NCBI RefSeq assembly: GCF_004339465.1
Contig: NZ_SMFY01000001.1
Coordinates: forward strand, 62,001-126,000
DNA length: 64,000 bases
Origin: Ancylobacter aquaticus
Lineage (GTDB): Bacteria; Pseudomonadota; Alphaproteobacteria; Rhizobiales; Xanthobacteraceae
Reading direction: 5' to 3'
Shown: positions 1 through 64,000 of the stretch, one piece after another
Layout of the letters: each line of letters opens with the position of its first letter
Position numbering within the stretch: position 1 is the stretch's first letter
Position numbers and translations under genes: made by a program
Notes under the pieces: generated by a model
What the model saw: only the letters and a program-made list of their open reading frames with translations
Told to the model about the DNA's origin: nothing
The model's database searches: none

Positions 1-66
1 AAAAGGATCGGCGGCCCGGACATCGCGGTGACGGTGTGGGACATGATCGAGGCCAAGCGCGCCTGA
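1..66 (+). CDS. gshB: Probable glutathione synthetase, C-terminal end only
   Basis: The first 22 codons are an open frame that runs in from outside the window and ends at TGA (64-66). The visible tail, GGPDIAVTVWDMIEAKRA, resembles the C-terminus of alphaproteobacterial glutathione synthetases as I remember them (an aliphatic stretch, then W-D-x-I-E-A-K). GshB joins gamma-glutamylcysteine and glycine using ATP. In Hyphomicrobiales gshB often lies near a ComM/YifB gene, and one is found here at 3.4-4.9 kb. A terminator hairpin follows 52 bases after the stop. Only the tail is visible, so the family call is tentative. Confidence 0.5.
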   Translation, partial: KRIGGPDIAVTVWDMIEAKRA

Positions 67-118
67 ACGCGGGGCCGGCGACGGGGGCCATCTACGGCCT
101 TGCCCGTGAGAGATGAGA

Positions 119-153
119 ACGGCACCGCCTCGATCGAGACGGTGCCGTCTTTT
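119..153 (+). terminator. Rho-independent terminator after probable gshB
   Basis: Arms ACGGCACCG (119-127) and CGGTGCCGT (140-148) are a perfect 9-bp inverted repeat with a 12-nt loop, followed by CTTTT. The T run is on the plus strand, so it should stop transcripts from the gene ending at 66, before the convergent DUF1150 gene. Confidence 0.7.
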
Positions 154-174
154 CATGAGCCGCGTAGCGCTGGT

Positions 175-459
175 TCAGTGGACGCTGAGCGTCACCAGCT
201 CGTTCTGCATGGCGTTGGCGATCGCCGCTTCGCGGCTGTCGGTCAGCATGATCGGCGTGCCATCGGCGGCGTGCAGGGTGAACAGCGTCAGGCCCGGCGA
301 GAGATGGGCCTGCGGAAAGAGCTCGGCCGCCTCTTCGGAACGGATGGTACGCAGATAGGCGATGTGCCCGCCGCCGAGATTGGCGAAATCTTCCGCGGTG
401 AGGGCGCCGGCCAGCGCCGAACCGGCGGCGGCGGGGTCGATGTGGAATTCGTTGTTCAT
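175..459 (-). CDS. DUF1150 family protein
   Basis: A 94-aa acidic protein without signal peptide or membrane segment. Its sequence (starts MNNEFHIDP, ends NELVTLSVH) fits the DUF1150 family, which in alphaproteobacteria is typically encoded directly after a small heat-shock protein. Here it lies 46 bases downstream of hsp20 on the same strand, so co-transcription is likely. The ATG at 459 has a good upstream Shine-Dalgarno (AGAGGAG). The function is not known; its constant pairing with Hsp20 suggests a heat-shock-related role, which is inference. Confidence 0.8.
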   Translation of the reverse strand: MNNEFHIDPAAAGSALAGALTAEDFANLGGGHIAYLRTIRSEEAAELFPQAHLSPGLTLFTLHAADGTPIMLTDSREAAIANAMQNELVTLSVH

Positions 460-505
460 GATCGGCTACTCCTCTGCGCACAGTCGAGACCGGCTTGGGG
501 CTGCG

Positions 506-928
506 TCATTCATCCGTCGCTATGGTGATACGCCGGACGACGCGTTCCGGTTCCGGCCGAACCAATTCGACGCAGAGCAGGCCGTTCTTCAGCTCGGCAC
601 TGATCACCCGCATGCCCTCGGCCAGCACGAAGACGCGCTGAAACTGGCGTGCGGCGATGCCACGGTGAAGAAAGACCCGCCCGTGCTCTTCGCTCTGGCG
701 GCCACGGATGACGAGTTCCTTCTCCTCCACCGTCACCTCCAGCTGCTCGCGGGTGAATCCCGCGACGGCAAGGGTGATGCGGAGCTTTTCCGGCTGTTCC
801 GCCGTGGCGACCCGCTCGATATTATAGGGCGGGTACCCGTCGGAACCTTTCATGACCCGGTCGAGCGCCCGCTCGACCTCGTCAAAGCCGAGCAGGAAGG
901 GGCTCGACAGCGAGGGAATACGCGACAT
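506..928 (-). CDS. Small heat-shock protein, Hsp20/alpha-crystallin family
   Basis: A 140-aa protein of the IbpA/HspH type, an ATP-independent holdase that binds unfolding proteins. The N-terminus SPFLLGFDEVERALDRV and the following PPYNIER are typical of the rhizobial class. The alpha-crystallin domain covers about residues 35-125, with an I-A-x-R-x-F-Q-like stretch (IAARQFQRVFVLAEGM) and a glycine/leucine motif (LKNGLLCVEL). I chose the ATG at 928 because the family starts at MSRIPSL; the open frame extends to 1087, but the extension is non-homologous and overlaps the promoter and leader. The DUF1150 gene follows in the same operon. Regulation is probably by heat; see the promoter and leader entries. 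Confidence 0.9.
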   Translation of the reverse strand: MSRIPSLSSPFLLGFDEVERALDRVMKGSDGYPPYNIERVATAEQPEKLRITLAVAGFTREQLEVTVEEKELVIRGRQSEEHGRVFLHRGIAARQFQRVFVLAEGMRVISAELKNGLLCVELVRPEPERVVRRITIATDE

Positions 929-930
929 GC

Positions 931-969
931 TCCCAAAGTCCTCGTCTGAAGCGACTTTGTGTGATGGGA
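931..969 (-). promoter_or_regulatory. Candidate RNA thermometer hairpin in hsp20 leader
   Basis: On the hsp20 mRNA, CAAAGTC (959-953) pairs perfectly with GACTTTG (940-934) across a 12-nt loop. A second short helix, TCCC (969-966) with GGGA (934-931), can extend it at the cost of one shared base. The 3' side covers the last 12 bases before the ATG at 928, and the AGGA Shine-Dalgarno sits at the loop-stem junction. Small heat-shock genes of rhizobia are known to use such leaders (ROSE elements). The sequence does not obviously match the ROSE consensus, so the thermometer role is inferred from position and pairing. Confidence 0.45.
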
Positions 970-996
970 CCCCGTTCAGGCATCCCGTTGGAAGCG

Positions 997-1025
997 ATAT
1001 GGGAGGGCGCCCGTCTTCACGCAAG
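997..1025 (-). promoter_or_regulatory. Candidate RpoH (sigma-32) promoter of hsp20
   Basis: On the minus strand CTTG (1025-1022) is followed after 18 nt by CCCATAT (1003-997). This resembles the heat-shock sigma factor consensus of alphaproteobacteria (CTTG, 17-18 nt spacer, C-Y-T-A-T-n-T) with one mismatch. Transcription would start near 990 and give a leader of about 60 nt containing the hairpin. Confidence 0.5.
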
Positions 1026-1137
1026 ACTGAGGCGCGCGCGATGGACGGCGCGAAGGGGATGTGGCGACGCCCCAAAGGGACGGACACGTGGGAGGGCGCG
1101 GGATCGACTTCCGGACCGGCTGACAGCCTCGCCGGAA

Positions 1138-2202
1138 TCAGGCGGCGTGGCGCTCGCCATTGGCCCCGAAATGATCGACATAGCGCGGGCTGATCTTTTC
1201 CACTGGCAGCACGATCAGCACATCGGTGGTGCCGAACTGGCGATCAATGACGGCGCCGCGCCCGATCTGGGCGCCGATGCGCAGATAGCCCTTGATCAAC
1301 GGCGGCAACGAGGCGAGCGCCGCCTTGGCATCCAGCGCTTCGACCGGGACGAGATCCATCGGCGCGGCATGGCGGGGCAGCGCCTGCGCCGCCCATTCGG
1401 GATCGGTGGGCGCGAAATGATGCAGGAAGGCGAGCGGCCGGGCCAGCGCCTGCGGATCGCAGCCCTCAAGGCTGGCGCAGCCGAACATCACATCGATTCC
1501 GTGGCGGCGCACATAGGCCCAGATGCCGTGCCAGAGTAGCTCCACCGTACGCTTGTTGCGATAGGGGGCGAGCACGCAGGAGCGGCCGAGCTCCAGGAAG
1601 CGCCGGTGCGGATGACGCGCCAATAGGGGGGCGATGTCGAACTCGCCGGCGGTGTAGAAACCGTCGTGACGTTCGGCGATCTCCTGGCGCAGCAGCCGGT
1701 AGGTGCCGACCACGCGCGGCACCCGCCGCCCGCGCACCATTCGGCAGGACTCATGGTCGAGCACAAGAAGGTGGTCGCAAATGCCGTCAAAGGCATCGAC
1801 ATCGCGCCGGGTGAGCCGCATGGCAGCGACCGGAGTCGCCGACATTTCCTCGTAGAACACCTCGTAGCGCAAGCGCTGGGCGCGGCGCACATCCGCCGCC
1901 GTCACCGCGAGGCGCACTTCCAGACCGCCGATCCGCCCCAGCGTCGCCGGGCCGGGCTCGCCCCGGCTGCCGCGATGGCGCACGCCGGAATAGGAACGCA
2001 GCGCCGGCAGCAGCCGCGAGGGAGTGAAGGCCGCAGGCACCAGCCGCAGCGGCGCGGCGGCCTTCGGCCCCGGCGTGGTGCTCCCGGGGGTGAACAAGCT
2101 GCGCCAGGCCGCCAGCCCGGGCATGGCAAGCGCGGCGGTCAGGGCGGAGAGCCGCGATGACGGCGGTGTCTCGACAGTCCCATCGGCGAACAACTGCGTC
2201 AT
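1138..2202 (-). CDS. olsB: OlsB-like GNAT N-acyltransferase (ornithine lipid synthesis)
   Basis: A 354-aa protein. After about 95 Ala/Pro-rich residues comes an acyltransferase domain with the OlsB signatures LRYEVFYEEM, R-R-D-V-D-x-F-D-x-C-D-H-L-L-V, and VGTYRLLRQE. The C-terminal part contains LIKGYLRIGAQIGRGAVID. OlsB attaches a 3-hydroxyacyl chain from acyl-ACP to ornithine, making lyso-ornithine lipid. OlsB proteins are usually nearer 300 aa, so the N-terminal extension is long. I prefer ATG 2202, preceded by GGGGG; a GTG at 2226 is also open. No olsA lies next to it; the plsC-like gene at 46.7 kb could supply the second acyl chain, which is speculation. A related hemolysin-like acyltransferase cannot be excluded. 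Confidence 0.65.
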   Translation of the reverse strand: MTQLFADGTVETPPSSRLSALTAALAMPGLAAWRSLFTPGSTTPGPKAAAPLRLVPAAFTPSRLLPALRSYSGVRHRGSRGEPGPATLGRIGGLEVRLAVTAADVRRAQRLRYEVFYEEMSATPVAAMRLTRRDVDAFDGICDHLLVLDHESCRMVRGRRVPRVVGTYRLLRQEIAERHDGFYTAGEFDIAPLLARHPHRRFLELGRSCVLAPYRNKRTVELLWHGIWAYVRRHGIDVMFGCASLEGCDPQALARPLAFLHHFAPTDPEWAAQALPRHAAPMDLVPVEALDAKAALASLPPLIKGYLRIGAQIGRGAVIDRQFGTTDVLIVLPVEKISPRYVDHFGANGERHAA

Positions 2203-2224
2203 GACCGACCCCCACGCTGCCTTC

Positions 2225-2252
2225 ACTATAGCGGTTTGTGACAGGAATCACA
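2225..2252 (-). promoter_or_regulatory. CRP/FNR-type palindrome over the olsB promoter
   Basis: TGTGACAGGAATCACA (2237-2252) is a perfect TGTGA-N6-TCACA palindrome, the classical CRP-family target. On the minus strand a good -10 hexamer, TATAGT (2230-2225), lies just downstream, but no clear -35 is present. With a start near 2218 the palindrome centre would be around -26, where a bound regulator would most likely block RNA polymerase. Regulator and direction of control are inference. Confidence 0.5.
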
Positions 2253-2489
2253 TTTCTCGGACGCCCATGTGACAGCCCGGCCGCGTCGGCCTCCCCCAGC
2301 GGCAGTACAGGCCGCCGGCACGCGCCGGGAACGCGTGTCGCCGGCGCTACTCGCCGGTGGGATGGCTGGCTGCGCGAGGGGAGTGTCCCGTCATCGACCA
2401 CCTCGCGCCCCACGGGGGACGCAAGGATGACTGGTCGCACGAAGGCGAGTGTCGCGCCCAGGGGCAAACGGGCCAGTGCCGGGAAGGGC

Positions 2490-2527
2490 GATGCACAACT
2501 GGTCAACGTGATGCACAACTGGTCAAC
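2490..2527. repeat. Tandem 18-bp direct repeat, 20-bp period
   Basis: GATGCACAACTGGTCAAC occurs at 2490-2507 and again, identical, at 2510-2527, separated by GT. A shortened relative (ATGCGTCTGGTC) follows at 2531-2542. A spacing near two helical turns suggests a pair of protein-binding sites on one DNA face. The TGGTCAACxT core is loosely like FadR/GntR half sites. Confidence 0.6.
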
Positions 2528-3022
2528 ATCATGCGTCTGGTCCCGCCCGGGGGCACCCGCGCCAGCGCCGATGGGCGCTCGTCGGGATGGCGGCGCGGCG
2601 CGACCCGGCGGTCCCAACCGGCGCCGTGTACGGCGAAATGCGAATGTCCGCTTGGAGACTCTTCCACCCGCATCATCCCGCAACGATCCCGGGTGCCGTC
2701 CGGTATCGGCAAGGCATGCCGGCGCCGATCCCGGCCATCCGCCACCCGCTGCGGTCGGCCTGAGGGTGTGCCGAGTTGGTGTCCAAACGGTCTCTCTGGG
2801 TGATTGGAGTATCCATACGCCACGCCTCAACCACCGTGCGAAGCCCTCTGCAGGGGCGTTACTGCGCGAGCGAGGCAACGATGCTCCGGCGAGGAATTGG
2901 CCGCGCCTCTGCGGATGCGTGACCGCGTGGTGCAACGATGGCCGCCAGCCACCCCCTGCCCTCTGCGACGCGCCGGCGCGCACATGCCAGCGCCGCCACA
3001 TGTCCGCGTGGCTGAATGCCTC

Positions 3023-3168
3023 CTCGCAAACCTCGGCACACAGGCCTCGCACGCACTGGTCTGGCCACATGCAAGCGTGTGCACTCACACGTCTTGCCAC
3101 ACGCAGCCCTCGTACACACAGGCCTCGGTACACACGAAAGTCTCGACACCCTCACGGCTCGGCACCCC
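3023..3168. repeat. Degenerate CTCG-CACA repeat array
   Basis: Units beginning CTCG and followed by CACA-like runs recur here, for example CCTCGGCACACAGG (3031-3044), CCTCGCACGCACTGGT (3045-3060), CCTCGTACACACAGG (3108-3122), CCTCGGTACACACG, TCTCGACACC and CTCGGCACC. Unit length drifts between about 14 and 18 bp, with a less regular middle section. It lies in the gene-free stretch upstream of the comM stop. Confidence 0.5.
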
Positions 3169-3369
3169 CGAACGGACGGCGTCGGAGCGGCGGCGCGTGC
3201 GAATGGGCAGCCCCAGAACGGCAGCGTCCCCCACCGTGCGGCACCTACATCTTCGCGCCGCCTCCGCCCGGCGTGCCGGGCCTCCTTCACCGTCCCGCGC
3301 CTCGGCCGGCGCTCCCGATTTTGCCGGCGCCCTGCGCCAAGCCGGCCGCCTTACCCTGCCGCCTCCTCT

Positions 3370-4902
3370 TCAGGCGGCGGTGGCGTTGCGGTCGGCGGCG
3401 GCGCGGTAAGCGAGCGCCTCGGCGAGATGGGGCCGCCCGACAGCCTCGGCGCCGGCAAGATCGGCCAGGGTGCGCGCCACCCGCAGCACCCGGTGATAGC
3501 CGCGCGCCGAAAGGCGCATGAGCTTGGCTGCGTCTGCCAGCAATGCCGAGCCGGCGGCGTCGGGGGTCGCGATCTCTTCCAGTACCGGCCCGCTGGCCTC
3601 GGCATTGGTGAACAGGTCAGGCCGGCCGAGTGCGCAGAAGCGCTCGCGCTGCACGGCGCGCGCCTGAGCCACCCGCAGCGCGACGGCGGCGCTGGGCTCG
3701 GAAGGGCCGGGCCGCACGAGATCGACCGCCGCCACGGCCGGCACGTCGAGGTGCAGGTCCACCCGGTCGAGAAACGGGCCGGACAGGCGCGCCTGGTACT
3801 CTGCCGCGCAGCGGGGACCGCGCCGGCAGGTTTGGCCCGGCTCGCCCGCCCGGCCACAGCGGCAGGGGTTCATCGCGGCGATGAGCTGGAAGCGCGCGGG
3901 GTAGGAGATGCGGTGATTGGCACGGGCGATCACCGCCTCCCCGGTTTCCAGAGGCTGGCGCAGGGAATCGAGCACGGCCGGGGCGAATTCCGGAAGTTCG
4001 TCGAGGAACAGCACGCCATTATGCGCCAGCGATACCTCGCCGGGTCGGGCCCGCATGCCTCCGCCCACCATCGCCGCCATGCTGGCGGAGTGGTGCGGGG
4101 CGCGGAAGGGGCGCCGGCTGGTGAGCGCACCGCCCTGCAGCGTGCCGGCAACCGAGGCGACCATCGACACTTCGAGCAGTTCGGAGGGTGTGAGCGGCGG
4201 CAGGATCGAGGGCAGCCGCTGCGCCAGCATCGATTTGCCGGCCCCGGGTGGCCCGCTGAGCAGGAGATTGTGGCGCCCGGCGGCGGCAATTTCCAGCGCC
4301 CGCCGGGCGGTTTCCTGCCCCTTCACGTCAGTGAGATCAGGCAGGTGCGCCGTGCCGGCTTCCAGGCGTGGCTCGGGACGGGCGAGCAATTGGCGCCCGG
4401 CGAAGTGATTGACCAGCTGGATCAGCGAATGCGGAGCCAGCACGGCCATATCCGGGCTGGCCCAGGCGGCTTCCGGTCCGCAGGCCTCGGGGCAGATGAG
4501 GCCATGGCTGCGGGCATTGGCGCCGATCGCGGCCGGCAGCACCCCGGCGACCGCCGCGATGCGCCCGTCGAGCGCCAGTTCGCCGACGACGGTAAACCCG
4601 TCCAGCGCATCGGGCGCGATGGCGCCGATCGCCGCCATCAGCCCCAGCGCGATCGGCAGGTCGTAATGGCTGCCTTCCTTCGGCAGGTCGGCGGGCGCAA
4701 GATTGACGGTAATGCGCCGGGCGGGCAGGGCGAGGCCGGAAGCGGTGAGGGCGGCACGCACCCGCTCCTTCGCCTCGGTGACCGCCTTGTCGGCCAGGCC
4801 GACCAGATTGAACGCGGGCAGGCCCGGGCTCACCTGAACTTGAACGTCGACCGGGCGCGTCTCGACGCCCTCGAACGCCACTGTCGCCACCCGCTGGACC
4901 AT
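3370..4902 (-). CDS. comM: YifB/ComM family Mg-chelatase-like AAA+ ATPase
   Basis: A 510-aa protein, the usual family length. Domain order: an N-terminal Lon-protease-like (ChlI) domain, about residues 20-140, with GLPAFNLVGLADKAV; a Mg-chelatase AAA+ core with Walker A GPPGAGKS at 217-224 and Walker B VLFLDELPEF; and a C-terminal domain containing the Cys cluster CRCGRAGEPGQTC. In naturally competent bacteria ComM is a helicase that extends heteroduplex during DNA uptake; its role in alphaproteobacteria is unproven. The ATG at 4902 (MVQRVATVAFEG) matches the family start and has GGAGG five bases upstream; the ATG at 4938 has no ribosome binding site. Confidence 0.9.
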   Translation of the reverse strand: MVQRVATVAFEGVETRPVDVQVQVSPGLPAFNLVGLADKAVTEAKERVRAALTASGLALPARRITVNLAPADLPKEGSHYDLPIALGLMAAIGAIAPDALDGFTVVGELALDGRIAAVAGVLPAAIGANARSHGLICPEACGPEAAWASPDMAVLAPHSLIQLVNHFAGRQLLARPEPRLEAGTAHLPDLTDVKGQETARRALEIAAAGRHNLLLSGPPGAGKSMLAQRLPSILPPLTPSELLEVSMVASVAGTLQGGALTSRRPFRAPHHSASMAAMVGGGMRARPGEVSLAHNGVLFLDELPEFAPAVLDSLRQPLETGEAVIARANHRISYPARFQLIAAMNPCRCGRAGEPGQTCRRGPRCAAEYQARLSGPFLDRVDLHLDVPAVAAVDLVRPGPSEPSAAVALRVAQARAVQRERFCALGRPDLFTNAEASGPVLEEIATPDAAGSALLADAAKLMRLSARGYHRVLRVARTLADLAGAEAVGRPHLAEALAYRAAADRNATAA

Positions 4903-5049
4903 TCGCCCCTCCGTCCGTACCGCGACGACCGTAAACATCGTCAGGCACGCTGGTGACAGGATAGGGGGTCACGACGCGACGTCAAGAACAATCCATGAAC
5001 ATCGGACAAAAGAGGCTGACGAAAGGTAAGGGCGGCCTCCGCCAGATTG

Positions 5050-5070
5050 TTGATAGAAAAATTCTATCAA
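5050..5070. promoter_or_regulatory. LysR-type operator upstream of fdsG
   Basis: TTGATAGAA-AAA-TTCTATCAA is a perfect 9-bp inverted repeat and contains ATAG-N7-CTAT, a pattern typical of LysR-type regulators (T-N11-A class). Its centre (5060) lies about 63 bp before the start expected from the promoter at 5088-5116, where LysR proteins bind their recognition site. A weaker relative, TTGGAAAATTCTAA, lies at 5122-5135. No lysR gene is present in the window. Confidence 0.6.
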
Positions 5071-5087
5071 GGCACGGAACACCTGAA

Positions 5088-5116
5088 TTGATTTCGCTTC
5101 CGCCACGTACCATCTT
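5088..5116 (+). promoter_or_regulatory. Candidate sigma-70 promoter of the fds operon
   Basis: TTGATT (5088-5093), a 17-bp spacer, then CATCTT (5111-5116). The -35 is good and the -10 is poor, as expected for an activator-dependent promoter. It would give a leader of about 30 nt before the fdsG ATG at 5154. Confidence 0.4.
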
Positions 5117-5153
5117 CACCTTTGGAAAATTCTAAAAGAAGGCTACGGGAGAA

Positions 5154-5627
5154 ATGCCGCATTACGAACCCTGGAGCGACGAGCGCGCCCGCGCGGTCAT
5201 CGATGAGTTCGCTCATCTGGAAGGCCCGCTGATGCCGATGCTCCACGCGGTGCAGGAGACGTTTGGCCATGTGCCCGACGCCGTCGTGCCGATGCTGGCC
5301 GAGAAGCTCAACGTCTCCCGCGCCGAAGTCCACGGCGTCGTGACCTTTTATCATGATTTCCGCCACGAGCCGGCCGGTCGCCACGTACTGAAGATCTGCC
5401 GCGCCGAGGCCTGTCAGGCGGCGGGTGGCGACATTCTGGCCGACCATGCCGAGCACAAGCTGGGCTGCAAGCTGGGCGAGACCACGGCGGATGGGCGCGT
5501 CACCGTCGAGCCGATCTATTGCCTCGGCCTGTGTGCCACGGCGCCGGCGGCCATGCTCGACGGCCGGATTGTCGCGCGGCTCAATGAGCGCCGGCTCGAC
5601 GCTCTGATCGCGGAGGCGCAGTCGTGA
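5154..5627 (+). CDS. fdsG: NAD-dependent formate dehydrogenase, gamma subunit
   Basis: A 157-aa NuoE-like subunit with a thioredoxin-fold [2Fe-2S] centre. The cluster ligands are visible as C82-x4-C87 and C123-x3-C127 (YCLGLC). With FdsB it passes electrons from the formate-oxidising subunit FdsA to NAD+, in the cytoplasm. The length is normal for the family. GGGAG precedes the ATG. It opens the fdsGBACD operon and its TGA overlaps the GTG start of fdsB, which points to translational coupling. Confidence 0.93.
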   Translation: MPHYEPWSDERARAVIDEFAHLEGPLMPMLHAVQETFGHVPDAVVPMLAEKLNVSRAEVHGVVTFYHDFRHEPAGRHVLKICRAEACQAAGGDILADHAEHKLGCKLGETTADGRVTVEPIYCLGLCATAPAAMLDGRIVARLNERRLDALIAEAQS

Positions 5628-7201
5628 GCACCAGTTCCATGACCATTCGCATCTACGTTCCCAAGGACGCCTGCGCTATCGCCTGCGGCGCCGACGAGGT
5701 GGCCGAAGCCATCGCCGCCGCTGCGCTGGCGTCCGGCCAGCCGATCGAGATCGTGCGCAACGGCTCGCGCGGCATGCTCTGGCTGGAGCCGATGATCGAG
5801 GTCGTCACCGACCAGGGCCGCATCGCCTATGGTCCGGTCGATGCTGGCGACGTCGAAGGCCTGTTTGCGGCTGGCTTCCTGACCGGCGGCGACCATGCGC
5901 TGCGCATCGGCAAGCCGGAAGAGCACCCCTTCCTGGCGAAGCAGACCCGCCTCACCTTCGCCCGCTGCGGCATCATCGACCCGGCTTCCTTTGAGGATTA
6001 CCGCGCCCATGGCGGCTATCGCGGGCTGGAGCGCGCGCTGACGCTGGGCCCGGCGGGCATTATCGAAGAAGTGAAGACGTCCGGCCTGCGCGGGCGCGGT
6101 GGCGCCGGCTTTCCCACCGCCATCAAGTGGAAGACGGTCGCGGACGCCAAGGGCGACCAGAAATACATCGTCTGCAACGCGGACGAAGGCGACAGTGGCA
6201 CGTTTGCCGACCGCATGATCATGGAAGGCGACCCCTTCGAGCTGATCGAGGGCATGACCATCGCCGGCATCGCGGTGGGTGCCACCAAGGGCTATGTCTA
6301 CACCCGCTCGGAATATCCGCACGCCATCTGGGCGATGGAGAAGGCGGTCGAGGTGGCGCGGGCCAATGGCATGCTTGGCGCCAATATCGCCGGCTCGCCC
6401 TACAGCTTCGATATGGAAGTACGCATGGGCGCCGGCGCCTATGTGTGCGGCGAGGAAACCGCCCTGCTCGACAGCCTGGAAGGCAAGCGCGGCACGGTGC
6501 GGGCCAAGCCGCCGCTGCCGGCGCATAAGGGCCTGTTCCAGAAGCCGACCGTCATCAACAACGTGCTCTCGCTCACCGCCGTGCCGCATATCCTGGCGGA
6601 TGGCGGGCAGTTCTACGCCGATTTCGGCATGGGCCGCTCGCGCGGCACGATGCCGATCCAGATCGCCGGCAATGTGAAGTTCGGCGGCCTGTTCGAAACC
6701 GCCTTCGGTATCACGCTGGGCGAGTTGATCAACGACATCGGCGGCGGCACCGCCACCGGCAAGCCGGTCAAGGCTGCCCAGGTCGGCGGCCCGCTCGGCG
6801 CCTATGTCCCGACCTGGCAGTTCGACCTGCCCTTCGACTACGAGGCCTTCGCGGCCAAGGACGCGCTGATCGGCCATGGCGGCATCGTCGTGTTCGACGA
6901 GAGCTCCGACCTCGCCAAGATGGCCCGCTTCGCCATGGAGTTCTGCTCCGTGGAAAGCTGCGGCAAGTGCACGCCCTGCCGCATCGGCTCGACGCGTGGC
7001 GTCGAATTGATGGACAGGATCATTGCCGGCGAGCGGGTCGAGGCGAACCTCGTGACGCTCACCGACCTCTGCCAGACGATGAAGCTCGGATCCCTTTGCG
7101 CCCTTGGCGGGTTTACCCCGTATCCGGTGCTGAGTGCGCTGAACCATTTCCCCGAGGATTTCGGTGCGCCCCCGCGCGTCGTCCTCGAAGCCGCCGAATA
7201 G
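5624..7201 (+). CDS. fdsB: NAD-dependent formate dehydrogenase, beta subunit
   Basis: A 525-aa NuoF-like diaphorase subunit that binds FMN and NAD+. The first 110 or so residues are a short thioredoxin-like extension seen in FdsB proteins. The core has the glycine-rich nucleotide site RGRGGAGFPTAIKW, the flavin region CNADEGDSGTFADR, and the C-terminal [4Fe-4S] motif ESCGKCTPCRIGS. It starts at GTG 5624, overlapping the fdsG stop by four bases. It reduces NAD+ with electrons relayed from FdsA, supplying NADH from formate for methylotrophic or autotrophic growth. Confidence 0.93.
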   Translation: MSTSSMTIRIYVPKDACAIACGADEVAEAIAAAALASGQPIEIVRNGSRGMLWLEPMIEVVTDQGRIAYGPVDAGDVEGLFAAGFLTGGDHALRIGKPEEHPFLAKQTRLTFARCGIIDPASFEDYRAHGGYRGLERALTLGPAGIIEEVKTSGLRGRGGAGFPTAIKWKTVADAKGDQKYIVCNADEGDSGTFADRMIMEGDPFELIEGMTIAGIAVGATKGYVYTRSEYPHAIWAMEKAVEVARANGMLGANIAGSPYSFDMEVRMGAGAYVCGEETALLDSLEGKRGTVRAKPPLPAHKGLFQKPTVINNVLSLTAVPHILADGGQFYADFGMGRSRGTMPIQIAGNVKFGGLFETAFGITLGELINDIGGGTATGKPVKAAQVGGPLGAYVPTWQFDLPFDYEAFAAKDALIGHGGIVVFDESSDLAKMARFAMEFCSVESCGKCTPCRIGSTRGVELMDRIIAGERVEANLVTLTDLCQTMKLGSLCALGGFTPYPVLSALNHFPEDFGAPPRVVLEAAE

Positions 7202-7211
7202 GAGGACGCCC

Positions 7212-10067
7212 ATGTCACTCATCCATGAGATCGACTACGGAACGCCCGCTCCCAAGACCGACAAGATGGTGACGCTCACCATTGACGGTATGGAAGTGAC
7301 GGTGCCGGAAGGCACCTCCATCATGCGCGCGGCGATGGAGATGGGGACGCAGATTCCCAAGCTCTGCGCCACCGATTCGCTGGAGGCCTTCGGCTCCTGC
7401 CGCCTGTGCCTGATCGAGATCGAGGGCCGCAATGGCACCCCGGCCTCCTGCACCACGCCGGTTGCGCCGGGCCTGAAGGTCCATACCCAGACCCCGCGTC
7501 TCGCCCAGCTTCGCAAGGGCGTGATGGAGCTCTACATTTCCGACCATCCGCTGGACTGCCTTACCTGCGCCGCCAATGGCGATTGCGAATTGCAGGACAT
7601 GGCTGGCGCGGTCGGCCTGCGAGAGGTCCGCTACGGAATGGAGGGCGCCAATCACTTCGCTCCCTCCTCCGAGCTGGTCATCCCGAAGGACGAGTCGAAT
7701 CCCTATTTCACCTACGACCCCTCCAAGTGCATCGTCTGCAACCGCTGCGTACGCGCCTGCGAGGAAGTGCAGGGCACGTTCGCGCTAACCATTTCCGGCC
7801 GTGGCTTCGACAGCCGCGTATCGGCCGGCCAGTCGGAAGCGTTCCTCACCTCGGAATGCGTCTCCTGCGGCGCCTGCGTGCAGGCCTGCCCGACCGCCAC
7901 CCTCTCCGAAAAGCGCCTGATCGACATCGGCACGCCCGAGCATTCGGTGGTGACGACCTGCGCCTATTGCGGCGTCGGCTGCACCTTCAAGGCGGAAATG
8001 CGCGGCCAGGAAGTGGTCCGCATGGTGCCTTGGAAGGACGGCAAGGCCAATCGCGGCCATAGCTGCGTCAAGGGCCGGTTCGCGTGGGGCTATGCCACGC
8101 ATCAGGATCGCATCCTCAAGCCGATGATCCGCTCCAAGGTCACGGAGCCGTGGCGCGAAGTGTCGTGGGAAGAGGCGATCGCCTACACCGCCTCCGAGCT
8201 GAAGCGCATCCAGGACACCTATGGCCGCAAGTCGGTCGGCGGAATTACCTCCTCGCGCTGCACCAATGAGGAAGCCTATCTCGTCCAGAAGATCATCCGC
8301 GCCGGCTTCGGCACCAACAATGTCGATACCTGCGCCCGCGTTTGCCATTCGCCGACGGGCTATGGCCTGAACCAGGCCTTCGGCACCTCGGCGGGCACGC
8401 AGGACTTCGATTCGGTCGAGGATTCCGACGTCATCCTCGTGATCGGCGCCAACCCGACCGATGGCCACCCGGTGTTCGGCTCGCGGATGAAGAAGCGGCT
8501 GCGCGAGGGCGCCAAGCTGATCGTCATCGATCCGCGCCGCATCGACCTCGTGCGCTCGCCCCACGTCACGGCCGACTACCACCTGCCGCTGCAGCCGGGC
8601 ACCAATGTGGCCGTCGTCACCGCGCTGGCCCATGTCGTCGTCACCGAAGGTCTGGTGGACGAGGAATATGTGCGCCAGTTCTGCGACTGGGAGGAATTCC
8701 AGGACTGGGCCGAGTTCGTCGCCGATCCGCGCCACTCGCCTGAGGAAGTCGAGAAGATTTCCGGCGTTCCGGCCGAGCAGATCCGCGCCGCCGCCCGCCT
8801 CTTCGCCACCGGCGGCAATGGCGCGATCTACTACGGCCTCGGCGTCACCGAGCACAGCCAGGGCTCGACCACGGTTATGGCGATCGCCAACCTCGCCATG
8901 GCGACCGGCAATATCGGCCGCCGCGGCGTCGGCGTGAACCCGCTGCGCGGCCAGAACAACGTGCAGGGTTCGTGCGACATGGGCTCGTTCCCCCATGAAC
9001 TGCCGGGCTATCGCCACATCTCCGACGATGCCACCCGCGCCACCTTCGAGGCCATGTGGGGCCGCCCGCTTGACCCCGAGCCGGGCCTGCGCATTCCCAA
9101 CATGCTGGACGCCGCCGTCGACGGCACGTTCAAGGCGATCTACATCCAGGGCGAGGACATTCTCCAGTCCGATCCGGACACGCATCACGTCGCTTCCGGC
9201 CTCGCGGCCATGGAGCTGGTGATCGTGCAGGACCTGTTCCTGAACGAGACCGCCGCCTATGCCCATGTCTTCCTGCCGGGCTGCACCTTCCTGGAGAAGG
9301 ACGGTACCTTCACCAATGCCGAGCGCCGCATCCAGCTCGTGCGCAAGGTGATGGCGCCGAAGAACGGCTATGGCGACTGGGAAGTTACCCAGATGCTGGC
9401 TCGTGCCATCGGCATGGACTGGAACTACACCCACCCCTCGCAGATCATGGACGAGATCGCCGCCCTCACCCCGAGCTTCGCCGGCGTGTCGTTCAAGAAG
9501 CTCGACGAGATGGGCTCAGTGCAGTGGCCCTGCAACGACGCCAATCCCGAGGGCATGCCGATCATGCACATTGGCGGCTTCGCGCGCGGCAAGGGCAAGT
9601 TCGTGCTCACCGAATATGTGGCCACCGACGAGCGTTCGGGCCCGCGCTTCCCGCTGCTGCTGACCACCGGCCGCATTCTCAGCCACTACAATGTCGGCGC
9701 GCAGACCCGCCGCACCGAGAACGTGGCCTGGCATCCCGAGGACGTGCTGGAAATTCACCCCCATGATGCCGAGCAGCGCGGCGTGCGCGACGGCGACTGG
9801 GTGCGGATCGACAGCCGCGCCGGCTCCACCACCCTGCGCGCGCAGATCACCGACCGCGTGGCGCCGGGCGTCGTCTACACCACCTTCCACCACCCGACGA
9901 CGCAGGCCAATGTCGTCACCACCGACTTCTCGGACTGGGCCACCAATTGCCCCGAGTTCAAGGTGACGGCGGTGCAGATCGCCCGCTCGAACGGTCCGTC
10001 CGAGTGGCAGGAAGACTATGACGAGTTCACCCGCCAGAGCCGCCGTATCGCGGTTGCGGCGGAGTGA
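7212..10067 (+). CDS. fdsA: NAD-dependent formate dehydrogenase, alpha (catalytic) subunit
   Basis: A 951-aa molybdenum bis-MGD enzyme that oxidises formate to CO2. Iron-sulfur ligands read in order: [2Fe-2S] C52, C63, C66, C80; His-ligated [4Fe-4S] H112, C116, C119, C125; two ferredoxin-like [4Fe-4S] centres, C173-C183 and C216-C226 with partners; and the catalytic-domain [4Fe-4S] C250, C253, C257, C285. The Mo ligand is C378 in ARVCHSPTG, followed by the conserved His379, so this is a cysteine and not a selenocysteine enzyme. A molydopterin-dinucleotide-binding domain closes the protein. The ATG at 7212 has TAGGAGGA immediately upstream, overlapping the fdsB stop; an ATG at 7164 lies inside fdsB and is rejected. 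Confidence 0.95.
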   Translation: MSLIHEIDYGTPAPKTDKMVTLTIDGMEVTVPEGTSIMRAAMEMGTQIPKLCATDSLEAFGSCRLCLIEIEGRNGTPASCTTPVAPGLKVHTQTPRLAQLRKGVMELYISDHPLDCLTCAANGDCELQDMAGAVGLREVRYGMEGANHFAPSSELVIPKDESNPYFTYDPSKCIVCNRCVRACEEVQGTFALTISGRGFDSRVSAGQSEAFLTSECVSCGACVQACPTATLSEKRLIDIGTPEHSVVTTCAYCGVGCTFKAEMRGQEVVRMVPWKDGKANRGHSCVKGRFAWGYATHQDRILKPMIRSKVTEPWREVSWEEAIAYTASELKRIQDTYGRKSVGGITSSRCTNEEAYLVQKIIRAGFGTNNVDTCARVCHSPTGYGLNQAFGTSAGTQDFDSVEDSDVILVIGANPTDGHPVFGSRMKKRLREGAKLIVIDPRRIDLVRSPHVTADYHLPLQPGTNVAVVTALAHVVVTEGLVDEEYVRQFCDWEEFQDWAEFVADPRHSPEEVEKISGVPAEQIRAAARLFATGGNGAIYYGLGVTEHSQGSTTVMAIANLAMATGNIGRRGVGVNPLRGQNNVQGSCDMGSFPHELPGYRHISDDATRATFEAMWGRPLDPEPGLRIPNMLDAAVDGTFKAIYIQGEDILQSDPDTHHVASGLAAMELVIVQDLFLNETAAYAHVFLPGCTFLEKDGTFTNAERRIQLVRKVMAPKNGYGDWEVTQMLARAIGMDWNYTHPSQIMDEIAALTPSFAGVSFKKLDEMGSVQWPCNDANPEGMPIMHIGGFARGKGKFVLTEYVATDERSGPRFPLLLTTGRILSHYNVGAQTRRTENVAWHPEDVLEIHPHDAEQRGVRDGDWVRIDSRAGSTTLRAQITDRVAPGVVYTTFHHPTTQANVVTTDFSDWATNCPEFKVTAVQIARSNGPSEWQEDYDEFTRQSRRIAVAAE

Positions 10068-10083
10068 GCGGAGCCTCGCGCCG

Positions 10084-10932
10084 ATGATCGCGCCGGTCGC
10101 CCGCGTCTCGCGCCTTGCCGTCACTCCTTCGGGAGCGACGGTGGGCGAGCGGGCGATCCCCGAGGAGACAGCGGTCGCCATCGTCCATAACGGCTCGACC
10201 TATGCCGTGATGATGGCGACTCCCGCCGATCTCGACGATTTCGGCTATGGCTTCAGCCTGACCGAGGGCGTGATCGACAGCCTCGCCGACGTGCTCTCCA
10301 TCGAGACGCTGGAATTCGAGGACGAGGCTGGCGTGCTCGGGGTCGAGGTTCGGCTGTGGCTGGACGAGGCGCGCGCCGGCCAGATGGTGGCGCGCCGTCG
10401 GCAGATCGCCGGCCCGACTGGCTGCGGCCTGTGCGGGGTCGAAAGCCTCGAACTGGCGGTGAAGCCCGCCCGCACCGTGCCGGACGGGGCGCGGTTCAGC
10501 GCCGCCGAGATTTCCCGCGCCGTGGCCTCGCTGCCGCCGGCGCAGCTCTTGAACCACCAGACCCGCGCCGTGCATGCGGCCGCCTTCTGGGAACCCGAAG
10601 CCGGGCTGGTGGCGGTGCGCGAGGATGTCGGGCGCCATAACGCGCTCGACAAGCTCGTAGGCCATCTCGTCCGCGACGGCCACGCTGCGGGCGGCGGCGT
10701 GGTGCTGCTGACCAGCCGTGTGTCGATCGAGATGGTGCAGAAGACCGCCATGCTCGGAGCCTCGGTGCTGGTGGCGGTGTCCGCCCCTACGGCGCTTGCC
10801 CTGCGCACGGCGGAGAAAGCGGGCATCACGCTCGTTGCCATCGCCCGCGATGATGGATTCGAAGTCTTTACCCACCCCCATCGCATCGTGCTGGACGGGG
10901 CAGAGAAGGAACGTATCGCCCATGTCGGCTAA
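10084..10932 (+). CDS. fdhD: Formate dehydrogenase accessory sulfurtransferase FdhD
   Basis: A 282-aa protein, also called FdsC in fds operons. FdhD carries sulfur from a cysteine desulfurase to the Mo-bis-MGD cofactor, which is needed for FdsA activity. The catalytic C-x-x-C is C114-G-L-C117, followed by the family motifs LNHQTRAVHAAAFW, VREDVGRHNALDKLVG and SRVSIEMVQKTAMLG. It starts 16 bases after fdsA. The ATG at 10084 gives the normal length; upstream in-frame starts lie inside fdsA. Confidence 0.93.
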   Translation: MIAPVARVSRLAVTPSGATVGERAIPEETAVAIVHNGSTYAVMMATPADLDDFGYGFSLTEGVIDSLADVLSIETLEFEDEAGVLGVEVRLWLDEARAGQMVARRRQIAGPTGCGLCGVESLELAVKPARTVPDGARFSAAEISRAVASLPPAQLLNHQTRAVHAAAFWEPEAGLVAVREDVGRHNALDKLVGHLVRDGHAAGGGVVLLTSRVSIEMVQKTAMLGASVLVAVSAPTALALRTAEKAGITLVAIARDDGFEVFTHPHRIVLDGAEKERIAHVG

Positions 10933-11209
10933 CACGATGGAACGTCTGGTCTACATGGCGAACCAGATCGGCAAGTTCTTCCAGCCGCAGGGCCATGAGA
11001 AGACCGTGAAGGGCGTTGCCAAGCACATCCGGGACTTCTGGGACCCGCGCATGCGCGCCCGCATCGAGGACCATATCGCCGCCGGCGGCGAGGGACTGGC
11101 GCCGGACGTGCTGGAAGCGCTGCGCTCGCTGCCCAAGGTCAGCCGCGATACCATTCCCGCCCCGCGCCCGACGCTCGACGTCCCCGGCCCGACCGCGCAC
11201 CACCACTGA
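10922..11209 (+). CDS. fdsD: Formate dehydrogenase delta subunit
   Basis: A 95-aa protein beginning MSANTMERLVYMANQIGKFF with an internal HIRDFWDPRMR, the signature of the FdsD family. It is the last gene of the operon and overlaps fdhD by 11 bases; a GAAGGAA Shine-Dalgarno lies inside fdhD. FdsD is found with NAD-dependent Fds enzymes and is thought to help assembly or cofactor insertion. The His-rich tail (TAHHH) is natural. A terminator follows at 11231. Confidence 0.9.
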   Translation: MSANTMERLVYMANQIGKFFQPQGHEKTVKGVAKHIRDFWDPRMRARIEDHIAAGGEGLAPDVLEALRSLPKVSRDTIPAPRPTLDVPGPTAHHH

Positions 11210-11230
11210 GCCGGGGCGATCCGCCCGCAG

Positions 11231-11262
11231 GGCCGGCACGCCGAAGGGCGGTGCCGGCCTTT
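11231..11262 (+). terminator. Terminator of the fds operon
   Basis: GGCCGGCAC (11231-11239) and GTGCCGGCC (11251-11259) form a perfect 9-bp stem with an 11-nt loop, followed by TTT. It lies 21 bases after the fdsD stop. Confidence 0.75.
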
Positions 11263-11451
11263 CCATGTCGGGTCCGCGTCGTTCTAGCTGCCGTAAGGTC
11301 ATGTTCCCTCAAGAGTTTCCAGGACGCATGATTTTGCCCAATCGCCGCCTCCCGGGTGGATTCTTTGCGGTTCCATCATGCTTCCGCCATCGGCGCGCGT
11401 CATCCGATCCGCTACTGTGAGGCGAGGCAGCGGGCAAGGGATGGCGGGTCC

Positions 11452-13281
11452 ATGCATGAAGACGGACACGGATTGCTGCTGGGGGCCCTGGTGTTTCTCG
11501 CCACTGCCGTCATCGCCGTTCCGGTGGCGCGCCGGCTCGGCCTGTCGCCGATCGTTGGCTACCTCCTGGCCGGGGTTGCGATAGGCCCTTCCGGCATCGG
11601 GGCGTTTGACGATCCCGAGCGGATCATCACCGTCGCAGAGATCGGCGTCGTGCTGCTGCTGTTCATCATCGGGCTGGAACTGCAATTCTCGCGGCTGCTG
11701 GCGCTGCGGCGGGCGATCTTCGGGCTGGGGACGGCGCAGCTCCTGTTCAGCGGCGCCGCAATTGCCGTGCTGACCCACTACGCAGCCACCGGCTTCGACT
11801 GGCGCGGCGCGCTGGTGGCGGGCATGGCCCTGGCGCTGTCGGCGACCTCGATCGCGCTGCAACTGCTGGAGGAAAAGAGCGGACTCGCCCAGCCCTATGG
11901 CCAGCGGGCCTTTGGCGTGCTGCTGTTCCAGGACATGGCGATCGTGCCGCTGCTGGCCCTGCTGCCGTTTCTCGGGCAGGGCGTGCATGAGGAGCGCAGC
12001 TTCCTCGATTCGGCCGAGCATGTGGCCATCATCCTCGGCGCGATGCTGCTCATCGTCGGCGCCGGGCGCTATCTGCTCACCCCGCTGTTCCGCATCCTCG
12101 CCCGTTCCGGGGCCCGCGAGGTGATGACGGCGGCGGCGCTGCTGGTGGTGCTCGGGGCCGGTGCGTTGATGGCCTCGGCCGGCATGTCGATGGCGCTGGG
12201 CGCATTCTTGGCCGGCGTCATGCTCTCCGAATCGAGTTTCCGCCACGAGCTGGAAGCCAATATCGACGCCTTCCGTGGCTTGCTGATCGCCCTGTTCTTC
12301 ATGGGCGTGGGCATGTCGATGAACCTGCAGGTGGTGCTCGCCAACGCGCCGCTGCTTATCATCGGCACGCTGCTGGTGACGCTGGTGAAGGCGGTGTCGG
12401 TGTGGGCGGTGTTCCGCTTTTCCGACAGCACGCGGGCCGATGCGGTGCGCTCCGCCTCAGTGCTGACGCCGGCGGGCGAGTTCTCCTTCGTGCTGTTTCC
12501 ACTCGCACTCGGCCTGGGCCTGATCGATTCGCGCCAGTCCGACATGCTCGTCGCCTGCGCCGCCATGACCATGCTGCTCGGCCCGCCGGTGGCGCTGGTC
12601 GGGGAGAAGCTGGCCCGGCGGCTTGAGCGCCGTACCACCGCCCTGCCGAGCGAGGATTTCAGCGACGCGCACGGCTCGGTGCTGGTCGTGGGCTTTGGCC
12701 GCTTCGGCCAGATCGTCTCGCAATGCCTGCTGGCGCGCGGGTTGGAGGTGACGATCATCGACAACGACGTCGAGATGATCCAGAACGCCGGCCGCTTCGG
12801 CTTCCGTATCTATTACGGCGACGGCACGAGGCTCGACGTGCTGCGCGCCGCCGGTGCCGATCGGGCGCGGGTCGTCGCCGTCTGCGTCGACCGGCGCGAG
12901 ACCACCGACCGTATTGTCGAGATCATCCGCCAGAACATGCCCGATGTGCGCCTGCACGCGCGGGCCTTCGACCGGACCCATGCGGTGGCGCTGCGCGGGC
13001 GCGGGGTGGATTACGAGATCCGCGAGACTTTCGAATCGGCGCTTGCCTTCGGCGAGGCCGCCCTGCGGGCCAACGGCATTGACGCCGCGACCGCGCAGGC
13101 CACCGTGGCCGATGTGCGCCAGCGTGACATGGAGCGTCTGCGCCGGCAGCTCGCCGAGGGCGAAGATCGCGGACCGCTGCCGCTCGAACCCGAGCCGCTG
13201 GTCGCTCCCGAGCGTCCCGCGCGCCCGCTCAACCCCGAGGCCGAGGACGTGCTGAAGCACGAGACCGAGTTCTCTTCCTGA
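11452..13281 (+). CDS. Kef-type monovalent cation:proton antiporter (CPA2)
   Basis: A 609-aa inner-membrane protein. Residues about 1-385 form roughly twelve membrane helices of a Na+/H+ exchanger (CPA2) domain, starting HGLLLGALVFLATAVIAVPV. After a linker a cytoplasmic RCK/TrkA-N domain begins with the Rossmann motif VLVVGFGRFGQIV and an acidic strand end TIIDND. It is probably a K+/H+ exchanger of the KefB/KefC type gated by nucleotide or glutathione; the exact ligand is not visible. The ATG at 11452 gives MHEDGHG, the usual start. No KefF/KefG partner lies beside it. Confidence 0.85.
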   Translation: MHEDGHGLLLGALVFLATAVIAVPVARRLGLSPIVGYLLAGVAIGPSGIGAFDDPERIITVAEIGVVLLLFIIGLELQFSRLLALRRAIFGLGTAQLLFSGAAIAVLTHYAATGFDWRGALVAGMALALSATSIALQLLEEKSGLAQPYGQRAFGVLLFQDMAIVPLLALLPFLGQGVHEERSFLDSAEHVAIILGAMLLIVGAGRYLLTPLFRILARSGAREVMTAAALLVVLGAGALMASAGMSMALGAFLAGVMLSESSFRHELEANIDAFRGLLIALFFMGVGMSMNLQVVLANAPLLIIGTLLVTLVKAVSVWAVFRFSDSTRADAVRSASVLTPAGEFSFVLFPLALGLGLIDSRQSDMLVACAAMTMLLGPPVALVGEKLARRLERRTTALPSEDFSDAHGSVLVVGFGRFGQIVSQCLLARGLEVTIIDNDVEMIQNAGRFGFRIYYGDGTRLDVLRAAGADRARVVAVCVDRRETTDRIVEIIRQNMPDVRLHARAFDRTHAVALRGRGVDYEIRETFESALAFGEAALRANGIDAATAQATVADVRQRDMERLRRQLAEGEDRGPLPLEPEPLVAPERPARPLNPEAEDVLKHETEFSS

Positions 13282-13450
13282 GTTGTGAACGCGCCGCCGC
13301 CGGCAGATGGGGGCGGTTTCACACCCGCGCCCGTTTCAATTGTCGCATGGTCGGCATAGGCTTGGCCTAGACATTCGGCTTGAATGCAACGGGCGCCGGC
13401 CCGGACCGCTGGGTTCGTGGGCGCGGGCGTCGTATCGGGGAGAAAAGCAG

Positions 13451-14431
13451 ATGCAGCTCGGAATCGTTGGCCTCGGCCGCATGGGTGGAAATATCGCGCG
13501 TCGTCTCACCAAGGCGGGACATGACTGCGTGGTGTGGGACCGCAACGAGGCCGCCGTGACGGAGCTGGGCGGCGAAGGTAACCGGCCCGCTGGCGATCTC
13601 GCCGATCTCGTCGCCAAGCTCGACGCGCCGCGCGCCATCTGGGTGATGCTGCCGGCCGGCGCGCCGACAGAGAGCACCATTTCCACCCTGGCCGGCATGC
13701 TGGCGCCGGGCGATGTCATCATCGACGGCGGCAACACCTTCTACAAGGACGACATCCGCCGCGCCGCCGAGCTGGAGCCCAAGGGCCTGCACTATATCGA
13801 CGTCGGCACCTCCGGCGGCGTGTGGGGCCTCGAGCGCGGCTATTGCATGATGATCGGCGGCACCAACGAGGCGGTGGATCGCCTCGACCCGATCTTTGCC
13901 GCCCTCGCCCCCGGCCTTGGCGACATTCCCCGCACGCCCGGCCGCGAAGGGCGCGATTCCCGTGTCGAGCACGGCTACATGCATTGCGGCCCGGCCGGCT
14001 CCGGCCATTTCGTCAAGATGGTGCATAACGGCATCGAATACGGCCTGATGCAGGCTTATGCCGAAGGCTTCGAGATTCTCCGGCACAAGGATTCCACGGC
14101 CCTTCCGGAAAATGAGCGCTTCACGCTCGATCTCGCGGACGTTTCCGAAGTCTGGCGGCGCGGCAGCGTGGTGTCCTCCTGGCTGCTCGATCTCTCGGCC
14201 ATCGCCCTGACCAAGGACGAGCAGCTGAGCGATTTCCCCGGCGAAGTCGCTGATTCGGGCGAGGGTCGCTGGACCGTGATGGCCGCGATCGAGGAGGCGG
14301 TGTCCGCCGAGGTGCTTTCCGCCGCGCTCTACACCCGCTTCCGCTCGCGCCAGGACCATACGTTCGGCGAGAAGCTGCTGTCGGCGATGCGCTTCCAGTT
14401 CGGTGGCCACACCGAATTCAAGACCAAGTAA
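13451..14431 (+). CDS. gnd: 6-phosphogluconate dehydrogenase (decarboxylating), short type
   Basis: A 326-aa enzyme that oxidises 6-phosphogluconate to ribulose 5-phosphate and CO2. The short length is that of the GndA/YqeC-like class, not the 470-aa enteric form. Visible features are the N-terminal Rossmann motif [16 protein letters not shown], the substrate loop [19 protein letters not shown], and [18 protein letters not shown] with the catalytic Lys/Asn. GGGGAG lies 8 bases before ATG 13451. zwf follows 15 bases later, so the two oxidative pentose phosphate enzymes form one operon. Confidence 0.92.
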
Positions 14432-14446
14432 GCGGGCCAGCGATCC

Positions 14447-15991
14447 ATGGGAAGCGAGTCCGTCGTCCTCGGCCAGAAGGTGCTGGCGCCCGATACGGCG
14501 CCGGCACCGGCCTCGACCTTTTTCATCTTCGGTGCCTCGGGCGATCTTACCAAGCGCCTGTTGCTGCCTTCGCTCTACAACCTCGCCCATGAGGGCGTGC
14601 TGGTCGACGACTTCGCCATTGTCGGCGTCGACCATGTCGCCCAGAGCGAGGAGGACTACCGCGCCTTCCTCACCGACGCGGTGAAGGAACTGCCGGGCTC
14701 GCTCGATACCGAGGGCGAGACCTGGTGTTGGCTGATCAGCCGGATCTTCTACGTCTCCGGCGATTTCGAGGACCCCGCCACCTATGGGCGCATCCGCGAG
14801 CGGCTGGACCAGCGCAATGCGCAGACCGGCAATGCGGTGTTCTATCTCGCCGTGGCGCCGCGCTTCTTCGCCACCATCTCCGAGCAGCTCGGCGCCGCCG
14901 GCCTGCTCAAGGAGACCGAGGATGCCTTCCGCCATATCGTCGTGGAAAAGCCCTTCGGATCGGACATGGCGTCGGCGAAGGCGCTCAACCGGCGCCTACT
15001 GGCGGTTGCCGACGAGCGGCAGATTTACCGGATCGACCATTTCCTCGGCAAGGAAACGGTCCAGAACATGATGGCGCTGCGCTTCGGCAACGGCATTTTC
15101 GAGCCGATCTGGAGCAAGGAATATATCGACCATGTCCAGATCACCGCCGCCGAGACGGTGACGGTGGAGCAGCGCGGCGGCTTCTACGACGCGACCGGCG
15201 CGCTGCGCGACATGGTGCCGAACCACATGTTCCAGCTGCTCGCCATGACCGCGATGGAGCCGCCGAACTCCTTCGATGCCGACGCGGTGCGCTCGGAAAA
15301 GACCAAGGTCATCGAAGCCATCCGCCATATGCGCCCGAGTGAGGCGATCGGCGCGGCGGTGCGCGGCCAGTACCGCGCCGGCTTCGTCAATGGCGAGGCG
15401 GTGAAGGACTATCGCGACGAGAAGGACGTCGATCCCGACAGCCGCACCGAGACCTATGTGGCGCTGAAGTGCTTCGTCGATTCCTGGCGCTGGAACGGCG
15501 TGCCGTTCTATGTCCGCACCGGCAAGGCGCTGGCGGTGCGGCGCACCGAAATCGCCATCCAGTTCAAGCGGGCGCCGGGTGTGCTGTTCCGCCATCTGCC
15601 CACGGCGCTGAAGCCGAACCTGATGGTCATCCATGTCCAGCCCGACGAGGGCGTCTCGCTGCGCTTTGCCGCCAAGGTGCCCGGCCGCAAGGTCAAGCTT
15701 TCGGATGTCGAGATGAGCTTCAAATATGCCGACTACTTCAAGGCGGCGCCTTCCACCGGCTATGAGACGCTGATCTATGACTGCCTGTGCGGCGACCCCA
15801 CCCTGTTCCAGCGTGCCGACACCATCGAGGCCGGCTGGGAGGCGGTGGAGCCGATCCTGGAGGCGGTCGGGGGTGGCGAGAACGAGGTGCAGTACTATTC
15901 CGCCGGCTCCAGCGGCCCGGCCATGTCGGACGTGATGCTGGCGCAGGACGGCTTCCAATGGCTTCCGCTCGAAAGGGATCGCCCACGATGA
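14447..15991 (+). CDS. zwf: Glucose-6-phosphate 1-dehydrogenase
   Basis: A 514-aa enzyme converting glucose 6-phosphate to 6-phosphogluconolactone with NADP+ or NAD+. The nucleotide motif FGASGDLTKRLLLPSLYNL lies near residue 27 and the substrate/active-site motif RIDHFLGKETVQN near 195. The length is normal. About 25 N-terminal residues precede the Rossmann strand. It follows gnd directly and its TGA overlaps the ATG of the HAD gene (ATGA), where many relatives instead carry pgl for the lactonase; no pgl is in the window. Confidence 0.95.
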   Translation: MGSESVVLGQKVLAPDTAPAPASTFFIFGASGDLTKRLLLPSLYNLAHEGVLVDDFAIVGVDHVAQSEEDYRAFLTDAVKELPGSLDTEGETWCWLISRIFYVSGDFEDPATYGRIRERLDQRNAQTGNAVFYLAVAPRFFATISEQLGAAGLLKETEDAFRHIVVEKPFGSDMASAKALNRRLLAVADERQIYRIDHFLGKETVQNMMALRFGNGIFEPIWSKEYIDHVQITAAETVTVEQRGGFYDATGALRDMVPNHMFQLLAMTAMEPPNSFDADAVRSEKTKVIEAIRHMRPSEAIGAAVRGQYRAGFVNGEAVKDYRDEKDVDPDSRTETYVALKCFVDSWRWNGVPFYVRTGKALAVRRTEIAIQFKRAPGVLFRHLPTALKPNLMVIHVQPDEGVSLRFAAKVPGRKVKLSDVEMSFKYADYFKAAPSTGYETLIYDCLCGDPTLFQRADTIEAGWEAVEPILEAVGGGENEVQYYSAGSSGPAMSDVMLAQDGFQWLPLERDRPR

Positions 15992-16860
15992 GCGTATCGA
16001 ACCTCGCTGACGCAACCGACGAGCGCGGGGGAGCGACAAGCGCCCCCGCCTCGCGGATCCGCCTCATGGTGTCGGATGTCGACGGCACGCTGGTGAACAA
16101 GGCGAAACAGGTGGCCCCGGCCACTGTCGAGGCTGTGCGCCGCCTTCATGAAGCCGGCATCGCCTTTGCCGCCGTCTCGGCCCGCCCGCCGCGCGGTATG
16201 AAGCTGATGGTGGAGGCGCTGAATGTCGACCTGTTCGGCGGCTTTAATGGCGGCTCCATCCTGCGCCGCGACTTCTCGGTGGTGGAGGAGCATTTCGTCG
16301 CCGCCGAAGCGGCCCGCGCCGGCATCGCGCTGATGACGTCGCGCGGGGCCTCCGTCTGGGTGTTCGCCGACAATGAGTGGTTCGTCACCGACCCGAACAG
16401 CACCTATGTCGCCGGCGAGACCCGCACCGTCGCCTTCCCGCCGACCGTGGTGGAGGATTTCGGCGACCACATCACCCGGGCCGGCAAGATCGTGTTTTCC
16501 TCGACCGATTTCGACATGCTGGCGGCGAGCGAGCCCGAGCTTCAGGCGCTGGTGGGCGAGGGCGCCACGGCGCGGCGCTCGCAGGCCAAATATCTCGACA
16601 TGACGCCCCCCGGCACCGACAAGGGCTATGCCGTGCGCGCCTTCGCCCGGCATTACGGGGTGCCGCTCAACGAGGTGGCGGTGATCGGCGACATGTCGAA
16701 CGACCTGCCGATGTTCGGGGTCGGCGGCCTCGCCATCGCCATGGGCAATGGCGCGCCGGAAGTGAAGGAGCAGGCGCATTTCGTCACCCTCAGCAACGAG
16801 GAGGACGGCGTCGCCCACGCCATCGAGCGCTTCGTGCTGCCCCGCGCGACGCGCGGCTAG
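15988..16860 (+). CDS. Cof/YidA-type HAD-IIB sugar-phosphate phosphatase
   Basis: A 290-aa cytoplasmic phosphatase. HAD motif I is SDVDGTLVN (nucleophile Asp near residue 30), motif II lies in VSARPPRG, motif III is the Lys in PGTDKGYAV, and motif IV is VIGDMSNDLPMF; the C2B cap lies between. Family members hydrolyse sugar phosphates and similar metabolites with broad specificity. Its start overlaps the zwf stop by four bases, so it is co-translated with the pentose phosphate enzymes and may clear a sugar-phosphate by-product; that is inference. The TAG stop is supplied by the palindromic repeat that begins at 16857. Confidence 0.85.
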   Translation: MSVSNLADATDERGGATSAPASRIRLMVSDVDGTLVNKAKQVAPATVEAVRRLHEAGIAFAAVSARPPRGMKLMVEALNVDLFGGFNGGSILRRDFSVVEEHFVAAEAARAGIALMTSRGASVWVFADNEWFVTDPNSTYVAGETRTVAFPPTVVEDFGDHITRAGKIVFSSTDFDMLAASEPELQALVGEGATARRSQAKYLDMTPPGTDKGYAVRAFARHYGVPLNEVAVIGDMSNDLPMFGVGGLAIAMGNGAPEVKEQAHFVTLSNEEDGVAHAIERFVLPRATRG

Positions 16861-16930
16861 AGCACGCGCCGATCAGCTTGCAACGCAAGTTGATCGGATA
16901 ACGCGTTCTCTATCATAGAGTTAGAGGGCG
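16857..16930 (+). repeat. Mosaic intergenic palindromic repeat, copy 1
   Basis: The element begins CTAGAG, which includes the TAG stop of the HAD gene. A 13-bp hairpin follows: CCGATCAGCTTGC (16869-16881), loop AAC, GCAAGTTGATCGG (16885-16897), with one G-U pair. Then comes a second module, ACGCGTTCTC-N10-TTAGAGGGCG (16901-16930). Both modules recur at 39589-39666 in a different arrangement. It resembles the dispersed palindromic elements common in Hyphomicrobiales and may act as a transcript end. Confidence 0.75.
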
Positions 16931-17091
16931 CCCTCCCGCCGTATCGGGAGGCTCCCGCGAACCATCCGGCGCTCGGCACAGGCCGGGCGCCGGTTGTCAC
17001 AAGCGGTTCAGACCGGGAACCTGCCGCCCGCGCACCCGTCATCCCCACAGGGCGCCCATCGGCGCGCCGGCTATGCCGCATGGAGATGACG

Positions 17092-17442
17092 ATGAAACTG
17101 CAGAAATTCGCCCTTGCCGATGTCACGCTGGAGCGCTCGCCCGGGAGCGACGCGGAAATCTACGCCGGCAATCTGGTCGATGAGCGCCATGGCGGACCGG
17201 TCACGATCGGCTATGGCCGCTACGCCCCCGACCAGACACTCACCGAAACCATGGCTGTCGACGACATCATGATCCTTCTGGCCGGGCGGCTTTCGGTGTC
17301 GACCGGGGCCGAGACGGTGGAAGCCGGCCCCGGTGAAATCGTCTACATGCCCAAGGGCGAGGCCGTCACCATCCGCTCTCATGAAGAGGGCGCGGTGACG
17401 GCCTATGTCACCTATCCGCACTGGCGCAGTGCGCGAGGGTAG
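17092..17442 (+). CDS. Cupin-domain protein, EutQ-like
   Basis: A 116-aa single-domain cupin without signal peptide. The beta-barrel is suggested by TIGYGRYAPDQTLTET, ILLAGRLSVSTGAE and the second cupin motif AGPGEIVYMPKGEAVTI. The usual metal-binding His residues of cupin motif 1 are missing, as in EutQ-type proteins, so a binding or non-metal role is possible. Three ATGs lie close together (17080, 17086, 17092); the last has GGAG at the best distance. The neighbours give no functional hint. Confidence 0.7.
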   Translation: MKLQKFALADVTLERSPGSDAEIYAGNLVDERHGGPVTIGYGRYAPDQTLTETMAVDDIMILLAGRLSVSTGAETVEAGPGEIVYMPKGEAVTIRSHEEGAVTAYVTYPHWRSARG

Positions 17443-17463
17443 AGGCGGCGCGCAGAAAGGGGG

Positions 17464-17640
17464 CTAGATGCCGAGCCGCTGGCCGAGATTTTCGAGCCCG
17501 CCCGTGCCAAGCAGGCCCGAAACGCCGATGAAAATCAGATAGATGGCGACGATGTAGGCGAGCAGGCGCGGCATCACGAGGATGAGGATGCCGGCGATCA
17601 GCGCGACGATCGGCTGGATGGCGATGATGTTGATGTCCAT
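17464..17640 (-). CDS. DUF3096 membrane miniprotein
   Basis: A 58-aa protein starting MDINIIAIQPIVALIAGILI, almost entirely hydrophobic, with two predicted membrane helices (about residues 8-23 and 26-46) and a short polar tail GGLENLGQRLGI. The pattern matches the DUF3096 family of small proteobacterial membrane proteins, whose function is unknown. It starts at ATG 17640 and ends at TAG 17464. It is short but has a good hydrophobic profile and clean codon use. Confidence 0.75.
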   Translation of the reverse strand: MDINIIAIQPIVALIAGILILVMPRLLAYIVAIYLIFIGVSGLLGTGGLENLGQRLGI

Positions 17641-17796
17641 GAGACGCTCCGCTGAATGGTAACGACATAAGCCGCCGCGCGCCGGATGGTTCCGCTTGTC
17701 CGCCGGGGCAAGTGGGGGCCATTGGCGGACGGGGGGCGCGATCCCGGATACGGCCTGGCGGCCGTTCCGGGATGACGATGTTCCGGCAGGGCCGCC

Positions 17797-19980
17797 CTAC
17801 CCCTCGATGCGGTCGAAATCGGCGATGGTGCGGGTGGCGGCGCGGATGTCGGCAAGCAGGCGCAGGCGGTTGACCCGCAGCGCCGGGTCGTCCGCGTTCA
17901 CCGTCACCTTCTCGAAGAAGGCGTCGACCGGGGCGCGAAGCCCGGCCAGCAGCGCCATGGCGGCCTCGAAATCCTCACGCGCCAGCGCCTGCTCGATCTG
18001 CGGGCCGAGCGCGGCGATGGATTCCGCCAGCGCGTGCTCCTCCGGCTCGTGCAGCAGCACTACATCGACGCCGCCCTCATAGGCGACGCCGTCCTTCTTC
18101 TCCTCGATGCGCAGGATATTCGCCGCGCGCTTGGTGCCGGCGAGCAGGTTCTTGCCGTCCTCGGTCGAGAGGAATCGCCCCAGCGCCTCGACCCGCTTCA
18201 CCACGAGCAGGAGGTCGTCCTGATCGGGGAGGGCGAAGACGGCATCGACGAGGTCGTGGCGGGCGCCGGCCTCGCGCAGGTGGACCTTCAGGCGGTCGGC
18301 GAAGAAGGAGAGCAGGTCGATAACGTCGACATCCGTTGCCCCCCAACCTTCGACAATTCTAGTAGCTCTTCCGCCGCCGACCGACCCGCCCGATGCTTTG
18401 GCGACCTCAAGAGTGGCTCTCGAAGACTGCTCCACGGCAACCTTCAAGACTGGCGCCAGTTTAAGGGGAAGAGAATTATCCAAACTGATCCGCACCACTC
18501 CGAGCGCCGCACGGCGTAGGGCATACGGATCTTTCGATCCCGTCGGCTTCTCGTCGATGGCCCAAAATCCGGCAAGCGTGTCGAGCTTGTCGGCCAGCGC
18601 CACGGCGACGGACACCGGCGCAGTGGGCACGCGGTCGGTCGGGCCCTGCGGCTTGTAGTGTTCTTCCGCGGCGGCGGCGATTTCCTCGGGCAGGCCCTCC
18701 AGCCGGGCATAGTACCGGCCCATCAGCCCTTGCACCTCGGGGAACTCGCCCACCACTTCGGTGCGCAGGTCGCTCTTGGCGTAGAGCGCGGCCTGCTCGG
18801 CCAGCTCCGGGTCGGCGCCGACGATGGGCGCGAGCGCCTTCGCCAGCGCGGCGATGCGCTTGATGCGCTCCAGCTGCGAGCCGAGCTTTTCGTGGAAGGT
18901 GACGTTGCCGAATTTTTCCAGCCGGTCTTCCAGCGGCACGGTGGCGTTGGTCTTCTGGTCGGTCTCCCAGAAGAATTTGGCGTCCGACAGCCGGGCGCGG
19001 ATGACGCGCTCGTTTCCGGCGATGATCTGCCGGCCGCCATCGCTGGCGGCAAGGTTCGACACCAGCACGAATTTGTTGGCGAGGCGCCCGGTGGCGGGGT
19101 CCCTCAAGACGAAGCATTTCTGGTTGATGCGGATGGTGGCGCGCACCACCTCGTCCGGCACGTCGAGAAAGGCCGGGTCGAACGACCCCATCAGCACCAC
19201 GGGCCATTCCACCAGCCCGGCGATCTCCTCGAGAAGGCCGGCATCCTCCACCAGCTCAAGACCCTGCGCCAAAGCGAGGTCCTTTGCGTCGGCGAGGATG
19301 ATGTCCTTGCGGCGCTCGCGGTCGACCACGACGAAGGCGGCTTCCAACTTGGCCATCCAGTCTTCCAGCCGGCGCACGCGGATCGTGCCCTCCGAAAGGA
19401 AGCGGTGGCCGCGCGTGGTGTCGCCCGAGCGGATGCCGTCGACCTCGAAGGCGACGATCTCCGGCTCCTCGGTCTCCGGGCCGAAGGTGCACAGGATCGA
19501 CTGCAGCGGCCGCACCCAGCGCAGCGTGGTCGGGCTGGTGGAGCCCTTGCCCCAGCGCATCGACTTCGGCCAGGGGAAGGCGCGGATCACGGCGGGCAGG
19601 ATCTCCGCGATCACCTCCGGCGTGGCGCGGCCATGCTTGTGCAGCCGCGCGATATAGAACTCGCCCTTCTTCGGGTCGCTCTCGATGCTGGCCTGCTCGA
19701 TGGAGGTGAGGCCGGCGGCTTTCAGGAAGCCGTCGATTGCGGGCTGCGGCGCGCCGACGCGCGGGCCCTTGCGTTCCTCATGGGTATCCGGCTGCTGGGC
19801 GGGCAGGCCGTGCACGGCCAGCGCCAGCCGGCGCGGGGTGACGAATGCCTTTGCCCCCTCATAGACCAGGCCGCGCTCGACCAGCGCATCGGTGACGAGC
19901 TTGCGCAGACTCTCCGCCGCGCCGGCCTGCATGCGGGCAGGAATTTCTTCGCAGAACAGTTCGAGCAGAAGATCAGGCAT
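17797..19980 (-). CDS. glyS: Glycyl-tRNA synthetase, beta subunit
   Basis: A 727-aa beta chain of the bacterial alpha2-beta2 glycyl-tRNA synthetase. It begins [18 protein letters not shown] and shows the family motifs TPRRLA, FPKSMRWG-like [19 protein letters not shown], and the HD-like and anticodon-binding C-terminal regions ([14 protein letters not shown]). glyQ lies upstream on the same strand across a 172-bp gap. A segment at about 18335-18560 has very different codon use (AGA three times, many codons ending in A or T) and encodes an extra Ser/Gly/Ala-rich loop near [16 protein letters not shown]. The reading frame stays open, so the gene should be functional. Confidence 0.93.
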
Positions 19981-20152
19981 GGCGCTGCGTCACGTCGGCT
20001 GGCGGGCGGTGCCTTGCGGCGTGCGCCCTTGCGGGAAGGTCGCTGCAGGCCCTAGCACGTCGGGCCGCAGGAGGGGAGGCGTCCGTTCAGGAAAGCCGCA
20101 CGCGAGACTTCACTGCGTGCGGCCGGAGGCGCTCCCGGCCGGGAAGGCCGGG

Positions 20153-21097
20153 TCAGGGAGCAGGCGTGCCGCCCGCCGCGGTCGCCAGCCAGGCGGCGCC
20201 GCATGCCTTGGCAAGCTCGCGCACCCGCAGAATATAGCTCTGCCGCTCGGTGACAGAGATCACCCCGCGCGCGTCGAGCAGGTTGAAGACGTGGCTGGCC
20301 TTGATGCACTGGTCATAGGCCGGCTGCGCCATCAGATGGCGGGCCTTTGTGCCATCTTCCCAGCCCGCTTCGAGATATTTCGCTGCTGCGCTTTCGGCCA
20401 TCTTGAACTGCTCGAACAGCATTCTGGTGTCGGCATGCTCGAAATTGTGCCGGGAATATTCCTCTTCCGCCTGCAGGAACACGTCGCCATAGGTGACCTT
20501 CTCGTCACCCTCGCGGCCGTTGAAATTGAGGTCGTAGACGTTCTCGACCCCCTGCACATACATGGCAAGGCGTTCCAGCCCATAGGTCAGCTCGCCCGCG
20601 ACGGGCGCGCATTCAAAGCCGGCTACCTGCTGGAAATAGGTGAATTGCGAGACTTCCATCCCGTCGCACCAGCACTCCCAGCCCAGCCCCCAGGCGCCCA
20701 GCGTCGGGCTTTCCCAATCGTCCTCGACAAAGCGCACATCGTGCAGGTTCAGGTCGATGCCGATAGCCGACAGCGAGGCGAGATAGAGGTCCTGCAGATC
20801 GGCCGGGGAAGGCTTCAGGATCACCTGGTACTGGTAATAATGCTGCAGCCGATTGGGGTTCTTTCCGTAGCGCCCATCCTTGGGCCGGCGCGAGGGCTGC
20901 ACATAGGCCGCCTTCCACGGCAACGGACCGAGCGCGCGCAGCGTGGTGGCGGGGTGGAAGGTCCCGGCGCCGACTTCCATGTCATAGGGCTGCAGCACCA
21001 CGCAGCCCTTGTCCGCCCAGAAGGCGTGGAGCGCGAGAATGAGGCCCTGGAAGGAATTGTCCGGGCGCATGTGCGGGGGCAGGGCAGGATCAATCAT
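20153..21097 (-). CDS. glyQ: Glycyl-tRNA synthetase, alpha subunit
   Basis: A 314-aa class II synthetase catalytic chain. Motifs include [71 protein letters not shown] and [19 protein letters not shown]. It activates glycine and works with GlyS. It is transcribed away from xseA, and the divergent promoter region contains a large palindromic repeat. No good Shine-Dalgarno precedes ATG 21097. Confidence 0.96.
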
Positions 21098-21195
21098 CGG
21101 GAAAGGCCGGCGGTTGGCTTGAAAAGGCGGCGCAACCTAAGCCGGGCAAGGGCGGGGATCAAGGTGGGGCGCACTTCCCGCGCCGCCAGGGAACA

Positions 21196-21300
21196 CCGTC
21201 ATCCTGAGGTGTCCGGCCAATGGCCGGGCCCCGAAGGATGTCATGGGGGCGCCGAACGACCATCCTTCGAGGCTCGCTCGCTCGCACCTCAGGATGACGG
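21196..21300. repeat. Large dispersed-type palindromic element
   Basis: The ends CCGTCATCCTGAGGTG (21196-21211) and CACCTCAGGATGACGG (21285-21300) are perfect 16-bp inverted repeats. Inside are a second pair, CGAAGGATG (21232-21240) and CATCCTTCG (21261-21269), and a short GGCCAATGGCC. The CACCTCAGGATGACGG sequence is, from memory, a repeat scattered through many Hyphomicrobiales genomes. It sits between the divergent glyQ and xseA starts, 65 bp before xseA. Confidence 0.8.
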
Positions 21301-21364
21301 CGCTCGCAGGGGTGACCGGCCCGCCCCCGTTCCCGCCCGTCCCGAATCCGACTATCACTCGGGC

Positions 21365-23002
21365 ATGCCCGACGCACCGCCCGAATCGCCCGTCTCCAAC
21401 GCCGCCGACTGGACCGTCTCGGAACTCTCCGGCGCGCTCAAGCGCACGGTGGAAGATTCCTTCGGCCACGTCCGGGTGCGCGGCGAGATCTCCGGCTATC
21501 GCGGGCCGCACTCGTCGGGCCACGCCTATTTCAGCCTGAAGGACCAGAACGCCCGGCTCGACGCCGTGGTGTGGAAGGGCGTGTTCGGCCGGCTGAAGCT
21601 GCGGCCGGAAGAGGGGCTGGAAGTGGTCGCCATCGGCCGCATCACCACCTTTCCCGGCAAATCCTCCTATCAGATCGTCATCGAGCAGCTGGAATTCGCC
21701 GGCGCCGGCGCCATCATGGCGATGCTGGAGGAGCGCAAGAACCGCCTCGCCGCCGAGGGGCTGTTCGCGGCCGAGCGCAAGCGCCGCCCCCCCTTCCTGC
21801 CGGCCGTCATCGGCGTCGTCACCTCGCCCACCGGGGCGGTGATCCGCGACATTCTCCACCGGCTGGCCGACCGTTTCCCGCGTCCCGTGCTGGTGTGGCC
21901 GGTGCGGGTGCAGGGCGACACGGCGGGGGCTGAGGTGAGCGCGGCCATTCGCGGCTTCAATTCCATCCCTGCTGGGGGCCTGACCCTTGCCACCGGCGGG
22001 TCGATCCCCCGCCCGGACGTGCTCATCGTCGCGCGCGGCGGCGGTTCCCTGGAAGACCTACTCGGCTTTTCCGAGGAGAGCGTAGTGCGCGCGGCGGCGG
22101 AAAGCGCCATCCCGCTGATCTCCGCCGTCGGCCATGAGACCGACGTGACGCTGATCGACTTCGCCGCCGATCTGCGCGCGCCCACCCCGACGGCGGCGGC
22201 CGAAATGGCGGTGCCGGTGCGCGCCGACCTCGTTGCGGAGGTGGCGCAACTGCACGCGCGGCTGCGCGCCTCGTTCGCGCGCGAACTGGACCGGAGGCGC
22301 AGCGATTTGCGCGGCCTAGCCCGCCTGCTGCCAAGTGCCGATGCCGTGCTCGCTTTACCGCGCCAGCGCCTCGATATCGCTGGCCAGCGCCTGCCGCGCG
22401 CGCTGAAGGCCAATGCGAGCGCGCACCGGCTCGCTCTCACGGGCGTGCGCAGCCGCCTGTCACCGCAGGTTTTGGTCGCCGCTCTCACCCGCCGGCGCGA
22501 GCGGGTCGGCGTCGTGGCCGCACGGCTGCCGCGCGAACTGACGGCCAATACCGCCCGCCACCGGCTGCTTCTCACGCGCGCCGAGTCGCGCCTTCGCCTC
22601 ATCGCCCAGTCGCTGCGGGACCGGCGGGAGCGCGGCCGCGACCGGCTGGAGAACGCGCGGGAACGGCTGCGCCGCTGCCAGCGCCAGCAGGCGATCGAGC
22701 GGGCCGGGCGGCTCGACGGCGCCGCCAAGCTGCTCACCGCGCTGTCCTACAAGGGGGTGCTCGCGCGCGGCTACGCTCTTGTCCGCGACAGCGCCGGCGC
22801 GCCCGTGCATGCGGCGGCCGGCATCACGGCGGGCGACGCGCTGGAGATCGAATTCCGCGACGGCCGTGTGGCGGTGCAGGCGATGGCCAGCGGTCCGGAC
22901 GTGCCCCCTTCCCCGTCGCGGCCAACGAAGGCACGTGCAGCCAAGGCACGTGCGGCACCCTTGCCGGACGAGCCTCGCCAACCCACCTTGTTCGACACAT
23001 GA
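21365..23002 (+). CDS. xseA: Exodeoxyribonuclease VII large subunit
   Basis: A 545-aa nuclease subunit that degrades single-stranded DNA with XseB. An N-terminal OB fold contains VSELSGALKRTVEDSFGHVRVRGEIS; the catalytic region contains GVVTSPTGAVIRDI, VLIVARGGGSLEDLLGFSEE and SAVGHETDVTLIDFAADLRAPTP; a long Arg-rich coiled coil follows (about residues 285-450) and the C-terminus has LSYKGVLARGYALV. A 37-residue Pro/Lys-rich tail is added. The ATG at 21365 fits the family; the frame is open far upstream but that stretch crosses the repeat and antisense glyQ. xseB is not in the window. Confidence 0.93.
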   Translation: MPDAPPESPVSNAADWTVSELSGALKRTVEDSFGHVRVRGEISGYRGPHSSGHAYFSLKDQNARLDAVVWKGVFGRLKLRPEEGLEVVAIGRITTFPGKSSYQIVIEQLEFAGAGAIMAMLEERKNRLAAEGLFAAERKRRPPFLPAVIGVVTSPTGAVIRDILHRLADRFPRPVLVWPVRVQGDTAGAEVSAAIRGFNSIPAGGLTLATGGSIPRPDVLIVARGGGSLEDLLGFSEESVVRAAAESAIPLISAVGHETDVTLIDFAADLRAPTPTAAAEMAVPVRADLVAEVAQLHARLRASFARELDRRRSDLRGLARLLPSADAVLALPRQRLDIAGQRLPRALKANASAHRLALTGVRSRLSPQVLVAALTRRRERVGVVAARLPRELTANTARHRLLLTRAESRLRLIAQSLRDRRERGRDRLENARERLRRCQRQQAIERAGRLDGAAKLLTALSYKGVLARGYALVRDSAGAPVHAAAGITAGDALEIEFRDGRVAVQAMASGPDVPPSPSRPTKARAAKARAAPLPDEPRQPTLFDT

Positions 23003-23042
23003 CGGCAGCGTCGCGCGCCATGTCGTGGCAACAGGCTTGCCG

Positions 23043-23062
23043 GACCCCCTGCCGGGTCTTTA
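23043..23062 (+). terminator. Weak terminator between xseA and DUF2093
   Basis: GACCC (23043-23047) and GGGTC (23054-23058) form a short stem with a 6-nt loop, followed by TTTATT. It may reduce read-through from xseA. Confidence 0.45.
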
Positions 23063-23098
23063 TTGTTGCGCCAACCGAACCGACAGGAGGAGCGGGCC

Positions 23099-23323
23099 AT
23101 GAACCGCTTCGAACGATTTTCCGCCTCGGGTGAAGCCGAAGTGCGCTACCTCGACGGCGACTTCCGCGTCGTGCGTCCCGGCACGTTCGTGCGCTGTGCC
23201 GTCACCGGCGAGGCGATCCCGCTCGACGAACTGCGTTATTGGAGCGTGGACCTGCAGGAAGCCTATGCCACCCCGCAGGCGGTGCTGGCGCGGCTCTATC
23301 CCGACAGGCTCAAGCCCGGCTGA
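23099..23323 (+). CDS. DUF2093 family protein
   Basis: A 74-aa protein with the DUF2093 pattern: EAEVRYLDGDFRVVRPGTFVRCAVTG, then IPLDELRYWSVDLQEAYATP. This alphaproteobacterial family often follows xseA, as here. It has one Cys and no signal peptide. A perfect AGGAGG Shine-Dalgarno precedes ATG 23099, suggesting strong translation. The stop lies three bases from the convergent lpxK stop. The function is unknown. Confidence 0.85.
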   Translation: MNRFERFSASGEAEVRYLDGDFRVVRPGTFVRCAVTGEAIPLDELRYWSVDLQEAYATPQAVLARLYPDRLKPG

Positions 23324-23326
23324 GTT

Positions 23327-24346
23327 TCAATGGTCGCGTGGGCCGGCCTCCAGCCCGCCCAGCATGCGCTCCAGCGCCTTGGCGCTCTGCGGCTCCAGCG
23401 CCATTCGCACCGGCAGCACGTCCGACACCTCGATCAGCGGCTGGCCTGTTTCGCTGCCGGCAAGGCGCATGGCGTCCTTCTCGGTGGTGACGAGCAGCAG
23501 GTCCATCGCTTGCGCCTGCGCGCGCAGTTCCTCGACCTCGGCGGCGGTATAGACATGGTGGTCGGGAAAGGCCCGCGTCGCCACTGTCAGCACGCCGAGC
23601 GTGCGCAGTGTCTCGAAGAACTTGGCGGGCCGGCCGATGCCGGCATAGGCGAGAACGCGCTTGCCGAACAGCCGCGCCACCGCCTGCGCTTCCGGCGCCA
23701 GCCTTCCGCGCAGCACCACGATGCCGGCCGCATAGCCTTCGCGCGCGGCACGCTCGCCCGGCGCGCCCTCGCCGATGACGAGCAGTGCCTGCGCCCGTTC
23801 CAGCTGGGGGGCGAGCGGCGCGCGCAAGGGCCCCGCCGGCAGGCACAGCCCGTTGCCGATGCCGACCCCCGCATCGATGACGAGGATCGACAGCGACTTG
23901 GCCAGCGCCGGGTTCTGGAAGCCGTCATCCATGATGAGCACGTCGGCGCCCGCCTGTGCCGCCGCCTGGGCGCCGGCCAGCCGGTCGCGGGCGATGAAGG
24001 TCGGTGTGCTGCGGGCCAGTAGCAAGGGCTCGTCGCCCACCTCGTCGGCGCCGTGCAGCAGCGGGTCGACGCGCTGGGGGCCCTTCAGCCGGCCGCCATA
24101 GCCGCGTGTGAGAACCGCCGGCTTATGGCCGCGCAGGGTGAGACGGCGGGCGATTTCGATCACGGTCGGCGTCTTTCCGGCCCCGCCCACCGTGGGATTG
24201 CCGACGCAGATGACGGGCACGCCGACGCTCATGCCGGGCCGGCGCATGCGGGCGAGCGTCGCCCCGCCCACCAGCGCGCCGAGCGGTGCCAACAGCTGCG
24301 CCAGCCGCCCGCGTTCCCGACGCCACCAGAACTGCGGTGCCTGCAT
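23327..24346 (-). CDS. lpxK: Tetraacyldisaccharide 4'-kinase
   Basis: A 339-aa inner-membrane-associated kinase that phosphorylates the 4' position of the lipid A disaccharide. The P-loop is GNPTVGGAGKTP; other family motifs are LTRGYGGRLKGP, DVLIMDDGFQNPALAK and a C-terminal FPDHHVY. It is the last gene of a minus-strand operon and starts five bases after the waaA stop. The ATG at 24346 (MQAPQFWWR) has GAGCGGA close upstream. Confidence 0.95.
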   Translation of the reverse strand: MQAPQFWWRRERGRLAQLLAPLGALVGGATLARMRRPGMSVGVPVICVGNPTVGGAGKTPTVIEIARRLTLRGHKPAVLTRGYGGRLKGPQRVDPLLHGADEVGDEPLLLARSTPTFIARDRLAGAQAAAQAGADVLIMDDGFQNPALAKSLSILVIDAGVGIGNGLCLPAGPLRAPLAPQLERAQALLVIGEGAPGERAAREGYAAGIVVLRGRLAPEAQAVARLFGKRVLAYAGIGRPAKFFETLRTLGVLTVATRAFPDHHVYTAAEVEELRAQAQAMDLLLVTTEKDAMRLAGSETGQPLIEVSDVLPVRMALEPQSAKALERMLGGLEAGPRDH

Positions 24347-24351
24347 TCCGC

Positions 24352-25647
24352 TCAGTGCCTCTCCAGCCTGATCTGTACCAGATAGGGATCGATGGCGCCC
24401 AGCGTGCGCTCCAGCGCGCCGCCGAAGCTCTCCACCGTGACCTGCGCCGCTGCGATCATTGTCTGCCGCGAGGCCCCGTCCGCCAGCAGCATGTAGACGG
24501 CGGCCGCCAGCGAGCGCCCGTCGCTTGCCTGCCCGGCGCCACCGGCCTCGTCGAGCCGGGCATAGAGCGCGCTGAAATTGGTCACGTGCGGCCCGTGCAG
24601 GATCGCCGTGTCGAGCTTGATCGGCTCGATGGGGTTCTGCCCGCCCTTGCGCACCAGCGAGCCCCCGAGCAGCGCCACCGGGCCGAGGCGGTAGAACAGG
24701 CCGAGCTCGCCGATCGTGTCGGCGACGTAGATGGCGGTGCCCTTGTCGGGCTGGTAGCCGTCGCTGCGCAGCACCGCCGGGCAGCCCGCCGCCGTCGCCA
24801 GCTGCACCACCGCCGTGCCGCGCTCGGGATGGCGCGGGGCGATGACGGTGAGCAGGTTCGGCAGTTCCTTGGAGAGGCGCTGATGCGCCTCGATGACGAT
24901 TTCCTCCTCGCCCGGATGGGTGGAGGCGGCGACGAACACCACGCGCCCGGCCGTCGCCAGCCGCAGCGCGTCGAAGGCGGCGATGTCGACCGGGGGCGGG
25001 GGGGCGTCGAATTTGAGGTTGCCGGTCACGGTGACACGCGGCGCGCCGAGCTGGCGCAGGCGCTCGCCATCTTCCGGCCCCTGCGCCAGGCACAGATCGA
25101 CCCGCGCCAGCAGTGCCGACACGCTGCCGTGGACGCGCCGCCAGCTGGCGAAGGAGGATGGCGACATCCGCGCATTGACCAGAACCAGCGGCGTCGAACG
25201 GGCGTTCACCTCCATAATGAGGTTCGGCCACAATTCGGATTCCACCAGGAGCACGAGGTCCGGCCGCCAGTGCTTGAGAAAGCGGCGCAGGAACAGCGGC
25301 GAATCCAGCGGCACGAACTGGTGCGGCACATCGGGCGGCAGCCGCGCCTGGGCGAGCCGCGCCGAGGTCAGCGTGCCTGACGTGAACAGCACGCGAAAGC
25401 CCCGCCCGCGCAACCGCTCGATCAGCGGCAGCACGGCGATCATCTCGCCGACGCTGGCACCGTGCACCCACACCAGCGGCCCGCGCGGGCGCGGCGCGCT
25501 GGGCCGGCCATAGCGTTCCGTCAGCCGCGCGCCGTCTTCCTTGCCGCGCTTCAGCCGGCGCGCAAGCAGAAGGCCGATAAAGGGCGTCGCCAGCCAGGTC
25601 GCCGCCCGGTAGAGGCGCACGAGAAAGGGGGAGCGGGCGCGGGCCAT
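24352..25647 (-). CDS. waaA: 3-deoxy-D-manno-octulosonic acid (Kdo) transferase
   Basis: A 431-aa GT-B glycosyltransferase that adds Kdo to lipid IVA at the inner membrane. An N-terminal hydrophobic segment near residues 8-28 anchors it. Motifs are VWVHGASVGE, VLFTSGTLTSARLA, PRHPERG and the C-terminal GGSLVRKGGQNPIEP. The gene starts six bases after the DUF374 acyltransferase stop and is followed by lpxK; this is the standard Hyphomicrobiales order. Confidence 0.95.
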   Translation of the reverse strand: MARARSPFLVRLYRAATWLATPFIGLLLARRLKRGKEDGARLTERYGRPSAPRPRGPLVWVHGASVGEMIAVLPLIERLRGRGFRVLFTSGTLTSARLAQARLPPDVPHQFVPLDSPLFLRRFLKHWRPDLVLLVESELWPNLIMEVNARSTPLVLVNARMSPSSFASWRRVHGSVSALLARVDLCLAQGPEDGERLRQLGAPRVTVTGNLKFDAPPPPVDIAAFDALRLATAGRVVFVAASTHPGEEEIVIEAHQRLSKELPNLLTVIAPRHPERGTAVVQLATAAGCPAVLRSDGYQPDKGTAIYVADTIGELGLFYRLGPVALLGGSLVRKGGQNPIEPIKLDTAILHGPHVTNFSALYARLDEAGGAGQASDGRSLAAAVYMLLADGASRQTMIAAAQVTVESFGGALERTLGAIDPYLVQIRLERH

Positions 25648-25653
25648 GGCGCG

Positions 25654-26436
25654 TCAGCCGTTGCGGGAAGGAGCGGGCGCGGTATCTCCGGTCCGCGCGG
25701 CAGTGGCCGGGGCCTCGACGGCGCCCTTGCGGGCGAGCGCCCTCGCCTCCTCGGGACGGCCGACCAGTTCCTCGGCGCGGGCGGTGGCGACCTCCAGCTG
25801 GCGCTGCACTTCGCGCCGCGCGGCCTCAAGTTCTTCCGGGCCGGCATCGGCGGCGACCCGCACGCCATCGCCGGCGACGACCGCCGCACGGCCAAACGGC
25901 AGGTGGATGGCCGATTTGTCCCAGCTGCGGGCGATGATGCGCCGCGAGGTGGCGATGGCGACCGGGTAGATCGGCCGGCCCGAATGCTTGGCAATGGTGA
26001 CGACGCCGAGGCCGGCGATGCGCGAGATCTTCGGCACGTCGGCGGTCATCGCCACATTGGTGCCCTCGCCCAAATGGCGGATCATCTCCAGCGTAGCGTT
26101 AAACCCGCCCTTGGTGCGGAAATCGCGCCCCTGCGCGCCCGAGCCGCGCACCGCCCCGATGCCGAGCGCCTCGGCGGCGATGGCGTTCACATCGGCATCC
26201 GCGCTGCGCGAGATCATCACCTTGGCGCGGTGGTAGGGGCGCACCAGGAAAGGGGTGAGGAAATGCTGGCCGTGCCAGAAGGTGAGGATCATCGGCAGCT
26301 GGGCGTCGGCCAGCTCATACAGATTGGCCGGCTCCATCACCACGCGCTGGGTGCGCCACACAAGGCGAAGATAGGACGCCATACCGCGCCCGAGAACGGT
26401 GCGGACCGTCGGTGAGGTGCGCAGTCGACGCCACAT
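25654..26436 (-). CDS. DUF374 lysophospholipid acyltransferase-like protein
   Basis: A 260-aa protein with an N-terminal hydrophobic stretch and the DUF374 domain. The catalytic-type motif appears as ILTFWHGQHFLTPF in place of the usual HxxxxD, and DVPKISRIAGLGVVTIAKHSGRPIYPVAIAT is conserved in the family. It lies in the lipid A operon next to waaA, so a role in acylating lipid A or a precursor is plausible but unproven. The last 55 residues form an Ala/Glu/Arg-rich helix followed by a low-complexity tail. Confidence 0.8.
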   Translation of the reverse strand: MWRRLRTSPTVRTVLGRGMASYLRLVWRTQRVVMEPANLYELADAQLPMILTFWHGQHFLTPFLVRPYHRAKVMISRSADADVNAIAAEALGIGAVRGSGAQGRDFRTKGGFNATLEMIRHLGEGTNVAMTADVPKISRIAGLGVVTIAKHSGRPIYPVAIATSRRIIARSWDKSAIHLPFGRAAVVAGDGVRVAADAGPEELEAARREVQRQLEVATARAEELVGRPEEARALARKGAVEAPATAARTGDTAPAPSRNG

Positions 26437-26451
26437 GCGAAATGCCGGCGG

Positions 26452-26697
26452 TCAGCTGGTCTTCGCGCTGGCTTCCGGGTCCAGCAGGCGATGGAGGTGC
26501 ACGATGAAATAGCGCGTCTGCGCCTGGTCGACCGTCTGCTGCGCCTTCGCCTTCCACGCCACATGCGCGGTGGCGTAGTTCGGGTAGACGCCGACGATGT
26601 CGAGCGCGTCGAGATCCTTGAAGGTGAGGCCGTCGATCTTCTCCAGCTCGCCGCCGAAGACGAGGTGCAGAAGCTGGGGACTGGTGGTCTCGGGCAT
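26452..26697 (-). CDS. DUF4170 family protein
   Basis: An 81-aa protein with the pattern LLHLVFGGELEKIDGLTF, then DALDIVGVYPNYATAHVAWKAKAQ and a short basic helix ending YFIVHLHRLLDP. This DUF4170 family is found in alphaproteobacterial waaA/lpxK clusters, as here. It is soluble and has no known function. The ATG at 26697 (MPETTSP) fits the family; the open frame to 26787 overlaps cysQ and is not used. Confidence 0.85.
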   Translation of the reverse strand: MPETTSPQLLHLVFGGELEKIDGLTFKDLDALDIVGVYPNYATAHVAWKAKAQQTVDQAQTRYFIVHLHRLLDPEASAKTS

Positions 26698-26725
26698 TCC
26701 GGTCGCGTCCTGTGCTCGTGGGTCG

Positions 26726-27604
26726 TCAGCGCGCCACAGCCACGAGGGCCGGATGCAGCAGGCTGCCGGCGGAAACCAGCGCCCCATGCCGCGGCACCGG
26801 CGCGTTATAGGCGAGCGGACGACTGTCGAGCGTGGTCAGCCGTCCGCCTGCTTCGTGCACCAAAAGGTCCGCGGCGGCAAGGTCCCAATCATTGCCGTTG
26901 GGAGAGGCCAGCGCCGCGTCGAGCTCGCCGGTGGCGACGCGGGCGAGCCGCAGCGCCAGCGAACGGATGCGATCGACCCGCCGCCAGCTGCCCGCCCGGT
27001 CGAGATGGGCGAGCCAAGGGGCCGGGCCGTCGATCACCGCGCCGTCCAGCGCACGGGTGGTGGAGACATGGATCGGCTGGCCGTTGCGCGTCGCGCCGCC
27101 GCCCAGCACGGCAATAAAAAGCTCGTCGGTGACGGGAGCGAAAAGGGCGCCGGCAATGGGGCGGCCATCCTCCACCAGCGCGGCCTCGACGCACCAGTCG
27201 GCGCGCCCGGCCATATAGGCGCGGGTGCCGTCGATGGGATCGACGATCCACACCCGGCGGCGCGACAGGCGCGAGGGCTCGTCCACCGTCTCCTCCGACA
27301 GCCAGCCATAGTCCGGCCCGACCAGGCTAAGCCGCTCGCGCAGCATCACATCGACGGCGAGGTCGGCTTCGGTGACGGGAGAATCGTTGTGCTTGGACCA
27401 GCTTTTCACGCCGGCACGGAACATCTCCACCGCCACCGCGCCCGCCGCGACCACCGCTTCGGCCAGATGCCGGGCCGCAACCGCAGGGTCGGCGAGAGGA
27501 TCGGCGGGAGGCAGGTTGGCGGCAACGCTTGGCATGGGTTCCATCGGCGGGGAGTACGCGGGAGAGGCGAGGATTGCAAACGCGATATCGGCATTGCGAG
27601 CCAT
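26726..27604 (-). CDS. cysQ: Inositol-monophosphatase family phosphatase, CysQ-like
   Basis: Up to 292 aa. It has the Li+-sensitive phosphatase metal motifs: Glu in DYGWLSEETVD, WIVDPIDGTRAYMAG and NDWDLAAADLLVHEAGG. Such proteins act on 3'-phosphoadenosine 5'-phosphate (CysQ) or inositol phosphates; CysQ is the usual annotation for this gene at the head of the waaA operon in Hyphomicrobiales. The start is uncertain: ATGs at 27604, 27544 and 27535 are in frame, none with a strong Shine-Dalgarno, and the domain begins near residue 48 of the longest form. Confidence 0.85.
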   Translation of the reverse strand: MARNADIAFAILASPAYSPPMEPMPSVAANLPPADPLADPAVAARHLAEAVVAAGAVAVEMFRAGVKSWSKHNDSPVTEADLAVDVMLRERLSLVGPDYGWLSEETVDEPSRLSRRRVWIVDPIDGTRAYMAGRADWCVEAALVEDGRPIAGALFAPVTDELFIAVLGGGATRNGQPIHVSTTRALDGAVIDGPAPWLAHLDRAGSWRRVDRIRSLALRLARVATGELDAALASPNGNDWDLAAADLLVHEAGGRLTTLDSRPLAYNAPVPRHGALVSAGSLLHPALVAVAR

Positions 27605-27752
27605 TCCGACAAGCTTTCATCAAGCATAGGAGCCATTCCCCGCTGAGAAGAAACGGTCAACCATGTCCCTTAAGCGGGCCGGCAACCGCCCGCAACTAGG
27701 GTGTCCCTACGACCGAGGCCACAGAGCCAGAAGATCGGCGGGGAGATGCGTG

Positions 27753-28355
27753 ATGCGTCAACAGAAGATGGAAGCAGAGAAGCGCGCGGCCTGGCTTTCA
27801 GCCGCCTGCGACTACGTGGCGCTTGTGCGCCCCACGGTGCCGGAGGGCTGGCCGCTCCGGTTCGAAACGCCCGATCCGGGCGCCGATGACCGCGTGCGGC
27901 AGGTCGAGCTCGGTCGTCACCACGTGGTGCTGCGCCGCCGCGTTGCCGGCGTGCCGATGAGGGCGGCGCGCCCGCTCGCCGCCTATCAGGGCCTCGCCGT
28001 GGAACTGCTCGACCCGGACGGGGACAGCGACGGCGTCGCCATCGTGCTGGCGCATGAAGACCCGGCACTGTCGGTGACGCTCTACAGTGCGCCCCATATC
28101 AACGATGTGGTGGCGGAATGGCGTGGCTGGAGCGAGGCGCTCGGCCTGCCGATGCTGGTCAGCGAGGCGGACGGTAGCCGCCGGCCGGCCTATGCGATGA
28201 TCGGCCGTCTCACCATCGGTGAGGTGCGCGGGCGGCGGGCACGCCGGGGCGCGCTCAAGCACCGCCGGCCGAGCGTGTATCGCCGGCGCGGCGCCGGGCG
28301 CCCGGGTGAACTCACCGTGCATCGCGGCGAGCGCGAGCTGAGCGCGCGGGACTGA
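27753..28355 (+). CDS. DUF6101 family protein
   Basis: A 200-aa soluble protein, acidic in the middle (LLDPDGDSDGVAIVLAHEDPALSVTLYSA) and strongly basic at the C-terminus (GRRARRGALKHRRPSVYRRR). It matches the DUF6101 family as I remember it, a Hyphomicrobiales protein of unknown function often found in this neighbourhood. GGGAG lies 7 bases before ATG 27753. It is divergent from cysQ. The basic tail could bind nucleic acid, which is speculation. Confidence 0.65.
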   Translation: MRQQKMEAEKRAAWLSAACDYVALVRPTVPEGWPLRFETPDPGADDRVRQVELGRHHVVLRRRVAGVPMRAARPLAAYQGLAVELLDPDGDSDGVAIVLAHEDPALSVTLYSAPHINDVVAEWRGWSEALGLPMLVSEADGSRRPAYAMIGRLTIGEVRGRRARRGALKHRRPSVYRRRGAGRPGELTVHRGERELSARD

Positions 28356-28400
28356 AGCCGGCCGTCAGGAAAGGGGAGGTAGGGCACGAGGGATACGAAA

Positions 28401-28423
28401 AAGGGCGCAGGAAATGCGCCCTT
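28401..28423 (-). terminator. Terminator of the exported-protein gene
   Basis: AAGGGCGCA (28401-28409) and TGCGCCCTT (28415-28423) form a perfect 9-bp stem with loop GGAAA. On the minus strand the stem is followed by a T run (upstream GAAAAA on plus), so it ends the gene at 28456-28809; it can also serve the convergent DUF6101 gene. Confidence 0.75.
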
Positions 28424-28455
28424 CCTCGACATTAGGCAGATGCGTCAGAGGCGCG

Positions 28456-28809
28456 TCAGGGGCAGACATGCACCCAGCCACCACCCCAGCCGCGACGCCA
28501 GAAGCAGTTCGGACGCAGCGGCGGGCCCCAGCCGCGGGCATAGGGGGGCACGTACCAATTGTTCCAGTTCGGGCGCCAGCCGCAGCGCCAAGGGCCGCAG
28601 ACCCACCGCACATTCTCGGTGAGCGACGTCGAGGGGGCGAGGATGTCGGCGGCAACGGCCGACGGCGTGGCAAGGCCGGGCGTGGCGACGCCGGCCTCGG
28701 CCGTGCCGGAGGCCAGGCCCACGCCGGTGAAGGCAGCGAAGGCCAGGGCAGCGGCGAACACCGCCCGGCGCAGCAGCGCGAGAACGGACGAGATGTAGGG
28801 ATTACGCAT
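28456..28809 (-). CDS. Small exported Trp/Gly/Cys-rich protein
   Basis: A 117-aa protein with a clear Sec signal peptide: basic start MRNPYISSVLALLRR, a hydrophobic core to about residue 34, and an A-E-A cleavage site near residue 40. The mature part ends in a dense aromatic region (WVCGPWRCGWRPNWNNW, then RPNCFWRRGWGGGWVHVC) with four Cys, which could form two disulfides in the periplasm. GGGAG precedes ATG 28809. I do not recognise a named family. Similar GWR/GWG-tailed secreted proteins are common in Hyphomicrobiales; function unknown. Confidence 0.75.
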   Translation of the reverse strand: MRNPYISSVLALLRRAVFAAALAFAAFTGVGLASGTAEAGVATPGLATPSAVAADILAPSTSLTENVRWVCGPWRCGWRPNWNNWYVPPYARGWGPPLRPNCFWRRGWGGGWVHVCP

Positions 28810-29015
28810 GAAGCACTCCCAGGGGAAAGATGGCGAAAACGAGGCACGATAGCACGGGCCTTGCCCCGCACCAGCCGTAACCCCATGCAGCAAAGGAAAA
28901 TTTGTTGCGTGAGCGGCGTGGCGGGCGACAGCGCGCCTCGTGCCGCTTAAACTCGGTGCCATGCCCCCCCGTTGACCGCGCCTCGCCGCGTGGCCGCGCC
29001 ACCCGGAGACCTTCC

Positions 29016-29711
29016 ATGCGCTCGAAGATCATCGGCACCACCCTGCCCGTTCTCGAACTCCAGCTCGATGCCGGCGACCGGATCGTCGGCGTGCCCGACC
29101 AGCTGTCCTGGATGTCCGGCGACATCGCACTGAACACCTCCACCGCCGGCGGCGGGGCGGGCGGCCTGCTCGGGCTGATGAGCCGGGCGGTCTCGGGTGG
29201 CGGGCTGTTCATGACCGAGTTTCACGCCCAGCGCGGGCCGGGCAATGTCGCCTTCGCCGCCAAGCTGCCGGGAAGCTTCGTGGAAATCGCGGTGGAGCCT
29301 GGGCGCGGCTATCTCGTGCATCGCCACGGCTTCGTGTGCGGCTCGCCGGGCATCGAGGTGACGACCGCCTTCCAGCAGACGCTGGGCGGGGCGGTGTTCG
29401 GCGGTGAGGGCTTCATCCTGCAGAAGCTCGCCGGCCACGCCAGCGCCTTTGTCGAGCTGAGCGGCGAGCTCGTCACCTATGAGCTTCAGCCGGGCCAGCA
29501 ATTGCTCGTCCATCCCGGCCATGTCGGAATGTTCGAGGAGAGCGTGTCCTTCGAGATGACGACGATGCGCGGGGTGCGCAACGCGCTGTTCGGCGGGGAC
29601 GGGCTGTTTCTCGTGCGGCTCTCCGGCCCCGGCAAGGTGTGGCTGCAGAGCCTGACCGCGCCGGGTCTTGCCCATGCGGTCAGCCCCTATCTGCCCGAAC
29701 GCCGGGGGTAG
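29016..29711 (+). CDS. AIM24 family protein
   Basis: A 231-aa protein of the AIM24/TIGR00266 family, which folds as beta-barrel repeats. Typical features are the start IIGTTLPVLELQLDAGD, GGGAGGLLGLMSRAVSGGGLFMTEF, the GGEGFILQKL repeat and GGDGLFLVRLSGPGKVWLQSL. Bacterial members have no firmly established role; the yeast mitochondrial protein helps organise membrane complexes. The ATG at 29016 has GGAG 7 bases upstream. It stands alone between divergent and convergent neighbours. Confidence 0.88.
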   Translation: MRSKIIGTTLPVLELQLDAGDRIVGVPDQLSWMSGDIALNTSTAGGGAGGLLGLMSRAVSGGGLFMTEFHAQRGPGNVAFAAKLPGSFVEIAVEPGRGYLVHRHGFVCGSPGIEVTTAFQQTLGGAVFGGEGFILQKLAGHASAFVELSGELVTYELQPGQQLLVHPGHVGMFEESVSFEMTTMRGVRNALFGGDGLFLVRLSGPGKVWLQSLTAPGLAHAVSPYLPERRG

Positions 29712-29731
29712 GGGCGGGCGGCGACGGGCCG

Positions 29732-30283
29732 TCAGGGCGGGGGCATGCCCGCCCCCGTGCCGCTGAGCAAAGCGAGGCCCACCAGCCCGCCGCCGAGCAC
29801 CAGGAGCGCCGGGTTCACCTTCTTCACGCAGTAGACCCCGGCGAACACGGCGAAGGCGATGATGATGGTCAGCGTGCCGTCGATCGCCGTGCGGGCGATG
29901 GAGATGGTGCCCGACGCCATCAGCCCGACAACCAGCGGCGCCAACCCTTGCTGCAGCGAGCGGCGCCAGGGCGAGCCCTCGAAATGGTCCCAGACCCGCG
30001 ACGCCGCCCAGGAGATGGCCCCCGCCGGCAGGAAGAAGCCGACAAACGCCATCAGCGCGCCGAGAAAGCCGGTGACGTGGTAGCCGATGACGATGACCAT
30101 CAGCATGTTCGGCCCGGGCACCACCTGGCCGAGGCCGTAAATGTCGCGGAACTGGTCGTCGGTCAGCCAGTGATGGGTTTCTACCACCAGCGCCTTGGTT
30201 TCCGGCAACACGGCGGCGCCGCCGCCAACCGCCAGGATCGACAGCAGCGAGAAGACGCCGAGGACCGATAGGTTCTCGTTCAT
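29732..30283 (-). CDS. Chromate transporter half protein (C-terminal partner)
   Basis: A 183-aa CHR-family membrane protein with about five or six helices and the motif LGQVVPGPNMLMVIVIGYHV (the conserved PGP core). It pairs with the 220-aa CHR half gene just upstream; its ATG overlaps that gene's stop by four bases. Single-domain CHR pairs are thought to work together, exporting chromate or a related oxyanion. No chrB regulator is nearby, so the true substrate is uncertain. Confidence 0.85.
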   Translation of the reverse strand: MNENLSVLGVFSLLSILAVGGGAAVLPETKALVVETHHWLTDDQFRDIYGLGQVVPGPNMLMVIVIGYHVTGFLGALMAFVGFFLPAGAISWAASRVWDHFEGSPWRRSLQQGLAPLVVGLMASGTISIARTAIDGTLTIIIAFAVFAGVYCVKKVNPALLVLGGGLVGLALLSGTGAGMPPP

Positions 30284-30942
30284 GGGGCTTTCCCTTCGCC
30301 CTCGTCAGCATCGCCCTCGCCCGTACCGCCCCTGCGCGGGCGGAACAGGAACACCGCCACCGGCCCGACGGTCAGCAGCACCCAGACCAGCGAAATGTGC
30401 AGGAAGCTCACCATCAGCACCGTCGCGGCGATGATGGCGACGTTCAGCATCTGGCCGAGCTGCTTGTGGCCGATCTGCAGCGTCACCGCCGAGAGCATGC
30501 CGACGGCCGCCGCGCCCACCCCGACCAGCGCAGCGTTGACATAGGGGTTATGGGCGTTGGCGGCATAGGCGACGCCGAGCGCCAGCACCATGCTGCCGCC
30601 GGGCAGCGTCATGCCGGCAAAGGCGACGATGGCGCCGGCCACCCCGCGCAGACGGTCGCCGACGATGATGCTCAAATTGGTGGCGTTGAGGCCGGGCAGC
30701 GCCTGGGCGATCTCCAGCGCCGAGAGGAAATGCTCCTCGTCGAGCCAGCCTTTCTTCAGCACCAGGCTGGCCCGGAGATAGGCGACCACGCCGCCCCCGA
30801 AGCTGATGGCGCCGATATACAGGAAGGTGACGAAGATATCCCACAGCCGCACGCCGCGCGGCACCGCATAGGCGGCGGTCGCCCCGGCATGGAGCCCGGC
30901 GTCGGGCGCGGCGCCGGGAGCAGGCGGCACGGAAAAGCTCAT
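30280..30942 (-). CDS. Chromate transporter half protein (N-terminal partner)
   Basis: A 220-aa CHR-family membrane protein. After a 30-residue Ala/Pro-rich head come IFVTFLYIGAISFGGGVVAYL (the family's G-G-G signature) and EIAQALPGLNATNLSIIVGDRLRG. The last 20 residues are charged and likely cytoplasmic. It is the first gene of the two-gene unit and is translationally coupled to the second. The two proteins together correspond to one long ChrA. Confidence 0.85.
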   Translation of the reverse strand: MSFSVPPAPGAAPDAGLHAGATAAYAVPRGVRLWDIFVTFLYIGAISFGGGVVAYLRASLVLKKGWLDEEHFLSALEIAQALPGLNATNLSIIVGDRLRGVAGAIVAFAGMTLPGGSMVLALGVAYAANAHNPYVNAALVGVGAAAVGMLSAVTLQIGHKQLGQMLNVAIIAATVLMVSFLHISLVWVLLTVGPVAVFLFRPRRGGTGEGDADEGEGKAP

Positions 30943-30977
30943 GGCGGGGGCGGTTCCCGGATGTGAGGGGGCCGGCG

Positions 30978-31820
30978 TCAGCCCTCGTGGCTGGCCACGA
31001 GCTGCTTGCCGAAATTATAGACCAGCGCGGTCTTGGTGGCGCCCAGCTTCACCCATTCCGGCGCTTGGGTCTGTGCCGCCTTGAAGAAAGCTTCTGAACG
31101 CTCGCGGGCCTTGGCGTGAAGCGCGTCGTAGCGGTCGAATTTCGCCTGGAAGGCGAATTCGCCGATGATCGCGCTTTCCGTGGCGCGGTCGCGCCAGACC
31201 GAGATGGTCGCCTTGGCGGTGAGCCCGTGGCCGAAATCGAACGAGCCGACATTCACCTGCACTTCCTCGACCGGGAGGTTGTTGACCAGCGAGATTGTCG
31301 CCGCCTTGTCGGCCGGGCAGTGGTCGGCCAGTTCCGGAAACACAGTTGTGATGCGCTCCAGCCCCGCGTCCAGCACCAGGCCGGGGCTGAGCAGCACGCA
31401 ATTATGCGAATAGAGCGAGCGCATGCCCCCTAGGCTGTCCTTCAGCGGCAGCAGTTCTTCCTTGAACTTGATGTCGGCGTGACCGCTGAGATGGGGCACG
31501 ACATCAACCGCCGCCGCGACAGCCAGCTCCGGATGGCGGAACTTGAGGGTCAGCTCATGCTCCGGCTCGGGCCAGCCATCGGTGTAGAAGGTGCGTTTGC
31601 GCAGGATGAAGGCGTTTCGATAAAGATCGTAGTCCGGCGTGTCGTAGAACAGCACCTCGCGCACCTGGCGCTTGAAGCCGTCCTTGTTCGTCGTCGGCTC
31701 GACCTTGAACTCGGGCGCGATCAGGCACAGCTTGTGCCAGTAGACCTCGAACTGGTGCGGATCGAAGAAGCGCTCCGGGCGGAGCAGGATTTTGTATTCG
31801 CGGTAGTGAATGTCGTCCAT
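30978..31820 (-). CDS. CYTH-like domain protein
   Basis: A 280-aa soluble protein. REYKILLRPERFF at the N-terminus, EVLFYDTPDYDLYRNAFILRKRTFY and EHELTLKFRHPEL resemble the E-x-K, DTPD and basic-strand pattern of CYTH/triphosphate-tunnel enzymes, though the classic ExExK is reduced to E-Y-K. The second half has no motif I know. Family enzymes act on triphosphates or polyphosphate; activity here is unproven. The ATG at 31820 has GGGA close by; an upstream start at 31886 is less likely. Confidence 0.6.
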   Translation of the reverse strand: MDDIHYREYKILLRPERFFDPHQFEVYWHKLCLIAPEFKVEPTTNKDGFKRQVREVLFYDTPDYDLYRNAFILRKRTFYTDGWPEPEHELTLKFRHPELAVAAAVDVVPHLSGHADIKFKEELLPLKDSLGGMRSLYSHNCVLLSPGLVLDAGLERITTVFPELADHCPADKAATISLVNNLPVEEVQVNVGSFDFGHGLTAKATISVWRDRATESAIIGEFAFQAKFDRYDALHAKARERSEAFFKAAQTQAPEWVKLGATKTALVYNFGKQLVASHEG

Positions 31821-32035
31821 GGAAGGTCCCGCTGGCCCAAGCCGCACACCAGATGGAGAATTACGCCTCTCGCGAAGCCGCGACAAGGCCAGTCTGAGAG
31901 CGATGTCACATGCGCGTCATCGCTTGCGCACCTTGAAGACAGCGCCCCAAATGTGGTCCAACGAAGCCGATCCGTCGCTCCGTGCCTGCGGACAGGACCA
32001 CGGGGGTCCTTTCCCGCGAGAAGAGAGATAGCGCC

Positions 32036-33007
32036 ATGCCCTCCAAGCTCGACCAACTGCGTACCATGACGGTCGTCGTTTCCGACACCGGCGACATCGA
32101 GACGGTGCGCCGCCTGAAGCCGCAGGACTGCACGACCAATCCCACGCTGCTGCTCAAGGCGGCGGAAATGCAGGCCTATTCCTTCCTCGTCGACGAGGCC
32201 CTCGACTGGGGCACCAAGCAGGGCGGCACCTCGGACGCGGTCGTCTCGGCGACCTGCGACCGGCTGGCGCTGAATTTCGGCACGGAGCTGTCGAAAATCG
32301 TCCCTGGCCGCGTCTCCACCGAAGTGGATGCCGACCTCTCCTTCGACACGCAGGCCTCGCTCGCCAAGGCGCGTTCCTTCATCAAGCACTATGAAGAGCG
32401 CGGCGTCGGGCGCGAGCGCATCCTCATCAAGCTGGCCTCCACCTGGGAAGGCATCCGCGCGGCGGAAATCCTCCAGAAGGAAGGCATCGACTGCAACCTG
32501 ACCCTGCTGTTCTCGATCGCCCAGGCGGCGGCCGGGGCGGATGCGGGCGCGTTCCTCATCTCGCCCTTCGTCGGCCGCATTCTCGACTGGCATGTGAAGG
32601 CCGGCGAAGGCCCGTTCACCGCCGAGACCGACCCCGGCGTCGTCTCGGTGCGGCAGATCTACGCCTACTACAAGAAGCACGGCATCCCGACCGTGGTGAT
32701 GGGCGCCTCGTTCCGCAACACCGGCGAGATCGAGGCACTGGCGGGCTGCGACCGCCTGACCATCGGCCCTTCGCTGCTCGACCAGCTCGCCGCCGACGAG
32801 GGCACGCTGGTGCGCAAGCTTGACCCGGCGAACACCGAGGGCGCGCCGGAGCGGATGCATCTTGACGAGCGCGGCTTCCGCTTTGCGCTCAACGAGGACC
32901 AGATGGCGACGGAAAAGCTCTCCGAGGGCATCCGCCAATTCGTCCGCGATCTCAATGCGCTGCGTGCTTTGGTGGCCAAGCGTCTGGACGGCGCCAAGGC
33001 GGCCTGA
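32036..33007 (+). CDS. tal: Transaldolase, TalB type
   Basis: A 323-aa enzyme that moves a dihydroxyacetone unit between sedoheptulose 7-phosphate and glyceraldehyde 3-phosphate. Motifs: [24 protein letters not shown], the Schiff-base Lys in [13 protein letters not shown], and [12 protein letters not shown]. The length is that of class-1 transaldolase. It completes the non-oxidative pentose phosphate route that the gnd-zwf operon feeds, though it is transcribed separately. A purine-rich AGAGAG precedes ATG 32036. Confidence 0.95.
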
Positions 33008-33078
33008 TCGCTGTACCGCAGACGGCATGAACTGCTGCTTCGTCAAGCTGCAGGATCGCCGTTTTGTCGCAGTTGCAA

Positions 33079-33101
33079 GGAGGAGGGCACCGCCCTCCTC
33101 C
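33079..33101 (+). terminator. Hairpin after tal
   Basis: GGAGGAGGGC (33079-33088) and GCCCTCCTCC (33092-33101) form a perfect 10-bp stem with loop ACC. The following GTCCCCTTC is only moderately T-rich, so termination is likely but not certain. Confidence 0.5.
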
Positions 33102-33126
33102 GTCCCCTTCGCCGGTTCCCGCCTTC

Positions 33127-33882
33127 ATGTTCGTGCCCGATCTCGGCTTTGTCCTCGCCGCCGGCGTTGCCGCCTTCTTTGTCGGCATGAGCAAGGGCGG
33201 CGTGCCGATGATCGGCTCCCTCGCCGTGCCGACCATGGCGCTGTTCATGTCGCCGGTGGTGGCGGCCGGCCTGCTGCTGCCGGTCTATGTCGTCAGCGAC
33301 ATGTTCGGCGTCTGGGCGTATCGCCGCGAGTTTTCCGGGCGAAATCTCGCCATTCTCATTCCAGCCGCCACGGTCGGCATCGGCATCGGCTGGGCCACCG
33401 CCACCATCGTCACCGATGCGATGGTGATGTTGATCGTCGGCGTGATAGGCCTCGCCTTCTGCCTCATCCGCTGGCTCGGCGGGGCGGGGCAGGTGGCGCG
33501 GCCGGCCGACCTGCCGCGCGGGCTGTTCTGGGGCGCGGTCTCCGGCTTCACCAGCTTCGTCAGCCATGGCGGGGCGCCGCCCTACCAGATGTATGTGGTG
33601 CCGCAGCGCCTGCCGAAGATGGTCTATGCCGGCACCACCACGCTGGCTTTTGCGGCCATCAACGCCATCAAGCTCATCCCCTATGCCGCGCTCGGCCAGC
33701 TCAACCCGGCCAATCTGACCGTCACGGCGGCGCTGATGCCGGTGGCGGTGGCGGCAACCTTTGTCGGCGTCTGGCTCACAAGGCGCCTGCCCGAGGCGCT
33801 GTTCTTCAAGCTGGTGATGGGCGCGCTGTTCCTCATCTCGCTGAAGCTCACCTATGACGGCGCGATGGGCCTTGCGGGCTAA
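33127..33882 (+). CDS. TSUP (TauE/SafE) family membrane permease
   Basis: A 251-aa inner-membrane protein with about eight helices. It carries the TSUP features FFVGMSKGGVPMIGSLAVP near the start and FTSFVSHGGAPPYQMYVVPQ in the second half. The family exports or imports sulfonates, sulfite and related anions; the substrate cannot be read from the sequence. The ATG at 33127 gives MFVPDLGF. Its stop codon overlaps that of the convergent MFS gene. Confidence 0.88.
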   Translation: MFVPDLGFVLAAGVAAFFVGMSKGGVPMIGSLAVPTMALFMSPVVAAGLLLPVYVVSDMFGVWAYRREFSGRNLAILIPAATVGIGIGWATATIVTDAMVMLIVGVIGLAFCLIRWLGGAGQVARPADLPRGLFWGAVSGFTSFVSHGGAPPYQMYVVPQRLPKMVYAGTTTLAFAAINAIKLIPYAALGQLNPANLTVTAALMPVAVAATFVGVWLTRRLPEALFFKLVMGALFLISLKLTYDGAMGLAG

Positions 33883-35114
33883 TCCCCCTCCGCGAGCGGC
33901 TGCGCCATCGCCGCTGCGCACCAGAAGCCCAGCGCCAGCAGGCCGGCAAGCGCGGCAACCGCCAGCAGCACGGCGTCATAGGAGCCGGTGGCGGTCCACA
34001 ACATGGCCATGCCCGCCGGGGCCAGCGCGCGGGAGAGGGTGGCGGGCACCGCCAATGCGCCGTTGACCGCGCCATAGGCGCGCCGGGTCAGCAGTTCCGG
34101 CACCACCAGCCCACGCACGATGGTGATGATGCCGTTCACGGCGCCATAGGCAAGCGCAAACAGCGCCACGAAGGCGAAATCGGGTGGGATCAGTTCCAGC
34201 GCGAGAAAGGCGAGGGGGAACACCGCGACGATGATCGCGCCCACCACCCGCACCGGCGCGCGCGGCGCCAGCAGCGACACCAGAACCCGCCCCCCGACCT
34301 GTGCCGGGCCGATGAGGGCGAGGGCGCTGACCACCGTCGCCGTGTCGAAGCCGCGATCCAGCAGCAGCGGGTACATGTGGAAGGTGAAGCCGGAGAACAT
34401 GGCGGCGTAGGCCGTGAAGGCCACGGCCAGTGCCCAGAACACCGGCTGGCGGATCACCTGCCCGACCACCGAGCGCGGTGCGCCCGGCAGGCGACGGGCT
34501 TCGGGGTAGGGCGTGGCCCGGTCGCGCCGGGCATCGACGGCGAGGAAATTCACGGTCGCGCAGACGAGGATATTCACCGCGCCGAGCACCAGCAGCGTGC
34601 CGCGCCAGCCGACCGCGCCGAGCAGCAGCTGGATCAGCGGGATGAAGGCGGTGGAGGAAAACCCGCCCCACAAAGTGAGCGCCGTGATGCCGGCGCGGGC
34701 GCGCAGCGGGCCGGCACGCCGGGCGACGACGGCAAAGGCCGGCTCGTAAAGCGTCGCCGCCTGCACCGCCCCGATGCCGGCCACCGCGACATAGAACAGC
34801 GCCAGGCTCTCCACCTGCGCCCACAGAACCAGAAGTGCGCCGGCCAGCAGCGAGGCCCCCGCCATGATCGCCCGTCCATGGCCACGGTCGATGGCCGCCC
34901 CGACGGGATAGGCAGCGAGGCCGGCCAGAGCGAGCCCCAGCGTGGCGGCGCCGTAAAGCTCGGCCTTGGACCATCCGAGATCCGCGCCCATGGCCTGCGC
35001 GATCTGCGGGAAGCTGTAATAGAGGCTGCCCCACGAGCAGAGCTGGGCGACGCCGAGCCCGATGATGAAGGGCGTGCGCCCATTGGGTGGGGCGGAGGAA
35101 GAACCGGAGGTCAC
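33879..35114 (-). CDS. MFS transporter
   Basis: A 411-aa protein with about twelve membrane helices. It shows PFIIGLGVAQLCSWGSLYYSFPQIAQAM in the first helix region and an MFS loop YPVGAAIDRGHGR between helices 2 and 3. It is similar to putative organic-anion or drug carriers, but the substrate is unknown. It follows the M20 hydrolase gene by 21 bases on the same strand, so it may import or export that enzyme's substrate or product. Confidence 0.85.
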   Translation of the reverse strand: MTSGSSSAPPNGRTPFIIGLGVAQLCSWGSLYYSFPQIAQAMGADLGWSKAELYGAATLGLALAGLAAYPVGAAIDRGHGRAIMAGASLLAGALLVLWAQVESLALFYVAVAGIGAVQAATLYEPAFAVVARRAGPLRARAGITALTLWGGFSSTAFIPLIQLLLGAVGWRGTLLVLGAVNILVCATVNFLAVDARRDRATPYPEARRLPGAPRSVVGQVIRQPVFWALAVAFTAYAAMFSGFTFHMYPLLLDRGFDTATVVSALALIGPAQVGGRVLVSLLAPRAPVRVVGAIIVAVFPLAFLALELIPPDFAFVALFALAYGAVNGIITIVRGLVVPELLTRRAYGAVNGALAVPATLSRALAPAGMAMLWTATGSYDAVLLAVAALAGLLALGFWCAAAMAQPLAEGD

Positions 35115-35135
35115 GACACGCCCGCTCTCAAGCCG

Positions 35136-36335
35136 TCACCCGCGCGTCGCCGGGCCGAGCAGGGTCTGCACGAGATTCACCCAGTAGCTGGCGCCGACGG
35201 GCAGCAGCGCGTCGTTGAAATCATAGGCGGCGTTGTGCAGGTTCGGCCCCGGCCCGCTGGCGAGGCAGAGATAGGCGCCGGGCACTTCTTCCAGCATGTA
35301 GGCGAAATCCTCCGCCGCCATGATGCGCTCGAAATCGGCATCGACCGCCGCGCCCACGGTGGCATGCGCCGCCGCCAGCGCGTGGCCGAATTCGGCCGGG
35401 TGGTTCACCAGCGAAGGGTAGCGCCTGTCATAGTGGATCTCGGCCTTTGCTCCCTGCGCGGCGCAGACGCCCACGACAATGGCGCGGAAGCGCTCCTCCG
35501 CGAGATCGCGGATAGCGGGTGCGAAGGTCCGCACCGTGCCGCGCAGCACCACCTCGTCGGGGATGACGTTCCAGGTGTCGCCGCCATGGATCTGGGTGAC
35601 GGTGACGACCGCCGCTTCCTGCGGGTTCACCGCGCGCGCGACGATGGACTGCAACTGGGCGACGATATGGGACGCCGTGAGCACCGGGTCGATGCCGCGC
35701 TGGGGCATGGCGGCGTGGGCGCCGCGCCCGATCACCTTCACCTCGAAAATGTCGAAGGCGGCGAACATGGCGCCGGGGCGCCCGAGAAAGGAGCCGAAGG
35801 GCGCGTTCGGCCAGTTGTGCAGGCCGTAGACCGCCTTCATGGGGAAGAGGTCGAACAGGCCCTGATCGACCATCACCTTTGCGCCGCCCTCATTCTCCTC
35901 CGCCGGCTGGAAGATGAAATGCACGGTGCCGGCGAAGTCGGGATGTTCGGCCAGATGCCGCGCGGCGGCGAGCAGCATGGTCATGTGGCCGTCATGGCCG
36001 CAGGCGTGCATCTTGCCCGGCGTGTCGGAACGGTACGGCAGGTTGGTGGCCTCATGGATGTCGAGCGCGTCCATGTCGGCGCGCAGGCCGATGGCGGGAC
36101 CTTCGGGATTTCGTCCCTTCAGTGTCGCCACCAGCCCGGTGCCCGCGAGGCCGCGATGGACCGGCAAACCGAAGCTCTCCAGCTTCGCCGCCACATAGGC
36201 GCAGGTGCGATGTTCCTCGAAGGCGGTTTCCGGCATCGCATGCAGGGTGCGACGCCACCCGGAGAGTTCCTCCGCCTGCGCCGCGAGGGCCGGGAGGATG
36301 CCTTGGGTGGAGCCGTCGCCTGTCGCCTGATGCAC
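35136..36335 (-). CDS. M20 family amidohydrolase (hippurate hydrolase type)
   Basis: A 399-aa zinc hydrolase of the HipO/amidohydrolase class. Metal ligands lie in RADMDALDI, HACGHDGHM, the catalytic FIFQPAEENEGG, and the C-terminal ligand His in GPNLHNAAYDFND. An inserted dimerisation domain contains RGAHAAMPQRGIDP. It cleaves N-acyl amino acids or related amides in the cytoplasm. The MFS gene downstream is probably co-transcribed. The start at 36335 gives MHQATGDGS; a later start is possible. Confidence 0.9.
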   Translation of the reverse strand: MHQATGDGSTQGILPALAAQAEELSGWRRTLHAMPETAFEEHRTCAYVAAKLESFGLPVHRGLAGTGLVATLKGRNPEGPAIGLRADMDALDIHEATNLPYRSDTPGKMHACGHDGHMTMLLAAARHLAEHPDFAGTVHFIFQPAEENEGGAKVMVDQGLFDLFPMKAVYGLHNWPNAPFGSFLGRPGAMFAAFDIFEVKVIGRGAHAAMPQRGIDPVLTASHIVAQLQSIVARAVNPQEAAVVTVTQIHGGDTWNVIPDEVVLRGTVRTFAPAIRDLAEERFRAIVVGVCAAQGAKAEIHYDRRYPSLVNHPAEFGHALAAAHATVGAAVDADFERIMAAEDFAYMLEEVPGAYLCLASGPGPNLHNAAYDFNDALLPVGASYWVNLVQTLLGPATRG

Positions 36336-36489
36336 CGTTCGTACCTCCTGCTGAGCCGCCGGCCGGTGCCGTCGGTTCGGCCAGTTAGGCCCGGCCCGGC
36401 GAACGCGACAAGCGCGATGGCGGCAGGGGGGCTACGAGCTGATTGCATGGGTGCAATGCAGCACGAGGGGGCGGGCGCTTTCGCTGTTG

Positions 36490-36517
36490 TGAAAAGCGCC
36501 GTGCCTGCCGCTACGTT
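36490..36517 (+). promoter_or_regulatory. Candidate ECF-type promoter of the sigma operon
   Basis: TGAAAA (36490-36495), a 16-bp spacer and TACGTT (36512-36517), about 70 bp before the ECF sigma gene. AA in the -35 with 16-bp spacing is ECF-like and would fit autoregulation. No second copy to compare with was found in the window. Confidence 0.3.
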
Positions 36518-36584
36518 ATGCGGGCCGCGACAAAAAATCAGGCGAGGGCGGGATGAAAGACGGCGACGGCTCCGTATACGGAAC

Positions 36585-37184
36585 ATGAAGCGCGACGAGA
36601 CCTCCTTCGACGTGCCGGCCCAGCTCGGCGTGATGCGGCGCTATGCGCGCACCCTGACGCGCGACGACATCGAAGCCGAAGACCTGGTTCATGACGCGCT
36701 GGTGCGCGCCTATGAGCGGCGCGGCAGCTTCGACGCCGACCGTGCGGCGCCCGGCAAGGGGGGGCAACAGCATCGAGGCTTGGGGCAGGAAGGCACGGGG
36801 CTGCGCGGCTGGCTGCTGTCGGTGCTGCACAATGTCTTCATCGACCGCCGCCGCTCGCGCATCGCCGAAGCCCGCCGCGAGGCCGACAGCCTCGATCTCG
36901 CGGACACCACCGCCCCGCCGGTGCAGGAGCATCGCCTGCGCCTCGCGCAGGTGCGCGACGCCTTCATGGCCTTGCCGGAGGAGCAGCGGGCGGTGCTGCA
37001 TCTCGTCGCCATCGAGGGGCTCGGCTATGCCGAGGCTGCCGCCACGCTCGGCATACCCCAGGGTACGCTGATGTCCCGCCTGTCGCGCGCCCGCGCCACG
37101 CTGCGGGCCATGGAGGACGGCACGGCGGCGGGGGACTCCAACCATTTGCGAATCGTAGGAGGTACGGATGAACCGTCCCGTTGA
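36585..37184 (+). CDS. ECF-family RNA polymerase sigma factor
   Basis: A 199-aa sigma factor. Region 2 has YARTLTRDDIEAEDLVHDALVRAYER and GLRGWLLSVLHNVFIDRRRSR; region 4 has FMALPEEQRAVLHLVAIEGLGYAEAAATLGIP followed by LMSRLSRARATLR. Between the parts of region 2 is an unusual Gly/Gln-rich insert of about 20 residues (around KGGQQHRGLGQEGTG). The gene overlaps the following anti-sigma gene by 17 bases. The ATG at 36585 is preceded by a weak Shine-Dalgarno; the frame upstream is antisense to the M20 gene. Confidence 0.9.
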   Translation: MKRDETSFDVPAQLGVMRRYARTLTRDDIEAEDLVHDALVRAYERRGSFDADRAAPGKGGQQHRGLGQEGTGLRGWLLSVLHNVFIDRRRSRIAEARREADSLDLADTTAPPVQEHRLRLAQVRDAFMALPEEQRAVLHLVAIEGLGYAEAAATLGIPQGTLMSRLSRARATLRAMEDGTAAGDSNHLRIVGGTDEPSR

Positions 37185-37968
37185 TCCCGTCTCCGGCGAC
37201 GACCTGCAGGCCTATGTCGACGACCAGCTGAGCGTCGCCCGCCGCATCGATGTCGAGGCCTATCTGAGTGCCAACCCTGCGGCGGCCTCGCGGGTGATGG
37301 GCGATCTGCGCATCCGCGACGAGCTGCGCCTGGCGCTCGCCGAAACGCCGCGCGCCGCCTCCACGGCGGCGGCGCGGCTCGCCACGGTGGAAGCGGCGCG
37401 TCGGCTGCAGGGCGCTCTGTCGCGGGCGCGCTGGACCCGTCGCCTGCGCATTGCCGCCATGGTGGCGATGCTGGTGGGTGCCGGCTGGATGGCGAACGCG
37501 CAGTTCGGCCATTTCGGCGTGAGCCGCGTCGTCGCCTCGGGGCTGAGCCCGGCCTATCTGGACGACGCCGTGCGCTCGCACCGCACCGCCCTCGTGCGCG
37601 CCGGCATGCCCTCGCAGCCGGGCACGAGCCATTACGACCCGGCGGAAATTCTTTCCGCCACCGCCATCGTCATGCCGGCATTGCCGGAAGGCTGGAAGGT
37701 GGAGGATGTGCAGGTGTTTCCCTCCACCTTCGGCCCGAGCGTGGAAATGACCGTGCGGGCCGGAGACATCGGCACCGCCTCGCTCTTCGCGGTGCGGCCC
37801 GGCGGCTTCGACGTGGTGCCGGCCACCACCGTGCCGCAGGACGAGCTCACCGCCGCCTACTGGCAGATTGGCGAGGTGGCCTATGCCCTCGTCGCCCAGA
37901 CGAATCCGGCTACCGATTCCGATGATCTCGACCGGGCGGCCGCGCGCCTTGCCCGGTCGCTCTACTGA
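37168..37968 (+). CDS. Transmembrane anti-sigma factor
   Basis: A 266-aa protein. The N-terminal 70 residues (DDLQAYVDDQLSVARRIDVEAYL and a following helix) form the sigma-binding anti-sigma domain, but the H-x3-C-x2-C zinc motif of ZAS proteins is absent. One membrane helix lies near residues 93-110 (IAAMVAMLVGAGWMANA); the remaining 155 residues would be periplasmic and could sense an envelope signal. It overlaps the sigma gene, and its Shine-Dalgarno GGAGG lies inside that gene. Confidence 0.85.
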   Translation: MNRPVDPVSGDDLQAYVDDQLSVARRIDVEAYLSANPAAASRVMGDLRIRDELRLALAETPRAASTAAARLATVEAARRLQGALSRARWTRRLRIAAMVAMLVGAGWMANAQFGHFGVSRVVASGLSPAYLDDAVRSHRTALVRAGMPSQPGTSHYDPAEILSATAIVMPALPEGWKVEDVQVFPSTFGPSVEMTVRAGDIGTASLFAVRPGGFDVVPATTVPQDELTAAYWQIGEVAYALVAQTNPATDSDDLDRAAARLARSLY

Positions 37969-37997
37969 CCCCAGATGCTTCTCATCAGGAGACTGAC

Positions 37998-38717
37998 ATG
38001 AACACGCCGAATTCCGGCTTCCAGTGGTCCCGCACCGCGAGCGTCGACCAGGCCGTCTATGACGAAGGCCTGCGCCGCCACATGCTGCGGGTCTACAATT
38101 ACATGGCGCTCGGCCTCGTGCTGACCGGCGTGGTGGCCTTCGTCGTCGGCACCACCCCGGCGCTCTATGTGCCGATCTTCTCCTCCCCGCTGAAATGGGT
38201 GGTGATGCTGGCCCCGCTGGCCTTCGTGCTGATCTTCTCGTTCCGCATGCAGTCGATGTCGGCGTCGAGCGCGCAGACCATGTTCTGGGCGTTCTGCGCG
38301 GTGATGGGCCTGTCCATGGCGTCCATCTTCCTGGTGTTCACCGGAACCTCGATCGCGCGCACCTTCTTCATCGCCGCGACCATGTTCGGCGCCACCAGCC
38401 TCTATGGCTACACCACCAAGCGCGACCTCTCGAAGTTCGGCTCGTTCCTGATCATGGGCCTGATCGGCGTGGTGATCGCCAGCGTGGTGAACATCTTCCT
38501 CGGCTCGACGATGCTTCAGTTCATCGTCTCCGTGGTCGGCATCCTCGTCTTCGTCGGCCTGACCGCCTGGGACACCCAGTCGATCAAGGAGCAGTACGCC
38601 GACAATTTCGACGCCGAATCGCAGCAGAAGCTCGCCGTGTTCGGTGCCTTCTCGCTCTACCTGAACTTCATCAACATCTTCCAGCTGCTGCTGAATCTGA
38701 CCGGCGAGCGGGAGTGA
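37998..38717 (+). CDS. Bax inhibitor-1/YccA family membrane protein
   Basis: A 239-aa protein with about seven membrane helices, starting with a polar 40-residue head and ending LQLLLNLTGERE. The signature regions are VYNYMALGLVLTGVVAF and the last helices LTAWDTQSIKEQY and YLNFINIFQLLL. YccA-type proteins modulate the FtsH protease; others are Ca2+-leak channels. AGGAG lies 7 bases before ATG 37998. It lies 29 bases after the anti-sigma gene, so it probably belongs to the sigma operon. Confidence 0.9.
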   Translation: MNTPNSGFQWSRTASVDQAVYDEGLRRHMLRVYNYMALGLVLTGVVAFVVGTTPALYVPIFSSPLKWVVMLAPLAFVLIFSFRMQSMSASSAQTMFWAFCAVMGLSMASIFLVFTGTSIARTFFIAATMFGATSLYGYTTKRDLSKFGSFLIMGLIGVVIASVVNIFLGSTMLQFIVSVVGILVFVGLTAWDTQSIKEQYADNFDAESQQKLAVFGAFSLYLNFINIFQLLLNLTGERE

Positions 38718-38745
38718 GACGACCATTTAGCGAAGGAACACGTCC

Positions 38746-39462
38746 ATGAATGACCAGGACCGACAGGCCATTGACGGCCTCTTCGCCAAGCTCGCCGAGG
38801 CCGAGCGCCAGTCCGGGCCGCGCGACGCGGACGCGGAAGGCTTCATCGCCCAGCGCGTCGGCCAGCAGCCGGCCGCGCCCTATCTGATGGCGCAGACCAT
38901 CGTCATGCAGGACTACGCGCTGCAGCAGGCGCAGGCCCGCATCGAGGCGCTGGAACAGCAGGCGCAGCAGGCACAGGAAACCGCGCGACCGGCCGGTGGC
39001 GGCGGGCTGTTCGGTGGGCTGTTCGGCTCCAGCGAGCCGGCGCGCCGCGGCTCCGTTCCCTCCATGCCGCGCGCCGCTTCTCCGATGGGCGCGGGCAGTG
39101 CCATCCCGGCCGGCGCGTCGCCGGCCTGGCGCTCCGGCGCCGCGCAGGACGGCCAGCCCATGGGGGGCCCGATGGGCGCCGCCGGGGCCCAGCAGCCGGG
39201 CGGCTTCGGCCGTCCGGGCGGCGGCGGGTTCCTGGCCGGCGCGGCGCAGACCGCAATGGGTGTCGCGGGCGGCGTGCTGCTCGGCAGCGCCATTGGCAGC
39301 ATGTTCGGCGGCGGCGAGGCCAAAGCGGCCGAAGCACCCGCCGAGGCCCCGGCTGAAGAGCCGGCGGCTGCCGACGAGCCGACGGATGCGGGCGCCGATG
39401 ATGGCGGCTTCTTCGGTGGCGGCGGTGACGACTGGTTCGGCGGCGGCGGCGACGAGTTCTGA
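38746..39462 (+). CDS. DUF2076 family protein
   Basis: A 238-aa protein. The N-terminal 80 residues contain the DUF2076 helices DRQAIDGLFAKLAEAERQSGPRD and ALQQAQARIEALEQQAQQAQ, likely a coiled coil. A Gly/Ala/Pro-rich linker follows, then a short glycine-zipper-like segment (GVAGGVLLGSAIGSMFGGG) and an acidic Gly-rich tail (DDGGFFGGGGDDWFGGGG). It follows the Bax-inhibitor gene by 28 bases. The family is annotated as periplasmic sensor-like, but no signal peptide is visible. Confidence 0.82.
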   Translation: MNDQDRQAIDGLFAKLAEAERQSGPRDADAEGFIAQRVGQQPAAPYLMAQTIVMQDYALQQAQARIEALEQQAQQAQETARPAGGGGLFGGLFGSSEPARRGSVPSMPRAASPMGAGSAIPAGASPAWRSGAAQDGQPMGGPMGAAGAQQPGGFGRPGGGGFLAGAAQTAMGVAGGVLLGSAIGSMFGGGEAKAAEAPAEAPAEEPAAADEPTDAGADDGGFFGGGGDDWFGGGGDEF

Positions 39463-39503
39463 CCTCGCCACTTCTGAACGAGCGACGTTTACCGCGTCTG
39501 TTT

Positions 39504-39523
39504 CCCCTGCCTTCGGGCAGGGG
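39504..39523 (+). terminator. First hairpin after DUF2076 gene
   Basis: CCCCTGCC (39504-39511), loop TTC, and GGGCAGGGG (39515-39523) form an 8-bp stem 41 bases after the stop. There is no T run, so this may protect the mRNA end or act with the next terminator. Confidence 0.5.
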
Positions 39524-39539
39524 CACTTCCCAACTCAAG

Positions 39540-39570
39540 CAGGCCGGCCCCTCACCGGCCTGTTCTTTTT
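39540..39570 (+). terminator. Terminator of the ECF sigma operon
   Basis: CAGGCCGG (39540-39547) and CCGGCCTG (39555-39562) form a perfect stem, followed by TTCTTTTT. This is a strong rho-independent terminator closing the sigma/anti-sigma/BI-1/DUF2076 unit. Confidence 0.85.
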
Positions 39571-39588
39571 CGTCGGGCGCAGGCCCTG

Positions 39589-39666
39589 GAGAACGCGTTC
39601 TCACTCTTAGGATTAGAGGGCGATTTACCGATCAGATTGGTTCAACCTGATCGGATCGCACTCTAG
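39589..39666 (-). repeat. Mosaic intergenic palindromic repeat, copy 2
   Basis: It holds ACGCGTTCTC-N10-TTAGAGGGCG (39593-39622), identical in both 10-mers and in spacing to copy 1, then a hairpin CCGATCAG (39628-39635) with CTGATCGG (39647-39654). The minus-strand end CTAGAG (39666-39661) supplies the TAG stop of the adenosine kinase gene. GAGAACGCGTTCTC (39589-39602) is itself a perfect palindrome. Confidence 0.75.
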
Positions 39667-40661
39667 ACGGCGAGGCCGTTTTCTTCCGCATAGGCCTTCA
39701 GCGGCCGCTCCGGGCGGGCGCCGATATGGCTGATGATCTCGGCCGCGCAGAGCGCGCCGAGCGCCAGGCATTCCTCCGCACCGAAACCCCTGGCGAAACC
39801 GTGGAGATAGCCGGCGGCGAACAGGTCGCCCGCCCCTGTGGTGTCCACCAGCTTCGGCACCGGGAAGGCCGGCACCTCGACGCGTTCGCCCCCTGAAACG
39901 GCCAGCGCGCCCTTCTCGCTGCGGGTGACGACGGCGTGGCGCGCGTCCTGCCGCAGCTGGGCGAGCGCGGCGTCGAAATCGGTCTCGTAGAGCGACATCA
40001 GCTCCGCCTCATTGGCGAAGACGAGGTCGACCGTGCCCTCGCGCAGCAGTTTCAGGAACTCCGCCCGGTAGCGCCCGACGCAGAAGGCGTCCGACAGGGT
40101 GAGCGACACGGTGCGCCCGGCCGCATGGGCGATGCCGGCGGCCTTGAGGAAGGCTTCCTTGGCCGGCGGCGGGTCCCAGAGATAGCCTTCGAGATAGGTG
40201 ACCTTTGCGCTCGCCACGAGGGCTTCGTCGACATCGGCGGGGGAAAGGTCCTGCGCCGCACCGAGATAGGTGTTCATGGTGCGCTCCCCATCGGGCGTCA
40301 CCAGGATGAGGCAGCGGGCGGTGGCGGGGCCGTCGCTGGCGGCGGGCGTGGCGTAGGCGACGCCGGCGGCGCGGATGTCATGGGCGAAGATGCCGCCCAG
40401 CTCGTCATTGCGCACCTTGCCGATGAAGCCGGCGCGCCCGCCCAGCGAGGCGATGCCGACCATGGTGTTGGCGGCCGAGCCGCCCGATATCTCCACCCCC
40501 GGCCCCATGGCGCCATAGACCGCCTCGGCCCGCGCCTCGTCGATCAGCGTCATGCCGCCCTTGCGCATGCCGTGGCGGTCGAGGAAGGCCTCTTCGGAGC
40601 GGGAGATCACGTCGACGATGGCGTTGCCGAAGCCGATCACATCGAGCGGGGGGACGGTCAT
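39663..40661 (-). CDS. PfkB-family adenosine kinase
   Basis: A 332-aa ribokinase-fold enzyme. The PfkB signatures are GNAIVDVISR at the start, EISGGSAANTMVGIASLGG in the first half and LVDTTGAGDLFAAGYLHGF with the catalytic Asp in the second. The sequence type is that of alphaproteobacterial adenosine kinases, which salvage adenosine to AMP, including adenosine made from S-adenosylhomocysteine. The ATG at 40661 (MTVPPLD) fits. Its stop codon is provided by the palindromic repeat. Confidence 0.85.
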   Translation of the reverse strand: MTVPPLDVIGFGNAIVDVISRSEEAFLDRHGMRKGGMTLIDEARAEAVYGAMGPGVEISGGSAANTMVGIASLGGRAGFIGKVRNDELGGIFAHDIRAAGVAYATPAASDGPATARCLILVTPDGERTMNTYLGAAQDLSPADVDEALVASAKVTYLEGYLWDPPPAKEAFLKAAGIAHAAGRTVSLTLSDAFCVGRYRAEFLKLLREGTVDLVFANEAELMSLYETDFDAALAQLRQDARHAVVTRSEKGALAVSGGERVEVPAFPVPKLVDTTGAGDLFAAGYLHGFARGFGAEECLALGALCAAEIISHIGARPERPLKAYAEENGLAV

Positions 40662-40954
40662 GGACGGCTTTTCTCCGCAGGGTTTCGCCGGGGACGACGG
40701 CGGGTCACGCGGTAGCAGACGGGCGCCCATCCCGCAACGCCGCCGCCGCGCGCTGTGCTCTCGCGGGGCCTGCCGGCACCATGATTCCCTCTCATCCCCG
40801 GGCTCGACCCGGAAGCCCGGTCGGCTTGCGGGGAGCGCGGGCTTCCCGTCTGGATGGCGCCCGACCATGAGGGGGCGAACGGTGCGCGGGCAACCGAAGC
40901 CCCGGCCCCAAGGCGCCGCTTTGCCTTCCCGCGCCGGCCGACTATTGCTAGCCC

Positions 40955-42490
40955 ATGGCCCTGCTCCGACACGCCTCCACCGTCGCCGCGCTGACGCTCG
41001 CCTCGCGCGTGCTCGGCTTTGCGCGCGACGCCGGGGTGGCGGCGCTGTTCGGCACCGGCGTGGTGGCCGACGCTTCCGTTGCCGGCCTCGCCTTGCCGCA
41101 GATCGCCCGCCGCCTGCTCGGCGAGGGCGCGCTCAACGCCGCGCTGCTGCCGGGGCTGGCGCAGGCGGAGGAAGCGGCGACGCGCCGACGCCTGGCCGGG
41201 GCGACGGTGGTTCTCTTCGCGCTGGCCGGCCTTGCCCTGGCCGCGCTACTCTTTCTGTTCATGCCGGCCGTGGTGAGCGTGCTGGCGCCGGGTTTCGCCG
41301 GGGATGGCCCGCGTGCGGAAGGCGCGGTGCTGGCCGGGCGGCTGGCGGTGCTGTGCCTGCCGCTCGCCTTGCTCGCGGGGGTGTTCGCCGCCTTCGCCAA
41401 TGCGAGCGGGCGCTTCGCCCGGCCCGCCTTTTCCCCGGCCGCCGCCAATGTTGCGGTCATCGCGCTGCTGGTGATGCTGTGGCTGGCGGGCGCCCACACG
41501 ATGGGGATGGAGACCGCGCTCGCCTGGCTGGCGGCGGGGGCCGTGGCCGGGGCGCTGACGCAGTTCGTGCTGAATCTGGCCGCCGTGCCGCGCGGTTTCG
41601 TCCAGCTCTCGGTCGCGTCCGCCGATCTCCGGGCCGCGCTGCCGCTGCTGGCCGGGGCGGCGATGCCGCTGCTGGCCGCCGCCCTGCCGCAGCTGCGCTT
41701 TCTCATCGCGGCGGCGGCCGCCTCGGGGATTGGCGGCGGGGTGGCGGCGCTGTTCTATGCCACCCGCCTCGTCGAATTGCCGCTGGGGCTCGTCGGCGCC
41801 AGCGCCGGGGCGGTGCTGCTGCCGGCGCTGGCGGCGGCCGGGCGCGACAAGGGCGAAAGCGGGCTGGGCGCCGGAGGATTCGAGGCGGCGCTGGCGCTTT
41901 CGCTGCCGGCCGCGCTCGGCCTTGCCGTGCTGGCCCACCCCATCGTCGTGGTGCTGTTCGAGCGCGGCGCCTTCGACCCGCAAGCGAGCGAACTCACTGC
42001 GCGCGCGCTCGCTTTGCTGGCGCTCACCCTGCCGGCGCAGGCACTGGAAAAGGTGCTGATCACCATCGCCTTCGCGCGCGGCCTGTCCCGCCTCGTCACC
42101 GCCGCCAGCCTCGCGGCGCTGCCGGCGGGGGCGCTGGTCGGGTTCCTCGCGGTGCAGCCGCTCGGCATGGCGGGGCCGGCGCTGGGCGTGCTGGTCTCCA
42201 GCCTCGTCGGGCTCGCCGGGCTGTGCGTCGGCCTCGGTCGCCGACGGCTGATCGTGCTGCCGGCACCCGCGCGCCGCCGGCTGGCGCGGCTGGTCGTGGC
42301 GGCGCTCGCCATGGCGGGGACGGTGGCGCTGGCGCAGCCCTTCGCGGCGGGCGCCCTCGCTGATGGCGGGCTGACGGCCGCCGCCGCGCTGGCCGGCCTC
42401 GTCGCCCTGGGGGCGGCGGTCTATGCCGGGGCGGTGCTGGCGCTGGGCGGCGTCGAGATCGCCGCGCTGCGGGCGGGCTTTCGCAAATAG
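40955..42490 (+). CDS. murJ: Lipid II flippase MurJ
   Basis: A 511-aa MOP-superfamily protein with about fourteen membrane helices. The start [43 protein letters not shown]-like [19 protein letters not shown], and [18 protein letters not shown] fit MurJ. It flips lipid II to the periplasmic face for peptidoglycan synthesis. It is very Ala/Leu/Gly-rich. It begins a plus-strand run with trpS and usp but a terminator separates it from trpS. Confidence 0.93.
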
Positions 42491-42526
42491 CGCCTCAACC
42501 GCTTGCCCCTGAAGGTCATGCGTGCC

Positions 42527-42553
42527 ATAGCGCCCCCGCGCCGGGGGCTATTT
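42527..42553 (+). terminator. Terminator between murJ and trpS
   Basis: ATAG-c-GCCCCCG (42527-42538), loop CGC and CGGGGGC-TAT (42542-42551), followed by TT. A GC-rich stem with a short T run, 37 bases after murJ. Confidence 0.65.
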
Positions 42554-42591
42554 CCACGGCACGGCAGGGCGCAGACCAAGGACGTCCCGAC

Positions 42592-43623
42592 ATGGAATTC
42601 AAGCCGCTCGTGTTCTCCGGCGTCCAGCCGACCGGAAACCTGCATCTCGGCAATTACCTCGGCGCCATACAGCGCTTCGTGGCGCTGCAGGAGAGCCATG
42701 ACTGCCTGTATTGCGTCGTGGACATGCACGCCATCACGGTGTGGCAGGACCCGGCCGACCTGAAGCGGCAGATTCGCGAGGTCACGGCCGCCTTCATCGC
42801 TTCCGGCATCGACCCCACGCGCCACATCGTGTTCAACCAGAGCCAGGTCTCGGGCCATGCCGAGCTCGCCTGGGTGTTCAACTGCGTGGCGCGCCTCGGC
42901 TGGCTCAACCGCATGACCCAGTTCAAGGAGAAGGCCGGCAAGGACCGCGAGGCCGCGTCCGTGGGCCTCTACGCCTACCCGAACCTGATGGCCGCCGACA
43001 TCCTGCTCTACCGCGCCACCCATGTGCCGGTGGGCGAGGACCAGAAGCAGCATCTGGAACTGACCCGCGACATCGCGCAGAAGTTCAACAACGATTTCGG
43101 CCCCTCCATCGCCGCCAACGGGCTGGGCGAGGCGTTCTTCCCGCTGCCCGAGCCGCTGATCGGCGGGCCGGCGGCGCGGGTGATGAGCCTGCGCGACGGG
43201 GCGAAGAAGATGTCGAAGTCGGACCCCTCCGACCTCTCGCGCATCAACCTCACCGACGATGCCGACCTCATCGCCTCGAAGATCCGCAAGGCCAAGACCG
43301 ACCCCGAGCCGCTGCCCTCCGAGGCGGACGGGCTGAAGGGCCGGCCGGAGGCGGAGAATCTCGTGGGCATCTATGCCGCGCTGGGCGCGGTGGCGCGCGA
43401 CGAGGTGCTGACGCAGTTCGGCGGCGGCCAGTTCTCCACCTTCAAGGCGGCGCTGGTCGACCTCGCGGTCGCCAAGCTCGGGCCGATCGGCGCCGAGATG
43501 CAGCGGCTTGTCGCCGAGCCGGAGCATATCGACGCGATCCTGCGCGACGGCGCGGCGCGGGCCCGGGTGCTGGCGGAGGCCACCATGGCCAATGTCCGCG
43601 ACATTGTCGGCTTCGTGCGCTAG
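42592..43623 (+). CDS. trpS: Tryptophanyl-tRNA synthetase
   Basis: A 343-aa class I synthetase. The HIGH-type motif is PTGNLHLGN near residue 15 and the KMSKS loop is [10 protein letters not shown] near residue 205; [19 protein letters not shown] lies between. The length is normal. AAGGA precedes ATG 42592. Confidence 0.96.
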
Positions 43624-43659
43624 TTTTTCGCGGTCATACCGACCGTCGGGGGAGAGCCC

Positions 43660-44157
43660 ATGCCGCGCCGGCGCCAAAGCCACGAACCCGGCCACCGCCG
43701 GAAGTTTCTCGTCCTCGCCGACGACACGCCGGAATGCGACCGCGCGCTCTATTACGCGGCGCGGCGCGCGGCGCGGACCGGCGGCGGCGTGGTGCTGCTC
43801 AGCGTGCTGCAGCTGGACGACGCCCCCAGCCAGTGGCTCGGCGTCGCCGACCTGATGCGGGCCGAGGCGACCGACAAGGCCGAGGCCCGGCTCGACCTGC
43901 TCTCCGCCCGGGCGCAGGGCGTTTCCGGCATCGACCCCGAACGGGTGCTGCGCGAAGGCGCCATCGCCGAGCAGATCCACAGAATCATCGAGGAAGACGA
44001 GGACATCGCCATCCTCGTGCTCGCCGCCGGCACCGGCCATGAGGGACCGGGCCCTCTCATCGCCTCGCTGGCCAAGGGGGGATGGGCGAGCCTGCCGGTG
44101 CCGATAACCCTCGTGCCGGGCACGCTCTCCGACACGGAGATCGACGCGCTGGCGTGA
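43660..44157 (+). CDS. Universal stress protein (UspA fold)
   Basis: A 165-aa single Usp domain. After a basic 14-residue head the first strand is KFLVLADDTPECDRALYYAARRAA, and the later EEDEDIAILVLAAGTGHEGPGPLI resembles the nucleotide-binding loop G-x2-G-x9-G. Such proteins help survival under starvation or oxidative stress. GGGGGAG lies 5 bases before the ATG. It follows trpS by 36 bases and may be co-transcribed with it and with nfuA. Confidence 0.88.
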   Translation: MPRRRQSHEPGHRRKFLVLADDTPECDRALYYAARRAARTGGGVVLLSVLQLDDAPSQWLGVADLMRAEATDKAEARLDLLSARAQGVSGIDPERVLREGAIAEQIHRIIEEDEDIAILVLAAGTGHEGPGPLIASLAKGGWASLPVPITLVPGTLSDTEIDALA

Positions 44158-44281
44158 GCGGGAACGGCGTCGCCGGCGAGAGGAGGCGCCCGCCTCTTCC
44201 CCTCGTACCGGTCAGAGCTTATCTAAAGTGCAGATTCCCCCGTCGCCGCGGCCTTGAACCCCGGTTGGCAAGGAGACCGAC

Positions 44282-44836
44282 ATGTTCATCCAGACAGAAG
44301 CCACGCCAAATCCTGCCACGCTGAAATTCCTGCCCGGCCGGTCCGTGCTCGGGGACGGCACCTTCGAGGCGCGCGACGCCGACGAGGCCGCCCGCTCGCC
44401 GCTGGCGGTGCGGCTGTTCGAGGTGCCGGGCGTTGCCGGCGTGTTCTTCGGCTCCGATTTCGTCACCGTGACCAAGGCGCAGGGCGACTGGGCGCATCTC
44501 AAGCCCGCGATTCTCGGCGCCATCATGGAGCATTTCGTCTCCGGCCAGCCGATCCTGCCCGAAGACCATGAGCACACCGCCGACGACGCTTTCTTCGAGG
44601 CCAAGGATGCCGGGCTGGTCGATACCATCCGCGAGCTGATCGACACCCGCGTGCGCCCGGCCGTCGCCAATGACGGAGGCGACATCACCTTCCGCGGCTA
44701 CAAGGACGGGGTGGTGTTCCTGGCCATGAAGGGTTCCTGCGCCGGCTGCCCCTCCTCTACCGCGACGCTGAAGAACGGCATCGAGAACCTGCTGCGCCAT
44801 TTCGTGCCCGATGTCGTCGAGGTCCGCCCGGTCTGA
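44282..44836 (+). CDS. NfuA-type iron-sulfur scaffold/carrier protein
   Basis: A 184-aa protein with an Nfu N-terminal domain (MFIQTEATPNPATLKFLPG) and a C-terminal NifU-like domain with the cluster motif KGSCAGCPSS (C-x2-C). It carries [4Fe-4S] or [2Fe-2S] clusters to client enzymes. Mitochondrial NFU1 has the same order. FdsA and MiaB in this window are possible clients. AGGAG lies 6 bases before the ATG. Confidence 0.93.
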   Translation: MFIQTEATPNPATLKFLPGRSVLGDGTFEARDADEAARSPLAVRLFEVPGVAGVFFGSDFVTVTKAQGDWAHLKPAILGAIMEHFVSGQPILPEDHEHTADDAFFEAKDAGLVDTIRELIDTRVRPAVANDGGDITFRGYKDGVVFLAMKGSCAGCPSSTATLKNGIENLLRHFVPDVVEVRPV

Positions 44837-44935
44837 GGACGGCGGCGCGCAGGCGCCGGCCGTTCCCTTCCCATACGGGCGCGCACATGTGCATGGTGGC
44901 GCATGCACCGCGTTCCACCCTGTTGATTCTGGCTC

Positions 44936-45619
44936 ATGCTGATCCTCGCCATCGACACCGCGCTTGAGGCCTGTTCGGCGGCCCTGCACGACATGGGCAC
45001 CGACCAGACCCGCGCGGTGGAACATGTTGTCATGGCGCGCGGCCATGCCGAATCGCTGATCCCGATGGTGGAGCGGGTGCTGGTGGCGGCGGGCGCGGAC
45101 TTCACCGAGATCGACCTGTTCGCCGTCACTGTCGGCCCCGGCAGCTTCACCGGACTGCGGGTCGGCATCTCCGCCGCGCGCGGCTTCGGCCTTGCCACCG
45201 GCAAGCCGGTTCTCGGCCTGCCGACGCTGACGGTGCTGGCCGCGCCGCTGCTGGCGCGCGACGACGCGGTGCCGGTGGCCGCCGCCATCGACGCCCGCCA
45301 CGGCAATGTCTATCTGCAGATGATCGGCCCGGCCGGCCGGGTGCTGGTGAGCCCCCGCGTCATGAGCGTGAAGGACGCCGCCCGCTCGGTCGCCAACGGG
45401 CCGGTGCGGCTGGTGGGCTCCGGTGCCGGCCTGCTTGCCGATGCCTGGCCGATGGGCGCGCAACCGCCTGTCGAGGTGCGGGCCACCGCGACGCCGGACC
45501 CTGTGTGGCTGGCACGCATCGCCAGCGTCGCCGATCCCGCCCGCTCCGAGCCCAAGCCGCTCTATCTGCGCGACGCCGACGCCAAGCCGCAGACCGGCGG
45601 GCGGATCGCCCGTCGATGA
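44936..45619 (+). CDS. tsaB: tRNA threonylcarbamoyladenosine biosynthesis protein TsaB
   Basis: A 227-aa ASKHA-fold protein starting MLILAIDTALEACSAAL with the family motif TVGPGSFTGLRVGISAARG. TsaB works with TsaD and TsaE to form t6A at position 37 of tRNAs. Its TGA overlaps the rimI ATG by four bases. Confidence 0.94.
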   Translation: MLILAIDTALEACSAALHDMGTDQTRAVEHVVMARGHAESLIPMVERVLVAAGADFTEIDLFAVTVGPGSFTGLRVGISAARGFGLATGKPVLGLPTLTVLAAPLLARDDAVPVAAAIDARHGNVYLQMIGPAGRVLVSPRVMSVKDAARSVANGPVRLVGSGAGLLADAWPMGAQPPVEVRATATPDPVWLARIASVADPARSEPKPLYLRDADAKPQTGGRIARR

Positions 45620-46122
45620 CCGGCCTGCCGGCATGGCTCGGGTGGATGACGCGCCGGCGTGCCCGCGAGGTCTCGCTGCGCGCCCTGCGCGCCGGCGATG
45701 CCGAGGCGCTGGCGCGGATTCACGCACAGTCCTTCCGGCTTGGCTGGGACGCGGCCGAGTTCGAGCGCCTCATCGCCAACCGGCTGACCCGCGGCCTTGT
45801 GGCCACCGATGGCCCCGGCGGCGCGCCGGTCGGCTTCATCCTGCTGAGCGGGGTGACGCCGGAAATGGAGATTCTCTCGATTGCGGTGGACCGCCGGCGG
45901 CGCGGTTCCGGCATCGGATTGAAGCTGGTGCAGGCCGCCTTCGGCTCGCTGGCGGCGGAGGGCTATCGTGCCGTGTTCCTCGAAGTCGAGGACGGCAACG
46001 CGCCCGCCTTGCGGCTCTACGCCCGTACCGGCTTCCGCGAAATCGGCCGCCGTCCGGGCTATTATCGCGACAGCGCAGGGATGCCGGTGGCCGCGCTCAC
46101 CATGCGGCGCGACATCGCCTGA
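45616..46122 (+). CDS. rimI: Ribosomal-protein-alanine N-acetyltransferase (GNAT)
   Basis: A 168-aa GNAT enzyme. The acetyl-CoA loop is VDRRRRGSGIGLKLVQAAF and the C-terminal motif LEVEDGNAPALRLYARTGF is typical of RimI, which acetylates the N-terminal Ala of ribosomal protein S18. It is coupled to tsaB (ATGA overlap), the usual arrangement. Confidence 0.88.
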   Translation: MTGLPAWLGWMTRRRAREVSLRALRAGDAEALARIHAQSFRLGWDAAEFERLIANRLTRGLVATDGPGGAPVGFILLSGVTPEMEILSIAVDRRRRGSGIGLKLVQAAFGSLAAEGYRAVFLEVEDGNAPALRLYARTGFREIGRRPGYYRDSAGMPVAALTMRRDIA

Positions 46123-46215
46123 GAGAAACCATTGCCCTTGCGGGCTTTGCTGCGCCATAAGGCGGACGGGCGCGGAAAGACCGGCCGATGCGGGCTGAAG
46201 GAAACAGGCCGAGGA

Positions 46216-46683
46216 ATGAACGACAAGCCGACAGCGATCGAGGAAGCCTGCGTCACGCTGGGCCTGCGGATGACCGACCAGAGGCGGGTGATCGCCCGCA
46301 TCATCGCCGATGCGCAGGACCATCCCGATGTCGAGGAACTACACCGGCGCGCCGTCGCGGTGGATGACCGCATCTCCATCTCCACCGTCTACCGCACGGT
46401 GAAGCTGTTCGAGGATGCCGGCATTATCGCCCGCCACGATTTTCGCGATGGCCGCTCGCGCTACGAGCCGGTGCCGGACGAGCACCACGACCACCTCATC
46501 GACGTGCGCAGCGGCCATGTGGTGGAGTTCCGCTCCGAGGAGATCGAGCATCTTCAGGAGGAGATCGCCCGCAAGCTCGGCTACCGGCTGATCGGCCACC
46601 GGCTGGAGCTCTACGGCGTGCCGCTCGACACGCCGCCGGCCGCCGAGCCCCCCAAGCCTTCCGATCCGTCGCGGAAGGACTGA
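46216..46683 (+). CDS. Fur-family metal-dependent transcription regulator (Fur/Mur)
   Basis: A 155-aa protein with a winged-helix N-terminus (LRMTDQRRVIARIIADAQDHPDVEELHRRA, then RISISTVYRTVKLFEDAGI) and a metal-binding C-terminus (DEHHDHLIDVRSGHVVEF). Zinc-type CxxC motifs are absent. In Hyphomicrobiales the gene at this position is Fur-like and often responds to manganese (Mur). GAGGA precedes ATG 46216. A TTG-started acyltransferase follows four bases later. Confidence 0.88.
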   Translation: MNDKPTAIEEACVTLGLRMTDQRRVIARIIADAQDHPDVEELHRRAVAVDDRISISTVYRTVKLFEDAGIIARHDFRDGRSRYEPVPDEHHDHLIDVRSGHVVEFRSEEIEHLQEEIARKLGYRLIGHRLELYGVPLDTPPAAEPPKPSDPSRKD

Positions 46684-46687
46684 CATT

Positions 46688-47458
46688 TTGCGGGCCTGGC
46701 TGGTGATCGTTCTGGTCGTGCTCGTTACGCTGGTCGGCATCCCGTTGCAGTGGCTGTCGGTGGCGCTGAGGCTACCGACGCGGCGGACCTTGCCCGTGCT
46801 GTACCATCGCACCATTCTGGCGCTGGTGGGTGTGCGGGTGCGGGTGATCGGGAAGCCGGCACCGACGCGGCCGCTGCTGATCCTCGCCAATCACGCCTCC
46901 TGGCTGGATATTCCCGTGCTCGGCTCGCGCCTGCCGCTGTGTTTCGTCGCCAAGAGCGAGGTGGCGGCCTGGCCGGGCATAGGCCTGCTGGCGAAGCTCC
47001 AGCGGACCATTTTCGTCGACCGCTCCTCGCGCACCGCCACCGGCCGCGTGGCGGGGGAGATGGCGGCGCGGATGAATGACGGCGACCCGGTGGTGCTGTT
47101 CGCGGAAGGCACCTCCAGCGACGGCAACCGGGTGCTGCCCTTCCGCTCGGCACTGGTCGGCGCCGCCCGCCAGAGCCTGGGCGAGGAGGCCGGGGCGGCG
47201 GCGATCCAGCCGCTCGCCATCGCCTATGTCGGGCTTTCCGGCCTGCCGCTCGGCCGTGCCGGGCGCCCGCGCCTCGCCTGGTATGGCGACATGGACCTCG
47301 CCCCGCATTTGATGGAGGTGCTGCGGCGCGGCGGCATCGAGGTGGAACTGCGCTTCGGCGAGACGCTGGCGGCGGGCGGGCGCAAGGCGGCGACGCAGGA
47401 GGCCGAGCGCGCGGTTCGCACCCTGCTGGCGCAGGCTCTTACCGGGCGGCCCAGATGA
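46688..47458 (+). CDS. plsC: 1-acyl-sn-glycerol-3-phosphate acyltransferase
   Basis: A 256-aa membrane-bound PlsC-family enzyme. An N-terminal helix (LVIVLVVLVTLVGIPLQWL) anchors it. The catalytic motif is NHASWLD and the substrate motif VVLFAEGTSSDG. It makes phosphatidic acid; an OlsA-type role in ornithine lipid synthesis is an alternative. It begins with TTG at 46688, four bases after the fur stop, and the frame has no better start before the membrane helix. Confidence 0.88.
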   Translation: MRAWLVIVLVVLVTLVGIPLQWLSVALRLPTRRTLPVLYHRTILALVGVRVRVIGKPAPTRPLLILANHASWLDIPVLGSRLPLCFVAKSEVAAWPGIGLLAKLQRTIFVDRSSRTATGRVAGEMAARMNDGDPVVLFAEGTSSDGNRVLPFRSALVGAARQSLGEEAGAAAIQPLAIAYVGLSGLPLGRAGRPRLAWYGDMDLAPHLMEVLRRGGIEVELRFGETLAAGGRKAATQEAERAVRTLLAQALTGRPR

Positions 47459-47720
47459 GAGACAGCGTGCGGTATTCAAGGCTTTGCGGCGGCAGGAGCG
47501 GCGCGAGCGCATTTCCTTTTCGCGGGAATCCCGCTACACAGAAACTCTGGGCGTCACTTCTGGAGAGCTGGACGATCTCGACCTGCGCGATACCGAGTTG
47601 GGACCGGGCGGCGATGGATGAGGGCGCCTTGCGAGCGCGCGCCCGCCGCGTCCTCGGGTTGCCAACGCAGACTGCCGCCGCGTCGTCCGACGCCGCGCGG
47701 CACGGGTCGATCGACACGCA

Positions 47721-49141
<1,421 letters not shown>

Positions 49142-49145
<4 letters not shown>

Positions 49146-50266
49146 GCGTGCGTCGACCTGGTAGTGGATCTGGTAGCGAGACGGAACGTGCCTTGGCCTC
49201 ACCGCGCGCGGCGCCGCGCCCCACGCCGGCGCCCCCGCGCTGGATGGAGCCGCCCGATGACGAGGCGCCCGGACAGATCGTCCTCGCCTTCGACGACAAC
49301 CGGATCGCCAGCCAGCTTTTCGGCCATTACGGACAGAACCTCGCCTTGATCGAGCGGCGGCTGGAAATCGTCGCCGAGCAGCGCGGCAACCATGTCACGC
49401 TGGAAGGCCCGCGCGAGGCCTGCGAGCAAGCGCGCCACGTGCTGGAGACGCTGTATGCCCGGCTGAAGAAGGGCGGCGAGCTGCTGCCCGGGGATGTCGA
49501 GGGCGTGCTGCGCGAGGCCGCCGCGCAGGGGCAATTGTTTGAATTCGACGCTGCCACCAAGACGCAGAGCTTCGACGAGATCCAGCTCCGTCGCCGCCCG
49601 GTGCGCGCCCGCACCGCCGCGCAGGACGCCTATATCCGCGCGCTCAAGCGCCAGACGCTGGTATTCGGCGTCGGCCCGGCCGGCACCGGCAAGACCTGGC
49701 TGGCGGTGGCCTATGCCGTCCACCTGCTGGAGCGCCGCGTGGTCGACCGGCTCATCCTCTCCCGCCCGGCGGTGGAGGCGGGCGAGCGGCTCGGCTTCCT
49801 GCCCGGCGACATGAAGGAGAAGGTCGATCCCTATCTGCGCCCGATCTACGACGCGCTGCACGATTTGATGGACCGCGCCTTCGTCGAGCGGGCGATGATT
49901 TCGGGCGAGATCGAGATCGCCCCGCTGGCCTTCATGCGCGGACGCACGCTCGCCAATGCCTGCGTCATCCTCGACGAGGCGCAGAACACCACCTCGATGC
50001 AGATGAAGATGTTCCTCACCCGGCTGGGCGAGAACTCGCACATGATCATCACCGGCGATCCCAGTCAGATCGACCTGCCGCCGGGGCAGACCTCCGGCCT
50101 CGCGGAGGCGGTGGGGCTGCTGAAGGACGTCGAGGGCGTCGAGATGTGCCATTTCAGTGCCGCTGACGTGGTGCGCCACGAACTGGTCGGCCGTATCGTC
50201 GCCGCCTATGACACCAAGGACGCGGCGGCGCGGGCAGCCGCCCCCGCCGGAATGCCGCGCCGATGA
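49142..50266 (+). CDS. ybeZ: PhoH-like ATPase (YbeZ)
   Basis: A 374-aa protein. After a 40-residue Pro-rich head and a KH-like region it has the PhoH ATPase domain: Walker [15 protein letters not shown] near residue 180 and Walker [14 protein letters not shown], then [21 protein letters not shown]. YbeZ acts with YbeY in ribosome and 16S rRNA processing. It starts at GTG 49142, overlapping miaB by four bases, and its own stop overlaps ybeY (ATGA). Confidence 0.92.
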
Positions 50267-50778
50267 GCGAGGCGCCGCGCATCGAGGTCGACGTGCTGGT
50301 CGAGGCCGAACCCTGGTCGTCCCTGGCCGGTGCCGAGGATCTTGTCACGCGCGCGGTGCTCGCGGCCTGCGCCGGGGCGCTGAGCGACTACGAGATCGAC
50401 ATGGACGGCGCCGAGATCGCGGTGAAGCTGACCGACGACGCCACCATCCGGGCGCTCAACCGCGACTGGCGCGGCAAGGACTACGCGACCAACGTGCTGT
50501 CCTTTCCCACCCCCGAGGTAGCGCGCGCCGGCGGCGATCCCCATCTGGGCGACATTGCCATCGCCTATGAGACGCTGGCGCGGGAGGCGCAGGCGGAGGG
50601 CAAGCCGCTCGCCGACCATCTCGCGCATCTGGCGATCCATGGTACGCTGCATCTGCTCGGCTACGACCACGAGGTCGCGGAAGAGGCCGAGGAGATGGAG
50701 GCGATGGAGCGCCGCGTGCTCGCAGAGCTTGCGATTGCCGACCCCTATGCCGACACTGAACCCGTTCTCACTCCCTGA
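50263..50778 (+). CDS. ybeY: Endoribonuclease YbeY
   Basis: A 171-aa zinc metalloprotein with the motif HLAIHGTLHLLGYDHE (H-x3-H-x4-5-H zinc site) and ATNVLSFP in the first half. It processes the 3' end of 16S rRNA and checks 70S quality. It is translationally coupled to ybeZ. Confidence 0.95.
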   Translation: MSEAPRIEVDVLVEAEPWSSLAGAEDLVTRAVLAACAGALSDYEIDMDGAEIAVKLTDDATIRALNRDWRGKDYATNVLSFPTPEVARAGGDPHLGDIAIAYETLAREAQAEGKPLADHLAHLAIHGTLHLLGYDHEVAEEAEEMEAMERRVLAELAIADPYADTEPVLTP

Positions 50779-50802
50779 CCCGAGCAACTGACCCAAAGAG
50801 CG

Positions 50803-52050
50803 ATGTCCGATCCTGTTTCAAGCTCGCCCTCCGCCCCCCGGGGCGGTGAGGGCCCAAGTAGCGGCGCCTCCGGTAACGGCGCTTCCAGTAGCGCCACGGC
50901 GAGCGCCGGGCAGCGAAGCAAGGCCGGCGGAGGCTCCAGCGAGCCCCGCGCCGGCTTTTTCGACCGGCTCCGCCACCTCATTGGCGGCAGGCGTTCCACC
51001 GGCTCGCTGCGTACCGATCTCGCCGCCATCCTCGCCGCGACCAGCGCCGAGCCCGGCGCCGACCTGACCGCCACCGAGCGGACGATGCTGAAGAGCATCC
51101 TCGATCTGCGCGAGCTACGCATTGGCGACCTGATGGTGCCGCGAGCGGACATCGTCGCCGTGCAGAAGGACATTTCGCTGGGCGAACTGCTCGCCGTCTT
51201 CGCCGATGCCGGGCATTCGCGCCTCGTCGTCTATGACGACACGCTCGATGACCCCGTCGGCATGGTCCATATCCGCGATCTCGTGACCTATCTGACACAG
51301 CGCGCGATGACACCCCGCGCCGGCACGTCGCGCGCCCCGACCCCGCGAAACGGCACGCGCGAGGCCGCCGTCGCCGAGGCGCCCGCCATGGGCGGCAAGG
51401 CCCCCCGGCCGGCCTTCAACCTCAAGGCCATCGATCTCAGCAATTCGCTCAGCGGCGCCAAGCTGATCCGCCGGCTGCTGTTCGTGCCGCCTTCCATGCC
51501 CTCGATCGAGCTGCTCGCCAGCATGCAGGCGAGCCGTATCCATCTCGCCCTCGTCATCGACGAATATGGCGGGACCGACGGCATCGTCTCGATGGAGGAT
51601 CTGGTCGAGGAGATCGTCGGCGACATCGAGGACGAGCACGACGAGGACGAGACCCCGACCATCGCCCGCCAGCCCGATGGCAGCTTCATCGCCGACGCTC
51701 GCGCCAGCCTCGAGGATGTCGCTGACATGATCGACCCGGCGTTCGCGCTCGGCGAGGAGGCCGAGGAGGTCGATACGCTGGGCGGTCTGATCGTCACTTT
51801 GGCCGGCCGCGTGCCGGTGCGCGGCGAGATCGTGCCGGGGCCGGGCAATTTCGAGATCGAGGTGCTCGATGCCGATCCCCGGCGGGTCAAGCGCCTGCGC
51901 CTCTCGCCCAGCCGTGGCGAGGGGAGTGCCGACGCCCGGCTGGCCGTCGGCGAAAGCGCCCCGGCCGCGGCGCGGGCCCTGCCGCCGCCGGCCCAGCAGG
52001 CCGGCGAGGCTTTCCGCAGCGACCCGCGCCGCGACACCGATGCTGCGTGA
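50803..52050 (+). CDS. corC: CorC/TlyC-type CBS-domain protein
   Basis: A 415-aa cytoplasmic protein lacking the membrane domain of longer HlyC/CorC relatives. Two CBS motifs cover about residues 105-245 (IGDLMVPRADIVAVQ, LALVIDEYGGTDGIVSMEDLVEEIVGDI), and a transporter-associated CorC-HlyC domain follows. An insert of about 45 residues separates the CBS halves (TPRAGTSRAPTPRNG region). N- and C-terminal tails are low-complexity Ser/Ala/Gly. It is linked to magnesium/cobalt efflux in enterics; its role here is uncertain. Confidence 0.88.
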   Translation: MSDPVSSSPSAPRGGEGPSSGASGNGASSSATASAGQRSKAGGGSSEPRAGFFDRLRHLIGGRRSTGSLRTDLAAILAATSAEPGADLTATERTMLKSILDLRELRIGDLMVPRADIVAVQKDISLGELLAVFADAGHSRLVVYDDTLDDPVGMVHIRDLVTYLTQRAMTPRAGTSRAPTPRNGTREAAVAEAPAMGGKAPRPAFNLKAIDLSNSLSGAKLIRRLLFVPPSMPSIELLASMQASRIHLALVIDEYGGTDGIVSMEDLVEEIVGDIEDEHDEDETPTIARQPDGSFIADARASLEDVADMIDPAFALGEEAEEVDTLGGLIVTLAGRVPVRGEIVPGPGNFEIEVLDADPRRVKRLRLSPSRGEGSADARLAVGESAPAAARALPPPAQQAGEAFRSDPRRDTDAA

Positions 52051-52095
52051 CATGAGGGTTGGTGCCCGGGCAGGCGCCCGGCTCGGGCTCTGCCG

Positions 52096-53697
52096 GTGCT
52101 GACCCCCGATCGCCTGCAGGCCGCGTCCGGCCGCTGGCGCGCGCTTGCCGCCCTTGCGGCCGGCGGGCTCTCGGCGCTGGCCATGCCGCCCTTCGGGCTG
52201 TGGCCGGTGCTGGCGCTGACGTTGCCTGTGCTGGTGTTTCTGATCGACGGTACCGCCGGCCTGCCGCTGCGGCGGGCGCTGCGGGCGAGCTTCTTCGCCG
52301 GCTGGCTGTTCGGCATGGGCTATTTCGTCGCCGGCCTGTGGTGGATCGGCCAGGCGTTTCTCGTGCAGGCGGAAATCTTCATGTGGCTGATGCCGTTCGC
52401 GGTGATCGGCCTGCCTGCCTGCCTCGCGCTTTATACCGGGCTCGGCTGCGTGCTGGCCCGGCTGCTGTGGACCGCCGGGCCATCGCGCATTCTCACCTTC
52501 GCCGCGGCGCTTACCCTGGCGGAGACAGCGCGGGGCACGCTGCTGACGGGCTTCCCCTGGAACGATTTCGGCTATGCGCTGGCCACCGACCTGCGGTTTG
52601 CCCAAAGCGCCTCGGTGATCGGGATCATCGGCCTGTGCCTGATCACGCTGGCGACGCTGGCGAGCCCGGCGGCGCTGTTCAGCCCGCTCGGTTCGCGCCG
52701 TGCCCGCCACGTGCCGCTCGTCCTTGCGGTCGGGCTGCTCGCGGCCCTGTGGACAGGCGGCCAGTGGCGCCTGGCCACCACCGACGTCGGAACGGTGCCT
52801 GACGTGCGGCTGCGGCTGATGCAGCCGGACCTGCCGCAGGACCAGAAATTCCGCTACGACGCCCGCCGCACCGTGATGGACCTCTATCTCGCCACCAGCG
52901 AGAGCGCGGGCGGACTTGCCGGCGTGACGCACCTGTTCTGGCCGGAATCGGCCTTCCCGTTCTTCCTCGAACGCGAGCCCGAAGCGCTGGCGCGGATCGT
53001 GGCGATGCTGCCGCGCGGCACGACACTCGTCACCGGCGCCGCGCGCTACCAGCCGGTGCCGGGCCGCGAGCGGCCGGACGTGTTCAATTCCGTGCGGGTG
53101 ATCGATTCGCAGGGGACGATCCGGGGGAATGCCGACAAGGTCCACCTTGTTCCTTTCGGCGAATATCTACCGTTTCAGGAAACGCTGGAGGCGATCGGGC
53201 TGGAGGCGCTGACCCGCCTGCGCGGGGGCTTTGCCGCCGCGACCTCGCGCAGCCTGCTCGCCATTCCCGGCCTGCCCGACGCGGTGCCGCTGATTTGCTA
53301 CGAGGCGATCTTTCCCGACGAGGTGATGCCCGCGTCCAGCGCGGGGCCCGGCGGCCCGGGGACGCGACCGGGTTTTCTGCTCAACCTGTCCAATGATGCC
53401 TGGTTCGGGCTCACCCCGGGTCCCTACCAGCATTTCGAGCAGTCCCGCCTGCGGGCGATCGAGCAAGGGTTGCCCCTGGTCAGGGTAACGAACAATGGCA
53501 TCTCTGCCATTGTCGACCCACTGGGACGAATCAGGGCGATTCTACCCTTGGGTGTGCGAGGCGTACTGGACGACAGCCTGCCGCAAGCTCTGTCCTCCAC
53601 CCCTTATGCCTCATTCGGCAGGGGGATACCCGGAATGTTGCTTATGGGCTGCCTCGGCGTTGCGCTCGTGCTGCGTCTGCGAGCTATGCACGTCTAG
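52096..53697 (+). CDS. lnt: Apolipoprotein N-acyltransferase
   Basis: A 533-aa inner-membrane enzyme that adds the third acyl chain to lipoproteins. About seven N-terminal helices carry GLSALAMPPFGLWPV and YFVAGLWWIGQAF. The periplasmic nitrilase-like domain has the catalytic triad: Glu in LFWPESAFPFFLE, Lys in NADKVHLVPFGEYLPF and Cys in LICYEAIFPDE. It starts at GTG 52096. The last helix follows near residue 510. Confidence 0.94.
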   Translation: MLTPDRLQAASGRWRALAALAAGGLSALAMPPFGLWPVLALTLPVLVFLIDGTAGLPLRRALRASFFAGWLFGMGYFVAGLWWIGQAFLVQAEIFMWLMPFAVIGLPACLALYTGLGCVLARLLWTAGPSRILTFAAALTLAETARGTLLTGFPWNDFGYALATDLRFAQSASVIGIIGLCLITLATLASPAALFSPLGSRRARHVPLVLAVGLLAALWTGGQWRLATTDVGTVPDVRLRLMQPDLPQDQKFRYDARRTVMDLYLATSESAGGLAGVTHLFWPESAFPFFLEREPEALARIVAMLPRGTTLVTGAARYQPVPGRERPDVFNSVRVIDSQGTIRGNADKVHLVPFGEYLPFQETLEAIGLEALTRLRGGFAAATSRSLLAIPGLPDAVPLICYEAIFPDEVMPASSAGPGGPGTRPGFLLNLSNDAWFGLTPGPYQHFEQSRLRAIEQGLPLVRVTNNGISAIVDPLGRIRAILPLGVRGVLDDSLPQALSSTPYASFGRGIPGMLLMGCLGVALVLRLRAMHV

Positions 53698-53807
53698 ATT
53701 GATCGACGCCGGCACGCGCTGCGCCTAAAGTGCGAGCGGGCTCGGGCACTGCTTCTCTCCCTCTGAACCGGGGGGGAGGTATTTTTTGTTTGCAGTCGGG
53801 GAAGCCG

Positions 53808-54218
53808 ATGACGAAGAAATCTCCCAATCCCGTCGACAAGTATGTCGGCAGCCGGGTCCGCATGCGCCGCATGATGGTCGGCATGAGCCAGGAAAAACTC
53901 GGCGAGAGCCTCGGCATCACCTTCCAGCAGATCCAGAAATACGAGAAGGGCACCAACCGTATCGGCGCCAGCCGCCTGCAGAATATCTCGCAGGTGCTCT
54001 CGGTGCCGGTGGCCTTCTTCTTCGACGGCGCGCCCACCATGTTGGGCGACGTCGCCGGCTTCTCCGAGGACGCCTCGCCGGCCTATGTCTCTGATTTCCT
54101 GGCATCGTCGGAAGGGCTCGCCCTCACGCGCGCCTTCCTCAAGATCGCCGACAGCAAGGTCCGCCGCCGTATCGTGGACCTGGTGGAGGCTCTGGCCGAG
54201 CCGACCCCGGCGGCGTGA
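53808..54218 (+). CDS. XRE-family helix-turn-helix regulator
   Basis: A 136-aa DNA-binding protein. The HTH is [41 protein letters not shown], residues about 12-52, a pattern shared by rhizobial PhrR/SinR-like regulators. The C-terminal helical part ([27 protein letters not shown]) may dimerise. It lies directly before metK in most Hyphomicrobiales and could regulate it. The ATG at 53808 ([14 protein letters not shown]) is the conserved start, with GGGGAAG upstream. Confidence 0.9.
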
Positions 54219-54276
54219 GGCGTGACGCCGGAGCGTTCTTTTTTCCGAACGATTCCGCCTTTAAAACCTTGACCGT

Positions 54277-54309
54277 CCCGACCGCGCTTGCAAAAGATGC
54301 GCGGTCGGG
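54277..54309 (+). promoter_or_regulatory. Strong hairpin in the metK leader
   Basis: CCCGACCGCGC (54277-54287), loop TTGCAAAAGAT, and GCGCGGTCGGG (54299-54309) form a perfect 11-bp stem, 40 bases before the metK GTG. No T run follows. A smaller hairpin, CGTTC and GAACG, lies just upstream near 54234-54251. I do not recognise a known SAM riboswitch, so this is a candidate structured leader only. Confidence 0.4.
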
Positions 54310-54349
54310 CGCGGGCATATGCGCCGGCCGAGAATCGAGGAGCCGACGC

Positions 54350-55543
54350 GTGTCCCGCCAAGCCTATCTGTTCACCAGCGAATCCGTTTCCGAAGGCCAC
54401 CCGGACAAGGTGTGCGACCGAATCTCCGACGAGATCGTCGACGCCTTCTTCAAGCATGGCCCGGAATTCGGCTGGGACCCGAGCCATCTGCGCGTGGCCG
54501 CCGAGACGCTGGCCACCACGAACCGGGTGGTGATTGCGGGCGAGACGCGCGGCCCGGCACAGTTGACCAAGGATTTCCTGAGCCATATCGCCCGGCTGGC
54601 GATCAAGGATATCGGCTACGAGCAGGACGGCTTCCACTGGGAGAAGGCGGCGATCGACGTGCATCTGCACGCGCAGTCCGTCGACATCGCCCAGGGCGTC
54701 GATTCCGCCGGCAACAAGGATGAGGGTGCCGGCGACCAGGGCATCATGTTCGGCTATGCCTGCCGCGAGACGCCCGAACTGATGCCGGCGCCGATCTATT
54801 ACGCCCACAAGATCCTCAAGCTGCTCGCCGATGCCCGCCATTCCGGCGAGAGCACCGTGCTGGGCCCCGACGCCAAGAGCCAGGTGACGGTGCGCTATGA
54901 GGGCGGCAAGCCGGTCGAGGTGACGCAGATCGTGCTCTCGACCCAGCACCTCGACGCCGACCTCTCCTCGCATGACGTGCGGAGCATCGTGGAGCCCTAT
55001 ATCCGGCAGGCGTTGCCGGAGGGCTGGATCACGCCGGCCACCGTCTGGCACGTCAACCCGACCGGCAAGTTCGTCATTGGCGGGCCGGATGGCGATTGCG
55101 GGCTCACCGGCCGCAAGATCATCGTCGACACCTATGGCGGTGCGGCCCCGCATGGCGGCGGCGCCTTCTCCGGCAAGGACCCGACCAAGGTCGACCGCTC
55201 GGCGGCCTATGCGGCGCGCTACCTCGCCAAGAACGTGGTCGCCGCCGAACTCGCGGACCGCTGCACCATCCAGCTCGCCTACGCCATCGGCGTGTCCGAT
55301 CCGCTGGCGGTTTATGTCGATCTCTACGGCACCGGCAAGGTTGAGGAAGCCAAGCTTGAGAGCGCGCTGCGCGAGGTGATGAACCTGCGCCCGCGCGGCA
55401 TTCGCGAGCATCTCGGCCTCAACAAGCCGATCTATGCGCGCACCTCCGCCTATGGCCATTTCGGCCGCGCGCCGGAAGCCGATGGCGGCTTCTCCTGGGA
55501 GCGGACGGATCTCGTCGCGGCGCTGAAGTCGGCCGTCGGCTGA
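54350..55543 (+). CDS. metK: S-adenosylmethionine synthetase
   Basis: A 397-aa enzyme making SAM from methionine and ATP. Motifs are [20 protein letters not shown], the family signature [12 protein letters not shown] and a C-terminal [20 protein letters not shown] chose GTG 54350 because [12 protein letters not shown] matches the family and AGGAG lies 8 bases upstream; the longer ATG frame runs into the leader hairpin. SAM feeds MiaB and TrmB in the same region. Confidence 0.95.
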
Positions 55544-55591
55544 CATCGGCTTCGCCCGCGCCCGATTGCGCGCGAAAAACACTGTGATTAT

Positions 55592-55620
55592 GCGGGGCGG
55601 ACAATCAATGTCCGCCCCGC
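55592..55620 (+). terminator. Terminator between metK and trmB
   Basis: GCGGGGCGGACA (55592-55603), loop ATCAA and TGTCCGCCCCGC (55609-55620) form a perfect 12-bp stem, followed by CTTCATTT. It lies 48 bases after metK and 19 before trmB. Confidence 0.7.
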
Positions 55621-55639
55621 CTTCATTTCGAGTGTCCGC

Positions 55640-56386
55640 ATGACAGCCGACGACCCCAACAATGACGAGACGGCCGCCGGCCGCATCGGTGCCCCCCGCG
55701 ACGCCGCCTTTTATGGCCGACGCAAGGGAAAGAAGCTGCGCACCGCACAGGCCGCCCACCTGGCGCAGGACCTGCCGCGCCTTTCCATCGCGCTGGACGA
55801 CATCGGCACGGCGCCGCATGACGCGAACGCACTTGCCGCGCTTTTCCCCCACCCCGTGCGCGAGGTGCGGCTGGAAATCGGCTTTGGCGGCGGCGAGCAT
55901 CTGGTGGCCGAGGCCGAGCGCCACCCCGATATCGGCTATATCGGCGCCGAGGCGTTTCTCAACGGCATCGCCAAGGCGACGACGCGCGTCAGCGAAAAGG
56001 GTCTGGCCAATGTCCGGCTCTATGGCGACGACGTGATTCCGCTGCTCGACCGCCTCCCCGCTGCCAGCCTCGCGCGCATCGACCTGCTGTACCCCGACCC
56101 GTGGCCGAAGCGCCGGCACTGGAAGCGGCGCTTCGTGCAGGCCGACAACATCGACCGCATCGCCCGCCTGCTGGTGCCCGGCGGGCATTTCCGCTTCGCC
56201 ACCGATATCGAGCACTACGCGGCGTGGACGCTGCGCCAGCTTCTCGCGGATCCGCGCTTCGACTGGACGGCGGAACGTGCCGATGACTGGCGCCTCGCCT
56301 GGGCCGGCTGGCCAGGCACGCGCTACGAGGCGAAAGCGCTGCGGGAAGGCCGCCGGCCGGGATACTACGAGTTCCAGCGCCATTGA
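55640..56386 (+). CDS. trmB: tRNA (guanine-46-N7)-methyltransferase
   Basis: A 248-aa SAM-dependent enzyme. The SAM site is LEIGFGGGEHLVAEAERHP, and the family motif LLYPDPWPKRRHWKRRFVQ lies near residue 150. It modifies G46 in the variable loop of tRNAs. About 60 N-terminal residues (GRRKGKKLRTAQAAHL region) precede the catalytic fold, as in alphaproteobacterial TrmB. Confidence 0.95.
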   Translation: MTADDPNNDETAAGRIGAPRDAAFYGRRKGKKLRTAQAAHLAQDLPRLSIALDDIGTAPHDANALAALFPHPVREVRLEIGFGGGEHLVAEAERHPDIGYIGAEAFLNGIAKATTRVSEKGLANVRLYGDDVIPLLDRLPAASLARIDLLYPDPWPKRRHWKRRFVQADNIDRIARLLVPGGHFRFATDIEHYAAWTLRQLLADPRFDWTAERADDWRLAWAGWPGTRYEAKALREGRRPGYYEFQRH

Positions 56387-56469
56387 ATACCGCCTAGAGT
56401 GGGAACCATGGCAGGCGCGCCCGCGTTGTCAGGCTGTCCGATTTCAATGTCCCACCTCCGGAGAGACCC

Positions 56470-56817
56470 ATGGCCCAACCCAATGCGCAGGACGATTTCG
56501 CCAAGCTGTCCGCCGATCTGTCCACGCTGCGGAGCGATGTCGCGAAGCTGACCGAGACGCTCGCCGCCATCGCCAAGTCCGAGGGCGGGGCTGCGGCCGA
56601 TGCCATCACCGGCCGGCTCCGCTACGGCGCCGCACGCGCCGAGGCGGCCGCCTCGGGCCTCGCCGAAGAGGGCTACGCTGCGCTGCAGGACGCCAAGGCG
56701 CGGGCGCAGGCTCTGGGCGGCGACCTCGGCGCGACCATTGAACGCAACCCCTATGGCTCGGTGCTCGCGGCGCTGGGTGTGGGCTTCTTGTTCGGCCTGC
56801 TGTCGCGGGGGCGGTGA
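56470..56817 (+). CDS. DUF883/ElaB-YqjD-like membrane-anchored protein
   Basis: A 115-aa protein. A long amphipathic helix (FAKLSADLSTLRSDVAKLTETLAAI) leads to a C-terminal anchor, ERNPYGSVLAALGVGFLFGLLSRGR, the DUF883 signature. E. coli YqjD and ElaB are inner-membrane, ribosome-binding stationary-phase proteins. The gene overlaps the next membrane protein, as in yqjD-yqjE. Confidence 0.8.
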   Translation: MAQPNAQDDFAKLSADLSTLRSDVAKLTETLAAIAKSEGGAAADAITGRLRYGAARAEAAASGLAEEGYAALQDAKARAQALGGDLGATIERNPYGSVLAALGVGFLFGLLSRGR

Positions 56818-57251
56818 TGCTCCGCCTGCTGCTGTCCATCTTCGGTTCGGAAATCCGGCTGACGGCGCGCAGGGCCGGCATCACGGCGCTGCTCTTCGCC
56901 ATTGGCGGCCTGCTGATCGGGCTGGCGGCGCTGTTCTCCATGGTGGCGAGCTTCATCGTGCTTGCCCATCGTTATGATGCGCTCACCGCGTCGCTGGTGC
57001 TGGCCGGCTTTACGCTGGTGGTCGGGCTGATTTTCCTGATCGCGGCGCTGCTGCGTACCCGCAGACGGCGGCGGCCGGCGTTTTATGGCGGGTATGGGGC
57101 CTATGGTGTCCCGCCCGTGGCGCCGGGCCTTGTGCCTGGCGCGGTGGCGGGTGCCGCCTCCGGCGCGCTGATGCCGGGCGGCGTCAAGACGGTGTTGGCC
57201 ATTGCGGCCGGTGCGGCGGTGGTCGGCCTTATTCTTGGCCGACGCGTCTGA
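56817..57251 (+). CDS. YqjE/phage-holin-like membrane protein
   Basis: A 144-aa protein with two hydrophobic helices (ITALLFAIGGLLIGLAALFSM and LVLAGFTLVVGLIFLIAALL), a basic patch RTRRRRRP, a Tyr/Gly-rich loop and a C-terminal helix VLAIAAGAAVVGLILGRRV. This is the YqjE-type partner of DUF883 proteins. Its ATG overlaps the stop of the DUF883 gene by one base; GTG 56814 is an alternative start. Confidence 0.75.
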   Translation: MLRLLLSIFGSEIRLTARRAGITALLFAIGGLLIGLAALFSMVASFIVLAHRYDALTASLVLAGFTLVVGLIFLIAALLRTRRRRRPAFYGGYGAYGVPPVAPGLVPGAVAGAASGALMPGGVKTVLAIAAGAAVVGLILGRRV

Positions 57252-57401
57252 AAATGTGATGCCGGGCCCTCACGGGCCCGGTCCGCATTAGCCTCCCGTT
57301 ATTGCAGGGGCCGCTAAAAAGGACCAATCTGCCACAAAGGCCGGAGCCCGGTGTCACCTTGCGTGGCGCGGGGCGCTTCGTTTGCCGCAGGAGGTTCCAA
57401 C

Positions 57402-59216
57402 TTGACGTTTCGACGTTCGCTGCGGCCGGGAGCGGCCATTCTCGCCACGCTCACAGCGTTGGGCGTCGCCCTTCCCGCGCGTGCCGACGCCCCTCCTGCA
57501 GACTTCATCGCCCGCTCTTCGCCGGCCGGCAATTATCTCGCCGCGCGCCTCGCCATCACCGAACGCGACACGGCGGCGGCTGCCGCCTATTACCGCGAAC
57601 TGGCCCGGCTGTTCCCCCGCCAGCGCGAATTACTGGAGCGCGCCTTCCTTACTCTTCTGGCGGAAGGCTCTATCGAGGAGGCGGTCGGGCTGGCCCAGCG
57701 GCTGGTGCGGATCGATCCCGAGCACACGCTGGCACGGCTGGTTCTCGGCGTGCGGGCGATCAAGGCCAAGCAGTTTGTCACCGCCCGCAGCAATCTGCGC
57801 CGCTCCGGCCAGGGTGCCATCGCCGAGCTGAACGCCACCCTGCTCAGCGCCTGGAGCCAGTTCGGCTCGGGCGATGCGCGCGCCGGCGTCAAGGCCATCG
57901 ACGCGCTGCAGGGGCCGGAATGGTATGCCGGCTTCAAGGACTTCCACTCCGGGCTGCTGCTCGATGCGGCCGGCGTGAAGAAAGAGGCCGGCCAGCGGCT
58001 GGAGGCGGCGCTGAAGCTCGATCCGCGCACGCTGCGCGTGGTCGATGCCTATGCGCGCTGGGCCTCGCGCAATGCCGGCAAGGACGAGGCGATCACCACC
58101 TATGAGGCGTTCGACAAGCTGGTGCCCGGCGACCCGCTGGTGGCCCGCTCGCTCGAACAGCTGAACGCCGGCAAGACCCTTCCGCCGCTGGTGACGACGC
58201 CGACCGCCGGCGCGGCGGAGGTGCTGTACGGCCTTGGCGCGGCGCTCGGCCGGCAGGGCGGCGAGGACCTCGCCCTCGTCTATCTCCAGCTCGGCCGCTG
58301 GCTCGATCCCTCGCAGCCGCTGATGGCGATCACCCTTGCCGACCTGTTCGAGACCATGAAGCGGCACGAGGACGCCATCGCCCTCTACGCCGCCGTGCCC
58401 GACAGCTCGCCGTTCAAGATGAATGCCGAGGTGCAGCGCGCCCTCAACCTCGACGCCATTGACAAGCATGACGAGGCGCTGGCCGCGCTCAAGCAGGTGG
58501 TTGGCGCGAATGTGAAGGACCAGCGCTCGATCATGGCGCTGGGCGACGTGCTGCGCTCCAACGAAAAATTCGCGGAGGCGGCGGAGGTCTACACCAGCGC
58601 CATCGACCAGCTCGGCACGCCGCAGGCCAAGGACTGGGTGCTCTATTATTTCCGGGGCACCTGCTTCGAGCGCACCCAGCAGTGGGAAAAGTCCGAAGCC
58701 GACCTGAAGAAGGCGCTGGAGCTGAGCCCCAACCAGCCGCATGTGCTGAACTATCTCGGCTATAGCTGGATCGACCAGGGGGTGAACCTGGAGGCCGGCA
58801 CCGAGATGATCCGCAAGGCGGTGGCGCTGCGTCCCGATGACGGCTTCTTCATCGACAGCCTCGGCTGGGCCTATTACCGCACCGGCCATTATGACGAGGC
58901 GGTGCGCGAGCTTGAGCGGGCCGTGGAGCTCAAGCCCAACGAGGCGGTGATCAACGACCATCTCGGCGATGCCTACTGGAAGGTCGATCGCAAGCTGGAA
59001 GCCCGCTTCAAGTGGAACCATGCCCGCGACCTGAAGCCCGAGCCGGACGAACTGGCGGATATCGAGCGCAAGATCGCGGTGGGCCTCGACGAGGCCGAGC
59101 GCATCAAGGCCGGCACGGCGACGATCCAGAAGACCGAGGCGGCGCCCTCCCCCGCCCCGCAGAAGGCGGCGGCGGACAAGACGCAGGAAGGCGCCAAGCC
59201 GGGCAATGGCGGCTGA
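57402..59216 (+). CDS. Periplasmic TPR-repeat protein
   Basis: A 604-aa protein with an N-terminal signal peptide (basic TFRRSLRPG, hydrophobic core, cleavage near LPARADAPP). It contains many TPR repeats, clearest at residues 385-560 (YYFRGTCFERTQQWEKSEADLKKALELSP, then AYYRTGHYDEAVRELERAVELKPNEA). Such proteins scaffold envelope or export complexes. I chose TTG 57402 because a perfect AGGAGG lies exactly 7 bases upstream; a GTG at 57351 would spoil the signal peptide. The C-terminal 45 residues are Ala/Lys-rich. Confidence 0.8.
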   Translation: MTFRRSLRPGAAILATLTALGVALPARADAPPADFIARSSPAGNYLAARLAITERDTAAAAAYYRELARLFPRQRELLERAFLTLLAEGSIEEAVGLAQRLVRIDPEHTLARLVLGVRAIKAKQFVTARSNLRRSGQGAIAELNATLLSAWSQFGSGDARAGVKAIDALQGPEWYAGFKDFHSGLLLDAAGVKKEAGQRLEAALKLDPRTLRVVDAYARWASRNAGKDEAITTYEAFDKLVPGDPLVARSLEQLNAGKTLPPLVTTPTAGAAEVLYGLGAALGRQGGEDLALVYLQLGRWLDPSQPLMAITLADLFETMKRHEDAIALYAAVPDSSPFKMNAEVQRALNLDAIDKHDEALAALKQVVGANVKDQRSIMALGDVLRSNEKFAEAAEVYTSAIDQLGTPQAKDWVLYYFRGTCFERTQQWEKSEADLKKALELSPNQPHVLNYLGYSWIDQGVNLEAGTEMIRKAVALRPDDGFFIDSLGWAYYRTGHYDEAVRELERAVELKPNEAVINDHLGDAYWKVDRKLEARFKWNHARDLKPEPDELADIERKIAVGLDEAERIKAGTATIQKTEAAPSPAPQKAAADKTQEGAKPGNGG

Positions 59217-59245
59217 GGCCGGCCTCGTTGGGTTCTACGGACGCA

Positions 59246-59279
59246 AAAAAGGGCGGGTCTCGCGGGACCCGCCCTTTTT
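59246..59279. terminator. Strong bidirectional terminator
   Basis: AAAAA-GGGCGGGTC (59246-59259), a 6-nt loop and GACCCGCCC-TTTTT (59266-59279). It has a T run on both strands, so it ends the TPR gene on plus and the DoxX gene (59299-59721) on minus. Confidence 0.88.
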
Positions 59280-59298
59280 CGTTGATCGGACGTCGCAA

Positions 59299-59721
59299 TC
59301 AGCGGGCCGCGGCACCAAGGAAGAGCAGCGGGCGCGAGCGCAGGGCGAGGGCGCCGTCGCCGATCAGCCAGAGCGCGAAGGACGCGACGATGAGGAAGCC
59401 GGGATACTCCCAGCCGCCACCGGCGGCGGAGAACAGCCAGCCATTGGGAATGTGCACGCTCATCGCGCCGGCCATGACCGGGATCAGCAGCAGCGCGACA
59501 TGGCGGGCATAGACGCCGGCAATGATCAGCAGGCCGCCGATCAGCTCGGCCAGGAACACCGGCCAGGCCAGAGCCTCCGGCAGGCCGAGGCTGCCGAGAA
59601 AGCCGGCAAAGCCCGGAATGGTGAAGACCGCGTATTTCAACAGGGCGTGGGTCACCCACATGAGGCCGAGGGCGACGCGAAGGAGAAGGGCGCCATAGGG
59701 CGCGGAGCGGGAATCGATCAT
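59299..59721 (-). CDS. DoxX family membrane protein
   Basis: A 140-aa inner-membrane protein with four helices. Typical DoxX features are LLLRVALGLMWVTHALLKY, PVFLAELIGGLLIIAGVYAR and a final helix FLIVASFALWLIGDGALAL. Members are linked to thiosulfate:quinone oxidoreductase (DoxD) or redox stress, but many are of unknown role. The ATG at 59721 (MIDSRSAPYG) fits; the longer open frame to 59835 lacks support. Confidence 0.82.
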   Translation of the reverse strand: MIDSRSAPYGALLLRVALGLMWVTHALLKYAVFTIPGFAGFLGSLGLPEALAWPVFLAELIGGLLIIAGVYARHVALLLIPVMAGAMSVHIPNGWLFSAAGGGWEYPGFLIVASFALWLIGDGALALRSRPLLFLGAAAR

Positions 59722-59844
59722 GGCGGGTCTCACGGGAGCGTTGGAGGAGCGGGGCAGGCGGCGCCTGTCGTCGCTCGGAGGTAATCCAACGCCCGGCGCA
59801 ACGCGATAGCCGCGTTTACCCGAGCATTCTTGCATTTCCGCAAT

Positions 59845-59873
59845 ATTGTAACGATTGACAGCCGCGTGCCGAA
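59845..59873 (-). promoter_or_regulatory. Candidate doxX promoter
   Basis: On the minus strand TTCGGC (59873-59868), a 17-bp spacer and TACAAT (59850-59845). The -10 is good and the -35 is weak. The surrounding DNA is AT-richer than its neighbours. Confidence 0.35.
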
Positions 59874-59974
59874 AAACACGTCGCCCCCGGCCACAGAAGG
59901 CGGCGCGTGGAACATCGCCCCGGGGGCCGTCGCATACCCGGCATGCGGGCGCGCCCGCCGAACACGCGGCGACG

Positions 59975-60493
59975 TTACTTCTCGGAGACGATCTCGGCGG
60001 TCATCTGCGCGGCCGCCGCTTCGGCGCGGGCTGCTGCCGTCTTGGACGACACGGCGCGCTCGGCCAGCCGGGTGCGGCCGCTGCCGCCGCGCTTGAACTC
60101 GCACCACAGCCGGTCCGCCCCGGCGAGGTTGCCGCGGAAGCTCACCTTGTCGGTCTTCTCCAGCTCGAAGCAGGGCTGGAACGCCATGCCCTTGAGCTTG
60201 GCGCACACCGACTCGCCGCGCACCATAATGGTGCCGGCCGGCAGGGTGACATGGCGCGCATTGCCCTTGCCGCGCATCTGGATGGTGCCGGCGACCGAGC
60301 CGTCGGGCATGATGCGGCCGGAACCGACCGTGCCCTCATAGCAGGTGTAGGAGAACGTCTGCCCGATGACGAAGCGCTGGGCAGCCTGCGCCGTCAGCGT
60401 TTCGGCCGAAGCCGAAGCCATCGGCACCACGGCGGTGGCGGCGAGAAGGGCGGCGGCCGGCAGGGCAGAACACAGGCGCATGAGGGTTTCCAT
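59975..60493 (-). CDS. Exported hypothetical protein
   Basis: A 172-aa protein with a Sec signal peptide (RLCSALPAAALLAATAVVPMASASAE, cleavage after A-S-A near residue 29). The mature part has four Cys (FSYTCYEGT, RGESVCAKLK, FQPCFELEK, LWCEFKRGG), enough for two disulfides, and a beta-rich GRIMPDGSVAGTIQMRG pattern. I do not recognise a named domain. It is probably periplasmic. A start at the internal ATG (60481) is equally possible. It lies alone, with no operon partner. Confidence 0.75.
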   Translation of the reverse strand: METLMRLCSALPAAALLAATAVVPMASASAETLTAQAAQRFVIGQTFSYTCYEGTVGSGRIMPDGSVAGTIQMRGKGNARHVTLPAGTIMVRGESVCAKLKGMAFQPCFELEKTDKVSFRGNLAGADRLWCEFKRGGSGRTRLAERAVSSKTAAARAEAAAAQMTAEIVSEK

Positions 60494-60671
60494 CGCTTGG
60501 GAGTTTTTACGATGCGCTGCGAAGGACCTGCCTTGTCAAGGCCGCGCGGCGAATCAGCCCCTCCTGCAGGGGCATGCGACGCGCCTTGTGTGGCCCCGCC
60601 GCAACGCCATCGGTACCACGGTCCCTATGGTGAAGGATGAGGGTTAACACCCGGCAAACGCGCGTCGTTCT

Positions 60672-61910
60672 TCAGCCTGCCGCCGGCACCGGCGCCCGCA
60701 CCACCGGCTTTTCGACGATTGGCAGGTTGATGATGGCGGAGGCGAAGCTGAGCGCTACCGACAGCCACCAGACGAAATCATAGGAGCCGAGGCTCTCATA
60801 AAGCAGCCCGCCGAGCCACACGCCGAGGAAGCCGCCCACCTGGTGGCTGAAGAAGGCGAAGCCGTAGAGCATGGCGAGATAGCGGGTGCCGAACATCAGC
60901 ATCACCAGCCCCGAGGTCGGCGGCACGGTGGAGAGCCACAGCAGGCCGAGCACGATGCCGAAGCCGATCGCCGTCACCGGGCTCGCCGGCAGCAGCAGGA
61001 AGGCGATGATGGCGAGGCCCCGGGCGAAATAGATCCCCGCCAGCAAATAGCGGCGCGGCATGCGGCTCGACAGCCAGCCCGAGCCGAGCGAGCCGACGAT
61101 GTTGGCCAGCCCGATCACCGCCAGCGTCCAGCCGCCCACCGTGATGGAGAGGCCCCGATCCATCAGATAGGCCGGCAGATGGGTGGTCACAAAAGCGAGC
61201 TGGAAGCCGCAGGTGAAGAAGCCGAGCACCAGCAGCACATAGCTGGGATGGCGGAAGGCCTCGCCCAGCGCGGCGCCGATCGACTGCTGGCGCTCGCCTG
61301 CCTTGCTGGCGGGAGGCGCGCCCGACAGCGCCATTGCCAGCGGCATGATGAGAAGCATGGCGAGGCCGAAGACGAGCAGCGTCTGGTGCCAGCCAATGGT
61401 GGTGTTGAGCCCCGCCGCCAGAGGCGGAAACAGGAACTGGCCGAAAGAGCCGGCCGCCGTGCCGGCGCCGAAGGAGAGCGGGCGCCATTTTTCCGGCAGC
61501 ATCTTGCCGAAGGCGGCGAGCACGATGTTGAACGAACAGCCCGACAGCCCGAAGCCGACCAGCACGCCGGCGGACAGATGCAGCAGGCCCGGCGTCGCCG
61601 AATAGGCCATCAGCGCCAGGCCGGCGGCATAGAGCGCCGCCCCGATCCACAGCACCCGCGTCACCCCGAAGCGATCGGCGACGGCACCGGCAAAGGGCGT
61701 GCCGACGCCCCACAGCAGGTTCTGGATGGCGATGGCAAGGCCGAACGTGTCGCGGCCCCAGCCATATTCCCCGGTCATGGGCAGCATGAACAGGCCCGAG
61801 GAGGCGCGCGGGCCGAAGCTGAGCATGGCGATGAGGCAGCCGCACAGCACGATGAGCAGGGGCGCGCGGGTGGCGAGGCTGGGCCGGGGGGCGTCGACGG
61901 CGGCGGACAT
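60672..61910 (-). CDS. MFS transporter, monocarboxylate/oxalate-antiporter-like
   Basis: A 412-aa protein with twelve membrane helices. Features are MLSFGPRASSGLFMLPMTGEYGWGRDTFGLAIAIQNL, FAGAVADRFGVTRVL and FGAGTAAGSFGQFLFPPLA, a pattern shared with OxlT/MCT-like carriers of organic acids. The substrate is not visible. It is divergent from the L,D-transpeptidase gene; their shared 311-bp region holds two small inverted repeats that may be operator sites. Confidence 0.82.
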   Translation of the reverse strand: MSAAVDAPRPSLATRAPLLIVLCGCLIAMLSFGPRASSGLFMLPMTGEYGWGRDTFGLAIAIQNLLWGVGTPFAGAVADRFGVTRVLWIGAALYAAGLALMAYSATPGLLHLSAGVLVGFGLSGCSFNIVLAAFGKMLPEKWRPLSFGAGTAAGSFGQFLFPPLAAGLNTTIGWHQTLLVFGLAMLLIMPLAMALSGAPPASKAGERQQSIGAALGEAFRHPSYVLLVLGFFTCGFQLAFVTTHLPAYLMDRGLSITVGGWTLAVIGLANIVGSLGSGWLSSRMPRRYLLAGIYFARGLAIIAFLLLPASPVTAIGFGIVLGLLWLSTVPPTSGLVMLMFGTRYLAMLYGFAFFSHQVGGFLGVWLGGLLYESLGSYDFVWWLSVALSFASAIINLPIVEKPVVRAPVPAAG

Positions 61911-62221
61911 CGGGGGCCTCGAATCGGCGCGGCGCGGCGGACCGCCCAGGGGAACGCCAAGCTAGCGCCGGGCCCCCTCGCGTGGAAAACGAATAATTTT
62001 CAGGATGATCATCAGCAAAACTGATGGAAGTGCGCAATGGCTTGCGGGCCGAGGTGTCGCGTTACAGTTCAAGTGAGGCATCAGCGCAACACCCCCGCGC
62101 AATAGCGGCCAGTGACACGCCCGTGATCGGCCGTTTCACGAACTTTGCCATGCTTGGCCTGTAGGTGAGACTCATTGCTCTATTTCACCGTCCCCCGTCT
62201 CAATTCCCGCGTGCGCCCCCC
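61911..62221. other. Divergent intergenic region with AT-rich inverted repeats
   Basis: This 311-bp stretch has no gene. Near the MFS start it holds GAAAA-N7-TTTTC (61985-62001) and CATCAG-CAAAA-CTGATG (62010-62026), in clearly AT-rich DNA. These look like promoter or operator sequences for the minus-strand MFS gene. The right half should carry the promoter of the transpeptidase gene, but no clear hexamers were found. Confidence 0.45.
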
Positions 62222-62899
62222 ATGCTCCTCGACCGCCGTCTGTTCCTGATCGCCTCGCCTTTCGCCCTCGCCGGCTGCGCCACCACGCGCGAGCCGCTGA
62301 CGAGCCGCGTCCTGCCGCCGACGATGGACCCGCATTATCTGCGTATGTATGCGGCGATCACCGACGAGCCCCACCCGGTGCCGGCGGTTGACCTCAGCCA
62401 GATCGACCCGCGCTTCCTGCGCCAGGAAGTGGCCTATCCGACGCGCTACCAGCCGGGCACCATCGTGGTCGACCCCAATGAGCGCTTCGCCTATCTCGTC
62501 ATGGCCAATGGCCGGGCGCTGCGCTACGGCGTCGGTGTCGGCCGCGAGGAAGGATTCAATTTCAGGGGCGAGGGCGTCGTCGCCCGCAAGGCGGCATGGC
62601 CGGGCTGGACGCCCACCCCGGCCATGATCGCCCGCGAGCCCGAGCGCTACGGCCCCTATGCCGGCGGCCTGCCCGGCGGGCCGACCAACCCGCTGGGGCC
62701 GCGCGCGCTCTATCTCTACAAGAACGGGCGCGACACCTATTACCGGCTGCACGGCACCACCGAGCCGTGGACCATCGGCACGCAGGTGTCGTCGGGCTGC
62801 GTGCGCTTCATCAACCAGGACATCATCGACCTGTACCGCCGCGCGCCCACCGGCACCCGCGTCGTCGTGCTGCCTGCCACCGGCGTGCCGGTGGGCTGA
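62222..62899 (+). CDS. L,D-transpeptidase (YkuD) lipoprotein
   Basis: A 225-aa protein. The start MLLDRRLFLIASPFALAGC is a lipoprotein signal with the lipobox ALAGC, so it is probably anchored to a membrane facing the periplasm. The YkuD catalytic motif is YYRLHGTTEPWTIG followed by SSGCVRF (H and catalytic Cys). It makes 3-3 crosslinks in peptidoglycan or attaches proteins to it. The start at 62222 gives the proper lipobox; an upstream GTG at 62165 does not. Confidence 0.92.
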   Translation: MLLDRRLFLIASPFALAGCATTREPLTSRVLPPTMDPHYLRMYAAITDEPHPVPAVDLSQIDPRFLRQEVAYPTRYQPGTIVVDPNERFAYLVMANGRALRYGVGVGREEGFNFRGEGVVARKAAWPGWTPTPAMIAREPERYGPYAGGLPGGPTNPLGPRALYLYKNGRDTYYRLHGTTEPWTIGTQVSSGCVRFINQDIIDLYRRAPTGTRVVVLPATGVPVG

Positions 62900-62971
62900 G
62901 CGGGCGTCCTCGCCTGCCAGACGCCACAAGGCACGTCATGCCCGGGCCAAGCCTTGGGGATGACGGCGGCC

Positions 62972-63478
62972 TTACCCCAGCCTGATCTCGAACGGTTCGT
63001 TCTCCATCGCCTCGCGGCCACGGCCAATGGCGGCGATGGCGGCGCTCATGCGGCCCTGCCGGCCGAGCGCGGCATCGGCGAGCCCCACCAGCATGGCGTT
63101 CGGCGTGGCGATGGGGGAGGCCGCGCGCAGCGCCTGCGCGATCTCGGCTTCGTCGCGTTCCGGCGCCAGCGCGCAGGCGGCGATATAGGCCGAGGCGGTG
63201 GAGCGGCTGACGCCGAGATAGCAGTGCACCACCAGCGGTGCCCGGCGCGGCCAGCGCCTGACGAAGCCGATAATCGCATCGACATGCTCGGCGGAGGGAT
63301 GCACCAGCCCTTCCTGGGGGCTGAGAATATCGTTGAAGCCGACAAAGAGGTGGTTTTCGCGCAGCACCGTGGGCGGCAGCGTGACCGGCGTTGCGATGTT
63401 GATCACGCTCAACACATGCTCGGCGCCGGTGCGGGTGACGGTCTCCTCCAGACGGGAGAGCGGGCAGACGTGGATCAT
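62972..63478 (-). CDS. Tyrosine/dual-specificity phosphatase-like protein
   Basis: A 168-aa protein with the catalytic loop VVHCYLGVSRSTASAYI (C-x5-R, Cys near residue 86) and an Asp loop upstream in FNDILSPQEG. It is likely a cytoplasmic protein-tyrosine phosphatase of the DSP type. It overlaps the HD hydrolase upstream by four bases, so the two phosphohydrolases are co-translated. Confidence 0.85.
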   Translation of the reverse strand: MIHVCPLSRLEETVTRTGAEHVLSVINIATPVTLPPTVLRENHLFVGFNDILSPQEGLVHPSAEHVDAIIGFVRRWPRRAPLVVHCYLGVSRSTASAYIAACALAPERDEAEIAQALRAASPIATPNAMLVGLADAALGRQGRMSAAIAAIGRGREAMENEPFEIRLG

Positions 63479-64000
63479 GGGGTCTCCGCGACCAGTTCCT
63501 GAAAACGGGCGAGGAAGCGCGCCTTGGCTTCGTCCGCGCTCCAGGGGCAGAGGTAGTCGCGCTCGTCCGCGCTGTCGAGCGGGCAGGGCGCGCCGAACAG
63601 GCGGCGGGCCTCAGCGATCTCGAAGCCGGCGAGCCGGGTCGCCTCCAGGAAGGCGCTGGCGCGGTCGGCGGCCTTGACCCGCGCCACGAGCGCGGCCGGC
63701 CAGTGCGGCGGCAGGCCGAAGCGCAGGCTAACCGCCGCGAGCAGCCGCGCTTCCACCGCCTTGTAGTCGCCGCCGATCACCGCCTTGAACGGGCTGATCA
63801 TGTCGCCGACCACATATTCCGGCGCGTCGTGCAGCAGCATGGCGAGGCGCCAGCGCCGGTCGATGGCGGCCCCGCGCAGGGCGGCCTGCCGGCGGGCGAT
63901 CAGCTCCACCAGCACGGAATGCTGGGCGACGGAGAAGATGTGCTCGCCGCGGGTCTGGCCGTTCCAGCGAGCGACGCGGGCGAGGCCATGGGCGATGTCC
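63475..64000 (-). CDS. HD-domain phosphohydrolase, YfbR-like (5' part outside window)
   Basis: At least 175 aa are visible; the N-terminus lies beyond the window edge. Near the edge are DIAHGLARVARWNGQT and HIFSVAQHSVLVELIARRQ, and then the HD pair LAMLLHDAPEYVVGDM with the later Asp in VKAADRASAFLEA. YfbR-type enzymes hydrolyse deoxynucleoside monophosphates. Its stop overlaps the start of the phosphatase gene by four bases. Confidence 0.82.
   Translation of the reverse strand, partial: DIAHGLARVARWNGQTRGEHIFSVAQHSVLVELIARRQAALRGAAIDRRWRLAMLLHDAPEYVVGDMISPFKAVIGGDYKAVEARLLAAVSLRFGLPPHWPAALVARVKAADRASAFLEATRLAGFEIAEARRLFGAPCPLDSADERDYLCPWSADEAKARFLARFQELVAETP

Follow-up and report, generated by a model that had tools for sequence, protein, structure and literature searches.

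The window, a stretch of 64,000 nucleotides from Ancylobacter aquaticus (contig NZ_SMFY01000001.1, positions 62,001 to 126,000), carries the genes for both subunits of glycyl-tRNA synthetase (GlyRS), and a patch of deviating codon usage lies within the gene of the beta subunit:

17797 to 19980, minus strand: glyS, glycyl-tRNA synthetase beta subunit, 727 amino acids, single copy, with the Pfam domains PF02092 and PF05746
20153 to 21097, minus strand: glyQ, alpha subunit, the control gene, with a length standard deviation of 0.5 and no GC3 drop exceeding 0.25 among its 21 copies
18322 to 18540, minus strand: low-GC3 patch of glyS, codons 481-553, with 33 of 73 codons ending on A or T

Residues 4-582 of the window GlyS matched PF02092 (1.2e-182), and the DALR anticodon-binding domain PF05746 was present (2.3e-07). 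The fold is that of the solved (alpha-beta)2 GlyRS (7yse_C, E 2.6e-42, TMq 0.67). Outside of these genes, a near-perfect inverted repeat, gatcagcttgcaacgcaagttgatc, was seen by eye at window positions 16871-16895, directly downstream of an ORF.

A first-pass annotation of the sequence had placed a low-GC, rare-codon patch in glyS at 18335-18560. The patch is real: 45 % of its codons end on A or T versus 64 of the 654 codons (10 %) of the remaining gene (Fisher P 8e-13), its GC content is 58 % versus 69 %, and its sliding GC3 values fall to 0.38-0.69, compared with mostly 0.8-1.0 elsewhere in the gene. The borders had to be shifted by 13-20 bases, with the fall of GC3 beginning at ~18540-18543 and ending at 18322. 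The codon AGA was correctly counted three times in the patch; it is absent from the 654 codons outside. The internal GC3 drop of glyS (0.35; 99th percentile 0.34) was the second largest in a set of 291 genes with 223 or more codons, drawn from twenty 20-kb stretches of this genome and from the window; it exceeds the usual variation of the genome. The remaining three of the top four drops lie at codons 40-54, close to the start of the ORF, where over-extension of the called start is a possible cause; large start-proximal drops in the same genome were noted at L162:2428-4368, L158:14497-15876 and L164:8218-9378. A search of the Ancylobacter genome for the patch sequence, proposed in the annotation, revealed no second copy (next match E 0.19).

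The patch comprises a variable and a conserved part of the protein:

18322 to 18456, minus strand: hypervariable insert, approximately residues 509-553, which 13 of the 30 Ancylobacter genomes lack
18457 to 18543, minus strand: conserved upstream flank, corresponding to loop H18-19 and helix H19 of the E. coli enzyme, carrying foreign third bases

The site is located in the HD domain of GlyRS-beta, between a tRNA-binding helix and the motif FFADRLKV, and the GlyS matches of many genus members stop at residue 508-514 and restart near 550-555. In the AlphaFold model of the window GlyS (mean pLDDT 88.7), the insert consists of a helix at 508-529 (pLDDT blocks of 82-93) and a weak second part at residues 531-550 with a pLDDT of ~60. 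The description of the patch as a Ser/Gly/Ala-rich loop holds for about 20-25 residues only; elsewhere it does not apply, residues 508-529 being predicted as helical. The insert of a second modelled protein (L132) had a pLDDT of 47-67, which limits any claim on folding. The beta subunit of the E. coli (alpha-beta)2 GlyRS (PDB 7YSE / 7EIV) is the same enzyme with the same fold. According to PMC9908026, its loop H18-19 and helix H19 grip the acceptor stem through Gly473, Asp474, Asp476, Arg481 and Arg482, and Arg531 likewise contacts the stem; PMC8464048 assigns residues 341-540 to the HD domain. By alignment, the variable site follows directly on loop H18-19 and helix H19, precedes Arg531 and lies within the HD domain. 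The E. coli protein differs in having 49 residues between both anchors (counted on the alignment) and no such module.

Within Ancylobacter, the span was measured from LRR to the residue preceding the D of FFADR. A short form of 33 residues was present in 13 of the 30 genomes, the other 17 had spans of 49-169 residues and thus 16-136 residues beyond the short form. The genus segments of at least 60 residues formed 13 families without detectable mutual similarity (phmmer E 1e-3), accompanied by one shorter insert; three of the Ancylobacter insert families were also found in other genera. Some genus counts refer to 29 rows instead of 30, as L014, whose protein is identical to that of L039, was removed as a duplicate. 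The orthologue alignment suggested in the first-pass annotation detected the loop of the window in none of the 29 genus orthologues read; together with the genome-wide GC3 comparison, this means that neither of the two refuting conditions named in the annotation held. On a tree of 33 rows, constructed for the 30 genus members and three outgroups from GlyS without the variable region, presence and absence of an insert required 9 changes; shuffled data had a mean of 10.5, and 106 of 500 shuffles were equally low. The presence of an insert therefore appears to lack a clear phylogenetic signal in these sequences. Seven of the nine terminal pairs of genus members differed in length class or family, and the spans of the window and its four nearest relatives on the tree were 73, 33, 99, 91 and 102 amino acids. 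The pair L028 and L038 differs at the site, with GlyS ~0.92-1.0 identical elsewhere. In the syntenic regions of 20 relatives, the standard deviation of length was 31.6 for glyS and did not exceed 6.2 for six other genes; GC3 fell by more than 0.25 in 13 of 21 glyS copies versus 3 of 103 copies of neighbour genes. This neighbour control started from 14 window ORFs, of which seven, among these xseA, were left out with 0-6 orthologues.

Beyond the view of the first-pass annotation, the site proved hypervariable across the order. A non-random sample of 130 GlyS rows (127 distinct, mostly from Hyphomicrobiales) was compiled from 50 of 99 matching genomes, including all 30 Ancylobacter, and the best 80 of 579 matches. 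The most length-variable stretch was that of residues 513-555 with a standard deviation of 29.7 amino acids, followed by a site with 6.7. Weaker length-variable sites of the window GlyS were located at 582-588 (inserts of up to 50 residues) and 292-300 (up to 43 residues), and the GlyS match of G464, G128 and G194 was also interrupted near residue 390. Among the 127 distinct proteins, 71 segments of at least 60 residues fell into 50 families (phmmer E 1e-3). Spans were 98, 111, 74, 98 and 98 residues in Microvirga, 34, 98 and 63 in Bosea, 73, 99, 55, 50, 44 and 47 in Methylobacterium, 83 and 133 in Xanthobacter, and 127 and 100 in Rhodopseudomonas. In Bradyrhizobium, one family of 49-55 amino acids was common to 13 of 18 records. 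For the other orders of the class, 29 loci were read of 120 matching genomes: the span was 45-56 residues in 22 and 62-97 in seven loci, and the core GC3 drop did not exceed 0.15 in 23 of the 29. Outside of the Alphaproteobacteria, where 11 of 58 were read, all 11 loci had a span of 52-66 amino acids and a core GC3 within 0.13 of the remaining gene. The ancestral state was probably a loop of some 50 residues, from which both the short form of 33 residues and the long modules would be derived.

Lowered GC3 was found in 16 of the 17 Ancylobacter inserts, and 14 of the 17 were lower than any window of equal length in the gene that carries them. Of the 127 distinct GlyS, 109 had a core of 15 or more codons; the GC3 of this core was lower than that of the remaining gene in 95 of the 109, and in 52 no other window of that length in the gene was as low. 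Among further loci compared, L238 (G175), with a span of 92 residues, presented the strongest contrast, with a core GC3 of 0.22 versus 0.86 in the remaining glyS. Long inserts had a median GC3 of 0.58 versus 0.88 in their hosts, without a significant correlation between insert and host (n=69, P 0.21). GC-rich exceptions exist: L035 had a GC3 of 0.93, the long inserts L089, L097, L110 and L132 exceeded 0.9, and several inserts outside of the genus were GC-rich. The codon pattern fits repeated import with slow amelioration and opposes a required slow-translation signal.

The synonymous positions next to the insert deviate from the genus in two places:

18313 to 18543, minus strand: putative imported tract, codons 480-556, with foreign third bases 5' of the insert, the insert itself being not comparable
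18565 to 18576, minus strand: codons 469-472 (CTT GCC GGA TTT), three of which deviate from the genus, the fourth being not comparable

In codons 480-504, only 8 of the 23 comparable codons agreed with the genus; at the other 15, the third base occurred in less than half of the genus members sharing the residue. Codons 464-479 had a minority third base at 3 of 15 comparable codons, and codons 469-472 are possibly, with uncertainty, a small second tract. Compared with three close relatives, the 25 codons 5' of the insert had a protein identity of 0.80-0.88 and a third-base agreement at identical residues of 0.25-0.50; farther upstream this agreement was 0.70-0.96. The 22 conserved codons 5' of the insert were barely closer to the genus than to other genera (median nucleotide identity 0.73 and 0.68), the segment just before had values of 0.87 and 0.75. 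This supports recombination, one of the origins considered in the first-pass annotation. Of 454 overlapping 22-codon windows of the upstream part, the six with the lowest scores (0.40-0.45; median of all 0.76) begin between -22 and -9 relative to the LRR anchor. Downstream of the insert, L556 alone is odd and agreement returns afterwards. The downstream flank is native-looking with an identity of 0.88 to the genus, within the background. Third-base agreement with the three relatives was nevertheless lower over about 50 codons of this flank, at 0.41-0.72 for codons 1-25 and 0.57-0.70 for codons 26-50, before it rose to 0.93-0.97. A flank ranked within the lowest 2 % of the background of its own gene in 6 of 17 insert-bearing genomes versus 2 of 13 without insert. 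Synonymous identity had no steady trend towards the site across the 435 genus pairs, thus the flank trace is visible in some genomes only, which presumably are recent imports. The composition of the patch, unlike the genome and second among the 291 genes, agrees with an imported allele. A convincing donor of the window module was not detected in 397 genomes of the order: at E 1, 195 of the 397 genomes matched, which is chance level, and the best match besides the window (E 0.005) had two internal stop codons.

Within families, inserts aligned with few or no gaps, and dN/dS was mostly 0 to 0.6 where dS was unsaturated; three distant pairs yielded 0.62, 0.80 and 0.94. For three alleles or families shared inside the genus, dS was 2.5 or saturated versus 0.39-0.50 in the gene core, rough values, as NG86 estimates of dS are biased under differing codon bias. 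A length of 92-102 amino acids was observed for 21 of the 50 families versus 10.4 expected from a lognormal distribution fitted to the same data (P 0.0006). A common ancestry of the families was not convincingly supported by hhalign for any of 325 pairs among 26 profiles or single sequences (best probability 28 %). For the 71 inserts, single weak matches were obtained with Pfam for one member in each of 11 families (best E 0.007) and with PHROGs for one member in each of 5 families (best E 0.015), none of them clear; the anti-phage models of PADLOC gave no match. An Rfam match indicating an RNA element was not obtained at E 0.1. An intein was rejected for the window insert, which had no Pfam family at E 0.05, hence no splicing domain, and with ~45 residues is below intein size.

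Searches for free-standing relatives of three module families, A2, A3 and A4, gave no convincing result. A2 had five weak matches in 397 genomes, two in glyS and three others with E 3.7e-4 to 0.009, and no known carrier is among the genomes listed, which limits the sensitivity that can be claimed for this search. A3 matched in 3 of 249 genomes, once in glyS (L225) and twice weakly. A4 matched in 0 of 249 genomes and, within the 30 genus genomes, in the two known glyS copies only. Viral contigs contained no relative of A2 or A3, the A3 scan being of little weight with its one pattern that lies in the glyS anchor, and the one insert tried against plasmids (DNA) and phages (protein), that of L033, had no match. 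An origin was visible for two glyS segments, L036:1999-2175 and L108:4579-4752, which contain in frame a dispersed repeat of ~85 bp (MAGLVPAIHAL...D.RDK.GHDG). This repeat has 68 matches per genome with both strands counted, often at the same places, so it is roughly palindromic. Accidental in-frame insertion is thus one real source of modules.

We attribute the patch with good confidence to a hypervariable site in the HD domain of GlyRS-beta of Hyphomicrobiales and the import of the window module into it. At this site, related species have either the short form or an in-frame module from a large set whose members are not detectably similar to each other. The third bases support homologous recombination as the route by which the window module arrived, the partner being a divergent allele of glyS from outside of the genus; crossovers in or near the conserved flanks would have left foreign codons in the upstream flank (tract ~18313-18543). 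The persistently low GC3 of the modules may result from a lack of recombination between unrelated alleles, so that only slow mutation would ameliorate them. Relaxed codon selection with AT-biased mutation in a fast-evolving loop would explain the low GC3 without import; the low GC3 of long inserts in most hosts and the milder drop in the 43-58 amino acid class (0.70 vs 0.84, n=38) agree with it. However, the drop spans the conserved flank, where the protein is nearly unchanged and the 15 atypical third bases were found, and most sister species carry segments without detectable similarity, so that this explanation is improbable. The first-pass annotation also listed a programmed slow-translation segment between domains, in which rare codons would be selected for ribosome pausing. 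Rare codons do cluster between two structural parts, and AGA occurs solely there. We consider this explanation hardly credible: the segment is missing in 13 of the 30 relatives, L035 has ordinary codon usage, the four long inserts named above are GC-rich, and the drop is small in most loci of the other orders and in all loci outside of the class. Very improbable is also a mobile or selfish in-frame element, e.g., a palindromic or REP-like repeat. Such an element is true for L036 and L108; in a loose sense, the annotated option of an inserted in-frame element also holds for the window, as its segment is absent from 13 of 30 genus members. Yet the window segment lacks direct repeats and a second copy and has one imperfect inverted repeat, the families are dissimilar by hhalign, and the few searches of viral contigs (A2, A3) and of plasmids and phages (L033) gave no match.

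The main rival for the function is a permissive surface loop with unselected content, which would tolerate any in-frame DNA that insertion or recombination brings in and in which this DNA would drift and disappear again. It is compatible with the import of the window module and competes for the functional step only. It has to be taken seriously, though we do not expect it to be correct. The short form in 13 of 30 genomes, families as dissimilar as the hhalign profiles indicate, the lack of a clear Pfam, PHROG or PADLOC match, and the repeats of L036 and L108, by which accidental insertions evidently happen and survive, are in its favor. On the other hand, dN/dS is mostly well below 1 and length is kept within families, although in an essential enzyme an insert could come under constraint simply by having to be harmless; three families recur across genera, and the loop stays at 52-66 amino acids in every locus outside of the Alphaproteobacteria. 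We lean towards diversifying selection over this permissive loop: the modules may be surface pieces kept diverse by selection, e.g., in avoiding or engaging a varying phage protein, toxin or inhibitor, a reading we hold plausible if somewhat short of probable. Its more specific form, a polymorphic recognition module beside the acceptor-stem grip that is swapped across genera and diversified by an arms race with a phage protein or competitor toxin, is conceivable, but rather unlikely.

Aminoacyl-tRNA synthetases are regarded as conservative housekeeping genes. A variable site in one of them would point to an unrecognised selective force on the charging of glycyl-tRNA or to a place that admits new protein sequence with unusual ease. 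Both ideas are testable in closely related pairs that differ at the site, such as L028 and L038. A description of the variable site was not found in the literature searched, which covered few subscription journals. PMC8711792 reports glyS SNPs for 4 out of 109 E. coli strains resistant to phage, and PMC8521149 describes, for Vibrio coevolved with phage, an indel located upstream of glyS; both are correlations only. They provide a lead outside of the order for the arms-race reading. For phylogenies, uncut glyS is a risky marker.

Several known systems resemble the site in part. In Rickettsia palindromic elements, extra sequence is inserted in frame in protein genes. The segments of L036 and L108 are similar to these, the window segment differs in not being a repeat. 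At recombination-driven polymorphic loci such as the O-antigen and hsd regions, numerous unrelated alleles occupy the same position, GC is low and foreign flanks are carried along. The glyS site is alike in its unrelated alleles, low GC and foreign flanks; in contrast to those loci, its variable part resides inside an essential housekeeping enzyme, and balancing selection is only a candidate, the genome collections used comprising one genome per species. A conserved signature indel in GlyS of the Xanthomonadales is described in PMC3568101 as a taxonomic marker. It is likewise an insert in GlyS beta, but comprises 2 amino acids and is common to a whole order.
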